The notes beneath the pieces were generated by a model that was given only the letters and a program-made list of their open reading frames with translations, did not search any database and was not told where the DNA came from. 50,429 nucleotides of DNA from Streptosporangiales bacterium (lineage in GTDB: Bacteria; Actinomycetota; Actinomycetes; Streptosporangiales; Streptosporangiaceae): the NCBI GenBank assembly GCA_009380095.1, contig WHSL01000014.1:1-50429 (forward strand), written 5' to 3'. Numbering within the stretch: position 1 is the first letter of the stretch; each line of letters opens with the position of its first letter. Position numbers and translations under genes: made by a program. This document shows, piece after piece, positions 1-50,429 of this stretch.

Positions 1-141
1 GTCGCGCAGAAGACCACGACCACCTCGGGGGACTCCAGCAAGACGACCGCGTACGCGATAACGCTGACCCGGGACGCCGGGGTGTGGAAGGTGTTCGACT
101 TCCAGCCCGCCGACGCCGGTCAGGAAGGGGACGTGGGCTGA
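1..141 (+). CDS. C-terminal end of a conjugal-transfer-like protein (partial)
   Basis: The frame is open from base 1 to a TGA at 139-141 and gives 46 residues ending QPADAGQEGDVG. The piece alternates Thr/Ser-rich and hydrophobic residues and contains ITLTRDAGVWKVFDF, the kind of short beta strands found at the end of NTF2-like VirB8/TcpC conjugation proteins. The next gene begins inside its stop codon (TGATG, start at 141), so the two are translationally coupled. The identity is inferred mainly from the downstream cell-wall hydrolase, which usually accompanies TcpC-like proteins in Gram-positive conjugative elements; the fragment alone is too short to prove it. Confidence 0.5.
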   Translation, partial: VAQKTTTTSGDSSKTTAYAITLTRDAGVWKVFDFQPADAGQEGDVG

Positions 142-1265
142 TGCCGACGCCGATGACGCGGATCGCGGCGGAGATCGCCCGCCGGGCGCTCAGACCCGAC
201 CCCGGCCGACAAGGCGGGGGATGGGGCGGCGGGGGGCTTCTCGTCGCCCTTCTCGCTGTCGCGTTCGCGGTGTTGCTGCTGTTGCCGCTGGTGGTCATCC
301 AGTTCCTCACCGGCGGCATGATCGGCCGGTTCGGCGCGCAGGGTGAGGACCCGTGGGCCTGCGGTGACCAGGGCGCGAGCACCACCGCGCAACGGGACAT
401 CCCCCCCGACTACATGAAGCTCTACCTCGCCGCGTCGAAGAAGTACGGCATCCCGTGGCCGGTGCTCGCCGGCATCGGCAAGGTCGAGACCAACCACGGC
501 CGCTCCCAGCTGCCCGGCGTCGCCAGCGGCGAGAACTTCGCCGGCGCGGGCGGACCGATGCAGTTCATCGCCGACACCTGGAACCGGTACGGGGTGGACG
601 GCAACGGCGACGGCGAGAAGGACCGCTACGACCCCGAGGACGCCATCCCGGCCGCCGGAAACTACCTCAAGGCGTCCGGCGCCCCCGCCCGCATGGAGCG
701 CGCGATCTTCGCGTACAACCACGCCACCTGGTACGTCGACATGGTCCTCGACCAGGCCGGACGCTACGCCAAGGCCGGCGTCAAGTCGGTCCTGACCGAC
801 TCGGCCGTCTGCGACGAGGACCTCGCCGGAGTGCCGGAGGGCGTGGTCGGAGACCTCGTCGCACGGGCCCTCGCGCAGCGCGGCAAGCCTTACGTGTGGG
901 GAGCGACGGGCCCCGACGCCTTCGACTGCTCCGGCCTCGTGTACGACGCGTACCGTTCGGTCGGCGTGACCCTGCCCCGCACCACGTTCGGTCAATGGCC
1001 CATGGGCCCGAAGGTCCCCGAGGGCAAGGAACAGCCGGGGGACCTCGTGTTCTTCAACTCCGGTCCCGGCACGGGCCCGGACAACCCGGGCCACGTCGGC
1101 CTCGTCGTCGGCAAGAACAAGATGATCGAGGCCCGCTGCACCCGCTGCGGCCCGGTCAAGACGACCACGTACGAGAACCGCGACCCCCTCGGCTTCACCC
1201 GCCCCCTCGCCCACCCCAACGTCAAACGCCAACTCGAACGCCGCGTCGAAGCCGCCGCCGACTGA
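141..1265 (+). CDS. Bifunctional lytic transglycosylase / NlpC-P60 peptidoglycan hydrolase
   Basis: Predicted membrane-anchored wall hydrolase of 374 residues. One hydrophobic segment lies at about residues 30-58 after a Gly-rich stretch. An SLT-type transglycosylase domain follows (about 85-220), with catalytic Glu in GIGKVETNHG and the later motifs GPMQFIADTW and AIFAYNHATWYV. A C-terminal NlpC/P60 domain (about 240-350) has the catalytic Cys in FDCSGLVYDAY and His in PGHVGLVVG. I place the start at 141, overlapping the previous stop; an upstream ATG at 84 in the same frame would lie inside the preceding gene. This two-domain arrangement is typical of hydrolases that open the wall for conjugation channels, and the coupled upstream fragment supports that. 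A general wall-remodelling role cannot be excluded. Confidence 0.85.
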   Translation: MPTPMTRIAAEIARRALRPDPGRQGGGWGGGGLLVALLAVAFAVLLLLPLVVIQFLTGGMIGRFGAQGEDPWACGDQGASTTAQRDIPPDYMKLYLAASKKYGIPWPVLAGIGKVETNHGRSQLPGVASGENFAGAGGPMQFIADTWNRYGVDGNGDGEKDRYDPEDAIPAAGNYLKASGAPARMERAIFAYNHATWYVDMVLDQAGRYAKAGVKSVLTDSAVCDEDLAGVPEGVVGDLVARALAQRGKPYVWGATGPDAFDCSGLVYDAYRSVGVTLPRTTFGQWPMGPKVPEGKEQPGDLVFFNSGPGTGPDNPGHVGLVVGKNKMIEARCTRCGPVKTTTYENRDPLGFTRPLAHPNVKRQLERRVEAAAD

Positions 1266-1365
1266 ACCGACGCGGACCCCGAGCGACGGCTCTGCTGGGG
1301 GTATGTGGTGGTGTTGCCGTTGGTGGATTGGTGGTGCGGTGTCCGATATCAGGTGACCGGCGGCG

Positions 1366-1785
1366 ATGCGGGTGGGCCAGACTCAGGCCGTGGCGATTGT
1401 TGTCGTGGGCGCCGCCATCATCCGTGATGGCCGGCTGCTCGCCGCTCAGCGTTCCGAGCCCCCCGCACTGAAGGGCGGCTGGGAGCTCCCCGGCGGCAAG
1501 GTCGATCCCGGCGAGACCGACGAGGAAGCCCTCATCCGCGAGGTCCGCGAAGAGCTGGGCGTGGAAGTACGCCTGCACGCCCGGATCGGCGGCGACTGGG
1601 ACCTCCCCCCGACCGCCGTCCTCCGCGTCTGGACCGCCGAACTGATCACCGGCGAACCCCAAGCTCTGGAACACCTCGCCCTACGCTGGCTCGCCCCCGC
1701 GGAACTCGGCGACGTGGCCTGGCTGGCCGCCGATATCCCGGTCCTGACCGAACTTGGCCCCCACCTCGAGGCCGCCCCCGCCTGA
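1366..1785 (+). CDS. NUDIX hydrolase, MutT-like
   Basis: Protein of 139 residues that should hydrolyse nucleoside diphosphate-X compounds, probably (d)NTPs as in MutT/CtfA-type house-cleaning enzymes. The Nudix signature is complete: G in GGKVDPGE, then REVREELGV, matching GX5EX7REUXEEXGU. Before it come the usual first strand ([18 protein letters not shown]) and the LPGG turn. The downstream WLAPAEL segment is also typical. A GTG at 1390 is an alternative start that removes eight residues; neither start has a clear ribosome binding site. It stands alone, 100 bases after the hydrolase gene and 139 bases before typA. The exact substrate cannot be read from the sequence. Confidence 0.85.
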
Positions 1786-1924
1786 CTCTCGCGGCGCCCC
1801 GGGACAGAGCACGACGGACGACGGGCCAGGCCGCGCGGGAGGCGCCGTAAAATGGGAGGTGCCGCGGGTTCGGCGAACCCCGATCAACGGCATTCCCACC
1901 GCTCAAACGAGACGCGAGACTCGC

Positions 1925-3799
<1,875 letters not shown>

Positions 3800-3827
3800 C
3801 CCGCGGCCTCCCGGATCGCCCCCGAGT

Positions 3828-4244
3828 TCAGCCGTGGGGCGGAACCTCGACGAGTTTCACTGCGCCTTCGAGCCCTTGGAAGTCGCCGACGTTGGTGGTG
3901 AACAGGGGAAGGTCGTGGGCAACGGCGGTCGCGGCGACCATGAGATCAAGCCTGCGCGGCCGAGGGTTGCGCCCGTAGGCGAGCGTGAGGGCGACCAGGA
4001 CGCCGTATTGCCGGGCCGCGTCGGCGCCGAACGGGAGCGGGGCGACGCTGGCCTCGATGCGCTGCACCCGGGCCATGCGACGTGCCCGTTCATTGGGGTC
4101 CTTGGTGGTGTGCAGCCCGGCGCTGAGCTCGGCGAGCGATAGCGCCGAGATCGCGCTCGCGGCCGGAAGGGCCGCCTCGGGCAACTGCGGGAGATCGATG
4201 AGGACGCAGGTGTCGAGCAGGCCCGCCCCGTGGCGGTCAGCCAC
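3828..4244 (-). CDS. PIN-domain toxin, VapC-like
   Basis: Predicted Mg-dependent ribonuclease toxin of 138 residues. The PIN acidic residues are visible: Asp in LLDTCVLIDL, Glu in ALSLAELSAGL, Asp in RPRRLDLMVAATA and Asp in FTTNVGDFQGL. The GTG at 4244 is preferred because GGTGAGGA lies about eight bases upstream; a GTG at 4259 in the same frame would add five residues. The gene overlaps the antitoxin by eight bases, the standard translational coupling of toxin-antitoxin pairs. Target RNA is unknown. Family identification is secure; toxicity is inferred. Confidence 0.85.
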   Translation of the reverse strand: MADRHGAGLLDTCVLIDLPQLPEAALPAASAISALSLAELSAGLHTTKDPNERARRMARVQRIEASVAPLPFGADAARQYGVLVALTLAYGRNPRPRRLDLMVAATAVAHDLPLFTTNVGDFQGLEGAVKLVEVPPHG

Positions 4245-4488
4245 CGATCCGGTCCTCACCGAAGAGTTCGTCCATCTCCTCGCGCATCGCCGCGTAGTCG
4301 ATGCGAGCCCCGTCGGCGCCGGCCCGCCTGAGCTCGGCCGTCGGGACCAGCGCTCGGTGCGGGATGGGACGCAGCTCGGCGACCGGTACGCCGTTCCTGG
4401 ACACGATCATGGTCTCGCCCCCCTCCACGGCGTTCATGACCTCGGCGGAGTTGTTCCTCAGTTCACGCTGGCTGATCATGCGCGGCAC
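4237..4488 (-). CDS. Antitoxin of the Phd/YefM family
   Basis: An 83-residue partner of the PIN toxin. The N-terminus ISQRELRNNSAEVMNAVEGG and the following MIVSRNGVPVAEL are the Phd/YefM DNA-binding fold; the acidic C-terminus (MREEMDELFGEDR) should bind and neutralise the toxin. A GTG at 4488 is chosen because a TACACT hexamer lies six bases upstream, as for a leaderless message; the ATG at 4479 is the alternative. Phd-type antitoxins normally repress their own promoter, and an inverted repeat sits in that promoter. Phd-like antitoxins paired with PIN toxins are common in actinomycetes. Confidence 0.85.
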   Translation of the reverse strand: MPRMISQRELRNNSAEVMNAVEGGETMIVSRNGVPVAELRPIPHRALVPTAELRRAGADGARIDYAAMREEMDELFGEDRIGG

Positions 4489-4494
4489 GACCTC

Positions 4495-4518
4495 AGTGTA
4501 GCCCACCGTTCCCCGGTG
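4495..4518 (-). promoter_or_regulatory. Promoter and putative autorepression site of the toxin-antitoxin pair
   Basis: On the minus strand TACACT (4495-4500) sits six bases before the GTG at 4488. Just upstream is the inverted repeat CACCG-N5-CGGTG at 4504-4518, within the -35/-10 spacer, where a Phd-type antitoxin would be expected to bind. No good -35 hexamer is seen. The repeat is direct observation; the role is inferred. Confidence 0.4.
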
Positions 4519-4520
4519 TG

Positions 4521-5315
4521 CTACGCGCTCGGCGAGCGCTCGGTCAGCGGAGGACCGGGTATCGGGAGCCGGTCGCGTGAGCCCAGGACCCACACTTCGT
4601 GCGGGTCGAGGAAGGCGATCAAGTCGATCAGGGCGTTGTGGACGATGGCGATGCGACGCAGCCCTCCCTCGGGATCCGTGAGGAGGCCGCCGCCGTACTC
4701 GATCAGCGGCTGGAACCGCTGGGCGAACTCCGGATCGTTGTCGAGCCTGGTGCGGAACTCCAGGTAACCGAGGCAGCGGCGGCGGGGCGGGTCGGTGCCC
4801 TCCAGGGCGACCATGAGCTCGCCGATGAGCTGCTGTTCGCCGCCCTGCAGGATCCCCGTCCGCCCGAGGTCGTCGTGCCCGGCTATGGCACCGCTCACCG
4901 CGGAGAGCAGTCTCATGAGCTTGCGATTGTGGCGGCGGCTGCCAAGGTCGAGGAAGCCCGCCTCTTGGAAGAGGATGTGCACCCAACCCTGGTACAGGCC
5001 GAATCGGTAGAGGGTCTCGTACAGGTTGTACTCCTCCTGCCGCGGCTTGCCGCGAGCCACCTGGGTGACCGAGGTGACCGAGGCGTCCGCCAGGGAGGTG
5101 ACCGGTTCCGAGAAGTACAGGACCATGTTGCCCAGCCGGCCCTGCAGCCGGGCGGCCGCCTGCAGGAGGGGGTCGCGGTAGCGGCTGACCCGGTCGCGCC
5201 GGGCGTACTCGCGGTTGGAGTGCTGGCGTCGCCACTCGAACAGACCGCCAAGTGTCACGGTCACGACCGCGCCCACCACGGAGACGACCGCTGAGACCAG
5301 CGAAACGGTGTCCAT
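4521..5315 (-). CDS. Conserved-looking membrane-anchored protein of unknown function
   Basis: A 264-residue protein I do not recognise. It opens with one hydrophobic helix (about residues 4-25, VSLVSAVVSVVGAVVTV) followed at once by a basic stretch (EWRRQHSNREYARRDRVSRY), so it is probably anchored with the rest in the cytoplasm. The remainder is soluble and alpha-helical, with YRDPLLQAAARLQGRLGN, ETLYRFGLYQGWVHILF and a late FLDPHEVWVLGSRDRLP. GGGGGTGA lies about eight bases before the ATG, supporting the start. No catalytic motif is evident. It stops 41 bases from the antitoxin gene on the same strand; that gap contains the antitoxin promoter, so co-transcription is not implied. Confidence 0.7.
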   Translation of the reverse strand: MDTVSLVSAVVSVVGAVVTVTLGGLFEWRRQHSNREYARRDRVSRYRDPLLQAAARLQGRLGNMVLYFSEPVTSLADASVTSVTQVARGKPRQEEYNLYETLYRFGLYQGWVHILFQEAGFLDLGSRRHNRKLMRLLSAVSGAIAGHDDLGRTGILQGGEQQLIGELMVALEGTDPPRRRCLGYLEFRTRLDNDPEFAQRFQPLIEYGGGLLTDPEGGLRRIAIVHNALIDLIAFLDPHEVWVLGSRDRLPIPGPPLTERSPSA

Positions 5316-5375
5316 TCTCGGCTCACCCCCGTGGGATCCTTCGCGTGGCTCGCCAACCTATCCCGTCTCATCGAA

Positions 5376-5408
5376 CGGCGCCCCGGGAAGCGAGTTCCCG
5401 GGGCGCCG
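5376..5408 (-). terminator. Hairpin after the first sdh operon
   Basis: A perfect 14-bp stem (5376-5389 with 5395-5408) and a five-base loop lie 15 bases beyond the sdhB stop on the minus strand. There is no run of T, which is usual for terminators in high-GC actinomycetes. It could stop sdh transcripts and also protects the gap before the membrane protein gene. Confidence 0.55.
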
Positions 5409-5423
5409 ACGTACGCGGGTCCG

Positions 5424-6209
5424 TCAGGTGTTGGGGACCTTCGGGGTGTCGGCCGGGCGGCGGCCGATCTTGGAGCCGAGCCAGACCAGCGGGTCGTACT
5501 TGCGGGTGGCGACCCGCTCCTTCATCGGGATCAGCGCGTTGTCCGTGATCTTGATGTGCTCGGGGCAGACCTCGGTGCAGCACTTGGTGATGTTGCAGTA
5601 GCCGAGGCCGTAGTCCTCCTGCGCGGCGAGCCGCCGGTCCGCGGTGTCGGCCGGGTGCATCTCCAGCTCCGCGACCCGCATGAGGAACCGGGGGCCGGAG
5701 AAGGCCTCCTTGTTCTCCTCGTGGTCACGGATGACGTGGCAGACGTTCTGGCACAGGTAGCACTCGATGCACCTGCGGAACTCCTGCGAGCGCTGCACGT
5801 CCTCCTGCTGCATCCGGAACTCGCCCGGCTTGACGGACGGATCCGGGGTGAACGACGGGATCTGCCGCGCCTTCACGTAGTTGTACGACACGTCGCAGAC
5901 CAGGTCACGGATGACCGGGAACGTGCGCAGCGGGGTGACCGCGATGGGCTCGCTCTGGTCCAGCGTGCTCATCCGGGTCATGCAGGCCAGCCGCGGCCGC
6001 CCGTTGATCTCCATGGAACAGGAGCCGCACTTGCCGGCCTTGCAGTTCCACCGTACGGCCAGGTCGGGAGTCTGCGTCGCCTGCAGCCGGTGCAGCACGT
6101 CGAGGACGACCTCGCCCTCGTTGACCTCGACGGTGTAGTCGACCAGCTCGCCCTCGCCGGCGTCGCCGCGCCAGACCCGGAACTTCGCCTTGCTCACCGG
6201 ATCACTCAC
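5424..6209 (-). CDS. sdhB: Succinate dehydrogenase iron-sulfur subunit (Sdh1 type)
   Basis: A 261-residue electron-transfer subunit carrying electrons from the flavoprotein to the membrane quinone site. All three clusters have their ligands: WNCKAGKCGSC for the 2Fe-2S centre, CIECYLCQNVC for the 4Fe-4S centre, and GYCNITKCCTEVCPEH for the last centre. The sequence follows M. tuberculosis Rv0247c closely, including QTPDLAVRWNCKAG and LIPMKERVATRKYDP. The GTG at 6209 overlaps the sdhA stop by eight bases. Third gene of a minus-strand operon, membrane anchor - flavoprotein - iron-sulfur protein, the same order as Rv0249c-Rv0248c-Rv0247c. Confidence 0.93.
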   Translation of the reverse strand: MSDPVSKAKFRVWRGDAGEGELVDYTVEVNEGEVVLDVLHRLQATQTPDLAVRWNCKAGKCGSCSMEINGRPRLACMTRMSTLDQSEPIAVTPLRTFPVIRDLVCDVSYNYVKARQIPSFTPDPSVKPGEFRMQQEDVQRSQEFRRCIECYLCQNVCHVIRDHEENKEAFSGPRFLMRVAELEMHPADTADRRLAAQEDYGLGYCNITKCCTEVCPEHIKITDNALIPMKERVATRKYDPLVWLGSKIGRRPADTPKVPNT

Positions 6210-8112
6210 CCTTTTCAGTCTCTCGGATCCGCTGCACCGCCGACTGCTCCTCGTCGGTCAGGTACTTCTTCAGCTCGTCGTCCTCGAACAGCGTGACGAG
6301 GTCGCCGCGCATGGTGTCCAGGTCCTGCCGCCGCAGCGTCACCGCGCCCTTGTCGTTCATCCCGAGGACGAGGTTGACCTTGCGCCACTCCGCGGACATC
6401 TCCGGGTAGTCGTCGCGGGTGTGCCCGCCGCGGCTCTCCTCGCGCTCCAGCGCCGCCTTGGCGATGCACTCCGAGACGATCAGCATGTTGCGCAGGTCCA
6501 GCGCGAGGTGCCAGCCCGGGTTGTACGCGCGCCCGCCCTCGGCGGTCACCGAGGCGACCCGCTCCTTGAGCTTGGCCAGCGCCTCCAGCGCCTGCTCCAT
6601 CTCGCTCGCCTTGCGGATGATGCCGACCAGGTCGTTCATGGTCTGCTGGAGCTCCTGGTGCAGCGCGTACGGGTTCTCGCCCGTCTCGCGCTCGAACGGG
6701 GCCAGCGCCTCGGCCTGCGCGGACTCCAGGTCGGCGTCCGCCACGGCGGGGCGAGCGTCCCCGAGCGAGTCGAGGTACTCCACCGCGCCGAGCCCGGCGC
6801 GCCGGCCGAACACCAGCAGGTCGGAGAGCGAGTTGCCGCCGAGCCGGTTGGAGCCGTGCATGCCGCCGGCCACCTCGCCGGCCGCGAACAGCCCGGGCAC
6901 CAGCGCCGCGCCGGTGTCCGCGTCGACTTCCACTCCGCCCATCACGTAGTGGCAGGTGGGCCCGACCTCCATCGGCTCCTTGGTGATGTCGACGTCGGCC
7001 AGCTCCTTGAACTGGTGGTGCATCGACGGGAGCCGCCGGATGATCTCCTCGGCCGGCATCCGGGTGGAGATGTCCAGGAAGACGCCGCCCGCGGGGGAGC
7101 CCCGTCCGGCCTTGACCTCGGAGTTGATGGACCGCGCCACCTCGTCGCGGGGGAGCAGCTCCGGCGGGCGCCGGTTGTTCTCCGGGTCGGCGTACCAGCC
7201 GTCCGCCTCCTCCTCGGTCTCCGCGTACTGCTTGCGGAAGACGTCGGGGACGTAGTCGAACATGAACCGCTTGCCCTCGGAGTTGCGCAGCACGCCGCCG
7301 TCGCCCCGTACGGACTCGGTCACCAGGATGCCCTTGACGGACGGGGGCCAGACCATGCCGGTCGGGTGGAACTGCACGAACTCCATGTTCAGCAGCGTGC
7401 CGCCGGCCCGCAGCGCGAGCGCGTGGCCGTCCCCGGTGTACTCCCAGGAGTTGGAGGTGACCTTGAAGGACTTGCCGATGCCGCCGGTGGCGAGCACCAC
7501 GGCCGGGGTCTCGAACAGCACGAACGCGCCGGTCTCGCGGATGTAGCCGAACGCTCCGGCGATCTTCTCGCCGTCCTTGAGCAGCTCGGTGATGGTGGTC
7601 TCGGCGAAGACCTTGATCATCGCCTCAGGGTCGCCGTGCTCCTCGGCGTCGGCCTGCTGCAGCTGGACGACGCGCTGCTGCAGCGTACGGATCATCTCCA
7701 GGCCGGTACGGTCCCCGACGTGCGCCAGCCGCGGGTACTCGTGCCCGCCGAAGTTGCGCTGGCTGATCTTGCCGTCCTTGGTGCGGTCGAACAGCGCGCC
7801 CCAGGCCTCGAGCTCGTAGACCCGGTCCGGCGCCTCCACGGCGTGCAGCTCCGCCATCCGCGGGTTGTTCATGAACTTGCCGCCGCGGATCGTGTCGCGG
7901 AAGTGCACCTGCCAGTTGTCGTTGGGGTTCGCGTTCCCCATCGACGCGGCCGCGCCGCCCTCGGCCATCACGGTGTGCGCCTTGCCGAACAGCGACTTGG
8001 AGATGATCGCGGTCCTCTTGCCCTGCTGCCGCGCTTCGATCGCCGCTCGCAGACCGGCTCCACCGGCCCCGATCACGACGACGTCATAGCTGTGGCGCTG
8101 GATGTCGCTCAT
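6202..8112 (-). CDS. sdhA: Succinate dehydrogenase flavoprotein subunit (Sdh1 type)
   Basis: FAD-containing catalytic subunit of 636 residues that oxidises succinate to fumarate. The dinucleotide-binding motif VVVIGAGGAGLRAA is at residues 11-24, and the probable covalent FAD histidine is His46 in GKAHTVMAEGG. Further family motifs are EFVQFHPTGMVWP, the HYVMGGVEVDADTG region and AGGMHGSNRLGGNSLSDLLV. ATG 8112 gives the start MSDIQRHSYDVVVIGAG, like Rv0248c; the frame is open further upstream but that part overlaps the anchor gene. It is 23 bases after the anchor stop and overlaps sdhB by eight bases. It is unrelated in detail to the second sdhA at 10977. Confidence 0.95.
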   Translation of the reverse strand: MSDIQRHSYDVVVIGAGGAGLRAAIEARQQGKRTAIISKSLFGKAHTVMAEGGAAASMGNANPNDNWQVHFRDTIRGGKFMNNPRMAELHAVEAPDRVYELEAWGALFDRTKDGKISQRNFGGHEYPRLAHVGDRTGLEMIRTLQQRVVQLQQADAEEHGDPEAMIKVFAETTITELLKDGEKIAGAFGYIRETGAFVLFETPAVVLATGGIGKSFKVTSNSWEYTGDGHALALRAGGTLLNMEFVQFHPTGMVWPPSVKGILVTESVRGDGGVLRNSEGKRFMFDYVPDVFRKQYAETEEEADGWYADPENNRRPPELLPRDEVARSINSEVKAGRGSPAGGVFLDISTRMPAEEIIRRLPSMHHQFKELADVDITKEPMEVGPTCHYVMGGVEVDADTGAALVPGLFAAGEVAGGMHGSNRLGGNSLSDLLVFGRRAGLGAVEYLDSLGDARPAVADADLESAQAEALAPFERETGENPYALHQELQQTMNDLVGIIRKASEMEQALEALAKLKERVASVTAEGGRAYNPGWHLALDLRNMLIVSECIAKAALEREESRGGHTRDDYPEMSAEWRKVNLVLGMNDKGAVTLRRQDLDTMRGDLVTLFEDDELKKYLTDEEQSAVQRIRETEKGE

Positions 8113-8135
8113 GTGCCTACGTACCTCTGTCGTGC

Positions 8136-8930
8136 TCAGAAGAACCGGATGTCGGTGATCGTGCCGGAGGCCACCAGCCGGATGTAGAGATCCGTCAAGC
8201 CGACCCAGACGAGGGAGACCCAGGCGATCTCCATGTGCTTGGCGTTCAGCCGGGTGATCTGGGTCCACATCCAGTACCGGACCGGGGCCTTCGAGAAGTG
8301 CTTGAGCCGCCCGCCGAACGTGTGCCGGCACGCGTGGCAGGACAGCGAGTACGCCCACAGCAGGACCGCGTTGATCAGCAGGACCAGCGTGCCGAGGCCC
8401 ATGTGGCCCCAGTTTCCCTCGTGGTCGCGGAACGCGATGATCGCGTCCCAGGTGAGGATGATGTTGAAGAGGGTGGCGACCCAGAAGAAGTAGCGGTGCA
8501 CGTTCTGGATGATCAGCGGGAAGCGGGTCTCGCCGGTGTACTTCTTGTGCGGCTCCTTCACGCCGCAGGCGGTCGGGGACTGCCAGATGGAGCGGTAGTA
8601 CGCCTTCCGGTAGTAGTAACACGTCATCCGGAAGCCCATCGGCACGCCGATGATCAGGATCGACGGGGTCAGCCAGGCCACCCAGGGCACGAACTGCCAC
8701 CCCGCGCCCTCCGCGCACGTGGTGACCAGGCACGGCGAGTAGAACGGGGAGATGTACGGCTCGACGAAGTAGTTCTCGTTGACGAGAATCGCCCATGTCG
8801 CATAGACCACGAAGACGAGCAGGATCGCCCCGTTGATCATGGGCTGCCGCCGCCAGTTGTCCGTGCGCAGCGTGCGTGCGCCGATCTCGGCCCGCTCCAG
8901 GCGCGGGGGTTCCAGGGGTGTCTGCGTCAT
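8136..8930 (-). CDS. Succinate dehydrogenase membrane anchor (Rv0249c-like)
   Basis: A 264-residue membrane subunit expected to carry the quinone site and possibly haem for the Sdh1 complex. About five hydrophobic helices can be seen: MINGAILLVFVVYATWAIL, VAWLTPSILIIGVPMG, RYFFWVATLFNIILTWDAI, LVLLINAVLLWAYSLS and a final one near VSLVWVGLTDLYIRLV. Several histidines lie next to helices (NVHRYFFW, LSCHACRHTF). The start at 8930 (MTQTPLEPPR) has GGAG eight bases upstream; the frame stays open to 9050 without family similarity. First gene of the operon. No second anchor gene exists here, as in the M. tuberculosis arrangement. Confidence 0.88.
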   Translation of the reverse strand: MTQTPLEPPRLERAEIGARTLRTDNWRRQPMINGAILLVFVVYATWAILVNENYFVEPYISPFYSPCLVTTCAEGAGWQFVPWVAWLTPSILIIGVPMGFRMTCYYYRKAYYRSIWQSPTACGVKEPHKKYTGETRFPLIIQNVHRYFFWVATLFNIILTWDAIIAFRDHEGNWGHMGLGTLVLLINAVLLWAYSLSCHACRHTFGGRLKHFSKAPVRYWMWTQITRLNAKHMEIAWVSLVWVGLTDLYIRLVASGTITDIRFF

Positions 8931-9277
8931 CGAGGCGTCTCCATCTCCAGCGGGAACGTGGCCACTGCCTCCGCGGGTCGGCAGCGGTCCTCGGTCCACC
9001 GGCGCCGCGGGCCCGGTTGGCCCGTTCCCCGATCCTGAATGCCTGCGCAAATGCGCTATCGGACCACGTTAGGCCAGTGCGATCACGGGCACGACACAGG
9101 CCCCCACATGGCGTTGTGAAACGTGCCACTTACCCGCGCGTAACCCGGACTGAAGTGGTTTTACGGCTTTGTTGAGTGCCTTGCCCGAATAGCGCCGTCC
9201 AAAGCCCGTCATTCCCCGGCCGATAACGCGTTCGCCCTTGTGGGGCGGGGTCTCCGCAGGTCCGGGACGGGCGGGGC
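8931..9277. other. Upstream region of the first sdh operon
   Basis: 347 bases without a convincing gene, between the anchor start and the LysR stop. They must contain the operon promoter. Visible elements are GCGCA-N2-TGCGC (9045-9056), a minus-strand TAACGT near 9066-9071 and an AT-richer stretch around 9150-9170. A TTGTGAA half site near 9113-9119 recalls the redox regulator Rex, but its second half is poor. No promoter can be fixed by eye. Confidence 0.35.
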
Positions 9278-10210
9278 TCAGTCGATCGGATGCACGCCGG
9301 GCGGCAATGCCCCTGTGTCGGCGGCCTCGGCGATGAAGTCCAGCAGTGAGGTACGGAAGGCGCGCGCGGCGTGCGTGGGGGCGACGTCGCGCCGGTTGGC
9401 GAGGCCGATCGTGCGCCGCAGTCCGGGCGGGGTCAGTGGAGTGCCGCGCAGCCCCGGCCGGCCCTCCAGCACCATGCTCGGCGCCACGGCGAGGCCCAGC
9501 CCGGCCTCCACGAACCGCAGCACCGCGTCCATCTCCCCGCCCTCGACGGAGAACGTCGGCTCGAACCCGGCCTGGCGGCAGGCGGCGAGCGTGACGTCAC
9601 GGAGGTCGTACCCGGAGCGGAACATCACCAGGGAGTGCTCGCGTAGCCCGGAGATGCGCATGTGCCGGCCGCGGGCCGGGGCGGGACCGTCGCTGGCGGA
9701 GGCGACGACGAGGTTCTCCCGCAGGATCGGCGTGGCGTCGAGCGCCGTCTCGCCCTGGTGCAGCGGCAGGATGACCAGCGCCATGTCGAGCTCCCCGTGG
9801 GTGAGATGGCGGACCAGGTCGCGCGAGCCACCCTCCTCCACGTGCAGCGCCACGCCCGGATAGGTGGCGTGGAAGCGTGCGAGCACGTCGGCCACCAGGC
9901 CGCCGCAGAGGCTCGGCGTCGCGCCGAGCCGCACCCGTCCGCTGCGCAGCCCGGCCAGCTCCTGGACCTCCAGCCGGGCGGTGTCCACGTCGGCGAGGAT
10001 GCGCTGGGCCAGCGGGAGCAGCGCCTCGCCCGCCGGGGTGAGCGTGATGTTGCCGCGCGCCCGGCTGAACAGCGGCGACCCGAGCTCCCGCTCCAGCGCC
10101 CGGATCTGCTTGGAGAGCGAGGGCTGGGCCACCCGCATTAGCTCGGCCGCATGCGTGAAGTGACGGGTCTCGGCGACCGTGACGAAGTAGGCGAGCTGCT
10201 GGAGCTGCAT
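9278..10210 (-). CDS. LysR-family transcriptional regulator
   Basis: A 310-residue regulator with the N-terminal winged helix-turn-helix (about residues 1-60, [30 protein letters not shown]) and a periplasmic-binding-like effector domain (about 90-300, [27 protein letters not shown]). I use ATG 10210 rather than ATG 10216, because TAGGCT lies six bases upstream as a leaderless -10 element and LysR proteins often begin MQLQQL. It is divergent from the second sdh operon, 77 bases start to start, so it probably controls that operon and itself. The effector is unknown; a dicarboxylate would fit but is only a guess. Confidence 0.9.
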
Positions 10211-10214
10211 GTCC

Positions 10215-10229
10215 ATAGCCTACGGCTAT
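10215..10229. promoter_or_regulatory. LysR box overlapping the regulator's own -10 element
   Basis: ATAGCC-TAC-GGCTAT is a perfect 15-bp inverted repeat containing the LysR signature T-N11-A (TAGCCTACGGCTA). On the minus strand its inner part TAGGCT is six bases before the LysR ATG at 10210, so binding would block the regulator's promoter. A second, weaker dyad (ATAAGGCCTTCTAT) at 10233-10246 leads toward the sdhC promoter, the usual layout of recognition and activation half sites. Confidence 0.6.
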
Positions 10230-10250
10230 CGAGATAAGGCCTTCTATGTC

Positions 10251-10279
10251 TTGGACGTCACCTTTAGTCCGAATATACG
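10251..10279 (+). promoter_or_regulatory. Promoter of the second sdh operon
   Basis: TTGGAC (10251-10256) and TATACG (10274-10279) are separated by exactly 17 bases. The start would fall at about 10286-10288, on or next to the GTG at 10288, giving a leaderless sdhC message. An ATG at 10246 lies upstream of this promoter and is therefore a less likely start. Confidence 0.5.
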
Positions 10280-10287
10280 TTCAAGCC

Positions 10288-10976
10288 GTGGCAGTAGCAG
10301 CGCTTCCCCGCCGTGCGTACCGCTCCACCGTCGGCAAGAAGGCCGTGATGGCGGTGACCGGCGGCGTGATGTTCGTGTTCCTGGTGGCCCACATGGTGGG
10401 CAACCTCAAGATCTTCGCCGGGCCGGAGGCGTTCAACCACTACTCCGAGTGGCTGCGGACGGTCGGGTCGCCGGCGGTTCCGTACCGCACGGTGCTGACG
10501 CTCTTGGAGGTCGTGCTGCTGCTCAGCGTGGTGCTGCACATCACAGCCGCGGTGCAGCTGGCGCGCCGGGCTCGGGCCGCGCGGCCGGTCAAGTATCGGA
10601 GCCGCAAGCGGGTCCAGCAGTCGTACGCGTCCCGGACGATGCGGTGGGGCGGGGTGATCATCGCGCTGTTCGTGATCTATCACCTGCTCGACCTGACGTT
10701 CCTCGTCGCCAACCCGGCCGGCGTGCCCGGCGACCCGTACGGCAACGCGGTCGCCGGCTTCTCCACCTGGTACGTCACGCTCGCCTATACGGTCGCGCTG
10801 ATCGCCGTCGGATTCCACCTGCGGCACGGGCTGTGGAGCGCGCTGCAGACGCTGGGCCGCAGCGACGACCGGCGGGAGCGCGCCGTCAACGTGACGGCCA
10901 GCGTCGCGGCGGTGCTGCTGATCGCCGGGTTCCTGTCCGTACCGTTCGCCGTGATCACCGGGCTGGTGGGGTTGAG

Positions 10977-10980
<4 letters not shown>
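10288..10980 (+). CDS. sdhC: Succinate dehydrogenase cytochrome b558 subunit (Sdh2)
   Basis: A 230-residue single-polypeptide membrane anchor of the cytochrome b558 type, binding haem and quinone. It starts with [20 protein letters not shown], typical of this family, and has five hydrophobic helices at roughly residues 18-40, 60-85, 115-140, 155-180 and 205-228. Likely haem ligands are histidines in [25 protein letters not shown] and GFHLRHGLW. The GTG 10288 start is favoured by the promoter position; ATG 10246 would add 14 residues. Its stop overlaps the sdhA start (ATGA). With the next two genes it forms an operon of the type often annotated as fumarate reductase/succinate dehydrogenase. 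Confidence 0.9.
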
Positions 10981-12913
<1,933 letters not shown>

Positions 12914-12917
<4 letters not shown>

Positions 12918-13669
12918 AGTTGACCCTGCGCATCTGGCGCCAGAAGGGCCGCGACGGCAAGGGCCGCATGGTCACGTACACGCTGGACGACGTGTCGCCG
13001 GACATGTCGTTCCTGGAGATGCTGGACGTGCTGAACGAGCGGCTGATCCTCTCCGGTGAGGAGCCCGTCGCGTTCGACCACGACTGCCGCGAGGGGATCT
13101 GCGGCATGTGCGGCATGGTCATCAACGGGGTGGCGCACGGGCCGGAGCGCGCCACCACCACGTGCCAGCTGCACATGCGGCACTTCTCCGACGGTGACAC
13201 GATCGACATCGAGCCGTGGCGATCGGCCGCGTTCCCCGTGATCAAGGACCTCGTGGTGGACCGGTCGGCGTTCGACTCGATCATCCAGGCCGGCGGGTTC
13301 ATCACCGCGCCGACGGGTGCCGCGCCGGAGGCGCACGCGACGCCGGTGCCCAAGCCGGACGCGGACGCGGCGTTCGAGGCGGCCACCTGCATCGGCTGCG
13401 GCGCCTGCGTCGCGGCCTGCCCGAACGGCTCCGGCATGCTGTTCACCGCGGCCAAGATCACCCACCTCGGCCTGCTTCCCCAGGGCCAGCCCGAGCGCTA
13501 CTCCCGCGTCGTCGACATGATCGACGCCCACGACGAGGCGGGCTTCGGCGGCTGCACCAACATCGGCGAGTGCACCGCCGTCTGCCCCAAGGGCATCCCC
13601 CTCGAGACCATCTCCCACCTCAACCGCGACTACCTCTCCGCCACCGCCGGCGGCAAGCACCCAGAGTGA
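12914..13669 (+). CDS. sdhB: Succinate dehydrogenase/fumarate reductase iron-sulfur subunit (Sdh2)
   Basis: A 251-residue iron-sulfur protein. Ligands for the 2Fe-2S cluster are in [12 protein letters not shown] and TTTCQLHM; those for the 4Fe-4S cluster in [15 protein letters not shown]; those for the third cluster in [15 protein letters not shown]. The GTG at 12914 overlaps the sdhA TGA (GTGA). Last gene of the operon; a stem-loop terminator follows 49 bases after its stop. There is no second anchor protein, which fits the one-subunit b558 type. Confidence 0.94.
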
Positions 13670-13717
13670 TCATGGTGTATGCTTGAGGCATTACGAACTT
13701 GGTTACTGCCAAGTGGT

Positions 13718-13744
13718 AGCGGCCCTTGAAACGGGGCCGCTTTT
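13718..13744 (+). terminator. Intrinsic terminator after the second sdh operon
   Basis: AGCGGCCC (13718-13725) pairs perfectly with GGGCCGCT (13734-13741) around an eight-base loop, followed by TTTGTT. This is the clearest factor-independent terminator in the window. A smaller perfect stem, ACTTGG-N6-CCAAGT, lies just before it at about 13697-13714. Confidence 0.75.
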
Positions 13745-13844
13745 GTTATGCAGGCACTGGTGTACGTCGATGCCACTTCGCCGGTCGGTCAAACACTTTC
13801 CCATCACGGCCGTACACCTGGTCCGGCAGTAGCGACTCGCGCAG

Positions 13845-14355
13845 ATGCCACTGCGGGTACGGGCCCGGACCGGCCGGGACGTATGGGGCGGCGCCGCGAC
13901 GACCGCCGAACCGGCCGCGCTGCCCGCCGCGATTCTGCGCGCGGGCGCCGCGGCCTCCAGGACGGGCGGTACGGGCGGGCGGCCGTACCGGAACGCCGAT
14001 GAGCGCGCGGGCACGGCCTTGCTGCGTGGCGCGTTCGGGGGAGCGGCGGGGGCGCGGTTCGCCGAGGCGGTGCTGGAGCCGCTCCGGGTGTACGACGTCC
14101 GTAGGCGGGCCGGCACGCCGACTCTCGTCCAATGCCTGCGCACGTTCCTGGACGAGGGCCAGAATCTGGAGGGCGCGGCCCGTACGCTCCAGATCCACCG
14201 CAACACCCTGCGCGCGCGGCTCCGCGCGGCCGAACGCGCCACCGGCCGCGACCTCACGGACCCCGGGCGACCGTCTGGAACTCTGGCTCGCCACCACCCT
14301 GAACCACGGCCACGACGACCCCCCGCCCCTTGCGGCCCGAGGCGGAAAACGATGA
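13845..14355 (+). pseudogene. Relic of a PucR/CdaR-type regulator, frameshifted
   Basis: The 3' half still encodes a recognisable PucR C-terminal helix-turn-helix: RFAEAVLEPLRVYDVRRRAG, then TLVQCLRTFLDEGQNLEGAA, then RTLQIHRNTLRARLRAAE and ATGRDLTDPG. At about 14264-14270 the family-like reading moves to another frame, which continues DRLELWLATTLNHGHD to a stop at 14353-14355. One extra base in the run CCCCGGGC explains this. Upstream of about 13950 similarity fades, and most of the expected sensor region is absent. The fragment is therefore a truncated, frameshifted remnant; a sequencing error could account for the frameshift but not for the lost N-terminus. Confidence 0.6.
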
Positions 14356-14433
14356 GGTAGATCCGCCCCTTGGTATCGATCGGATGACTATTAGGGCGAA
14401 AAGCTTCCTGCCAGCCCGGGAAGACGAAAGAAA

Positions 14434-14474
14434 CTTACGTCTAGCGCGGATCGGTGCGCTCTGACGTAAGGAGG
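14434..14474 (+). promoter_or_regulatory. Hairpin overlapping the ribosome binding site of the peptide-binding protein gene
   Basis: CTTACGTC (14434-14441) pairs with GACGTAAG (14463-14470), and inside it AGCGC (14443-14447) pairs with GCGCT (14456-14460) around an eight-base loop. The outer right arm runs into the Shine-Dalgarno AAGGAGG (14468-14474), nine bases before ATG 14483. In RNA the stem would partly mask the site; in DNA it could be an operator. Pairing is observed, function inferred. Confidence 0.5.
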
Positions 14475-14482
14475 GTCGAGCC

Positions 14483-16105
14483 ATGAAGAGGTTCGTCCAC
14501 GGCCGCCTCGGGGTGGGGCTGGCGGCATTGGCCTTGGTGGCAGCGGCCTGTGGTGGCGGCGGCTCCGAGGAGAGCACCACCAAGACGTTCTCGGTCGCGC
14601 TCACCGAGCCTGCCCACCTCAACCCGGGCGACTCGAACGAGAGCTACGGTATCCAGGTCATCCAGAGCCTGTTCGACCGGCTCACCGAGCTCGACCCTAA
14701 GACGGGCGAGCCGAAGATGCAGCAGGCCGAGTCGATCACCTCGAACGACCAGAAGGTCTGGACGATCAAGCTCAAGCCCGGCCTGACCTTCCACAACGGC
14801 GAGAAGGTCACCGCCCAGAGCTACGTCGACGCGTGGAACGCGGCCGCGTACGGCCCCAACGGCTGGGCCAACAACTACTTCTTCGGCAACATCGAGGGCT
14901 ACGACGCCCTGAACCCGGAGGACCCGGACGAGGACGGGCCCAAGGAGGCCCCGAAGCCCGAGTCGGACGAGATGTCCGGCCTGAAGGTGACCGACGAGAG
15001 CACCTTCGAGGTGACGCTCACCGCACCGCTCAGCCAGTTCCCGCTGACCCTGGCCTACACCGGGTTCGTGGCGCTGCCCAAGGTCGCCTTCGACGACTTC
15101 AAGAAGTTCGACCAGGCGCCGATCGGCAACGGCCCGTTCCAGATGGACGGCGTCTGGCAGCACAACCGGGAGATCAAGCTCAAGCGCTTCGCCGGCTACA
15201 AGGGCAACCGCCCGGCCAAGGCCGCCGGACTCGTCTACAAGATCTATCCGAACAACGACACCGCCTACACCGACCTGCAGGCCGGCAAGGTGGACGTGCT
15301 GCTGACCATCCCGGCCGCGAAGGTCCCGTCGGCCAAGCGCGACCTGGGGGAGCGCTTCCTCGACACCCCCGCGGGCACGATGGACTTCCTCGCGTTCCCG
15401 CTGTACGACAAGCGCTTCGACGACGTGAACCTGCGCTACGCGATCTCCATGGCGATCGACCGCGAGGCGATCACCAAGGCGGTTTACAACGGCGCGTACA
15501 AGTCCAGCAAGTCGCTGGTGGCGCCGATCGTGCCGGGCTTCCGCGACGACCCGTGCGGTCAGCACTGCACGTACGACCCCACCGGCGCCAAGGCCCTGTA
15601 CGACAAGGCCGGCGGCATCGACGGCCCGCTGGAGCTGTGGTTCTCCAACTCCGACCCCACGTACCGGCAGTGGATGGAGGCGGTGGCCAACCAGCTCAAG
15701 CAGAACCTCGGCATCAGTGAGATCAAGTTCCGCTCCATCCCGGCGGCGGACTACCTGACGACGCTGAGCGAACACAAGGCGACGGGCCCCTACCGGCAGA
15801 ACTGGGTGATGGACTACCCGAGCGCCGAGAACTACCTGGGCCCGCTGTACGGCAGGGACGGCGGCTCCAACCGCGGCGGGTACAGCAACCCGCAGGTCGA
15901 CGCGCTGATCTCCAAGGGCAACGGGGCCAAGAGCATCCGAGAGAGCATCACCTACTACCAGCAGGCCGAGGACCTGGTGCTGAAGGACATGCCGGTCACG
16001 CCGCTGTGGAACTGGCGGCAGCAGTCCGGTCACTCCGACAACGTGTCCGGGATCCTCATCGACCCCTACATTCAGCTGCACGTCGACAAGGTCGTCGTGA
16101 AGTAG
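14483..16105 (+). CDS. Oligopeptide/dipeptide ABC transporter substrate-binding lipoprotein
   Basis: A 540-residue extracellular solute-binding protein (family 5, OppA/DppA type). The N-terminus MKRFVHGRLGVGLAALALV ends in AAAC, a lipoprotein signal with the modified Cys at about residue 23, followed by a Gly/Ser/Glu linker. Family features include VALTEPAHLNPGDSNESYG, QSLFDRLTELDPKTGE, LKPGLTFHNGEKVTA, APIGNGPFQMDG and a C-terminal LKDMPVTPLWNWRQQ. Start and expression are supported by a strong AAGGAGG. First gene of a three-gene unit with two permeases. The ligand is probably an oligopeptide; nickel or other ligands cannot be excluded. Confidence 0.92.
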   Translation: MKRFVHGRLGVGLAALALVAAACGGGGSEESTTKTFSVALTEPAHLNPGDSNESYGIQVIQSLFDRLTELDPKTGEPKMQQAESITSNDQKVWTIKLKPGLTFHNGEKVTAQSYVDAWNAAAYGPNGWANNYFFGNIEGYDALNPEDPDEDGPKEAPKPESDEMSGLKVTDESTFEVTLTAPLSQFPLTLAYTGFVALPKVAFDDFKKFDQAPIGNGPFQMDGVWQHNREIKLKRFAGYKGNRPAKAAGLVYKIYPNNDTAYTDLQAGKVDVLLTIPAAKVPSAKRDLGERFLDTPAGTMDFLAFPLYDKRFDDVNLRYAISMAIDREAITKAVYNGAYKSSKSLVAPIVPGFRDDPCGQHCTYDPTGAKALYDKAGGIDGPLELWFSNSDPTYRQWMEAVANQLKQNLGISEIKFRSIPAADYLTTLSEHKATGPYRQNWVMDYPSAENYLGPLYGRDGGSNRGGYSNPQVDALISKGNGAKSIRESITYYQQAEDLVLKDMPVTPLWNWRQQSGHSDNVSGILIDPYIQLHVDKVVVK

Positions 16106-16127
16106 CACCGGCTTGTAGGCCTCGTCT

Positions 16128-16165
16128 CGGCCGTTCCGGCGTGGGAGACCCCGCCGGGACGGCCG
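16128..16165 (+). other. Intercistronic hairpin between binding protein and permease
   Basis: Arms 16128-16141 and 16152-16165 form a 14-bp stem with one T-G wobble and a ten-base loop. No T-run follows, and the permease gene starts 40 bases later. Such structures often stabilise the upstream message and lower downstream expression, which fits the excess of binding protein over permease usual in these importers. Confidence 0.5.
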
Positions 16166-16204
16166 GGCCATGTCGGCGGGACAGAACGTTAAGGGGAGCA
16201 GCAC

Positions 16205-17149
16205 ATGTGGCGGTACGTGGCGCGGCGGCTGCTGCAGATCGTGCCGGTCTTCATCGGCACCACGTTTCTGATCTACGCGCTGGTCTTCGCGCTGCCGGGC
16301 GACCCGATCCAGGCGCTGTCCGGCGGCAAGCCGGTGCCGGACTCGGTGCTGCAGGCGCTGCGGGACCGCTATCACCTGGACGAGCCGCTGCTGGTGCAGT
16401 ACGCGCTCTACCTCGGCGGCCTGCTCACCGGCGACTTCGGTGAGACCTTCACCGGGCAGGACGTGTTCACGCTGATGTCCGAGGGCTGGGCGGTCACGGC
16501 CCAGCTGGCGATCACCGCCTGGCTGTTCGAGCTCGTCCTCGGGGTGAGCCTCGGCGTGCTGGCGGGCCTGAACCGCGGCCGGGCGCTGGACACCCTGGTG
16601 CTGGCCGGCACCACGCTGGTGATCGCGGTGCCGGTGTTCGTCGTCGGCTACACCGCCCAGCTGCTCGTCGGGCTGAAGCTCGGCGTGCTGCCCACGGCGG
16701 GCATCGACGAGGGCTGGCCGGTCAGCTACGTGCTGCCCGGCCTGGTGCTCGGTGCGTTCGGGCTCGCGTACGTGGCCCGCCTGACCCGCACCAGCCTGGC
16801 GGAGAACCTGCGCGCCGACTATGTCCGTACGGCGGTCGCCAAGGGCCTGCCGCGCCGCCGCGTGGTGCTCAGGCACACGCTGCGCAACTCGCTCATCCCG
16901 GTGGTGACCTACCTCGGGATCGACTTCGGCAACCTGCTCGCGGGCGCCGTCGTCACGGAGGGCATCTTCAACCTGCCCGGCATCGGGCAGCAGGTGTTCT
17001 CCGCCATCCAGTCCAAGGAGGGCCCCATGGTGGTCGGCGTGACCACCTTCCTCGTGCTGGCCTTCCTGCTGGTCAACCTGATCGTGGACCTGCTGTACGG
17101 GGTGCTGGACCCACGGATCCGCTACGCGGGATCGGGGGCGCGCGCATGA
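16205..17149 (+). CDS. Peptide ABC transporter permease, DppB/OppB type
   Basis: A 314-residue inner-membrane permease with the N-terminal signature MWRYVARRLLQIVPVFIGTT and six predicted helices. The cytoplasmic EAA-like loop that contacts the ATPase is DYVRTAVAKGLPRRRVVLRH. Other typical pieces are FALPGDPIQ near residue 30 and VVTEGIFNLPGIGQQVF near 255. AGGGGAG lies six bases before the ATG. Its stop overlaps the next start (ATGA). Works as a heterodimer with the following gene product and an ATPase encoded elsewhere. Confidence 0.92.
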   Translation: MWRYVARRLLQIVPVFIGTTFLIYALVFALPGDPIQALSGGKPVPDSVLQALRDRYHLDEPLLVQYALYLGGLLTGDFGETFTGQDVFTLMSEGWAVTAQLAITAWLFELVLGVSLGVLAGLNRGRALDTLVLAGTTLVIAVPVFVVGYTAQLLVGLKLGVLPTAGIDEGWPVSYVLPGLVLGAFGLAYVARLTRTSLAENLRADYVRTAVAKGLPRRRVVLRHTLRNSLIPVVTYLGIDFGNLLAGAVVTEGIFNLPGIGQQVFSAIQSKEGPMVVGVTTFLVLAFLLVNLIVDLLYGVLDPRIRYAGSGARA

Positions 17150-18081
17150 CCGGCCTGCGCGGCGGGCAGCCGGAGACCGGCATCGCGCCGGGGGCGGAGC
17201 ACGCCGCCACGGCCGAGGCGGGCGGCACGCTGCGGGCCGGGGGCCTGTGGACGGACGCCTGGCACGACCTCGTCCGCCGCCCGCTGTTCTGGGCGTCGGT
17301 GGTGGTGCTCGTGGTGATGAGCGTGATGTCGGTGGTGCCCGGGCTGTTCACCTCCCAGGGGCCGAACGAGGGCTGCAACCTGCGCTGGTCCAAGGTGGGC
17401 CCGAGCGCGGGGCACGTCTTCGGGTTCGACGTGCAGGGCTGCGACTACTGGACGCAGGTCGTGCACGGCGCCCGCCCGTCGATGGTCATCGGGCTGGCGG
17501 TGACGATCGTCGCGCTGATCGTCGCGGTGATCCTCGGCTCGCTCTCCGGCTACTACGGCGGCTGGCTGGACTCCGTCATCGCGCGGGTCACCGACATCTT
17601 CTTCGGCCTGCCGTTCGTGCTCGGCGCCACCGTGGTGCTCGTCGCCTTCCCGGACCACGGCATCGGCGCGATGTGCCTGGTGCTGGTCGTGCTCGGGTGG
17701 ACCACCATGACCCGGGTGATGCGCGGCCAGGTGATCGCGGTCAAGGACGCCGAGTACGTGACCGCGGCGCGGGCGCTGGGCGCGGGGGGCGGCCGGGTCA
17801 TGTTCCGGCACATCCTGCCCAACGCGATCGCGCCCGTCTTCGTGGTCGCGATGCTCAACGTCGGCAACATCATCGCCGGCGAGGCCACGCTGGACTACTT
17901 GGGCGTGGGCCTGCAGTACCCCACGGTCTCGTGGGGCCTGCAGCTCAACGTGGCCCAGGACTTCTTCCTCGACTACCCGCACCTGCTGATCTTCCCGGCG
18001 GTGTTCCTGTCGCTCACGGTGCTGAGCTTCATCCTGCTCGGCGACGCCGTGCGGGACGCGCTCGACCCGCGCCTCCAGTAG
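17146..18081 (+). CDS. Peptide ABC transporter permease, DppC/OppC type
   Basis: A 311-residue permease. A cytoplasmic N-terminal tail of about 40 residues is followed by DAWHDLVRRPLFWASVVVLV, the family's first helix. The EAA loop is DAEYVTAARALGAGGGRVMF, followed by RHILPNAIAPVFVVAML. The GDAVRDALDPRLQ end is typical for DppC. Start overlaps the preceding stop. No ATP-binding subunit follows: after 64 bases comes a convergent peptidase, so DppD/F-type ATPases must be supplied from another locus, or the transporter is incomplete. Confidence 0.92.
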   Translation: MTGLRGGQPETGIAPGAEHAATAEAGGTLRAGGLWTDAWHDLVRRPLFWASVVVLVVMSVMSVVPGLFTSQGPNEGCNLRWSKVGPSAGHVFGFDVQGCDYWTQVVHGARPSMVIGLAVTIVALIVAVILGSLSGYYGGWLDSVIARVTDIFFGLPFVLGATVVLVAFPDHGIGAMCLVLVVLGWTTMTRVMRGQVIAVKDAEYVTAARALGAGGGRVMFRHILPNAIAPVFVVAMLNVGNIIAGEATLDYLGVGLQYPTVSWGLQLNVAQDFFLDYPHLLIFPAVFLSLTVLSFILLGDAVRDALDPRLQ

Positions 18082-18145
18082 CACCCTCCCCTCGGGGTCG
18101 GCGCCGGCCCGGCCAGGCCCCCAGCGGGTCAGGCCGCCGGCCCGG

Positions 18146-20404
18146 TCAGGCCTCCGACCGGGGCGCGGCCGGGCCGAGCGCGTCGCGGAGGAAGTCGACC
18201 TGCAAAAGCAGCAGGTTCTCCGCCACCACCTCCTGTGGTGTCATGTGCGTGACGCCGGACAGCGGCAGCACCGTGTGCGGGCGGCCCGCCGCGAGCAGCG
18301 CCGAGGAGAGTCGCAGCGTGTGCGCCGCGACCACGTTGTCGTCGGCGAGGCCGTGGATGAGCATCAGCGGCCGCTCCAGCTTCGGCGCGTCCACCAGCAG
18401 GGAGCTGTGCTCGTACTCCACGCCGTTGTCCACCGGGTCGCCGAGGTAGCGCTCGGTGTAGTGGGTGTCGTAGAGCCGCCAGTCGGTCACCGGCGCGCCG
18501 GCGACCGCCGCGTGGAACACGTCGGGCCGGCGGAGCACGGCCAGCGCGGCGAGGTAGCCGCCGAACGACCAGCCGCGCATGGCAACCCGCCCCAGGTCCA
18601 GCTCGGGGTGCGCCGCCGCGGCCGCGTGCAGCGCGTCCACCTGGTCCTCCAGCACCGGGTCGGCGAGGTTGCCGCGGACCGCGCGCTCCCACGCCGAGCC
18701 CCGGCCCGGCGAGCCGCGGCCGTCCGCCACGATGACGGCGAAGCCCTGCTCGGCGAACCACTGCGAGGTGAGGAACGGGGCGCGCGCGGCGAGCACCCGC
18801 TGCGCGTGCGGGCCACCGTACGGATCCATCAGGACCGGCAGTGGCGCGTCGCCCGGCCGGTGCCAGGACGGCAGCAGCACGGTGGTGCGCAGCTCGCGCT
18901 CTCCGGCGCGCTCCACCGTGACCCGCGGCGTGGGCAGGTCGGGCGTCTCGGCCAGCGAGGTGATCTCGGCGGCCACCCCGCCGTCGGTGAGCACCTGGAC
19001 GCGGACGCCGTCGAAGCCGGTGCCCTGCGCGCTGACCAGGGTGGTGCCGCCGGCCCGGCGGCCGGACGCGATCTCGCCGGGGGCGTCGATGCGGGCCAGG
19101 CCGCCCGGCTCGTACGTCCACAGGCCGATCTCGGTGGGCTCGGTGGAGGCGGTGAACAGCACGGTCTCGCCGTCCACGTCGAGCACCGTGCGGAGCTGCA
19201 GATCCGCCGGGGTGACCGGGGTGTCGCCCACGATCAGGCGGCGCGCGCCGTCGGCGTCGGCGGCCCAGACGAGCGTGCCGGAGTCGGTGTGGGCGGGCAC
19301 GCCGGGGACGATCTCCACCCAGGCCGGGTCGGTGTCCTCCCGGACGGTCGCGGTCGCGCCGCTTGCCAGGTCGACCGCGAGCAGCCGCATCAGCGCCTGG
19401 TCGCGGGACTGCACGACGAGCAGCGCGGCGTGCTCATCCCACGCCACCTCGGCCAGGTAGGGCAGGGCCGCGGTGTCCCACGCCACCTCGGTGCGGGTGC
19501 CGTCGAGGTCGAGCAGGAAGAGCGTCACATCGGCGTTGGCGGTGCCGGCGGCGGGATAGCCCACCTCCTGCGGGACGTTGCCGGGGTCGGCCGGGTCGGC
19601 GATGTGCCAGCGTTGCACGGGCGCGTCGTCCACCCGCGTGGCGAGCAGCCGCTCCCCGTCGGGCGACCACCACATGCCGCGCATCCGGTCCATCTCCTCG
19701 GCGGCGATGAACTCCGCGAGGCCCCAGGTGACCCGGTCGCCGTCCGGCTCGGCGAGGACCGTGTCCGCGCCGGTGGCGACGTCGATCACGTGCAAGGCCC
19801 CGGCGTTCACGTACGCCACCCGCGACCCGGTCGGGTCGAGCACGGGCATCACCACCGGCGTCACCGCGGGCAGCTCCCGCACCCCGCCCGCCACCGGCTC
19901 ACCCACCGCTCGCTCGCCCGCGGTCGGTTCATCCACCGCCCGCTCACCCGCGGTCGGCTCATCCACCGCCGACTCAGCCGCGGTCGGCGCCCCTGCGGTT
20001 TGCCGGCCCGCCGCCCGGCCGCTGCCCGCCGGCGATGCGGCCGCTTCCGAGTCGGCGGAGTGCAGGTCGGCGATGTAGAGGCGGCCGGAGAGGGTGAAGG
20101 CGGCGGTGCGGTGCGCGCGGTCGGTGGAGTAGCCGACCACGCCGCCGGCCTGCTCGCGGGCCCGCTCGCGACGGGCCCGCTCCTCCGGCGGCAGATCCTC
20201 GTCGGTGGCGGCGAACGCCACCGGGTCGGCCACCACCCGCTCCTCCCCGGTGGCCAGGTCGAGCGTCCACAGCCGGTTGACGGGATCGTCCCCCGCGCGC
20301 GATCGCAGGAACGTCACCCGGTCGCCGTCGGGTGCGATCTGGAAGGCGCGCGGCGCCCCCAGCGTGAACCTGCGCGTGCGCGCGTGCTGCCGTGGAAAGC
20401 TCAT
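18146..20404 (-). CDS. Prolyl oligopeptidase family (S9) dipeptidyl peptidase
   Basis: A 752-residue serine peptidase of the dipeptidyl-peptidase IV/S9B type: an N-terminal beta-propeller (about 10-480) and a C-terminal alpha/beta hydrolase. The catalytic Ser is in RGWSFGGYLAAL (about 610), Asp in IHGLADDNVVAA (about 688) and His in GVTHMTPQ (about 721). The propeller contains the DPP4-like WGLAEFIAAEEMDR with its Glu pair. ATG 20404 gives MSFPRQHARTRRFTLG and has AGGA eight bases upstream; the frame stays open to 21151 but that part is antisense to mshB. A threefold ten-residue repeat (about 144-173) is inserted in the propeller. No signal peptide is seen, so it should be cytoplasmic and could process peptides taken up by the neighbouring importer. 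Confidence 0.92.
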   Translation of the reverse strand: MSFPRQHARTRRFTLGAPRAFQIAPDGDRVTFLRSRAGDDPVNRLWTLDLATGEERVVADPVAFAATDEDLPPEERARRERAREQAGGVVGYSTDRAHRTAAFTLSGRLYIADLHSADSEAAASPAGSGRAAGRQTAGAPTAAESAVDEPTAGERAVDEPTAGERAVGEPVAGGVRELPAVTPVVMPVLDPTGSRVAYVNAGALHVIDVATGADTVLAEPDGDRVTWGLAEFIAAEEMDRMRGMWWSPDGERLLATRVDDAPVQRWHIADPADPGNVPQEVGYPAAGTANADVTLFLLDLDGTRTEVAWDTAALPYLAEVAWDEHAALLVVQSRDQALMRLLAVDLASGATATVREDTDPAWVEIVPGVPAHTDSGTLVWAADADGARRLIVGDTPVTPADLQLRTVLDVDGETVLFTASTEPTEIGLWTYEPGGLARIDAPGEIASGRRAGGTTLVSAQGTGFDGVRVQVLTDGGVAAEITSLAETPDLPTPRVTVERAGERELRTTVLLPSWHRPGDAPLPVLMDPYGGPHAQRVLAARAPFLTSQWFAEQGFAVIVADGRGSPGRGSAWERAVRGNLADPVLEDQVDALHAAAAAHPELDLGRVAMRGWSFGGYLAALAVLRRPDVFHAAVAGAPVTDWRLYDTHYTERYLGDPVDNGVEYEHSSLLVDAPKLERPLMLIHGLADDNVVAAHTLRLSSALLAAGRPHTVLPLSGVTHMTPQEVVAENLLLLQVDFLRDALGPAAPRSEA
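19886..19975 (-). repeat. Three tandem 30-bp units inside the peptidase gene
   Basis: Three consecutive 30-bp units encode ERAVGEPVAG, ERAVDEPTAG and ESAVDEPTAG (read from low to high coordinate). A fourth, decayed unit (AGAPTAA) follows. Units keep the reading frame, so copy-number changes would only lengthen or shorten an acidic, Pro-rich loop in the propeller. Confidence 0.85.
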
Positions 20405-20455
20405 GCCGACAATCCTGCCAGCCCGCAAGAGGCCCACCGGCGCACCACGGAGATC

Positions 20456-20464
20456 TGTGGATAA
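20456..20464 (-). promoter_or_regulatory. Perfect DnaA box
   Basis: TGTGGATAA is the reverse complement of TTATCCACA, the classical DnaA box. It lies in the 114-base divergent gap between the peptidase and mshB, about 45 bases upstream of the mshB -10 element. Sequence match is exact; binding is inferred. Confidence 0.45.
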
Positions 20465-20506
20465 CCGCCTGCCCGCTCCGACGATCCCCGCGAAGCCCCC
20501 GGTCGT

Positions 20507-20512
20507 TAGGGT
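20507..20512 (+). promoter_or_regulatory. -10 element of mshB (leaderless)
   Basis: TAGGGT ends six bases before the ATG at 20519, and there is no Shine-Dalgarno in between, so transcription should begin at or beside the start codon. No clear -35 hexamer is seen. Confidence 0.45.
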
Positions 20513-20518
20513 GATGCC

Positions 20519-21307
20519 ATGTCCGGCCGTCGCCTGCTGCTGGTGCACGCGCACCCCGACGATGAGTCGATCAACAACGGCGCGACGATGGCCCGGTACG
20601 TGGCCGCCGGTGCCGGCGTCACGCTGGTGACCTGCACCCTCGGCGAGCTCGGCGAGATCATCCCGCCGGAGCTGGCGATGCTGGCGGCGGACCGGGCGGA
20701 CGTGCTGGGCACGTACCGGATCGGCGAGCTCGCCCGGGCCTGCGCCGCCCTCGGCGTCACCGACCACCGGTTCCTCGGCGGGCCGGGCCGCTGGCGGGAC
20801 TCCGGCATGATGGGCCTGCCGGACAACGACGCTCCCGGCGCGTTCTGGCGGGCCGATCTCGACGCGGCCGCCGAGGCCCTGACCTCGGTGATCCGCGAGG
20901 TACGGCCCCAGGTCGTGGTGGGCTACGACGACAACGGCGGGTACGGCCACCCCGACCACATCCAGGCCCACCGGGTCACCCGCCGCGCCTTCGAGCGCGC
21001 CGCCGACCCCCGCTTCGGCGCGGGGGAGCCGTACCGTCCGGCCAAGCTGTACGCCGCGGCGAGCATGCTCCCCGAGCTCCGCACCGGGCTCACCACGCGG
21101 ATCGACGGCACCGCGTACGTGGCCGCCAAGCGCGACGCGATGCGCGCGCACGCCACCCAGATCACCGTGGACGGCGACCTCTACGCGCTGTCCAACGGCA
21201 TCCCCCAGGAGCTGTCCGGGGTGGAGTACTACACGCTGCTGTCCGGCGAGCCGGGCCCGCGGGACGCGGACGGCTACGAGACCGACCTGTTCGCCGGGAT
21301 CGCCTGA
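20519..21307 (+). CDS. mshB: Mycothiol deacetylase MshB
   Basis: A 262-residue zinc enzyme (LmbE/PIG-L family) that deacetylates N-acetyl-glucosaminyl-inositol in mycothiol biosynthesis. Zinc ligands are in VHAHPDDE (residues 10-15) and [12 protein letters not shown]. The MshB-specific [31 protein letters not shown] and [12 protein letters not shown] are all present. The leaderless ATG 20519 start is supported by the HAHPDDE spacing. Followed by a small membrane protein after 20 bases. Confidence 0.95.
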
Positions 21308-21327
21308 ACGCCGCTAGCCTGCCATCC

Positions 21328-21849
21328 GTGCACGAGCCCGATCCGGCCGCGGCGCCGCCGCCGCACGAAACGCCCGAGACGCCCGCTCCCGCCGGCGGGA
21401 CGGACCGCTTCCGGCACCTGTACCCGATGGTGACGGGCGCGGCGTACGCGATGCTGACCCTGCTCGGGCTGCTGCTCGGGCTGTACGGGGGCATGCATTA
21501 CGGATGGCTCGGTACGCCGGCGGCCCAGGGCGGAGCCCGTACGGTGCTCGCGGTGGCCGGCGCGCTCCTGCTCGCGTTGCTGCTGTTCGTGGCGGTGCGG
21601 CTGGCCGGCGTGGGCATGGGCACCCGGATGGGCGCGCTGCTGCCGGCCACGGCCTGGTTCCTCGTGACCGTGGTGATGTCGCTGCCCCGTCCGGAGGGGG
21701 ACCTGTTCATCACCGGAAGCGCGGCCGGGTACGCGTACATGTTCGGCGGCTGCGCCGCGGTCGCGGTGGCGGTGCTGCGCACACCGACCACGTCGACCTG
21801 GCCTTTCGCCCCCATTCCCGACATGCCGCCGAAGGACCCGGCTCGCTAG
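21328..21849 (+). CDS. Small integral membrane protein of unknown function
   Basis: A 173-residue protein with a Pro/Ala-rich N-terminal tail (about 1-25) and four predicted helices (about 33-53, 72-92, 98-118, 127-147), ending in a short Pro-rich tail. A similar four-helix protein is found next to mshB in related actinomycetes as far as I recall (DUF6113-like), but I cannot assign a role. GTG 21328 is supported by TAGCCT seven bases upstream, another apparent leaderless promoter. Located 20 bases after mshB on the same strand. Confidence 0.75.
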   Translation: MHEPDPAAAPPPHETPETPAPAGGTDRFRHLYPMVTGAAYAMLTLLGLLLGLYGGMHYGWLGTPAAQGGARTVLAVAGALLLALLLFVAVRLAGVGMGTRMGALLPATAWFLVTVVMSLPRPEGDLFITGSAAGYAYMFGGCAAVAVAVLRTPTTSTWPFAPIPDMPPKDPAR

Positions 21850-21898
21850 GGAGTGCCCGGCATCGATCGAATCGAGTCCGCGGCTTAAGGTATTGCGC

Positions 21899-22417
21899 GT
21901 GCAGCCTTCGTCACCGCCGGAGCCGGGCGCCGAGCTCGACCCGCGCGCCTACCGGCGGGTGATGGGGCGTTTCGCCACCGGCATAGCGATCGTCACGACC
22001 CGGCACGATGGCTTGCAGCACGCGATGACCGTCAACGCGCTCACCTCCGTCTCGCTCGACCCGGTGCTGGTGCTGTTCTGCGCCGAACGGGTGGCGCGTT
22101 TCCACGACGCGGTGCTCGCCTCCGGCGACTGGGCGGTCTCCGTGCTCGGGGAGGACGCGCGGGACGTGTCGCAGTGGCTGGCCAAGCGGGGCCGCCCGCT
22201 GGACGGCCAGCTCGACGGCATCGCGCACCACCCCGGCCGGCACACCGGCGCCGCGATCCTGGACGACGCGATCGGTGCGCTGGAGTGCCGTACGCACGCG
22301 GTGTACGACGGCGGCGACCACGCGATCGTGGTCGGCCGGGTGCTCGACGTGGGCGTGCCGCGGGCCGAGGGCGGGCCGCTGCTCTTCTATCAGGGCGAGT
22401 ACCGCGAGCTGCGCTGA
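21899..22417 (+). CDS. Flavin reductase-like domain protein
   Basis: A 172-residue protein of the flavin reductase/HpaC-like family that binds FMN and reduces flavins with NAD(P)H, usually supplying a monooxygenase. Typical parts are YRRVMGRFATGIAIVTTRHDG, TVNALTSVSLDPVLVLFCAE, the SGDWAVSVLGED stretch and the late DHAIVVGRVLDVGV. GTG 21899 is chosen because TAAGGT is seven bases upstream, serving either as a leaderless -10 or as a weak ribosome binding site; a TTG at 21893 is possible. No partner oxygenase is nearby except the decayed P450 8 kb away, which is not a likely client. Confidence 0.88.
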   Translation: MQPSSPPEPGAELDPRAYRRVMGRFATGIAIVTTRHDGLQHAMTVNALTSVSLDPVLVLFCAERVARFHDAVLASGDWAVSVLGEDARDVSQWLAKRGRPLDGQLDGIAHHPGRHTGAAILDDAIGALECRTHAVYDGGDHAIVVGRVLDVGVPRAEGGPLLFYQGEYRELR

Positions 22418-22435
22418 CCGCCTCGAGGGAACGGG

Positions 22436-22891
22436 TCAGCCCGGAATCCGGCCGAGCGAGGAGAGCACGATCGCGGTCTTGGTCTGCACGATGTTGGGCT
22501 CCCTGCGGAGCCGCTCCAGCGTCTCCTCCAAGTGCTCGATGTCCCGGGTGCGCAGGTGGATCAGGGCGTTGGCGTCACCGGTGATCGTGTAGGCGGCGGC
22601 CACCTCGGGGTGCCGGCGCAGCCCGGCGAAGATCTCCGTGGCGGCGGTCCGCCCCTCACAGAAGAGCTCCACGAACGCCTCGGTGCCCCAGCCCGCCGCG
22701 GCCGGATCCACGACGGCCACGAAGCCCTTGATCACGCCGGTCGCGCGCAGCCGGTCGACACGCCGTTTCACCGCGGGAGCGGACAGCCCGACGCGCTGCC
22801 CGACCGTGGCGAAGCTGGCCCTGCCGTCCTTGGCGAGCATCGCAACGATCTGCCTGTCGATCTCATCCAGACGCAATGAATCGCCGGTCAT
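22436..22891 (-). CDS. Lrp/AsnC-family transcriptional regulator
   Basis: A 151-residue feast/famine regulator. The N-terminal helix-turn-helix is LDEIDRQIVAMLAKDGRA then LSAPAVKRRVDRLRATGVI; the C-terminal RAM effector domain contains VAAAYTITGDANALIHLRT. ATG 22891 has AGGG about eight bases upstream; ATG 22897 is an alternative. It is divergent from the dimethylargininase-RocD pair with 89 bases between starts, the same gene set as M. tuberculosis Rv2324-Rv2323c-Rv2322c. It therefore probably controls arginine/ornithine catabolism, with an amino acid as effector. Confidence 0.9.
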   Translation of the reverse strand: MTGDSLRLDEIDRQIVAMLAKDGRASFATVGQRVGLSAPAVKRRVDRLRATGVIKGFVAVVDPAAAGWGTEAFVELFCEGRTAATEIFAGLRRHPEVAAAYTITGDANALIHLRTRDIEHLEETLERLRREPNIVQTKTAIVLSSLGRIPG

Positions 22892-22907
22892 ACGCATGCC
22901 CTGATCG

Positions 22908-22937
22908 TTGTTCGTTGCACGAGCGTAACCATACGCT
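22908..22937 (+). promoter_or_regulatory. Promoter and inverted repeat in front of the arginine/ornithine unit
   Basis: TTGTTC (22908-22913) and TACGCT (22932-22937) with an 18-base spacer form a plausible promoter. AGCGTA-ACCA-TACGCT at 22922-22937 is a perfect inverted repeat covering the -10, a likely Lrp-type site. TGATCGT also occurs twice, near 22903 and 22938. Confidence 0.45.
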
Positions 22938-22980
22938 GATCGTCGGAAGGTGTGACGCGCTGAGCTCAAGGAGCTGATAC

Positions 22981-23826
22981 ATGACCGCTGAGGTCCTCGC
23001 CGACGACGGAGTCGGTGTGGCCGCCGGCCGGCCTGTCCGTACCTATCTGATGTGCCCGCCGACCCACTTCGCGGTGACGTACGCGATCAACCCGTGGATG
23101 GATCCGGCGGTCCCCGTGGACCGCGAGCGCGCGCTGGGCCAGTGGCGCGAGCTGCGCGCCACGTACGAGCGCCTGGGGCACCGGGTGCACACGATCGAGC
23201 CCGTACCGGGCCTGCCGGACATGGTGTTCGCCGCCAACGGCGGCACCGTGATCGGCGGGCGGGTGCTCGGCGCCCGCTTCCGGTACCCGGAGCGCGCGGC
23301 GGAGGGCGTGGCGTACCACGACTGGTTCGTCCGCGCCGGGTACCGCACCGTGCACCGCCCGGAGCACGTCAACGAGGGCGAGGGCGACTTCGCCTACCAC
23401 CAGGGCAAGATCATCGCGGGGTACGGGTTCCGTACCGACCGCGCCGCCCACGACGAGCTCGCCCGGGTCTTCGGCCTGCCCGTGGTCCCCGTGGAGCTGG
23501 TGGACCCGCGCTACTACCACCTCGACACGGCGCTGTGCGTGGTGGACGCCGGCACCGCGATGTACCTCCCCGAGGCGTTCACCGCCGAGGGCCGCCGCTC
23601 GCTCCGCGAGCTCTTCCCGGACCTGATCGCCGCGAGCCCGGAGGACGCCGCCGTGCTCGGGCTGAACGCCGTCGGCGACGGGCTGTCCGTGGTGCTGCCC
23701 AGGGAGGCGACCGGGCTCGCCGCGGCGCTCGCCGAGCGCGGCTACCGCCCGGTGGGTGTGGACATCGGCGAACTGCGCCGGGCCGGTGGCGGCCCGAAGT
23801 GCTGCACGCTTGAACTACGGCCGTGA
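22981..23826 (+). CDS. ddaH: Dimethylargininase / arginine-deiminase-superfamily hydrolase
   Basis: A 281-residue guanidino-group-modifying enzyme. Substrate and catalytic motifs include MCPPTHFAVTYAINPWMD, MVFAANGG, EGEGDFAYH, catalytic His in YYHLDTALCV (about 180) and the active-site Cys in GGGPKCCTLEL near the end. Family members release dimethylamine and citrulline from methylated arginine; in actinomycete loci with RocD and Lrp the true substrate may instead be arginine or a related amidine. AAGGAG lies seven bases before the ATG. RocD follows after nine bases. Confidence 0.9.
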   Translation: MTAEVLADDGVGVAAGRPVRTYLMCPPTHFAVTYAINPWMDPAVPVDRERALGQWRELRATYERLGHRVHTIEPVPGLPDMVFAANGGTVIGGRVLGARFRYPERAAEGVAYHDWFVRAGYRTVHRPEHVNEGEGDFAYHQGKIIAGYGFRTDRAAHDELARVFGLPVVPVELVDPRYYHLDTALCVVDAGTAMYLPEAFTAEGRRSLRELFPDLIAASPEDAAVLGLNAVGDGLSVVLPREATGLAAALAERGYRPVGVDIGELRRAGGGPKCCTLELRP

Positions 23827-23835
23827 CCTGGGGGA

Positions 23836-25074
23836 ATGATGACTGCGAACATGACCGACGCGCACACCGGCCGAGGCACGGCGCGGAGCCGCACCGAGCG
23901 GCTGCGCGAGCTGTCGGAGACCTACAGCGCGCGCAACTACCACCCGCTGCCGGTGGTGATCGCGGAGGCGGAGGACTCCTGGGTGACCGACGTCGAGGGG
24001 CGCCGCTACCTCGACCTGCTGTCGGCGTACTCGGCGCTCAACTTCGGGCACCGCCACCCGCGCCTCGTCGCGGCGGCCAAGCGGCAGCTGGACCGGCTCA
24101 CGCTGACCAGCCGGGCGTTCGACCACGATACGTTCGGGCCGTTCTGCAAGGAGCTCGCGGAGCTGGCCGGCATGGAGATGGTGCTGCCCATGAACAGCGG
24201 CGCGGAGGCCGTGGAGACCGCGCTGAAGACGGCCCGCAAGTGGGGGTACGAGGTCAAGGGCGTGCCGCCGGAGCAGGCCACGATCATCGCCTTCACGGAG
24301 AACTTCCACGGCCGCACCACCACGGTGATCAGCTTCTCCACCGACCCGGACGCGCGGGCCTCGTACGGGCCGTACACGCCGGGCTTCCGGGTGGTCCCGT
24401 ACGGGGACCTGGACGCGCTGGCCGCCGCGATGGACGAGAGCACGGTCGGCGTGCTGGTGGAGCCGGTGCAGGGCGAGGCGGGCGTGATCGTGCCGCCGGA
24501 CGGCTTCCTGACGGGCGTGCGGCGGCTCTGCACGGAGCGCGGCGCGCTGATGATGGCGGACGAGATCCAGTCCGGGCTCGGGCGTACGGGCCGGACGTTC
24601 GCCTGCGAGCACGAGGGCGTCGTCCCCGACGTCTACATCCTGGGGAAGGCGCTGGGCGGCGGGCTGTTGCCGGTGTCCGCGGTGGTCTCCTCGCGGGACG
24701 TCCTCGGCGTGTTCCGGCCGGGGCAGCACGGCAGCACCTTCGGCGGCAACGCGCTGGCCTGCGCGGTGGGCCGGGAGGTGGTCGCGATGCTGCGCACCGG
24801 CGAGTACCAGGAGCGCTCGGCCCGGCTCGGCGCGCACCTGCACGAGCGGCTGCGCGCGCTGCCGTCGGCCCTGGTCCGGGAGGTGCGCGGGCGTGGGCTG
24901 TGGGCCGGCGTCGAGGTCACCGTGCCGGCCCGGGAGGTGTGCGCGCGGCTCATGGAGATGGGCGTGCTCGCCAAGGAGACGCACGTGCACACCGTACGGA
25001 TCGCGCCGCCGCTGACGATCTCGGAGACGGACCTGGACTGGGCGGTCGACCGGCTGGCCGAGGCGCTGGGCTGA
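23836..25074 (+). CDS. rocD: Ornithine aminotransferase
   Basis: A 412-residue class III PLP aminotransferase converting ornithine and 2-oxoglutarate to glutamate semialdehyde and glutamate. The PLP lysine is in [16 protein letters not shown] (about 270). OAT signatures are [49 protein letters not shown] and [23 protein letters not shown] precedes two adjacent ATGs; the first (23836) is used, but 23839 has better spacing. It is full length, unlike M. tuberculosis where rocD is split into two reading frames. Acts with the upstream hydrolase to move arginine-derived nitrogen to glutamate or proline. Confidence 0.95.
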
Positions 25075-25104
25075 GGCGGTGAGGCGCCGGGCCGAGGCGC
25101 CGGG

Positions 25105-25266
25105 CTAGCGGCCGCCGCCCTTGCCGGAGGTGGGGCGGTGCCGCCGCCGGTTGCGGCGTATTCGGCCCTGCCTCCGGCGCCGGTACTCGTTCCGGTTGAG
25201 GTGTTCGTCGCCCTCGTTCCGCTCGTGCTTCGGCGGGACGGGGGCGACGCCTTCGATGTCCGTCAT
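25105..25266 (-). CDS. Small, very basic protein (53 residues)
   Basis: ATG 25266 with AGGA about seven bases upstream opens a 53-codon frame. The first third is acidic/neutral (MTDIEGVAPVPPKHERNEGD) and the rest extremely Arg-rich (NEYRRRRQGRIRRNRRRH, then RPTSGKGGGR), so nucleic-acid or ribosome binding is conceivable. I do not recognise a family. It runs opposite to rocD, and its start faces the DnaA-box gap. The good ribosome site and polar composition favour a real gene, but Arg-rich frames also arise by chance in GC-rich DNA. Confidence 0.5.
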   Translation of the reverse strand: MTDIEGVAPVPPKHERNEGDEHLNRNEYRRRRQGRIRRNRRRHRPTSGKGGGR

Positions 25267-25349
25267 GTCGTCATCCTGAACGGACCGTCCCCCCGATCAA
25301 GACCCCCGGACCCCGGGCCGTGGCCGGATACGGACACAACTTCCGGTGT

Positions 25350-25392
25350 TTGTCCACAACCATGTGGAGGGTAAGCGCCGCGGTTATCCACA
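25350..25392 (+). promoter_or_regulatory. Two DnaA boxes in one intergenic gap
   Basis: TTGTCCACA (25350-25358), the Streptomyces consensus box, and TTATCCACA (25384-25392), the E. coli consensus box, lie in the same direction 34 bases apart within the 129 bases between the small basic gene and the acyl-CoA ligase stop. Both matches are exact. Confidence 0.5.
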
Positions 25393-25395
25393 CCG

Positions 25396-26919
25396 TCAGC
25401 CGACATGGCGGTCGCGGCCGGCCCAGTACGGGCGGCGGAGCTCCTTCTTGAGGATCTTGCCGCTGGGGTTGCGGGGCAGCGCGTCGGTGAAGTCGACCCG
25501 CCGGGGCCGCTTGAACCCCGCGAGCCTCTCCTTGGCCCAGACGATGATCTCCTCGGCGGAGGTGGCCTCCCCGGGGCGCCGGACCACGATGGCGGCGATC
25601 GTCTCCCCCCACGTCTCGTCCGGCACGCCGATCACGGCCACGTCGGCGATCGCCGGGTGCCCGGCGAGCACGTTCTCCACCTCGATGGGATACACGTTCT
25701 CCCCGCCGGTCACGATCATGTCCTTGATCCGGTCGGTGATGAACAGGAAGCCCTCGGCGTCGAGGTGGCCCGCGTCGCCGGACCGTACCCAGCCGTCGCC
25801 GGGCAGCAGCTCGGCCGACTCGGCCGGCCGGTTCCAGTACCCGCTGGTGTTCTGCGGCGTCCGCGCCCACACCTCGCCGGACTCCCCGGGCGGCAGCTCC
25901 TCGCCGGTGGCCGGGTCGACGATCTTCAGCTCCACCCACGGGTACGGCCGCCCGGCCGAACGCATCAGGTGCGCGCGCGGCCCGTCCGGGTCGTGGTCGT
26001 CCGGATCGAGCTGGGTGATCGCGCCGCAGGTCTCGGTCATGCCGTACAGCTGGAACAGCGGGGCGCGGAACGTCGCGAGCACCTGCTTGAGCACGTCGGT
26101 GGTGATCGGCGAGGCGCCGTACATGATCGCCCGCAACGCCGAGTAGTCCCGCTCGGCCGCTCCCGGCACGGCGCACATGAACTGCAGGATCGCCGGGACC
26201 AGGAAGCCGTTCGTCACCCGTTCGCGCTCGATGAGCTCCACCAGCCCGGCCGGGTCGGGGTCGGCCACCAGCACGCCGCGTGCCCCGGTGGCCAGGCCGG
26301 CGAGCATCCAGCCGGAGCCGCCGATGTGGAAGACCGGCATCGCGACGAGGCTCACCGACGAGGGGTCGAGCCGCCACTGCGCGGTCAGGTCGCTGAGTAG
26401 GGCGAGGTTCGCGTTGCTGAGCTGGACGCCCTTCGGCACCCCGGTGGTCCCCGAGGTGTAGAGCTGGAGCACCACGTCGTCGGCCTCGCCCACGTACCCG
26501 GGGTCGTCCGCGACGGTCCCGACGAGCAGCTCCTCGTACGGCTCCCCGGTGATCACCACGGTGCCCGGCAGGTCGCCCGCGATCGCGGCGAACTCCGGCC
26601 CGGCCACCGTCACGGGCGCGAGCGCGTCGGCGATCACCGCGCCGATCTCCTCCGGGGTGAGCCGCCAGTTCACCGGCGCGCAGACCGCCCCGAGCTTCGC
26701 CGCCGCGAACATCACCTCGGCGAACTCGGGGTGGTTCTTCCCCACGTAACAGACCCGGCTGCACGGCCCCACCCCGTGCGCCCGCAGCGCCTGCGCCAGG
26801 CGGCTGGACCGTTCGTGCAGGTCCGCGTACGTGAGGGTGCGGTCGCCCGCCACGAGGGCCGGGCTGTCACCGCGGTCCCGGGCCTGGTCGCGGACGATGG
26901 AGACGGCGCGAAAGTCCAT
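25396..26919 (-). CDS. Acyl-CoA synthetase (AMP-forming), FadD-like
   Basis: A 507-residue ANL-superfamily ligase that adenylates a carboxylate and transfers it to CoA. The P-loop is LYTSGTTGVPKGVQLS (about 153-168), followed by MPVFHIGGSGW, YGMTETCGAITQLD, the GYWNRPAES and DGWVRSGDAGHLD hinge region, ITDRIKDMIVTGGENVYP and the C-terminal lysine in NPSGKILKKELR. GGAGGG lies just before the ATG. Substrate class (long-chain, aromatic or other) cannot be told from sequence. An amidohydrolase gene is 135 bases upstream on the same strand. Confidence 0.92.
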   Translation of the reverse strand: MDFRAVSIVRDQARDRGDSPALVAGDRTLTYADLHERSSRLAQALRAHGVGPCSRVCYVGKNHPEFAEVMFAAAKLGAVCAPVNWRLTPEEIGAVIADALAPVTVAGPEFAAIAGDLPGTVVITGEPYEELLVGTVADDPGYVGEADDVVLQLYTSGTTGVPKGVQLSNANLALLSDLTAQWRLDPSSVSLVAMPVFHIGGSGWMLAGLATGARGVLVADPDPAGLVELIERERVTNGFLVPAILQFMCAVPGAAERDYSALRAIMYGASPITTDVLKQVLATFRAPLFQLYGMTETCGAITQLDPDDHDPDGPRAHLMRSAGRPYPWVELKIVDPATGEELPPGESGEVWARTPQNTSGYWNRPAESAELLPGDGWVRSGDAGHLDAEGFLFITDRIKDMIVTGGENVYPIEVENVLAGHPAIADVAVIGVPDETWGETIAAIVVRRPGEATSAEEIIVWAKERLAGFKRPRRVDFTDALPRNPSGKILKKELRRPYWAGRDRHVG

Positions 26920-27019
26920 GGGGCCCTCCGTGGCTCCCTGACGGGCGGATACCCGGTGTTATGCCGGAAAGTACCTCGCCCCCCGGACGCGCGGAAGGAG
27001 CGAGATCCACGTTGGCGGT

Positions 27020-27056
27020 GACCGGCCTCGGGGGGTAACGGGGCCGCGGGCCGGTC
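27020..27056 (-). terminator. Hairpin at the end of the amidohydrolase gene
   Basis: GACCGGCC (27020-27027) pairs with GGCCGGTC (27049-27056), the right arm covering the last bases of the stop codon. The 21-base loop is G-rich and no T-run follows, so termination is possible but uncertain. Confidence 0.3.
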
Positions 27057-28269
27057 AGGCCGGCGTCGCCGCGCGGACGACCCGGCCGCGCTTGAGCACG
27101 TGGGTGATGCGCTCCCGGTACTCGATGAAGTCGAACGGGTCCCCGCCGACCAGCGTGAGGTCGGCGCGGAAGCCCGGCGCCACGCGGCCGATCTCGCCGT
27201 CCAGCTGCAACAGCTTCGCCGCCTCGGACGTCGCGGAGGTGAGGCACTGCGCAGGCGGCAGCCCCGCCTCGCGCATCAGCTCCAGCTCGTCGAGGTTCCG
27301 GCCGTGCCGGAACACGCCGCTGTCCGTACCCATCGCGATCCTGACCCCGGCCGCCATCGCCTTGCCGACATTGTCCTTGTGGATGGCCGCGACCAGGCGC
27401 GCCTTGGCGATCACCGCGTCGGGCAGGCTCGATCCGCCCGCGATGTCCTCCAGCAGGGCGTGCGGGGCGAGCAGGGTGGGGACGAGCCAGGTCCCGGTCT
27501 CCAGCATCCGCTCGATGCACTCGTCGTCGAGGAAGATGCCGTGCTCGATGGACCTGACGCCTGCGTCGAGCGCGTTGATGATCCCCGGCTTGCCCTGCGC
27601 GTGGGCCATCACGCCGATCCCGGCCGCGGCGGCCTCCCGTACGCACATCTCCAGCTCGTCCGGGCGGAACTGGGGATGCCGCGGATCGTCCCGCGGCGAG
27701 AGCACGCCGCCCGAGGTGCACACCTTGATCACGTCGGCGCCGGCGCGGATCAGCTCCCGTACCCGGCGGCGCATCTCCTCCGGCCCGTCCACGATCCCGG
27801 ACGGGCGGCCCGGGTGCTCCACCAGCAGGTGCATGCACTGGCCGTTCACCATCCAGCCGTCGGTGTGCCCGCCGGTCTGGCCGAGCACGGTCACCGCGAT
27901 GGACAGCTCCGGCCCGTCGATCAGCCCGTCCGTGGTCGCCTGCTTCACGCCGAGGTCGGCGCCGCCCGCGTCGCGAACGGTGGTGATGCCGCAGTCGAGC
28001 GTACGGGCGAGGTTCCGCGCGGCCCCGAAGAACTGGTACGAGAACGGCTCCTGCATCAGGCGCAGCGTGTCCACGCCGGAGACCACCGCGTGCACGTGGG
28101 CGTCGATCATCCCGGGGAGGATGGTGCGGCCGGTGGCGTCGATCGCCTGGTCGCCGTCCAGTCCGGTGCCCAGGCCGACGATGCGATCGCCCTCGATGGC
28201 CACGTCGGCCCGTTCCGGTGGCGCCCCCGAGCCGTCGAAGACCGAACCACCCAGCAGAAGCGTCCTCAT
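27055..28269 (-). CDS. Metal-dependent amidohydrolase (prolidase/imidazolonepropionase-like)
   Basis: A 404-residue TIM-barrel amidohydrolase. Metal ligands are visible as PGMIDAHVHAVV (HxH, about 60), Lys in GADVIKVCTSGGV, His in VMAHAQGKPG and SIEHGIFLDD, and Asp in IAMGTDSGVFRHG. The N- and C-terminal beta sandwich is also present (GGSVFDGSGAPPERADVAI; FRADLTLVGGDPFD). ATG 28269 has GGAGG five bases upstream. Substrate is unknown; this subgroup contains Xaa-Pro dipeptidases and various cyclic-amide hydrolases. It is divergent from a D-threonine-aldolase-like gene, and the two may share control from the sites between them. Confidence 0.88.
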   Translation of the reverse strand: MRTLLLGGSVFDGSGAPPERADVAIEGDRIVGLGTGLDGDQAIDATGRTILPGMIDAHVHAVVSGVDTLRLMQEPFSYQFFGAARNLARTLDCGITTVRDAGGADLGVKQATTDGLIDGPELSIAVTVLGQTGGHTDGWMVNGQCMHLLVEHPGRPSGIVDGPEEMRRRVRELIRAGADVIKVCTSGGVLSPRDDPRHPQFRPDELEMCVREAAAAGIGVMAHAQGKPGIINALDAGVRSIEHGIFLDDECIERMLETGTWLVPTLLAPHALLEDIAGGSSLPDAVIAKARLVAAIHKDNVGKAMAAGVRIAMGTDSGVFRHGRNLDELELMREAGLPPAQCLTSATSEAAKLLQLDGEIGRVAPGFRADLTLVGGDPFDFIEYRERITHVLKRGRVVRAATPA

Positions 28270-28323
28270 CGAGCCTCCTGTCGTCGTCGCCCCGGCCGGG
28301 TTTATCACACAGCATCGGGTCAA

Positions 28324-28349
28324 CGATCACGAAATCCCTTCCGTGATCG
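28324..28349. promoter_or_regulatory. Inverted repeat between divergent catabolic genes
   Basis: CGATCACG (28324-28331) and CGTGATCG (28342-28349) are perfect arms ten bases apart, in the 162-base gap between the amidohydrolase and the D-threonine-aldolase-like gene. Arms one helical turn and a half apart are typical for a dimeric repressor. Confidence 0.5.
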
Positions 28350-28414
28350 ATCAATCGCGTCAGGAGCGAAATGTCCGGCGCGGCGACGCGCGACGTAGCG
28401 GTCACGGGCGGTGG

Positions 28415-28431
28415 CGCGCCATCATGGCGCG
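28415..28431. promoter_or_regulatory. Perfect 17-bp palindrome touching a start codon
   Basis: CGCGCCAT-C-ATGGCGCG ends at the base before the GTG at 28432. Its position suggests an operator over the transcription or translation start of the downstream gene. Confidence 0.45.
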
Positions 28432-29547
28432 GTGACGATCTCGCCGCAGGGCCTCGCGCAGCTGCCCACCCCGTGCCTGGTGATCGACCTCGGCGCGGCG
28501 GACCGCAACATCGCCCGGATGGCCTCCGACCTGCGCTCGGCCGGCCTCGCGCTGCGCCCGCACTTCAAGGCGCACAAATGCGTATCGCTGCTGCGCCGGC
28601 AGCTCGACGCGGGCACCTGCTCCGGCGTCACCTGCCAGACGACCTGGGAGGCGCTGGCCCTGGCGCACCACGGGATCGGCGACATCCTGCTGTCCAACCA
28701 GGTCACGGACCCGTACGCGCTGAGCGAGCTGGGCGAGGCGGCGGCCATGGTGGACGTGACCGTCGTGGTGGACGACGTCGCGCAGGTGGCCGCGCTCGCC
28801 GAGGTCACGGCGCGGCACAAGGCCGCGCTCGGCGTGCTGGTGGAGATCGACGTGGGCATGGGGCGGTGCGGGCTGCCCCCGGGCTCGCCCGCGCTGCCCG
28901 CGCTCGTCGCGGCGATTCAGGACGCCCCGGGCCTCACGTTCCGCGGGCTGCAGGGGTACGAGGGGCACGCGGTGCTGGTCGACGATCCGGACCGGCGCCG
29001 CGAGCTGACCGCGAAGGCGGCCGCCGCGCTGGCCGGGGAGCGGGACCGGCTCGCCGCCGAGGGGATCGGCTGTGACCTCGTCACCGGCGGCGGCACGGGC
29101 ACGTACGACCTCGCGGCCGAGAACGGGGTGCTGCAGGAGGTGCAGGCCGGCTCGTACGTGCTGATGGACGCGGCGTACGGGCGGCCCGGGATGGCGCGGC
29201 CGTTCGAGAACGCGCTGTTCTGCGCGGCGCGGGTGATCAGCCGCACCTCCCCGGAGCGAGGGGTGCTGAACGCCGGGCTCAAGGAGCTCTCGGGGGAGTT
29301 CGGCCCGCCGCTGTCGGCCGCGTCCAGGGTCACCGTCACCCGGCTCTCCGACGAGCACTCCATCGTGGAGTTCGCGGAGTCGGCGCCGCAGCGGATGGGG
29401 GACGTGGTGCCGCTCATCCCCGCGCACGTCGACCCCACGATCAACCTGCACGACCGGCTCTACGCGTGGGACGGGCACCGCATGGCCGCCTGGCCGGTCG
29501 AAGGACGCCGCACCCTCCCGACCCGCGACCGCCTCAGCCACCGCTGA
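28432..29547 (+). CDS. Alanine-racemase-fold PLP enzyme, D-threonine aldolase-like
   Basis: A 371-residue fold-type III PLP protein. The N-terminus LPTPCLVIDLGAADRNIARM and the PLP lysine in RPHFKAHKCVSLL match D-threonine aldolase/D-serine dehydratase-like proteins; LVEIDVGMGRCGL, VTGGGTGTYDLAAENGV and the C-terminal metal-site region VPLIPAHVDPTINLHD are further signatures. GTG 28432 is used because MTISPQGLAQLPTP resembles family starts; GTG 28411 would add seven residues and overlap the palindrome. Together with the divergent amidohydrolase it may degrade an amino-acid derivative. The precise substrate is unknown. Confidence 0.85.
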   Translation: MTISPQGLAQLPTPCLVIDLGAADRNIARMASDLRSAGLALRPHFKAHKCVSLLRRQLDAGTCSGVTCQTTWEALALAHHGIGDILLSNQVTDPYALSELGEAAAMVDVTVVVDDVAQVAALAEVTARHKAALGVLVEIDVGMGRCGLPPGSPALPALVAAIQDAPGLTFRGLQGYEGHAVLVDDPDRRRELTAKAAAALAGERDRLAAEGIGCDLVTGGGTGTYDLAAENGVLQEVQAGSYVLMDAAYGRPGMARPFENALFCAARVISRTSPERGVLNAGLKELSGEFGPPLSAASRVTVTRLSDEHSIVEFAESAPQRMGDVVPLIPAHVDPTINLHDRLYAWDGHRMAAWPVEGRRTLPTRDRLSHR

Positions 29548-29573
29548 CCCCCCTCGCCCGTCAGCGGCCCGCG

Positions 29574-30626
29574 TCACACGTCCCAGGTGACCGGCAGGCT
29601 CTTCACCCCGTAGATGTCCGCGGTCTCCGGGCGCAGGGCGACCTCCTCGGGCGGTACGGCCGGGCGCAGCGTGGGGAAGCGGCCGACCAGCGCGGGGAAC
29701 GCGACCCGCATCTCGACGCGGGCCAGCTGCTGACCCAGGCACTGGTGGATGCCGTGGCCGAAGGCCACGTGCCCGCTGTACTCCCCGCGGAGGTCGAGGG
29801 CGTGGGGATCGGCGAAGCGCTCGGGATCGCGGTTGGCGGTGTTGAGCGACGCGATGACCGCCGTACCGGCCTTGATGGTCACGCCACCCAGGTCGACGTC
29901 CTCCAGCGCGACCCTGTAGAACGTCGTGGCGACGCTCAGGTACCGCAGCAGCGCGAAGGTGCCCAGCGCCAGCATGTTCGAGGTGGTGTCGAACCCGGCC
30001 GCCGGCAGGACCAGGGCCATCCCCTGCAGTTCCTCATCGGTCAGGTCGCTGTCGGTGAGGTCGCTGAGCACGTCGTCGGTGGGGTTCGCGCGCTTGGCGG
30101 CCACCAGCTCCGCGAGGTACCGCTGGACCGCGGTGTAGGCGGCGATCAGGTCCTCGTCGCTCGTCTCCCCGTCCATGAACTTGTCGATGTTCCCCTGGAA
30201 GGAGCCCCGGTCCTCGTACGGCACCCCCAGCAGCTCACAGATCATGATGGCGGGGATGGGCTTGGCGAACGCCGTCACCAGGTCCACCGGCGGCCCGGCC
30301 TTCTCCATGGCGTCCAGATGCTCCGCGGTGACCTGCTCGACGCGCTCGGTGAGCAGCCGCATCCGCCGTACCGTGAACTTGCCCACCAGCGGTTTCCGGT
30401 AGCGGCTGTGCTGTGGCTCGTCCATCAGGAGGAACTGCCCGGGCGCCGCCGGAGGGGCCTCGATGCCGGAGTAGTCGACGAACAGATGGTGGCTCATGAG
30501 CTCCTTACGCGAGCTGAACCGCTGATCGGCCAACACCGACCGGAGCAGGTCGTATCCGGTCAGCCGGCCCTCGTGCCCATCGGCGAACGTGATGCGGCTG
30601 ATGGGGCCGTGCCCGCGGGCGTCCGG
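29574..30626 (-). pseudogene. Decayed cytochrome P450
   Basis: The frame still reads as a bacterial P450 of the CYP105/107 kind: GPISRITFADGHEG, LADQRFSSRKEL, I-helix LPAAGFDTTSN and an intact haem loop FGHGIHQCLGQQLARVEM. Two lesions are visible. First, it begins directly after the stop codon of the upstream gene with about 30 N-terminal residues missing and no start codon until GTG 30536, inside the conserved region. Second, FALLR is joined to YLSVATTF: the usual 22-25 residues between the two LLR motifs are gone, removing the Glu of the invariant ExxR motif of the K helix. Recombination between the two CTGCTGCGG-like stretches would explain it. It should not be an active enzyme. Confidence 0.7.
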
Positions 30627-31331
30627 TCAGCGGGGGCGGCCGATGTCGCGCATGAGGTCGAGGCCGAGGACGGAGTCGACGTGGACGAACGTTTCGAACT
30701 TGGCGCCGTCCGGGAGCTCCGGGTCCGCCTCCAGGTCCCGCAGCGCGCGCAGCGCCGTGGGCGTGTCCAGGTCGTCGTCGCAGGCGTCGGTGAAGCGCGA
30801 GAGGTATTCGGCGCACATCGGGCGGCTCGGCGAGTCGGCCCATCGTGCCACGGCGTCCCGCCAGCGCCCCAGCTCCTTCTCGGCGCCGGCCACGTTCGCC
30901 GCTCCGGCCGCGCCGGGGTCCGTGTAGTGCCGCCCGAGCAGCACCAGCCGTACCGCCAGCGGATCGCCCTCGCCCACAACGGAATTCGGCAGGTCGGGGA
31001 GGGCGGGGTGGATCACGAAGGGTGTGGCGTCGGCTTGCGGCGGGTCGGTCCAGGTGATGAGGAGGGTGGGGCGGTGGGTGGGGTGGTCGGCGAGCTCGTC
31101 GGGCGGGTAGAGGTTGAGGCCGTCCGGCGGCGTCGCCGCGTACGAGGCGAGCACCCGGACGCGGTGCCGCCCGAGCACCCGGCGGATCAGGTCGGCGGCG
31201 AGCAGGCCGGGCAGAACGCCCGCCGTCCCGGAGCCTTCCGGAGGCGCCGGCACGCGCAGCGCGAGGCCCTGGCCGGGGGCGGCGGGCACCGCCTCCAGGC
31301 GGCCACTTTCGGCGTTCCGCAGCCGGAGCAT
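30627..31331 (-). CDS. Cysteinyl-tRNA synthetase-like protein without catalytic motifs
   Basis: A 234-residue protein. The end resembles the DALR region of CysRS/MshC (AVRLVLLGRHYTDPG, FTDACDDDLDTPTALRALRD, VLGLDLMRDIGRPR), and the start resembles the first CysRS strand and helix (MLRLRNAESGRLEAV, LLAADLIRRVLGRHRVRV). The HIGH motif, zinc cysteines and KMSKS are absent, and the protein is half the usual length, so tRNA charging is unlikely. It is not MshC, which retains those motifs. TAGAGT six bases before the ATG suggests a leaderless message. It is divergent from the kinase. Function unknown; a role binding tRNA or a cysteine-linked metabolite is only speculation. Confidence 0.75.
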   Translation of the reverse strand: MLRLRNAESGRLEAVPAAPGQGLALRVPAPPEGSGTAGVLPGLLAADLIRRVLGRHRVRVLASYAATPPDGLNLYPPDELADHPTHRPTLLITWTDPPQADATPFVIHPALPDLPNSVVGEGDPLAVRLVLLGRHYTDPGAAGAANVAGAEKELGRWRDAVARWADSPSRPMCAEYLSRFTDACDDDLDTPTALRALRDLEADPELPDGAKFETFVHVDSVLGLDLMRDIGRPR

Positions 31332-31455
31332 CGCCTCACTCTAGCCCCCTACCTGGGGCGTCATCGGAAGCCCGCAGGCCAGACGGCGACGTGTTTGTAA
31401 CGGTGTCGGGCCGGACCTGCCGCGTTGACCAGTATCCGAGTAAATTAACCACGCA

Positions 31456-32376
31456 ATGGTGAGCACAGCCCCCGACCGGATTCTCGCCCGCAGGTACCGG
31501 CTGGGTGCCGAACTCGGCCGGGGCGCCATGGGAGTGGTTCACGAGGCCTACGACGAGCTTCTAGGCCGCGATGTCGCCGTGAAGGAAGTCCGCCTGCCTC
31601 CGGGCACGACGGACGAGGAAGCGGCCGAGCTCTGTGAGCGCACCCTGCGTGAGGCGCGCATCGCGGGCCGGCTCAGCCACCCGGGCATCGTCACCGTCTA
31701 CGACGTCGTCGTCGAGCACGGCCAGCCGTGGATCATCATGGAGCTGGTCCGCTCCCGCTCGCTGGACGAGATGGTCCGCTCCCAGGGCGCGCTGCCCGCG
31801 TACTACGTCGCCGAGATCGGGCTCACCGTGCTGCAGGCGCTGGTGTCCGCGCACGCCGCGGGCATCGTGCACCGCGACGTGAAGCCCAGTAACGTGCTGA
31901 TCGGCTTCGACGGCCGGGTCGTGCTCACCGACTTCGGCGTGGCCAAGAGCGACACCGTCACCTCCACCACGCAGTGGGGGCAGCTGCTCGGCTCGCCGTC
32001 CTACATCGCGCCGGAGCGGGTGCACGGCCAGCAGGGCGGACCCGAGTCCGACCTGTGGTGCCTCGGCTCCACGCTCTACACGGCGGTCGAGGGCTGGCCG
32101 CCGTACGACCGCAAGCGCTGGCTGGCCATGCTCGCCTCGCCGGAGGGAGCCGAGCCGGCGCCGATGACGCTCGCCGGGCCGCTGCGCCCGGTGCTCACCG
32201 GGCTGATGCGGCGCGACCCGGCGGACCGGATCGCCCCGGCCGAGGCGATGCGCATGCTCCGCGCGGCGCGCTCGGCGCCACTGGTGGTGCGGCCGCGCCG
32301 TACGGTGCCCGCTCCGTCCGGCCCGCAGCACCGCGCGGGACGCGGCCGCCGCCGCTCCAACAGCCGCTGGTGGTGA
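31456..32376 (+). CDS. Serine/threonine protein kinase without membrane segment
   Basis: A 306-residue Hanks-type kinase. All catalytic elements are intact: ELGRGAMGVVHEAY (P-loop), Lys in VAVKEVRLP, Glu in LREARIAGRLSHPG, HRDVKPSNVLI, DFGVAKSD and SYIAPERV. The activation segment (SDTVTSTTQWGQLLGSPS) has several Ser/Thr for autophosphorylation. There is no transmembrane helix or extracellular sensor as in PknB; the protein ends in a short basic tail (RGRRRSNSRWW), so it should be cytoplasmic. TAAATT lies nine bases before the ATG. Substrate unknown. Confidence 0.93.
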   Translation: MVSTAPDRILARRYRLGAELGRGAMGVVHEAYDELLGRDVAVKEVRLPPGTTDEEAAELCERTLREARIAGRLSHPGIVTVYDVVVEHGQPWIIMELVRSRSLDEMVRSQGALPAYYVAEIGLTVLQALVSAHAAGIVHRDVKPSNVLIGFDGRVVLTDFGVAKSDTVTSTTQWGQLLGSPSYIAPERVHGQQGGPESDLWCLGSTLYTAVEGWPPYDRKRWLAMLASPEGAEPAPMTLAGPLRPVLTGLMRRDPADRIAPAEAMRMLRAARSAPLVVRPRRTVPAPSGPQHRAGRGRRRSNSRWW

Positions 32377-32494
32377 GCCCGGGGACCGGGACCGGCCTGG
32401 ACCCAACGACAATGGGCCCCGCGCTGGGCCCGTCGGCCCTTCGGCAACGCCCGCCTTCCCGATGTGCTGAAGCCCTTCACCAGGGAGGGGCCGA

Positions 32495-32513
32495 TCCCCT
32501 CGGAACGAGGGGA
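32495..32513 (+). promoter_or_regulatory. Tight hairpin enclosing the ribosome binding site of a small membrane peptide
   Basis: TCCCCTCG and CGAGGGGA pair perfectly around a GAA loop. The right arm contains GAGGGGA, the only Shine-Dalgarno candidate for the ATG at 32520, seven bases on. In RNA the site would be masked. Confidence 0.4.
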
Positions 32514-32519
32514 CACATC

Positions 32520-32633
32520 ATGGAAGCAGTCCGGCGCATCGCCGAACGCGTGAACGTGCTGGAGTACGTCGGGGTGGCGAGCGTGATCGTCGGCCTGGTC
32601 GTCGCCCTGACGGGGACGCTGCGCGCCGGCTAG
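32520..32633 (+). CDS. Possible 37-residue single-helix membrane peptide
   Basis: The frame MEAVRRIAERVNVLEYVGVA followed by SVIVGLVVALTGTLRAG has a basic amphipathic start and one clean hydrophobic helix (about 15-34). GAGGGGA is seven bases upstream. It lies between the kinase and a convergent site-2 protease. Composition and ribosome site are those of a small membrane protein, but length makes this tentative. The rest of the 32377-32652 gap holds nothing else that I recognise. Confidence 0.4.
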   Translation: MEAVRRIAERVNVLEYVGVASVIVGLVVALTGTLRAG

Positions 32634-32652
32634 GCGGGCCGGGCCCGGAGGC

Positions 32653-33429
32653 TCACTCCGACCAGAAGCGGAACAGCTCCTGGCCGAAGCCGGTGTAGAG
32701 CGGATCGATGCCGAACCACGTGGAGACGTGCAGCAGCAGCCCGAAGAACGCGCTGTTCACGGCAGGGAACCAGAGCAGGGCGAACACCGCGATGAGGCCG
32801 TACATGGAGATGTGCTGGGCGGTACGCCGCCAGCGCTCGGGCAGGTAGGGCTCGATGATGCCGAAGCCGTCCAGCCCCGGCACCGGCAGCAGGTTCAGCA
32901 CCGTGGCGGTGACCTGCAGGTAGGCGAGGAACGCCGCGCCGGCCCAGAAGTACGCGTGTTCCGGCTCGGAGAGCCTGGAGATCACCGCGGCCAGCGCCAC
33001 CGCGAAGATGAGGTTGGCCAGCGGGCCGGCCGCGGAGATCAGGCTCTGGCGCAGCCGTCCGCGGATGGCGCCGCGGTTCACGTACACCGCGCCGCCGGGG
33101 AGCCCGATCCCGCCGAGCACCAGGAACAGCAGCGGCAGCACGATGCTGAGCGCCACGTCGCCGTACTTGAACGGGTTGAGCGTGAGATAGCCGCGGATCG
33201 CGACGCTGTGGTCGCCGGACCTGTAAGCGAGGTACGCGTGGCCGAACTCGTGCAGGCAGAGCGAGACGATCCAGCCGCAGAACACGAACAGGAACACCCC
33301 GAACCGGGACTCCCCGGTCCACGCCATCCAGCCGCCGAGGGCGGTGGCGGCCGCGAACGCGACGAAGATCGGACTGGGCAGCCGCGACGGCCCGGTCCGG
33401 GTGTGCAGCTCGGAGACGTTGCCCGTCAT
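32653..33429 (-). CDS. Site-2 protease family (M50) membrane metalloprotease
   Basis: A 258-residue intramembrane zinc protease of the group without PDZ domain. The zinc motif HEFGH is at residues 60-64 (LCLHEFGHAYLAY), and the third ligand is the Asp in NLLPVPGLDGFG (about 176-187). About six hydrophobic helices are seen. It begins MTGNVSELHTRTGPSRL; GCGAGGA lies some eleven bases before the ATG. Members of this group are often annotated as SpoIVFB-like; substrates are mostly unknown. Divergent from the enoyl-CoA hydratase gene across a 226-base gap rich in palindromes. Confidence 0.9.
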   Translation of the reverse strand: MTGNVSELHTRTGPSRLPSPIFVAFAAATALGGWMAWTGESRFGVFLFVFCGWIVSLCLHEFGHAYLAYRSGDHSVAIRGYLTLNPFKYGDVALSIVLPLLFLVLGGIGLPGGAVYVNRGAIRGRLRQSLISAAGPLANLIFAVALAAVISRLSEPEHAYFWAGAAFLAYLQVTATVLNLLPVPGLDGFGIIEPYLPERWRRTAQHISMYGLIAVFALLWFPAVNSAFFGLLLHVSTWFGIDPLYTGFGQELFRFWSE

Positions 33430-33516
33430 CGCGCTCGCGTCCTCGCCCTCGGGGTGGGGTTCCTTGGTCTGGGCAGGCTATCCGCGACCCGGCGCGGAGG
33501 TGGAATCCGAGCCGTC

Positions 33517-33538
33517 GCCGGGGCGGATCCGCCCCGGC
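33517..33538. promoter_or_regulatory. 22-bp gapless palindrome in a divergent promoter region
   Basis: Bases 33517-33538 read the same on both strands (GCCGGGGCGGA then its complement). With no spacer it cannot form an RNA hairpin of the usual kind, so a protein-binding site between the protease and the enoyl-CoA hydratase is more likely. Confidence 0.4.
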
Positions 33539-33562
33539 CGGGCGCGGCGGGGCCCGCTTCCC

Positions 33563-33577
33563 TAGAATCCCCTTCTA
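33563..33577 (+). promoter_or_regulatory. -10-like TAGAAT within TAGAA-N5-TTCTA
   Basis: TAGAAT at 33563-33568 is a good -10 hexamer about 88 bases before the hydratase ATG. It forms one half of the inverted repeat TAGAA-TCCCC-TTCTA. The arms recall the KstR lipid-regulator motif, but the spacer is one base longer, so the link is weak. Confidence 0.4.
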
Positions 33578-33655
33578 AATGGGCTCCACCGCGCGTGGGA
33601 CGCCCCCGGCGGGCCCCGATCGGCGAGCCGCGTCGCCCCGAGGAGAGGATGCTTC

Positions 33656-34549
33656 ATGCCCGACCAGCCGGCCTACCGCGAGATCCTCTACGGCGTCGCC
33701 GACGGAGTGGCGACGATCACGCTCAACCGGCCGCAGCGGATGAACGCCTTCACCCACGTGATGCGCGGCGAGCTGATCGACGCCTTCGACCGGGCGGACG
33801 CCGACGACGCCGTACGGGCCGTCGTGGTGACCGGGGCCGACCGGGCGTTCTGCGCCGGGGCCGACCTCTCCGGCGGCGGCGACACGTTCAACGCCGAGGC
33901 GCGGGAGCAGCGCCAGCCGGGGATGACGCGGGACAAGGGCATGATCGACGGCGCGCCCCGGGACGGCGGCGGCACCGTATCGCTGCGCATCGCGTCCTCA
34001 CTGAAGCCGGTGATCGGCGCGATCAACGGCGCGGCCGTGGGCGTGGGCGTCACGATGACGCTCCCCATGGACGTACGGATCGCCTCCGACCGGGCCAAGT
34101 TCGGCTTCGTCTTCGCCCGCCGCGGGATCGTCGCCGAGGCGGCGTCCAGTTGGTTCCTGCCCCGGGTGGTGGGGATCTCCCAGGCCATGGAGTGGGCCGC
34201 CACCGGGCGGGTGTTCGACGCGCAGGAGGCGCTGGCCGGCCGTCTCGTCTCCCGCGTGCTGCCCGGCGAGGAACTGCTCCCCGCCGCGTACGCGCTGGCC
34301 GCGGAGATCGCGGACAACACCTCCGGGGTGTCCGTTGCCGCGATCCGCAAGCTCATGTGGTCGGGCCTGTCGGCGCCGTCGCCGTGGGACGCGCACTCCG
34401 CCGACTCGCGGCTGATGCGGGAGCTGGGCGGGTCGCCGGACACCGCGGAGGGGGTCACCGCGTTCCTGGAGAAGCGGCCCGCGAAGTTCCCGATGCGGGT
34501 GAGCGCGGACCTGCCGCCGTCGGTACCGGACTGGCCCGGGGAGCGCTGA
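33656..34549 (+). CDS. Enoyl-CoA hydratase/isomerase family protein
   Basis: A 297-residue crotonase-fold enzyme acting on acyl-CoA esters. The first oxyanion-hole segment is FCAGADLSGG (about 64-73) and the second NGAAVGVGVTMTLPMD (about 123-138); RRGIVAEAASSWFLPRVVG carries the catalytic Glu position. The N-terminal GVATITLNRPQRMNAF is the family signature. An insertion with EAREQRQPGMTRDKGM follows the first loop, as in several longer actinobacterial members. GGAGAGGA lies six bases before the ATG. It stands alone, so the pathway is unknown; fatty-acid degradation is the simplest guess. Confidence 0.92.
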   Translation: MPDQPAYREILYGVADGVATITLNRPQRMNAFTHVMRGELIDAFDRADADDAVRAVVVTGADRAFCAGADLSGGGDTFNAEAREQRQPGMTRDKGMIDGAPRDGGGTVSLRIASSLKPVIGAINGAAVGVGVTMTLPMDVRIASDRAKFGFVFARRGIVAEAASSWFLPRVVGISQAMEWAATGRVFDAQEALAGRLVSRVLPGEELLPAAYALAAEIADNTSGVSVAAIRKLMWSGLSAPSPWDAHSADSRLMRELGGSPDTAEGVTAFLEKRPAKFPMRVSADLPPSVPDWPGER

Positions 34550-34562
34550 CGGCCGGCCCGTA

Positions 34563-34612
34563 CGGCCCAGGCCAGGGCGGTCGGGGCCGGGGGGCGGCCC
34601 AGGCCAGGGCGG
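34563..34612 (+). repeat. Direct repeat of 18 bases
   Basis: CGGCCCAGGCCAGGGCGG occurs at 34563-34580 and again at 34595-34612, just after the hydratase stop. It looks like local slippage in non-coding DNA. Confidence 0.7.
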
Positions 34613-34676
34613 CCCGGCACGGCCCCGACCCCCTGGACGGCGAGTTATGGGCCGGCCGCGGTCCGTTATATCCTGA

Positions 34677-34752
34677 CGCGCGGCATCGTCCCGCCGGAGG
34701 ATTCCAACCTCCGCCGCGCGGCCTTGGGTCTCATCCGGCCGGAGGAAGACCC
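34677..34752 (+). other. Potential structured leader before the methyltransferase gene
   Basis: After an AT-rich TTATATCCT (34666-34674) come three perfect pairings: 34677-34683 with 34714-34720 (7 bp), 34695-34700 with 34708-34713 (6 bp, stacked inside) and 34726-34731 with 34747-34752 (6 bp). If transcribed from that promoter they would form two stem-loops ahead of the coding region. A second candidate promoter closer to the gene makes this uncertain. Confidence 0.35.
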
Positions 34753-34782
34753 CCACTAGTGAGGATGCGTAGCTTCGGCGTC

Positions 34783-35367
34783 ATGTCCCAGCTCAGCGTA
34801 TTTCTGAACGAGTTCGCGCGGGATCCGGTGGCGACCGGTGCGGTGGCCCCGAGCTCCGCCTGGCTGGCTCGCCAGATGGTTGTTCCCGTACCGGAGCGCG
34901 GCGATCCGCTGGTCATCGAGGTCGGCCCCGGCGGCGGCGCCTTCACCCGGGCTATCCGGAAACGCCTCGACGGCCGCGGGCACCACCTCGCGGTGGAGCT
35001 CAACCCGCGCTTCGCCGCGCTGCTCACCCGCCAGTTCCCCGGGCTGGACCTGGCCGTCGCGGACGCGCTGGAGCTGCCGGAGCTGATCGCCGAACGCGGC
35101 CTCGGCAAGGCCGACGCCGTGATCAGCGGCCTGCCATGGACGATGTTCGGCGTGGACAAGCAGCGGGCGCTGCTCGGCGCGATGGCGGGCGCACTGGCGA
35201 CGGAGGGGGCGTTCACCACGTTCGCGTACGTGCACGCCCGCTGGTCCCCGCCGGCGCGCCGTTTCCACGAGCGCCTGCGGGAGGCTTTCGAAGAGGTCGT
35301 CGTGGGGCGTACCGTTTGGCGGAATCTGCCGCCTGCGCTGGTGTATCACGCGCGGCGCCCGCGCTGA
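34783..35367 (+). CDS. SAM-dependent methyltransferase, PmtA/KsgA-like
   Basis: A 194-residue class I methyltransferase. The N-terminus FLNEFARDPVATGAVAPSS is characteristic of phospholipid N-methyltransferases (PmtA), and the SAM motif is VIEVGPGGGAFTRAI, followed by AVELNPRFAALL and ISGLPWTMFG. Family members methylate phosphatidylethanolamine or act on rRNA adenine; I prefer a lipid substrate because of the N-terminus. ATG 34783 is chosen because TAGCTT lies seven bases upstream as a leaderless -10; ATG 34765 and GTG 34759 are in the same frame. It is 119 bases before the ferredoxin gene. Confidence 0.82.
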   Translation: MSQLSVFLNEFARDPVATGAVAPSSAWLARQMVVPVPERGDPLVIEVGPGGGAFTRAIRKRLDGRGHHLAVELNPRFAALLTRQFPGLDLAVADALELPELIAERGLGKADAVISGLPWTMFGVDKQRALLGAMAGALATEGAFTTFAYVHARWSPPARRFHERLREAFEEVVVGRTVWRNLPPALVYHARRPR

Positions 35368-35486
35368 GCGCCTCGGGATGCGCCCCGGTTGACGCGACCA
35401 CGGCGGCGCCCCGCAATACTAGGTAGCAGCAGCCCAAGACGAAGAGTCAGTCGTGGCGAGGCCCTGGGACGAATAAGGAGTTCCGC

Positions 35487-35810
35487 GTGACTTACGTCAT
35501 CGCGCAGCCATGCGTCGATGTTCTCGACAAGGCGTGCATTGAGGAGTGCCCTGTCGACTGCATCTATGAGGGCGAGCGCATGCTCTACATCCACCCGGAC
35601 GAGTGCGTCGACTGCGGCGCCTGCGAGCCGGTGTGCCCCGTAGAGGCGATCTACTACGAGGACGACACTCCGGAGCAGTGGAAGGAGTACTACAAGGTCA
35701 ACGTCGACTTTTTCGAGGACCTTGGGTCCCCGGGTGGCGCTTCCAAGATCGGCAAGACGGGGAAGGACCACCCGATCGTGGCGGCGCTCCCACCCCAGGG
35801 GGAGAGCTGA
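35487..35810 (+). CDS. fdxA: Seven-iron ferredoxin
   Basis: A 107-residue low-potential electron carrier with one 3Fe-4S and one 4Fe-4S cluster. Ligands are Cys9, 17, 21 and 25 (the first set, including the paired QPCVDVLDKACIEEC pattern) and Cys40, 43, 46 and 50 (ECVDCGACEPVC). The C-terminal extension (YEDDTPEQWKEYYKVN and onward) is usual in actinobacterial FdxA. GTG 35487 is preceded by AAGGAG with seven bases' spacing. TTGACG (35389-35394) and TACTAG (35417-35422) upstream are promoter-like but too far apart. Its stop overlaps the dapC frame. Confidence 0.95.
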   Translation: MTYVIAQPCVDVLDKACIEECPVDCIYEGERMLYIHPDECVDCGACEPVCPVEAIYYEDDTPEQWKEYYKVNVDFFEDLGSPGGASKIGKTGKDHPIVAALPPQGES

Positions 35811-36955
35811 CCGCCCCCGGCTCCCATGGCGCGCCGTCCGCCGACGCGTGGGCGGCGCGCCGTGTCACCGGCCGGCTCCCGGTCTTCCCGTGGGACCGGC
35901 TGGCGGAGCCCAAGGCCCGCGCCGCCGCGCACCCCGGCGGGATCGTGGACCTGTCGGTCGGCACGCCCGTGGATCCGGTGCCGGAGTCCGTACGGCGTGC
36001 CCTCGCCGAGGCCGCGGACTCGCCCGGCTACCCGCAGACGTACGGCACGCCGCGGCTGCGTGAGGCCGCCGCGGACTGGCTGCGCCGCCGGCACGGCGTC
36101 GACGCCGACCCGGACGCGGTGCTGCCCACGATCGGCTCCAAGGAGCTCGTCGCCGGGTTGCCGGCGCAGCTCGGGATCGGCCCGGGGGACGTCGTGGTGC
36201 ACCCCGAGCTCGCCTACCCCACGTACGACGTCGGGGCCAGGCTGGCGGGCGCGCGCCCCGTCGCGACCGACGGACTGACCGCGCTGGGCCCGGAGTCCGT
36301 GCCGCTGATCTGGCTCAACTCGCCGTCCAACCCCACCGGGCGGGTGCTCCCGCCGGATCACCTGCGCAAGGTCGTGCGCTGGGCGCGCGAGCGGGGCGCG
36401 GTGGTGGCCTCCGACGAGTGCTACATCGGGCTGGGCTGGGACGCGAGCCCGTTGTCCATCCTGCATCCCGAGGTGTGCGAGGGCTCGCACGCGAACCTGC
36501 TGGCGGTGCACTCCCTGTCCAAGCGGTCCAACCTGGCCGGATACCGGGCGGCGTTCGTGACCGGCGACCCGGACGTGGTGGGGGAGCTGCTCGCGGTCCG
36601 CAAGCACGCCGGTGTGATCATGCCGGAGCCGGTCCAGGCGGCGATGACCGCCGCGTTGGCGGACGACACGCACGCCGAGGAGCAGCGGGAGCGCTACGCC
36701 CGGCGGCGCGCGGTGCTGTGGGAGGCGATGGAGGCCGCGGGGTGGAAGATCGACCACTCCGAGGCCGGGCTCTACCTGTGGGCCGAGCACCCCGCGTACG
36801 ACGCCTGGGGCTCCGTCAACGCCCTCGCCGATCTGGGCATCCTCGTCGCACCGGGGGACTTCTACGGTCCTGCCGGCGCCCGCTCCGTACGGGTGGCCGT
36901 CACCGCCACCGACGAGCGCGTCGAGGCCGCCGTCGCTCGCCTGACCACCACCTGA
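35807..36955 (+). CDS. dapC: N-succinyldiaminopimelate aminotransferase DapC, non-canonical start
   Basis: A class I/II PLP aminotransferase forming N-succinyl-LL-diaminopimelate in lysine/peptidoglycan synthesis. Motifs: RLPVFPWDRLAEPK, VDLSVGTPVDPVP, WLNSPSNPTGRVL, SDECYIGLG and the PLP lysine in HSLSKRSNLAGYR. It follows fdxA as in Streptomyces and mycobacteria. No ATG, GTG or TTG exists in frame between the fdxA stop and the conserved N-terminus. The best start is CTG 35807, which overlaps the fdxA TGA as CTGA, with GGGGGAG directly before it; this gives 382 residues. In-frame GTGs at about 35633 and 35675 lie inside fdxA and are less likely. Confidence 0.85.
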   Translation: MTAPGSHGAPSADAWAARRVTGRLPVFPWDRLAEPKARAAAHPGGIVDLSVGTPVDPVPESVRRALAEAADSPGYPQTYGTPRLREAAADWLRRRHGVDADPDAVLPTIGSKELVAGLPAQLGIGPGDVVVHPELAYPTYDVGARLAGARPVATDGLTALGPESVPLIWLNSPSNPTGRVLPPDHLRKVVRWARERGAVVASDECYIGLGWDASPLSILHPEVCEGSHANLLAVHSLSKRSNLAGYRAAFVTGDPDVVGELLAVRKHAGVIMPEPVQAAMTAALADDTHAEEQRERYARRRAVLWEAMEAAGWKIDHSEAGLYLWAEHPAYDAWGSVNALADLGILVAPGDFYGPAGARSVRVAVTATDERVEAAVARLTTT

Positions 36956-37021
36956 CCACCTGACCGCCTTCCCACCCCGATAACGGGGAAAAGGGGTCGT
37001 AGGCGATCTTCCGGAGGGGAC

Positions 37022-38260
37022 GTGGCCAAGGAGAGCGATTCCGAGGGGGTCGCGAGATCGGCAAGGGGCGGCTCCGCCGTACGGTCCGGGATCCGTACGC
37101 TGCGGCGGCGCGTCCGGCGGCTCGGCGTCCAGGGCTGGCTGGACAGCGAGCGGCCGTTCCTGATCAACCTGCTCAAGGTCGGGATCGCCTGCGGCATCGC
37201 CTACCTGCTCGCCGCCCACCTGGTGCACTCGCCGAAACCGGTGCTGGCGCCGCTCGCCGCGCTGCTGACCATCCAGGTCACGCTCTACTCCACGCTCCGC
37301 CGCGGCCTCGAGCTCGCGGTCGGCGTCGTCGCCGGACTGTTCGCGGCCCTGTGGACGGCGCAGTACATCGGCCTCTCCGCGTTCAGCATCGGCCTCATGG
37401 TGCTGCTGGGGCTGCTGGCCGGCCGGCTCATCGGCCGCGAGTTCATCGGCACCCAGATCGGCATCAACGCGCTGCTGGTGCTCAGCCTCGGCCAGGGCTA
37501 CGGGCTGGCCAGGTTCGAGGACACGCTCATCGGCGGCGCCGTCGGGTTCGCGGTGAACTGGCTGATCGTGCCGCCCAGCTTCACCCGTACGGCCTCCGCC
37601 GGCGTGGGCGACGTCGCGGAGGAGACCTCCGACCTGATCCTCCGGGTCCAGGCCGGCGTGCGGGCGGGCTGGGGGCCGGGGGACGCGCAGGAGTGGCTCG
37701 CCGAGGCGCGCCGGCTGTCCCGGAACATGGGGGAGCTCGCCGACAAGGTGGAGCAGGGCGAGGAGGCGGCCCGGCTGCATCCGCGGCACTCCCGGGACAT
37801 CGAGCGGCTCGACCGGATCAGCGAGGCCACCGACTGTCTCGACCACGTCTGCCACCAGCTGCGCGGGGCCATCCGCGGCATCTCCGACCTGGCGCACTAC
37901 GACGAGGACGAGCGCCGGGTCCGGCGCGGCACCGAGGCGCTGCCCGCGCCGCTCACCGAGACGCTCGGCGACATCGCGCGCGGCGTACAGGCCCTGGGCG
38001 ACTGGCACTCGCCCACCCGCGACGAGAAGGCCGTGCTCACCCGGTTGCGCCAGGCGCGCGACGCGGCGCGGGTGGATCTGCGCGAGGCGCGCCGGCTGGC
38101 GCTGCGGTCCGCGGGCGACCCCGACGCGGGCTGGAAGGACCAGGTCCTCGCCGCGCTGGTGGACGCCTGCCGGCGCATGACGTACGAGCTCGACCCCGAC
38201 CGCGGGCCGCACCGCAAGGCCTTCGAGACCGACGCGGACACCGCCGCCGCACCCCGGTGA
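37022..38260 (+). CDS. FUSC/aromatic-acid-exporter-like membrane protein
   Basis: A 412-residue protein. A basic N-terminal tail (about 1-45) leads into an ArAE/FUSC-type membrane half with about six helices (about 48-195; LINLLKVGIACGIAYLL, VLAPLAALLTIQVTLY, GTQIGINALLVLSLGQGY). The second half is a cytoplasmic, helical, charged domain (about 200-400). It probably exports an organic acid or acts as a small permease, but the substrate is unknown. GTG 37022 has GGAGGGG four bases upstream. A short hairpin, CCCCG-ATAA-CGGGG, lies at 36975-36988. It sits between dapC and dapD without known link to lysine synthesis. Confidence 0.85.
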   Translation: MAKESDSEGVARSARGGSAVRSGIRTLRRRVRRLGVQGWLDSERPFLINLLKVGIACGIAYLLAAHLVHSPKPVLAPLAALLTIQVTLYSTLRRGLELAVGVVAGLFAALWTAQYIGLSAFSIGLMVLLGLLAGRLIGREFIGTQIGINALLVLSLGQGYGLARFEDTLIGGAVGFAVNWLIVPPSFTRTASAGVGDVAEETSDLILRVQAGVRAGWGPGDAQEWLAEARRLSRNMGELADKVEQGEEAARLHPRHSRDIERLDRISEATDCLDHVCHQLRGAIRGISDLAHYDEDERRVRRGTEALPAPLTETLGDIARGVQALGDWHSPTRDEKAVLTRLRQARDAARVDLREARRLALRSAGDPDAGWKDQVLAALVDACRRMTYELDPDRGPHRKAFETDADTAAAPR

Positions 38261-38324
38261 ACACCGAGGTGAGGATCACAGGAAGTGTGCCGGGAGCGAT
38301 GATCGCGAGGCGGGGCGGTGACGC

Positions 38325-38330
38325 TAAGCT
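38325..38330 (+). promoter_or_regulatory. -10 element of dapD (leaderless)
   Basis: TAAGCT ends eight bases before ATG 38339, with no Shine-Dalgarno between. This favours ATG 38339 over the in-frame GTG 38318, which would lie upstream of the element. Confidence 0.45.
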
Positions 38331-38338
38331 CCGGCCTC

Positions 38339-39172
38339 ATGACCGCGTTCACTAGCCCGCTCCCGGCCGCCATCGACGAGCTGTGGGAGCGCCGTTCCGA
38401 GCTGAGCCCCGCCGACACCGAGGCGACGGCCGCGATCGTGTCCGCCGTCGATGAGATCGACATGGGTGAGGCCCGTGTGGCCTTCGTCGATCCCGAGACG
38501 GACCAGGTCGTCGTGGACGAACGCGCCAAGCGGGCGATCCTGTTGAGCTTCAAGGTGCTGCCGATGGTGCGCGCCCAGGTGGGCGACTTCCAGTATCACG
38601 ACCGGGTGCCGCTGAAGACCCGGCTCGACGGGGTCCGCGTCGTGCCGGGGGCGATCGCCCGCTGGGGCGCGTACCTGGCGCCGAGCGTGGTGCTGATGCC
38701 GTCGTTCACCAACATCGGCGCGTACGTGGACGCCGGCACGATGGTCGACACCTGGGCGACGGTCGGCTCCTGCGCGCAGATCGGCAGGAACGTGCACCTG
38801 TCCGGCGGGGTCGGCATCGGTGGCGTGCTGGAGCCGGCCAACGCGGTGCCGGTGGTGGTGGAGGACGAGGCCTTCGTCGGCTCCCGGTCCATGGTGGTGG
38901 ACGGCGCGCGGGTCCGGCGCGGCGCCAAGCTCGGCGCGGGGAGCGTGCTCACCAAGACCACCCGGGTGTACGACGCGGAGACCGGCGAGGAGCTGGAGCG
39001 CGGCGAGGCCCCGGCCTGGTCGGTGTGCGTGAACGGGACGCGGATGCGCGAGTTCCCGGGCGGGGAGTTCGGCATGCAGTGCCTGCTGGTGCTCAAGCGC
39101 CTCAAGGAGGGGGAGGAGCACGAGAAGCTCGCCCTCAACGACATCCTCCGCGACCACGGCCTCGGCGCTTAG
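38339..39172 (+). CDS. dapD: Tetrahydrodipicolinate N-succinyltransferase DapD, E. coli-like type
   Basis: A 277-residue hexapeptide-repeat acyltransferase transferring succinyl from CoA to tetrahydrodipicolinate. The left-handed helix region is nearly that of proteobacterial DapD: NIGAYVDAGTMVDTWATVG, SCAQIGRNVHLSGGVGIGGV and LEPANAVPVVVEDEAFVGSR. An N-terminal helical domain (AAIDELWERRSELSP) and LNDILRDHG at the end also match that group in length and order. The usual actinobacterial DapD (Rv1201c type, over 300 residues) is a different subfamily, so this copy may be a replacement. Substrate comes from DapA/DapB; the product goes to DapC and DapE in this window. Confidence 0.93.
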   Translation: MTAFTSPLPAAIDELWERRSELSPADTEATAAIVSAVDEIDMGEARVAFVDPETDQVVVDERAKRAILLSFKVLPMVRAQVGDFQYHDRVPLKTRLDGVRVVPGAIARWGAYLAPSVVLMPSFTNIGAYVDAGTMVDTWATVGSCAQIGRNVHLSGGVGIGGVLEPANAVPVVVEDEAFVGSRSMVVDGARVRRGAKLGAGSVLTKTTRVYDAETGEELERGEAPAWSVCVNGTRMREFPGGEFGMQCLLVLKRLKEGEEHEKLALNDILRDHGLGA

Positions 39173-39180
39173 GATCCCGC

Positions 39181-39978
39181 CTAGGAGTGGATGTCCAGGC
39201 CGTAGCGGACGGCCAGCGCTGAGACGTCGAGGACGGTGCCGGAGAGGTGGCGTAGTTCGGGGTCGGTGGTGAGGGCCGCGACCACGCGGCCTACGCCCTC
39301 GGGGGACTGGGTGGCGGCCGGGTCGGTGAGGCGGACGGTGCGTGGCGTGCCCTCGGTCCGTACGTCGGCGGGGTGCAGGGCGACCGAGGCGACGCCCTGG
39401 CCCGCGAGCTGGGCGGCCACCGCCACGGCGAGCCGGTCGTCCGCCGCCTTGGCCACGCTGTACGGCACGTTGTCGCCGGCCCGGTGGCGGCGCCCCGCGT
39501 CGGCGGAGACGGTCACGATGAGGCTGCCGGGCGTGCGCATCAGCAGCGGCGACAGCACCACGGTGGTCACGTAGTGCGCGCGCACCGAGTCGAGCATGGA
39601 GTCCCACAGCACCAGCGGCTGCCGCCAGTACGGCAGGTCCCACTCGCGGACCGCCCCGGCGTGCCGCCGCCCGAACCCGCCCCACACGTTGTTGACCAGC
39701 AGCCCGAGCTCGCCCGCCTCGTCCTCCAGCCGCGCCGCGAGCCGCAGCACGTCCGTGTCGTCGCGGTGGTCGCAGCGGACCGGTATGCCGTGGCCGCCCG
39801 CGTCCCGTACGGCCCGGGCGGTCTCCTCCACCGTGCCGGGCAACGCGGTGGTCCGCGGGCCGGTGAGCGAGGACCGCCCGGTCACCCAGACCGTCCAGCC
39901 GGCCCGGCCGAGCGCGACCGCGATGCCCTTCCCGACGCCACGGCTGGCGCCGGTCACGAGCGCCATGTTCGAACTCAT
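39181..39978 (-). CDS. Short-chain dehydrogenase/reductase
   Basis: A 265-residue Rossmann-fold oxidoreductase. The cofactor motif is ALVTGASRGVGKGIAV (residues 6-21), the structural motif LLVNNVWGG, the catalytic Tyr and Lys are in VPYSVAKAADDR, and the Ser is in LIVTVSADAG. The protein resembles human DHRS1-like SDRs with the long WVTGRSS and DHRDDTDV segments. ATG 39978 lies six bases after TATCGT on the minus strand (leaderless); ATG 39966 is an alternative. Substrate unknown. It ends eight bases from dapD, convergent. Operator-like repeats around its start suggest tight regulation. Confidence 0.88.
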   Translation of the reverse strand: MSSNMALVTGASRGVGKGIAVALGRAGWTVWVTGRSSLTGPRTTALPGTVEETARAVRDAGGHGIPVRCDHRDDTDVLRLAARLEDEAGELGLLVNNVWGGFGRRHAGAVREWDLPYWRQPLVLWDSMLDSVRAHYVTTVVLSPLLMRTPGSLIVTVSADAGRRHRAGDNVPYSVAKAADDRLAVAVAAQLAGQGVASVALHPADVRTEGTPRTVRLTDPAATQSPEGVGRVVAALTTDPELRHLSGTVLDVSALAVRYGLDIHS

Positions 39979-40006
39979 GTTCGAACGATAACGTCCGCCC
40001 GGACGT
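39964..40006 (-). promoter_or_regulatory. Operator-like repeats around the SDR start
   Basis: CATGTTCGAAC occurs twice in tandem (39964-39974 and 39976-39986), each copy including one of the two possible start codons. Next to it is the inverted repeat ACGTCC-N4-GGACGT (39991-40006), immediately upstream of the -10 TATCGT (39985-39990, minus strand). Confidence 0.5.
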
Positions 40007-40203
40007 CTGGAAAGTCCCGTCCCATTCCGGACGCCCGATTTGGACGAACCTCCGAATCTGCCTGTGGTGACGGGATCCCGGCCCATCGCGACACACCCGG
40101 ACAATCCGCTTCGGCCGGTGGCGTGGCCCCCGCGCCACTAGCCTGAGACGAGCCGCCCCGCCGACCAGCGGCCGACCCCGAAGAAAGGCTCGACACCGCC
40201 CTT

Positions 40204-43200
40204 ATGGCTCCGAGGCTCAGCGTCGTCGTCCCGATCTACAACGTGGAGTCCTACCTCGAGGCCTGCCTCGCCTCGATCGCCTCTCAGTCGCTCCGCGAGC
40301 TGCAGATCGTCTGCGTGGACGACGGCTCCACCGACGCGAGCGCCGCGATCGCCGAGGACTTCGCCTCCCGCGACGCCCGCTTCACGGTGCTGCGCCGCCC
40401 CAACGCCGGGCTGGGCGCCGCGCGCAACGTGGGTGCCGCGCACGCGGACGGCGATTACCTGGCCTTCGCCGACTCCGACGACGTCGTGCCGGGCACCGCG
40501 TACGAGCTCATGATCGACACGCTGGAGACCACCGGGTCGGACTTCGCCACCGGCAACGTGCACCGGCTCTGGTCGTCCGGCATCGACCAGTCGCCCCTGC
40601 ACCTGCGCCCGCTCGGCCGCGCCGCCCGGCTGCGCACCCACGTCACCCGCGACCGGCTGCTGCTCTACGACCGGCTCGCCCCCAACAAGGTGTTCCGCCG
40701 CCCCTTCTGGGACCGGCACCGGCTGGCCTTCCCCGAGGGCGTGCTGTACGAGGACATACCCGTCACCATCCCCGCCCACTTCCTCGCCGACAGCGTGGAC
40801 GTGCTCAAGCAGCCGGTCTACTACTGGCGGCAGCGGGAGACCGCGGGAGACCTGTCCATCACCCAGCGGCGTACGGAGCCGGACGCCATCCGCGACCGGG
40901 TGGCGGCGGTGGATTCGGTCAGCCGATTCCTCGCGGACCGCGGGCCGTCGCACGCCCGCCACAAGCGCTGGTACGACGAGGTCGTACTCGACAGCGACCT
41001 GCGCATCTTCCTGAACATACTGCCGGACGGGGACGACGCGTTCCGCACGCTCTTCCTCGACCTGGCCAACGACTACCTGGACCGGATCGACCCCGGGCTG
41101 CTCGAGGCCATACCGAAGATGGCGCTCCGGCTGAAGTGGCAGCTGGTGCGCCGGCGGATGCTCGCCGAACTGCTGGAGGTGCTGCGGTTCGAGCGGTCGG
41201 AGGCCCCGCTGCACCTCACCCCCGGGCCGTTCCGCCGCTACGCGAAGTACCCGACCTGGGAGCGCCGCGCCGAGCTCGGCATCCCCAAGGAGACGTACCG
41301 GGTCCGCCGCGAGCTCGGCCTGCGCACCGGGGTGGACGCCGTCGACTGGGACGAGCGGTCAGGGCGGCTGGCGGTCACCGCGCACGGGCACATCGACCTG
41401 ATCGGCGTGCAGCGCCGGTGGATGACGGGGAAGGCGGTGGCGCTCCGCGAGACGGGGCGGCGGCGGACGATCCTGCTCCCCGTACGGCAGCGCTTCACCC
41501 CCGACGTCACCGCGGCCTCCGGACAGGCCCGGTACAACTACGACTGGTCCGGGGTGCGGTTCGAGGTGGATCCGCGGCGGCTGCGGCGGCGCGGCCGGTG
41601 GGTGGACGGCACATGGAAGATCGCGCTCGGCACGCTCAGCCGTGGCGTGGCGCGTGCCGGGCCGCTGCGGCCCGGCCCTTCCGGGAGCGCCGCGCACCCG
41701 CCGTACCGGTACGTCGCGGACGGCGTGCGGATCGTCCCGCTGTACGAAAACGACACGCTGCGGCTGCGCGTGGAGAACGTCCGCGCCCTGGTCACCGGCT
41801 ACCGGTTCGACGGCGACGCGGTGGTCCTGGAGGGCCGCTGCCGGGAGGTCTCCCCGGAGGGCGCGCTGCTGCGGCTCCGGCACCTCCGCGACGACCTGAC
41901 CCGGGAGTATCCGGTGATATCCGGCGACGGCGCGCGGTTCACCGTACGGGTGCCGCAGGCCGACCTCGCCCGGGACGCCGACGTCGTGGACCGCGAGGTC
42001 CGGCACGGCGAGCGCGGCGACGAGAGCGCCTGGCGCACCCTGCTGGTGGCGGACGGGCGGGAGCACCGCCTCGTCGTGGCGGACGACGTGACCTGCGGGC
42101 GGCACGCCGTCCAGGGCAGGGACCGGGACGGGCGGGAGGTCGTGGTCCGGCGCTGCCGGCGCGGGTATCTCGAGCTCGCCGAGCGGTCCGTACGCGCGGT
42201 GATCGACTCCGCCGCCTGGACCGAGGCGGGGGAGCTGCGGCTGTCCGCCGCCTATCCGGTCCCCGACGGCACGCCGGTGCGCTGGGTGCTGCGCCGTACG
42301 GAACCGCACGCGGAGGTCGACTTCCCCGCACACGTCCGCGACGGCCGGTGCATCGCCACGCTCACCCCGGCCGCGGTGCCGTCGGTGGCCGGCACGCTGC
42401 CGCTGCCCGCCGGGCACTGGGACCTGCTGCTGGACCGTCCCGACCTGGCGGAGGAGCCGCTGCTCGCGCCCTCGTACGCACCCGGCACCCTGGCCACGCT
42501 GCCCGCCCGGGCGGAGACGGCCAGGCGCGGCTATGTACTGACGGACCGCGGCTACGACGAGCCCGCGCTGGAGGTCACCTCGGACCTGGGGCCGGGCGAG
42601 CGCGGGCCCTTCGCGCAGAAGCTGCTGCGCACCCGGACCTACCCGGAGCTGCGGAGCCTCCCGCTGCGGGACGCGGTGCTCTACGACAGCTACACCGGCA
42701 AGCAGTACTCCGACAGCCCGCGGGCGCTCCACGAGGAGCTACTCACCCGTGGCGGCGTACGGCTGGAGCACCTCTGGGCGGTGCGCGACCGGCAGGTCGA
42801 GCTGCCGGACACCGCCACGGGAGTGCGACTCTGGGGGCGCGAGTGGTACGAGGCGCTCGCCACCTGCCGCTACATCGTCACCAACGCCCACCTGCCGTCC
42901 TGGTTCCGCCGCAGGGAGGGGCAGGTCGTGGTGCAGTGCTGGCACGGCGCCCCGCTGAAGCGGATCGGCTTCGACATCGCCGACGTGCGCTTCGCCAACG
43001 CGGGGTATCTGGACAAGCTGGCCCAGGAGACGCGGAACTGGAGCTTCCTGGTCTCACCGAGCCGGTTCAGCACCCCGATCCTGCGGCGGGCGTTCCGGTA
43101 CGAGGGGGAGATCCTCGAGTCCGGCTACCCGCGCAACGACCGGCTGTTCGCGCCCGAGCGGGAGGCGGCGGCGCGGCGGGTCCGCGAGCGGCTCGGAGTG

Positions 43201-43746
43201 CCCCCGGGCCGGCGGGTCGTGCTGTACGCCCCCACCTGGCGCGATGACCGCTTCTACGGCCCGGGCCGGTACCGGCTCGACCTGCACCTCGACGTGCCTG
43301 CCGCGCGGCGTGCGCTCGGCGAGGACCACGTACTGCTGGTCCGCGGGCACCCCAACACGGTGGACGGGCTTCCGGCCGACGACTCCGGGTTCCTCCGCGA
43401 CGTCACCGGCTACCCCGACGTCGGCGAGCTGCTGCTGGCCGCGGACGTGCTGGTGACCGACTACTCCTCGCTGATGTTCGACTTCGCCGCCACCGGCAAG
43501 CCGATGATCTTCTTCGCGTACGACCTCGCGCACTACCGCGACGAACTGCGAGGCTTCTACCTGGACTTCCCCGCCGAGGCGCCGGGCCCGGTGGTCACCA
43601 CCTCCACGGAGCTGATCGACGCGCTCCGCGCCGGCGACGACCTGGCCGCGCGGCACGCGGACGCGTACGCCTCCTTCGTCCGCCGCTACTGCGACCTCGA
43701 CGACGGCACGGCCGCGGCCCGGGTCATCGACCGCATGCTCCGCTGA
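40204..43746 (+). CDS. Family 2 glycosyltransferase fused to CDP-glycerol glycerophosphotransferase
   Basis: A 1180-residue enzyme probably building a teichoic-acid-type polymer. The N-terminal GT2 domain (about 1-200) has VVVPIYNVESYLEACL, VCVDDGSTDAS and FADSDDVVPG. A long middle part of beta-rich repeats (about 330-800) is shared with the minus-strand paralogue at 44895. The C-terminal domain (about 810-1180) is TagB/TagF-like: QCWHGAPLKRIGFD (about 913), SRFSTPILRRAF, VLYAPTWRDD, RGHPN (about 1049) and DVLVTDYSSLMFDF (about 1085). No membrane helix is seen. ATG 40204 is used; AAAGG lies upstream at some distance. It converges on dapE. Confidence 0.9.
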   Translation: MAPRLSVVVPIYNVESYLEACLASIASQSLRELQIVCVDDGSTDASAAIAEDFASRDARFTVLRRPNAGLGAARNVGAAHADGDYLAFADSDDVVPGTAYELMIDTLETTGSDFATGNVHRLWSSGIDQSPLHLRPLGRAARLRTHVTRDRLLLYDRLAPNKVFRRPFWDRHRLAFPEGVLYEDIPVTIPAHFLADSVDVLKQPVYYWRQRETAGDLSITQRRTEPDAIRDRVAAVDSVSRFLADRGPSHARHKRWYDEVVLDSDLRIFLNILPDGDDAFRTLFLDLANDYLDRIDPGLLEAIPKMALRLKWQLVRRRMLAELLEVLRFERSEAPLHLTPGPFRRYAKYPTWERRAELGIPKETYRVRRELGLRTGVDAVDWDERSGRLAVTAHGHIDLIGVQRRWMTGKAVALRETGRRRTILLPVRQRFTPDVTAASGQARYNYDWSGVRFEVDPRRLRRRGRWVDGTWKIALGTLSRGVARAGPLRPGPSGSAAHPPYRYVADGVRIVPLYENDTLRLRVENVRALVTGYRFDGDAVVLEGRCREVSPEGALLRLRHLRDDLTREYPVISGDGARFTVRVPQADLARDADVVDREVRHGERGDESAWRTLLVADGREHRLVVADDVTCGRHAVQGRDRDGREVVVRRCRRGYLELAERSVRAVIDSAAWTEAGELRLSAAYPVPDGTPVRWVLRRTEPHAEVDFPAHVRDGRCIATLTPAAVPSVAGTLPLPAGHWDLLLDRPDLAEEPLLAPSYAPGTLATLPARAETARRGYVLTDRGYDEPALEVTSDLGPGERGPFAQKLLRTRTYPELRSLPLRDAVLYDSYTGKQYSDSPRALHEELLTRGGVRLEHLWAVRDRQVELPDTATGVRLWGREWYEALATCRYIVTNAHLPSWFRRREGQVVVQCWHGAPLKRIGFDIADVRFANAGYLDKLAQETRNWSFLVSPSRFSTPILRRAFRYEGEILESGYPRNDRLFAPEREAAARRVRERLGVPPGRRVVLYAPTWRDDRFYGPGRYRLDLHLDVPAARRALGEDHVLLVRGHPNTVDGLPADDSGFLRDVTGYPDVGELLLAADVLVTDYSSLMFDFAATGKPMIFFAYDLAHYRDELRGFYLDFPAEAPGPVVTTSTELIDALRAGDDLAARHADAYASFVRRYCDLDDGTAAARVIDRMLR

Positions 43747-43761
43747 CGACCCCGGGGAACG

Positions 43762-44823
43762 TCAGCCCGTGGTGAGCCAGGTGCGCATCCGCGCCTCGCA
43801 GTCCGCCACGGCGGACAGCTCCACGTACTCGCCGCGGGTGTGCGAGAGGCTCGGCTCGCCCGGCCCGTAGTTCACCGCGGGGATGCCCAGCTCGGCCATC
43901 CGCGCCACGTCCGTCCAGCCCAGCTTGGCCCGGGGCTCCCCGCCGACGGCTCCGGCGAAGGCGGCCGCGGCCGGGTGGCCGAGGCCGGGACGGGCGCCCG
44001 GGGCCCCGTCCACCACGGTCATTTCGAAGCCGGCGAACAGCTCGCGCAGGTACGCCTCCGCGTCCGCGAGCGAGCGGTCCGGCGCGAAGCGGTGGTTGAC
44101 GGTGACCACGCATTCGTCGGGGATCACGTTCCCGGCCACCCCGCCGGAGATGAACACCGCGTTCAGGCCCTCGTGGTAGCGGAGCCCGTCCACCTCGGGG
44201 CGGCGCGGCTCGTACGCGCGCAGCACGTCCAGGATCGGCCCGGCCGCGTGGATCGCGTTCACCCCCATCCAGGACCTGGCGCTGTGCGCCCGCTCCCCGG
44301 TGGTCTTCACCTCGACCCGGATGGTGCCCTGGCAGCCGCCCTCGATGGTCGCCCCGGATGGCTCCATCAGCACGGCGAAGTCGGCGGCGAGCAGGTCGGG
44401 GCGGGTCCGCGCGATCCGCTTCAGCCCGTTGCGCGCCTCCTCGACCTCCTCGCAGTCGTAGAAGATGTACGTCACGTCGCGCACCGGCTCCGGCACGGTG
44501 GCCGCCATCCGCAGCTGGACCGCGACCCCGCTCTTCATGTCGCCGGTGCCGCAGCCGTACAGCCGCCCGTCCTCGACGCGCGAGGGCAGGTTGTCCGCGA
44601 CGGGGACGGTGTCGATGTGTCCCGCGATCAGCACGCGCTCGGCGCGGCCGAGGTCCGTACGGGCCACCACGACCTCACCGTCGCGCTCCACCTTCAGGTG
44701 GTCGAGGGCGCGCAGCGCCTGCTCGATCGCGTCGGCCAGCCGCTTCTCGTTGCCGCTGACCGACTCGATGTCGACGAGTTGCGCGGTGAGGTCACCCGCG
44801 TCCTGGAAAAGATCGAGGCGCAT
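43762..44823 (-). CDS. dapE: Succinyl-diaminopimelate desuccinylase DapE
   Basis: A 353-residue M20 family zinc hydrolase removing succinate from N-succinyl-LL-diaminopimelate. Zinc ligands and catalytic residues lie in LIAGHIDTVPVADN, GCGTGDMKSGVAV (the bridging Asp) and YDCEEVEEARNG (Glu pair); the dimerisation lid follows (about 175-285), with GVNAIHAAGPILDVL. The leaderless start ATG 44823 is eight bases after TATGCT on the minus strand. It lies between two paralogous polymer glycosyltransferases, matching a cell-wall context. Convergent with the first of them, 15 bases apart. Confidence 0.93.
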   Translation of the reverse strand: MRLDLFQDAGDLTAQLVDIESVSGNEKRLADAIEQALRALDHLKVERDGEVVVARTDLGRAERVLIAGHIDTVPVADNLPSRVEDGRLYGCGTGDMKSGVAVQLRMAATVPEPVRDVTYIFYDCEEVEEARNGLKRIARTRPDLLAADFAVLMEPSGATIEGGCQGTIRVEVKTTGERAHSARSWMGVNAIHAAGPILDVLRAYEPRRPEVDGLRYHEGLNAVFISGGVAGNVIPDECVVTVNHRFAPDRSLADAEAYLRELFAGFEMTVVDGAPGARPGLGHPAAAAFAGAVGGEPRAKLGWTDVARMAELGIPAVNYGPGEPSLSHTRGEYVELSAVADCEARMRTWLTTG

Positions 44824-44831
44824 GAGGGGAA

Positions 44832-44837
44832 AGCATA
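44832..44837 (-). promoter_or_regulatory. -10 element of dapE (leaderless)
   Basis: TATGCT on the minus strand lies eight bases before ATG 44823. The intervening bases are pyrimidine-rich and contain no Shine-Dalgarno, so a leaderless transcript is likely. Confidence 0.45.
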
Positions 44838-44894
44838 TTCACGATCGGCCGCCCGGCGCCTCGTGGCCGGGCCCGCGGGTCGCCGGAGAGCCGC

Positions 44895-47351
44895 TCATCG
44901 GTTCAGCTGACGGGCGATGCCTCCGTGCGCCGCGGCCGCCCGCACGCCCGCGGATATGCGTGCGCGCGCGGCCCACACCTGCCGGTACGGCCCCCGCTCG
45001 CCGGCCCCCGGCTCCGCGGGCACCTCCACCACCAGCTGGTCGTAGGCGGAGCGGTCCAGCACGTGCCGCCGCCCGCCGGGCTCGCCCACCAGCGGCAGCG
45101 TGCGCAGCGCGGCGTGGTCGAGCTTGACCGGTACGGTCCCCTGGCAGTCGCGCGCCAGCAGGTCCCACCGCCCGGCGGGCAACGGGGTGCCGGCGAGTGT
45201 GTGCAGGCCGTGCAGGTCCAGGGTGCAGCCGAAGCCGTCCGGGGCCGCGACGGCGGGAAAGACGCGCTCGGCCTGCCCCTCCCGCGCCCGCAGCACCAGC
45301 TCGAACGGCCCGCTCCGCCCGGGGAACCGCCCGGCCAGGTCGAGCACCGGGCCGTCGCCCCAGGAGACGCAGGTGATGACGGGCCGTACGGCCCGCTCGG
45401 TGACGGACAGGTAGCCGTGCCGGGTGCGCTCCACCACGACCTGACGCTCGCCCGCCGGATACGCCCCCTCGGGCATGTCGTCGTCGGGGATCGGGCGCAG
45501 CGTGTCGCCGCCGACCACCAGCTCCGGCCGCCAGGCGTTCTCGTCCAGGTCGGCGTCGAGGTCGAGGCCGTGATCGCCGCCGGCGGGCACCCGGCGCCGC
45601 AGGTCGTCCAGCGGGATCGCGGCCCGCCAGACGGCGCCGTCCCGCTCCGCCGGATAGTCCCGGGTGGACCGGCTGCGTACGTTCCGCAGACGCAGCGTCA
45701 GGGCGCCCGTGGACGGCCTGGTCAGACGCCCCTCCACGGTGAGCATGCCGTCCGCGGCCCGGTGTCCGGTGACCGTGGCGGTCACCACCTCCACCCGGAG
45801 GCGCAGCGTCCCACCCGCATACATCGGGACGATCCGGACGCCGTCGGCGACCCGCCGGTACGGGGGATAGGCGCCGCGACTGGACGGGCCCGGCGGGAGC
45901 AGTCCACGGCGCAGCACGCCCCGGCTGAACACGGCGAGCGCGGGCTTCCACATCGTGTCCTGCCAGCGGCCGGCCACCCGCAGGTCCCGCGGGTCCACGG
46001 TGAGCGAGAAGCCGGCCCAGTCGTAGCGGTGCCGGGCGTCCGGCGCCGGTCGCGTCGCCTCCTCGTCGTACCGGGTCCGTACCGGCAACACCCGGACCCG
46101 CCGGCTGCCGGCGCGGCGCAGGCCGGCCACCTTCAGCGAGTCGCGGCGGCGGCGCAGCGACACGGCGTTGACGTGCGCGTAGCCGTTGACCTTCAGCAGC
46201 CCGCCCTCCCAGGACACGTCCGTGACCCGGGTGCGCAGCGCCAGCTCGGAGCGGAGCCGGTACACGTGCCGCGGCACGCCCAGCTCCGGGTCCTCGAAGT
46301 ACGGGTACGCCGCGTACAGCCGGCCGCGGCGGCGCACCGTGGGGATGCTCTCGCCGCGGCGCTCGTACGCGAGCACCTCGAGCAGCTCCGGCAGCCGCCG
46401 CCGCGCCACCAGGTGCCACTTCAGCCGCATGATCGCGGGCAGCTCGTCCACCACGCCCGGAGCCACCTGGGCCAGGAACTCCGAAGCCAATTCGAGGAAG
46501 AGGTGCCGGAACGCGGCGTCCGCCTCGGGCAGCACGTTCAGGAAGATCCGGATGTCGCTGCCCAGCGCGACCGCGTCGTAGGCCCGCTTGTGCCTTCTGT
46601 AGCGGTGGCCGCGAGTGGCGAGGAACCGGCTGACGCGGGTGACCGCGCCGATCCGGTCCCGTACGGCCTGCGGCTCGGTCCGGCGCTGCGTGATCGACCG
46701 GGCCGCGCCGTTCGCGCCGACCCGCTGCCGCCAGTAGTAGACGGGGCGGTCCACCACGTCCACGCTGCGGGCCAGGAAGTGCGCGGGGATGGTGACGGGT
46801 ATGTCCTCGTACAGCACGCCCTCGGGGAAGGCCAGCCGGTGCCGGTCCCAGAAGGAGCGGCGGAACACCTTGTTGGGGGCGAGCCGGTCGTAGAGCAGCA
46901 GCCGGTCGCGGGTGACGTGGGTGCGCAGCCGGGTGCGGCCGAGCGGCTTGCGGTGCATCGGGGACTGGGTGAGGCCGTCGCTGCCGAGCAGCCGTACGTT
47001 CCCCGTGGCGAAGTCCGAACCGGTCTCGTCGAGGCGGCCGGCCAGCAGCTCGTACGCGTGCTCCGGCACCACGTCGTCGGAGTCGGCGAACGCCAGGTAC
47101 GTGCCGGTCGCGTACCGGGTGCCGGTGTTGCGGGCCGCGCCGAGGCCGGCATTGGCCTGCCGGATCAGGCGGAACCGCGGATCGCGCCGGGTGTAGGCCT
47201 CGGCGATGAGGCCGCTGTTGTCGGTGGAGCCGTCGTCCACCATGACGACCTCGAGGTCCGTCAGCGACTGCGCGGCGAGCGAGTCGAGGCAGGCCTCGAG
47301 GTAGGGGGCGACGTTGTGGATGGGTACGACGACGCTGAGCCGAGGGGCCAT
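44895..47351 (-). CDS. Family 2 glycosyltransferase lacking the glycerophosphotransferase domain
   Basis: An 818-residue paralogue of the protein at 40204. The two begin almost identically (MAPRLSVVVPI then HNVAPYLEACLDSL) and share the GT2 motifs (MVDDGSTDNSG, FADSDDVVPEHA) and the entire middle part (for instance HVTRDRLLLYDRLAPNKVFR, and VLYEDIPVTIPAHFLA). Here the protein stops soon after AGERGPYRQVWAARARI, which aligns with the segment just before the TagF-like domain of the larger protein. The last 370 or so residues are therefore missing as a unit, leaving only transfer of a sugar. ATG 47351 is preceded by AAGGTC-CC-GACCTT, a small inverted repeat. Confidence 0.88.
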   Translation of the reverse strand: MAPRLSVVVPIHNVAPYLEACLDSLAAQSLTDLEVVMVDDGSTDNSGLIAEAYTRRDPRFRLIRQANAGLGAARNTGTRYATGTYLAFADSDDVVPEHAYELLAGRLDETGSDFATGNVRLLGSDGLTQSPMHRKPLGRTRLRTHVTRDRLLLYDRLAPNKVFRRSFWDRHRLAFPEGVLYEDIPVTIPAHFLARSVDVVDRPVYYWRQRVGANGAARSITQRRTEPQAVRDRIGAVTRVSRFLATRGHRYRRHKRAYDAVALGSDIRIFLNVLPEADAAFRHLFLELASEFLAQVAPGVVDELPAIMRLKWHLVARRRLPELLEVLAYERRGESIPTVRRRGRLYAAYPYFEDPELGVPRHVYRLRSELALRTRVTDVSWEGGLLKVNGYAHVNAVSLRRRRDSLKVAGLRRAGSRRVRVLPVRTRYDEEATRPAPDARHRYDWAGFSLTVDPRDLRVAGRWQDTMWKPALAVFSRGVLRRGLLPPGPSSRGAYPPYRRVADGVRIVPMYAGGTLRLRVEVVTATVTGHRAADGMLTVEGRLTRPSTGALTLRLRNVRSRSTRDYPAERDGAVWRAAIPLDDLRRRVPAGGDHGLDLDADLDENAWRPELVVGGDTLRPIPDDDMPEGAYPAGERQVVVERTRHGYLSVTERAVRPVITCVSWGDGPVLDLAGRFPGRSGPFELVLRAREGQAERVFPAVAAPDGFGCTLDLHGLHTLAGTPLPAGRWDLLARDCQGTVPVKLDHAALRTLPLVGEPGGRRHVLDRSAYDQLVVEVPAEPGAGERGPYRQVWAARARISAGVRAAAAHGGIARQLNR

Positions 47352-47508
47352 GGCAAGGTCGGGACCTTTCGCGGGCGGTCTCGGCGAACCGTGGGACGAC
47401 GCCGGGTGGATACGGTCGCCTGCAATAGGGACGCCTCGGGCCCGAAAAGCGTTTACCCGGACTTCATGGCGCGCGTGCTCACCTGGACGCTTCGCTCGCC
47501 GTAGTCGC

Positions 47509-47514
47509 TACCGT
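47509..47514 (+). promoter_or_regulatory. -10 element of the first LOG gene (leaderless)
   Basis: TACCGT ends seven bases before ATG 47522. GTG 47513, in the same frame, lies within the element and is therefore unlikely as start. Confidence 0.4.
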
Positions 47515-47521
47515 GGGGGGC

Positions 47522-48370
47522 ATGACCCCCCGATCGACGTCGCGCATCCGCCGCGCGGGGCCGCTGACCCTGCGAGGTAAGGCCATCCCGTCCACGACCA
47601 CCGACCAGCGGCTGCTCGACGGCCGCGGGCCGAGCGACTGGGTGCACACCGACCCCTGGCGGGTGCTGCGGATCCAGGCGGAGTTCGTCGAGGGGTTCGG
47701 CTTCCTGTCCGAGCTCGGCTCGGCCGTCAGCGTCTTCGGCTCCGCCCGGGTCGAGCCGGGCGACCCCTTCTATGAGAAGGCCGAACGCATGGGCCGGGCG
47801 CTCGCCGAGGCCGGCTACGCGGTGATCACCGGGGGCGGGCCGGGCCTGATGGAGGCGGCCAACAAGGGCGCCCAGGAGGGCGGCGGGCTGTCCGTCGGGC
47901 TCGGCATCGAGCTGCCGTTCGAGGAGCGGCTCAACGAGCATCTCGACATGGGGCTCTCGTTCCGGTACTTCTTCGTGCGCAAGACCATGTTCGTCAAGTA
48001 CGCGCAGGCATTCGTCGTGATGCCGGGCGGCTTCGGCACGCTGGACGAGCTGTTCGAGGCGATCACGCTGGTGCAGACCGGCAAGGTCACCCGCTTCCCG
48101 GTGGTGCTCGTCGGCAGCGAGTACTGGCGCGGGCTCTTCGACTGGATCCGGGGCACGCTGCTGGCCGAGGGCAAGATCTCGCCCGGCGACGTGGACCTGA
48201 TGCAGCTCGTCGACGAGCCCGAGGAGGTCATCGCGATCATCCGGGAGGCGCACCGGGAGGCGGAGCGGCGGCTCCGTGAGGGGGAGCCCGCCGCGGAGGC
48301 CGGGGCCAACGGCGCGGCCGACGATCAGGAGGGGCTCGCCGACTCGCAGCGCGGCGGGGGCATGGGGTGA
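47522..48370 (+). CDS. LOG family protein (TIGR00730 type), first copy
   Basis: A 282-residue Rossmann-fold protein of the lysine-decarboxylase-like/LOG family, whose studied members are cytokinin riboside-monophosphate phosphoribohydrolases. Motifs are SVFGSARVEPGDPFY, YAVITGGGPGLMEAANKGA and the hallmark MPGGFGTLDELFEAIT. It has an N-terminal extension of about 55 residues (TDQRLLDGRGPSDWVHTDPW) and a charged, low-complexity tail. The reaction in this organism is unknown. Its stop overlaps the next start (GTGA), so the two LOG proteins are made together. Confidence 0.9.
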   Translation: MTPRSTSRIRRAGPLTLRGKAIPSTTTDQRLLDGRGPSDWVHTDPWRVLRIQAEFVEGFGFLSELGSAVSVFGSARVEPGDPFYEKAERMGRALAEAGYAVITGGGPGLMEAANKGAQEGGGLSVGLGIELPFEERLNEHLDMGLSFRYFFVRKTMFVKYAQAFVVMPGGFGTLDELFEAITLVQTGKVTRFPVVLVGSEYWRGLFDWIRGTLLAEGKISPGDVDLMQLVDEPEEVIAIIREAHREAERRLREGEPAAEAGANGAADDQEGLADSQRGGGMG

Positions 48371-48984
48371 CCGGTTCCGACTCAACCGACTCATCCCTGC
48401 GGATCTGCGTCTACTGCGCGTCCGGGCAGCACATCGAGGAGAAGTACCTGAGGCTCGCCGCCGAGGTCGGCACGGAGCTGGCCCGGCGGGGGCACACGCT
48501 GGTCAGCGGGGGCGGGTCGATCTCCTGCATGGGGGCCGTCGCGCGGGCCGCCCGGGCCGGCGGGGCCCGTACGGTCGGCGTGATCCCGCAGGCCCTGATG
48601 GACCTCGAGGTCGGGGACCGCGAGGCGGACGAGCTGATCGTCACCCCGGACATGCGCAGCCGCAAGGCCGAGATGGACCGGCGCAGCGACGCGTTCCTCG
48701 TGCTCCCGGGTGGTATCGGCACGCTCGAGGAGCTGTTCGAGATCTGGACCGCGCGGGTGCTCGGCATGCACGGGCGGCCGATCGCGCTGCTGGACCCGTA
48801 CGGGCTGTTCGACCCCCTCAGAGAGCTGATGAACCGCCTCTACGAGGAGCGGTTCGTCCGCCCCGGCACGTTCGACGCCGTCACCTGGACCGGCTCCCTC
48901 ACCGAGGCCTTCGACCGCCTCGAACGAGGCGCCCGCCGCCCCCTCATCCCCACCCCCGAAGAAATCCTCGAATCCGAACCCTGA
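48367..48984 (+). CDS. LOG family protein (Rv1205-like), second copy
   Basis: A 205-residue compact LOG protein. Motifs are ICVYCASGQHIEEKYL, TLVSGGGSISCMGAVARAA, RSRKAEMDRRSDAFLVLPGG and IGTLEELFEIWT. Similar to M. tuberculosis Rv1205, which makes cytokinins, and found in the same neighbourhood (dapD, dapE, DHPS-like). It is coupled to the longer LOG protein through GTGA. The two may form a heteromer or act on different nucleotides. Its stop codon lies within a long inverted repeat. Confidence 0.92.
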   Translation: MTGSDSTDSSLRICVYCASGQHIEEKYLRLAAEVGTELARRGHTLVSGGGSISCMGAVARAARAGGARTVGVIPQALMDLEVGDREADELIVTPDMRSRKAEMDRRSDAFLVLPGGIGTLEELFEIWTARVLGMHGRPIALLDPYGLFDPLRELMNRLYEERFVRPGTFDAVTWTGSLTEAFDRLERGARRPLIPTPEEILESEP

Positions 48985-49082
48985 CCCCCAAGATCAACAA
49001 ATTGGGGGAAGGAATTTGTAGAAGAAACCCCAGGTCGCGCCTGCAAAATTTTTCCCCCAATTTGTTGATCTTGGGGGTCAGG
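48980..49082. repeat. Long inverted repeat made of two REP-like hairpins
   Basis: Arms 48980-49010 and 49052-49082 are perfect 31-bp inverted copies separated by 41 bases. Each arm can also fold by itself, CCCCCAA pairing with TTGGGGG around ten bases. The element is AT-richer than its surroundings and supplies the TGA stop codons of both convergent genes (48982-48984 and 49078-49080). It may act as a two-way terminator or be a small mobile repeat of REP/BIME kind. Confidence 0.8.
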
Positions 49083-49536
49083 CGAGGCCGCGGCGGGAGA
49101 CGGCGGGGGGACGGTCGCCGCGGACGGCGGCGATCAGGTCGAGGGCCTGGCGGATCTCGTACGGGTGGGCGGTGGCGAAGGCCCGGGCGCCGAGCCAGGC
49201 GCAGACGCTCGCCGCGGCGATCGCCTCGGTGACGCCGCCGGCCGCGTCGACGTCGACGAGTACGGGCCAGCCGTCCGCGACGAGCATGCGCAGCCGCGCC
49301 GCGCCGGGCAGGCCGCCGGCGTCGTACACGATCCCGTCCGGACGCGCCCCGGCCGCCAGCGCCGCCGCCGGATCCGCCGTCAGCAACCCCGCCCCGGTGC
49401 GCCGCGCCGCCTCCGGGTCGCGGGTCAGATCCGCCCCGGGGGCGGCGAGCCCCTCGTCCGGGGTGCCGGGTGGTGCCAGCACGATGAGGTCCGTGGGGGC
49501 GAAGACCCTCCGGCCGAGTCGGAGAACTTCCGCCAT
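49078..49536 (-). CDS. Shortened dihydropteroate-synthase-like protein
   Basis: A 152-residue protein. LRLGRRVFAPTDLIVLA corresponds to the first strand of DHPS, and VTEAIAAASVCAWLGARAFATAHPYEIRQAL to the last helix and strand, where DHPS has its RxH-type end. The pterin-binding NVTPDSF loop and the middle of the barrel are missing; length is about half that of FolP. M. tuberculosis carries the DHPS paralogue FolP2 (Rv1207) in the same neighbourhood, which suggests this is a reduced FolP2. It is unlikely to make dihydropteroate. The stop lies in the inverted repeat. Confidence 0.6.
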   Translation of the reverse strand: MAEVLRLGRRVFAPTDLIVLAPPGTPDEGLAAPGADLTRDPEAARRTGAGLLTADPAAALAAGARPDGIVYDAGGLPGAARLRMLVADGWPVLVDVDAAGGVTEAIAAASVCAWLGARAFATAHPYEIRQALDLIAAVRGDRPPAVSRRGLA

Positions 49537-49578
49537 CAGTTCGGCCTCACCTTCGGTGTCTGGTTCGCTGGCATGTGT

Positions 49579-49597
49579 TCGATCGTGGCACGATCGA
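49579..49597. promoter_or_regulatory. Inverted repeat between divergent genes
   Basis: TCGATCGT-GGC-ACGATCGA is perfect and sits in the 64-base gap, ending four bases before ATG 49601. A dimeric repressor binding here could affect both genes. Confidence 0.4.
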
Positions 49598-49600
49598 GGA

Positions 49601-50254
49601 ATGCTCGTCGTGCTGCTCGGAGTGGCCGCCCTCGCCGTGCTCGTCGGTGTCGTCGTGGTCGCGGTCGGCCGCGGAGGCCAGATGGCCGATTTCGCGCCGG
49701 ATTACCCCTCGGTGGAGCTGCCCACCCAGCGTCCCATCGCGGGCACCGACGTGGCGCTCATGCGGCTGCCGCTGAGCCTGTGGGGCTACCACGTGCGGGC
49801 CGTGGACGAGGCGCTGCGCCGGGTCGCGTTCGCGCTGTCCGAGCGCGACAGCCGCATCGCCACGCTGGAGCAGCGCATCATCGAGCTGCGCGGGCCCCGG
49901 ACGTCGTGGGAACCCGAGCGCCGCGAAGCCGAGGCCACGGCCATGATGGAGCCCGAGACCAAGATCGAGCCCAAGCCCAACACCGAGTCCGAGCACAACA
50001 CCGAGCCCAAGACTCGGACCGAGCCCGCCGCGGACTCCTCCCACGAGGACACGCCCGGCAACCCCGCGCCCGGCAACCCCGCGCCCGGCAACCCCGCGCC
50101 CGGCAACCCCGCGCCCGGCAACGCCACGCCCGGCAACGCCACGGGTGAACGGCCCACGGTTGACAGGCCCCCGGCCGACAGGCCCACCGCCGGCCGGCCC
50201 ACGGCCGACAAGGGCACCTCCGGCAGAGACGCCGGCGAGACGGAGACCGGGTGA
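49601..50254 (+). CDS. DivIVA-like membrane-anchored protein with low-complexity tail
   Basis: A 217-residue protein. An N-terminal helix (about 2-24, LVVLLGVAALAVLVGVVVVA) is followed by a DivIVA-type stretch, LPLSLWGYHVRAVDEALRRV, and a short coiled coil (ALSERDSRIATLEQRIIEL). From about residue 105 the sequence is disordered: Glu/Lys/Thr-rich, then six PGNPA/PGNAT repeats, then ERPTVDRPPADRPTAGRP. It resembles the small DivIVA-domain protein Rv1209 in position and plan. GAGGA touches the ATG, so initiation may not depend on it. A role in cell-pole or wall organisation is inferred from the family. Confidence 0.75.
   Translation: MLVVLLGVAALAVLVGVVVVAVGRGGQMADFAPDYPSVELPTQRPIAGTDVALMRLPLSLWGYHVRAVDEALRRVAFALSERDSRIATLEQRIIELRGPRTSWEPERREAEATAMMEPETKIEPKPNTESEHNTEPKTRTEPAADSSHEDTPGNPAPGNPAPGNPAPGNPAPGNATPGNATGERPTVDRPPADRPTAGRPTADKGTSGRDAGETETG
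50054..50143 (+). repeat. Six tandem 15-bp units
   Basis: Four copies of CCCGGCAACCCCGCG and two of CCCGGCAACGCCACG in register encode PGNPA four times and PGNAT twice in the disordered tail of the DivIVA-like protein. Identical neighbouring units point to recent slippage. Confidence 0.9.
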
Positions 50255-50429
50255 GCCGGGGGACGCTGGCCGTCGCCGTCGTGGCCGCGGCCCCCGTCGA
50301 GGACGCCTGGCGCGTGCTCGTGGACTGGCCGCGGCACGCCGAGTGGATGTTCCTCACCACGGCCGAGGGCGGGGACAAGGAGGGCGACGTCATCGTGGCC
50401 CGTACGGGCCTCGGGCCGATCGGCTTCAC
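50251..50429 (+). CDS. SRPBCC (polyketide-cyclase-like) family protein, 5' part
   Basis: The GTG at 50251 overlaps the preceding stop (GTGA), and the frame runs off the window after 59 codons. RGTLAVAVVAAAPVEDAWRV followed by LVDWPRHAEWMF is the usual start of SRPBCC ligand-binding proteins, with the first strand and the W-x-HAEWM helix. It is translationally coupled to the DivIVA-like gene. Ligand unknown. Confidence 0.75.
   Translation, partial: MSRGTLAVAVVAAAPVEDAWRVLVDWPRHAEWMFLTTAEGGDKEGDVIVARTGLGPIGF

Follow-up and report, generated by a model that had tools for sequence, protein, structure and literature searches.

Does the inverted repeat that runs into the ribosome site of a peptide-importer gene control that gene, and would it do so as RNA or as DNA? 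The window, meaning the whole stretch of 50,429 nucleotides analysed here (contig WHSL01000014.1 of a Streptosporangiales bacterium), carries at 14483–18084 an importer cluster of a binding protein and two permeases; an adjacent ATPase gene was not noticed among the open reading frames (ORFs) read. The solute-binding protein (SBP) contains LVAAAC, which we take to be lipobox-like. Downstream in the window, the opposite strand carries a DPP IV/S9 peptidase gene, and M55 D-aminopeptidase and M20 peptidase genes are found near orthologous SBP genes (L141:392-1231 and L140:1807-3126). These peptidase neighbours suggest that the importer takes up small peptides, perhaps ones containing D-amino acids. 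The following features define the repeat and the genes behind it.

14434–14441, + strand: 5′ arm of the outer stem, CTTACGTC (direct sequence, fold and pattern search)
14443–14447, + strand: 5′ arm of the inner stem, AGCGC (sequence and fold)
14456–14460, + strand: 3′ arm of the inner stem, GCGCT (sequence and fold)
14463–14470, + strand: 3′ arm of the outer stem, GACGTAAG, whose last three bases, AAG, are bases 1–3 of the Shine–Dalgarno (SD) sequence (sequence and fold)
14468–14475, + strand: SD sequence, AAGGAGGG, 7 bases 5′ of the ATG (sequence)
14474–14498, + strand: second small hairpin, GG.CGAGCC / GGTTCG.CC, whose loop holds the start codon (predicted solely by the MFE and centroid folds)
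14483–16105, + strand: gene for a lipoprotein-type SBP, SBP_bac_5, dipeptide/oligopeptide type (ORF; PF00496, E 1.2e-72)
16205–17149, + strand: ABC permease gene, DppB/OppB type (ORF; PF00528, PF19300)
17146–18084, + strand: ABC permease gene, DppC/OppC type (ORF; PF00528, PF12911)

Read directly, positions 14434–14485 of the + strand run CTTACGTC T AGCGC GGATCGGT GCGCT CT GACGTAAG GAGGG TCGAGCC ATG. The outer arms pair perfectly over 8 bp, and the 5 bp of the inner arms are lengthened in the RNAfold prediction by a G14448–U14455 pair that leaves a 6-nt loop. A 1 × 2 internal loop (T14442 opposite C14461 and T14462) separates the two stems, and the hairpin 37-mer has a fold energy of −19.7 kcal/mol (all folding energies were obtained with ViennaRNA at default settings). 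Direct sequence and fold thus confirm the nested perfect stems of 8 and 5 bp, reaching into the SD, that the original prediction described. Its claim that the hairpin masks the SD holds in part: the 3′ arm covers AAG and the cost of opening the SD is above the median, but the remaining SD lies outside the dyad stem. As the outer 3′ arm stops at G14470, just AAG (14468–14470) of AAGGAGGG is in the stem, and the masking is therefore only partial. The MFE fold leaves positions 14471–14473 single-stranded; GG at 14474–14475 is predicted to pair within the second small hairpin.

The energetic burden was compared across 81 SD-bearing gene starts of the same genome, which were drawn from the window and 20 further stretches; they were identified by simple criteria of SD, ORF length and codon-position GC instead of a gene finder. 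Opening the SD costs 8.05 kcal/mol against a median of 5.29, a value equalled or exceeded by 12 of the 81 starts, this one included. Opening the region from the SD through the start codon costs 13.8 against a median of 9.8, placing the gene at rank 14 of 81. The unpaired probability of the SD (27th lowest of 81) and the local MFE (23rd lowest of 81) are both ordinary. For a transcript starting inside the dyad, the in silico fold leaves the SD bases AA free and part of the remaining SD still paired.

The rarity of the structure depends on the yardstick. Of 3000 dinucleotide-shuffled leaders, 27 contained a perfect stem of at least 8 bp on the SD, and shuffling the 37-mer 1000 times never gave a fold as stable as −19.7 kcal/mol. 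Among the 81 starts, two carry such a stem, one being the dyad at 14434–14470; the other lies at about 49610 on the + strand (TCGATCGT/ACGATCGA). Measured against shuffles the structure is unusual; measured against real sequence, less so. The 141-nt leader is ordinary overall (z = −1.11, with 22 of 200 shuffles equally good), and 886 of 33,596 37-nt segments across the 50-kb window are at least as stable as the hairpin. The dyad is somewhat unusual at its position; equally strong hairpins are common in the G+C-rich DNA here. A pattern search gave this site as the sole match in the window and in the whole genome, and a repeat family or mobile hairpin is ruled out by the lack of a second copy in that genome. 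A scan found no intrinsic terminator.

The original prediction further offered a switch controlled by temperature, a ligand or a protein, and of this no sign emerged: the stem remains closed at 65 °C in silico, thermometer hallmarks are absent and Rfam gives no match. In PMC11342760, ROSE-like thermometers are defined by a U(U/C)GCU sequence that pairs imperfectly with the SD, plus a bulged G, and PMC11342760 and PMC12857270 describe thermometers upstream of ABC-transporter genes that depend on this imperfect UYGCU–SD pairing and bulged G. The fourU type is defined, in PMC12857270, by four consecutive U residues paired with the SD. The present hairpin resembles the ROSE-like and ROSE-G thermometers of PMC11342760 and PMC12857270 in that its stem reaches the SD of a gene for an ABC importer. 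It differs from them in that the strand facing the SD carries neither U(U/C)GCU nor CUGCU and no G is bulged, its CUU pairing perfectly with AAG; it shows no local instability, the stem pair probability being 0.99 at 65 °C (ViennaRNA, in silico); and the SD is largely outside the stem. It also adjoins the SD as fourU hairpins do, but CUU faces AAG, and neither sequence nor fold places a run of four U residues against the SD. No Rfam family reached its gathering score anywhere in the window, and the leader gave chance-level matches only (15.4 bits against a gathering score of 42.5, and 11.3 against 43). A thermometer or riboswitch was rejected on hallmarks, in silico melting and Rfam.

A true RNA switch, in which the hairpin would free the SD on a thermal, ligand or protein signal, is accordingly weighed as unlikely. 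In its favour, a nested stable stem sits at the SD, and PMC11342760 and PMC12857270 report thermometers in front of ABC transporter genes, with genes for substrate-binding proteins among them and actinomycetes among the organisms. Besides the missing hallmarks, the closed perfect stem and the larger part of the SD lying free of it, neither an alternative fold nor aptamer-like conservation was found, and no homologous hairpin was found in relatives. A looser parallel is the control of enterobacterial oppA/dppA by the sRNAs GcvB and MicF, where the leader of a peptide-binding-protein mRNA is likewise the control point (PMC9988348). That case, from E. coli, differs in that an sRNA acts in trans together with Hfq, and it implies no relation of sequence or structure to the present one. 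No earlier report of the 14434–14470 hairpin was found in a search of the open-licence literature.

Conservation was examined beyond the genus, for which a single genome exists. The closest protein homologue of the SBP is 63% identical; among 297 genomes of the order, none besides its own held a closer homologue at E ≤ 1e-217. A BLAST search of 337 family genomes for a counterpart of the leader DNA matched its own genome only (1 of 337). The relatives comprised 78 loci from 72 distinct genomes, six genomes occurring under two names (L056–L061 duplicate L109, L113, L117, L121, L115 and L118, as judged by identical leaders). Seventy of the 72 are family genomes, taken from 92 others in the family with a homologue at E ≤ 1e-130; one belongs to another family and one comes from Peterkaempfera.

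When the leaders were read, the hairpin was absent from all 78 relative loci, and the leaders of orthologues from other genera were unalignable across the stem. Among 341 family genomes, the exact arms with a spacer of 10–32 were present in 4, its own included, against 2 for a reversed control pattern, and the spacers differ in the three other genomes. Of the 77 leaders from relatives, 6 had a stem of at least 8 bp on an SD-like GGAG; every one of these belongs to the CCTCTCCG/CGGAGAGG type and to the group termed set A below (L007 was left out of this count, having no start by the rule used). RNAalifold, applied to the 47 unique set A leaders with a start, returned zero pairs and no common structure. 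A conserved SD hairpin in relatives is therefore not claimed, despite those six stems; from the sequences compared, the dyad is apparently unconserved or lineage-restricted.

The feature that is conserved at the family orthologues is promoter-like DNA. An element, ATACGTAA, is common to 50 distinct genomes, 70 family orthologues having been examined of the 92 found. These form set A (56 loci, 50 distinct genomes, including L003–L008, L031–L045, L048–L053, L056–L061 and others), in which GGAATACGTAAA-N3-TCCGATG is followed by TA[CG]CCTC[TA]CC and then by the SD, upstream of the SBP gene. In Microtetraspora malaysiensis, the set A intergenic region is shared with a divergent LuxR-family regulator gene, of which the window's genome has no clear orthologue, giving HTH-sized matches only. 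Set B includes 11 relatives (L122–L132, two genera) that have in common a TCTCGATCCGGTGACGAATC-type element of 22 bp; in most of them TACGAC lies 48–49 nt 3′ of this element, the hexamer being exact in 6 of the 11 and TATGAC in 1. A third type of conserved block, a GGTAGG(T/A)AT(A/G)TTTC...ATCTACC-like imperfect dyad, was seen upstream of the SBP gene in g73 relatives (L046, L047, L093, L096, L101, L102, L105 and L114). Sets A and B were delimited, −10 elements read and spacings counted by eye on the output of scripts. Two sites in the window are relevant to this comparison.

14372–14393, + strand: 22-bp element, GGTATCGATCGGATGACTATTA, matching by PWM the motif of 11 orthologous promoters from two other genera
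14436–14441, + strand: TACGTC, a possible −10 element inside the 5′ arm, suggested by its resemblance by eye to TACGAC

The 11-member PWM scores 19.3 at 14372–14393, the next best site on both strands of the window scoring 10.8, and 0 of 351,108 positions in a genome sample score at least 19.3. The set B members themselves score 28–34 with this PWM, which marks the window site as a diverged copy. With a g37-only matrix, the window site scores 15.0 against 17.0 and 15.2 in two other-genus members. At the stringency TCGATCNGRTGAC, it is the sole noncoding site in the genome, two others lying inside open frames as judged by reading. Its distance to the ATG is 106 from the anchor, within the 80–155 of the relatives. 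The site is thus a putative, and probable, promoter/operator DNA of the peptide importer. Upstream, positions 13845–14357 hold a remnant of a PucR/CdaR-type regulator; the match is confined to the C-terminal HTH_30 domain (E 4.3e-16) and the protein appears to continue in another frame, so that the remnant looks like a decayed gene. This broken PucR-type HTH remnant is the only regulator DNA upstream of the dyad.

The main rival to a static hairpin, possible though the less favoured, is that the dyad itself is promoter or operator DNA, the latter being an alternative that the original prediction also named. It is tentatively proposed that TACGTC acts as a −10 element, with transcription starting at about 14448–14450 inside the repeat, in which case the RNA hairpin would never form; each arm also reads ACGTAA on one strand, and the two may serve as half-sites for a regulator covering the promoter and the ribosome site. 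Consistent with this, the conserved features of the relatives are DNA (ATACGTAA with TA[CG]CCT in 50 genomes, the 22-bp element with TACGAC in others), and TACGTC lies 47 bp 5′ of the ATG, where TA[CG]CCT of set A stands about 33–46 bp before the start (two leaders, by eye). ACGTAA is the invariant core of set A and is rare in the genome (5 per 175,994 sampled bases, both strands), yet it occurs twice here as a dyad, although the comparison of the dyad arms with set A was made after the fact. The spacing is less favourable, TACGTC being 59 nt from the shared-element anchor against 48–49 in relatives; the hexamer does not end in the T of a good −10; a scan found no sigma-70-type promoter, and neither a good −10 nor a good −35 can be seen. 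For the LuxR-family regulator of set A, moreover, there is no clear orthologue here. As in ordinary palindromic operators and promoter dyads placed over a translation start, the two ACGTAA half-sites form an inverted repeat close to the start. The half-site centres are, however, about 29 bp apart, and the dyad is unique in the genome and absent at orthologues, so that it defines no regulon; such a lack of recurrence would also be expected of a single-gene operator.

Two more elaborate explanations carry far less weight. It is improbable that the ACGTAA half-sites of the regulator, which lie upstream in relatives, have in this lineage come to form a dyad spanning promoter and ribosome site, so that one repeat would control the importer at two levels, in DNA as an operator and in RNA as a stem blocking the SD. 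Least credible is translational coupling, whereby translation of an upstream ORF would open the hairpin. A 26-codon ORF does occupy 14384–14464 on the + strand, from an ATG at 14384 to a TGA at 14462–14464 in the 3′ region of the hairpin; it is in frame with the SBP gene and stops just 5′ of the SD. Its ATG has no SD (the upstream sequence is CGCCCCTTGGTATCGATCGG), its GC3 is 58% against 97% for the main gene, and its start falls within the conserved element at 14372–14393. On these features, the ORF is probably not translated.

A lineage-specific static leader hairpin, or a neutral repeat, remains the most likely reading, at roughly an even chance. The ordinary SD accessibility and local MFE, the stem still closed at 65 °C, the chance-level Rfam matches, the confinement of the leader to its own genome, the absence of pairs in RNAalifold and the DNA nature of the shared upstream element all agree with it. 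Set against it are the scarcity of SD stems of at least 8 bp in shuffles and among real starts, the stability of the 37-mer beyond 1000 of 1000 shuffles, and the six relatives' leaders with an SD stem, which suggest that structured starts recur at the SBP gene. We infer that the transcript contains the whole hairpin, whose effect would be small and unregulated. A transcript starting upstream of 14434 would form a static stem-loop against the SD of the peptide-binding-protein gene, adding about 3 kcal/mol to ribosome loading relative to the median gene; the stem would then be a moderate constitutive brake, or neutral, and would act as neither thermometer nor ligand switch. Regulation of the importer would more likely proceed through upstream promoter DNA, of which 14372–14393 would be the conserved trace.

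A stem beside a ribosome site is of a kind that G+C-rich genomes hold by the hundreds, and as it stands it has little significance. Were a regulated switch shown, an actinobacterial peptide importer would join the ABC-transporter genes for which leaders of the thermometer type are published. Of more use, as a by-product, are the two strongly conserved kinds of DNA element in the promoters of this importer in the family, which could lead to the regulator of peptide uptake.
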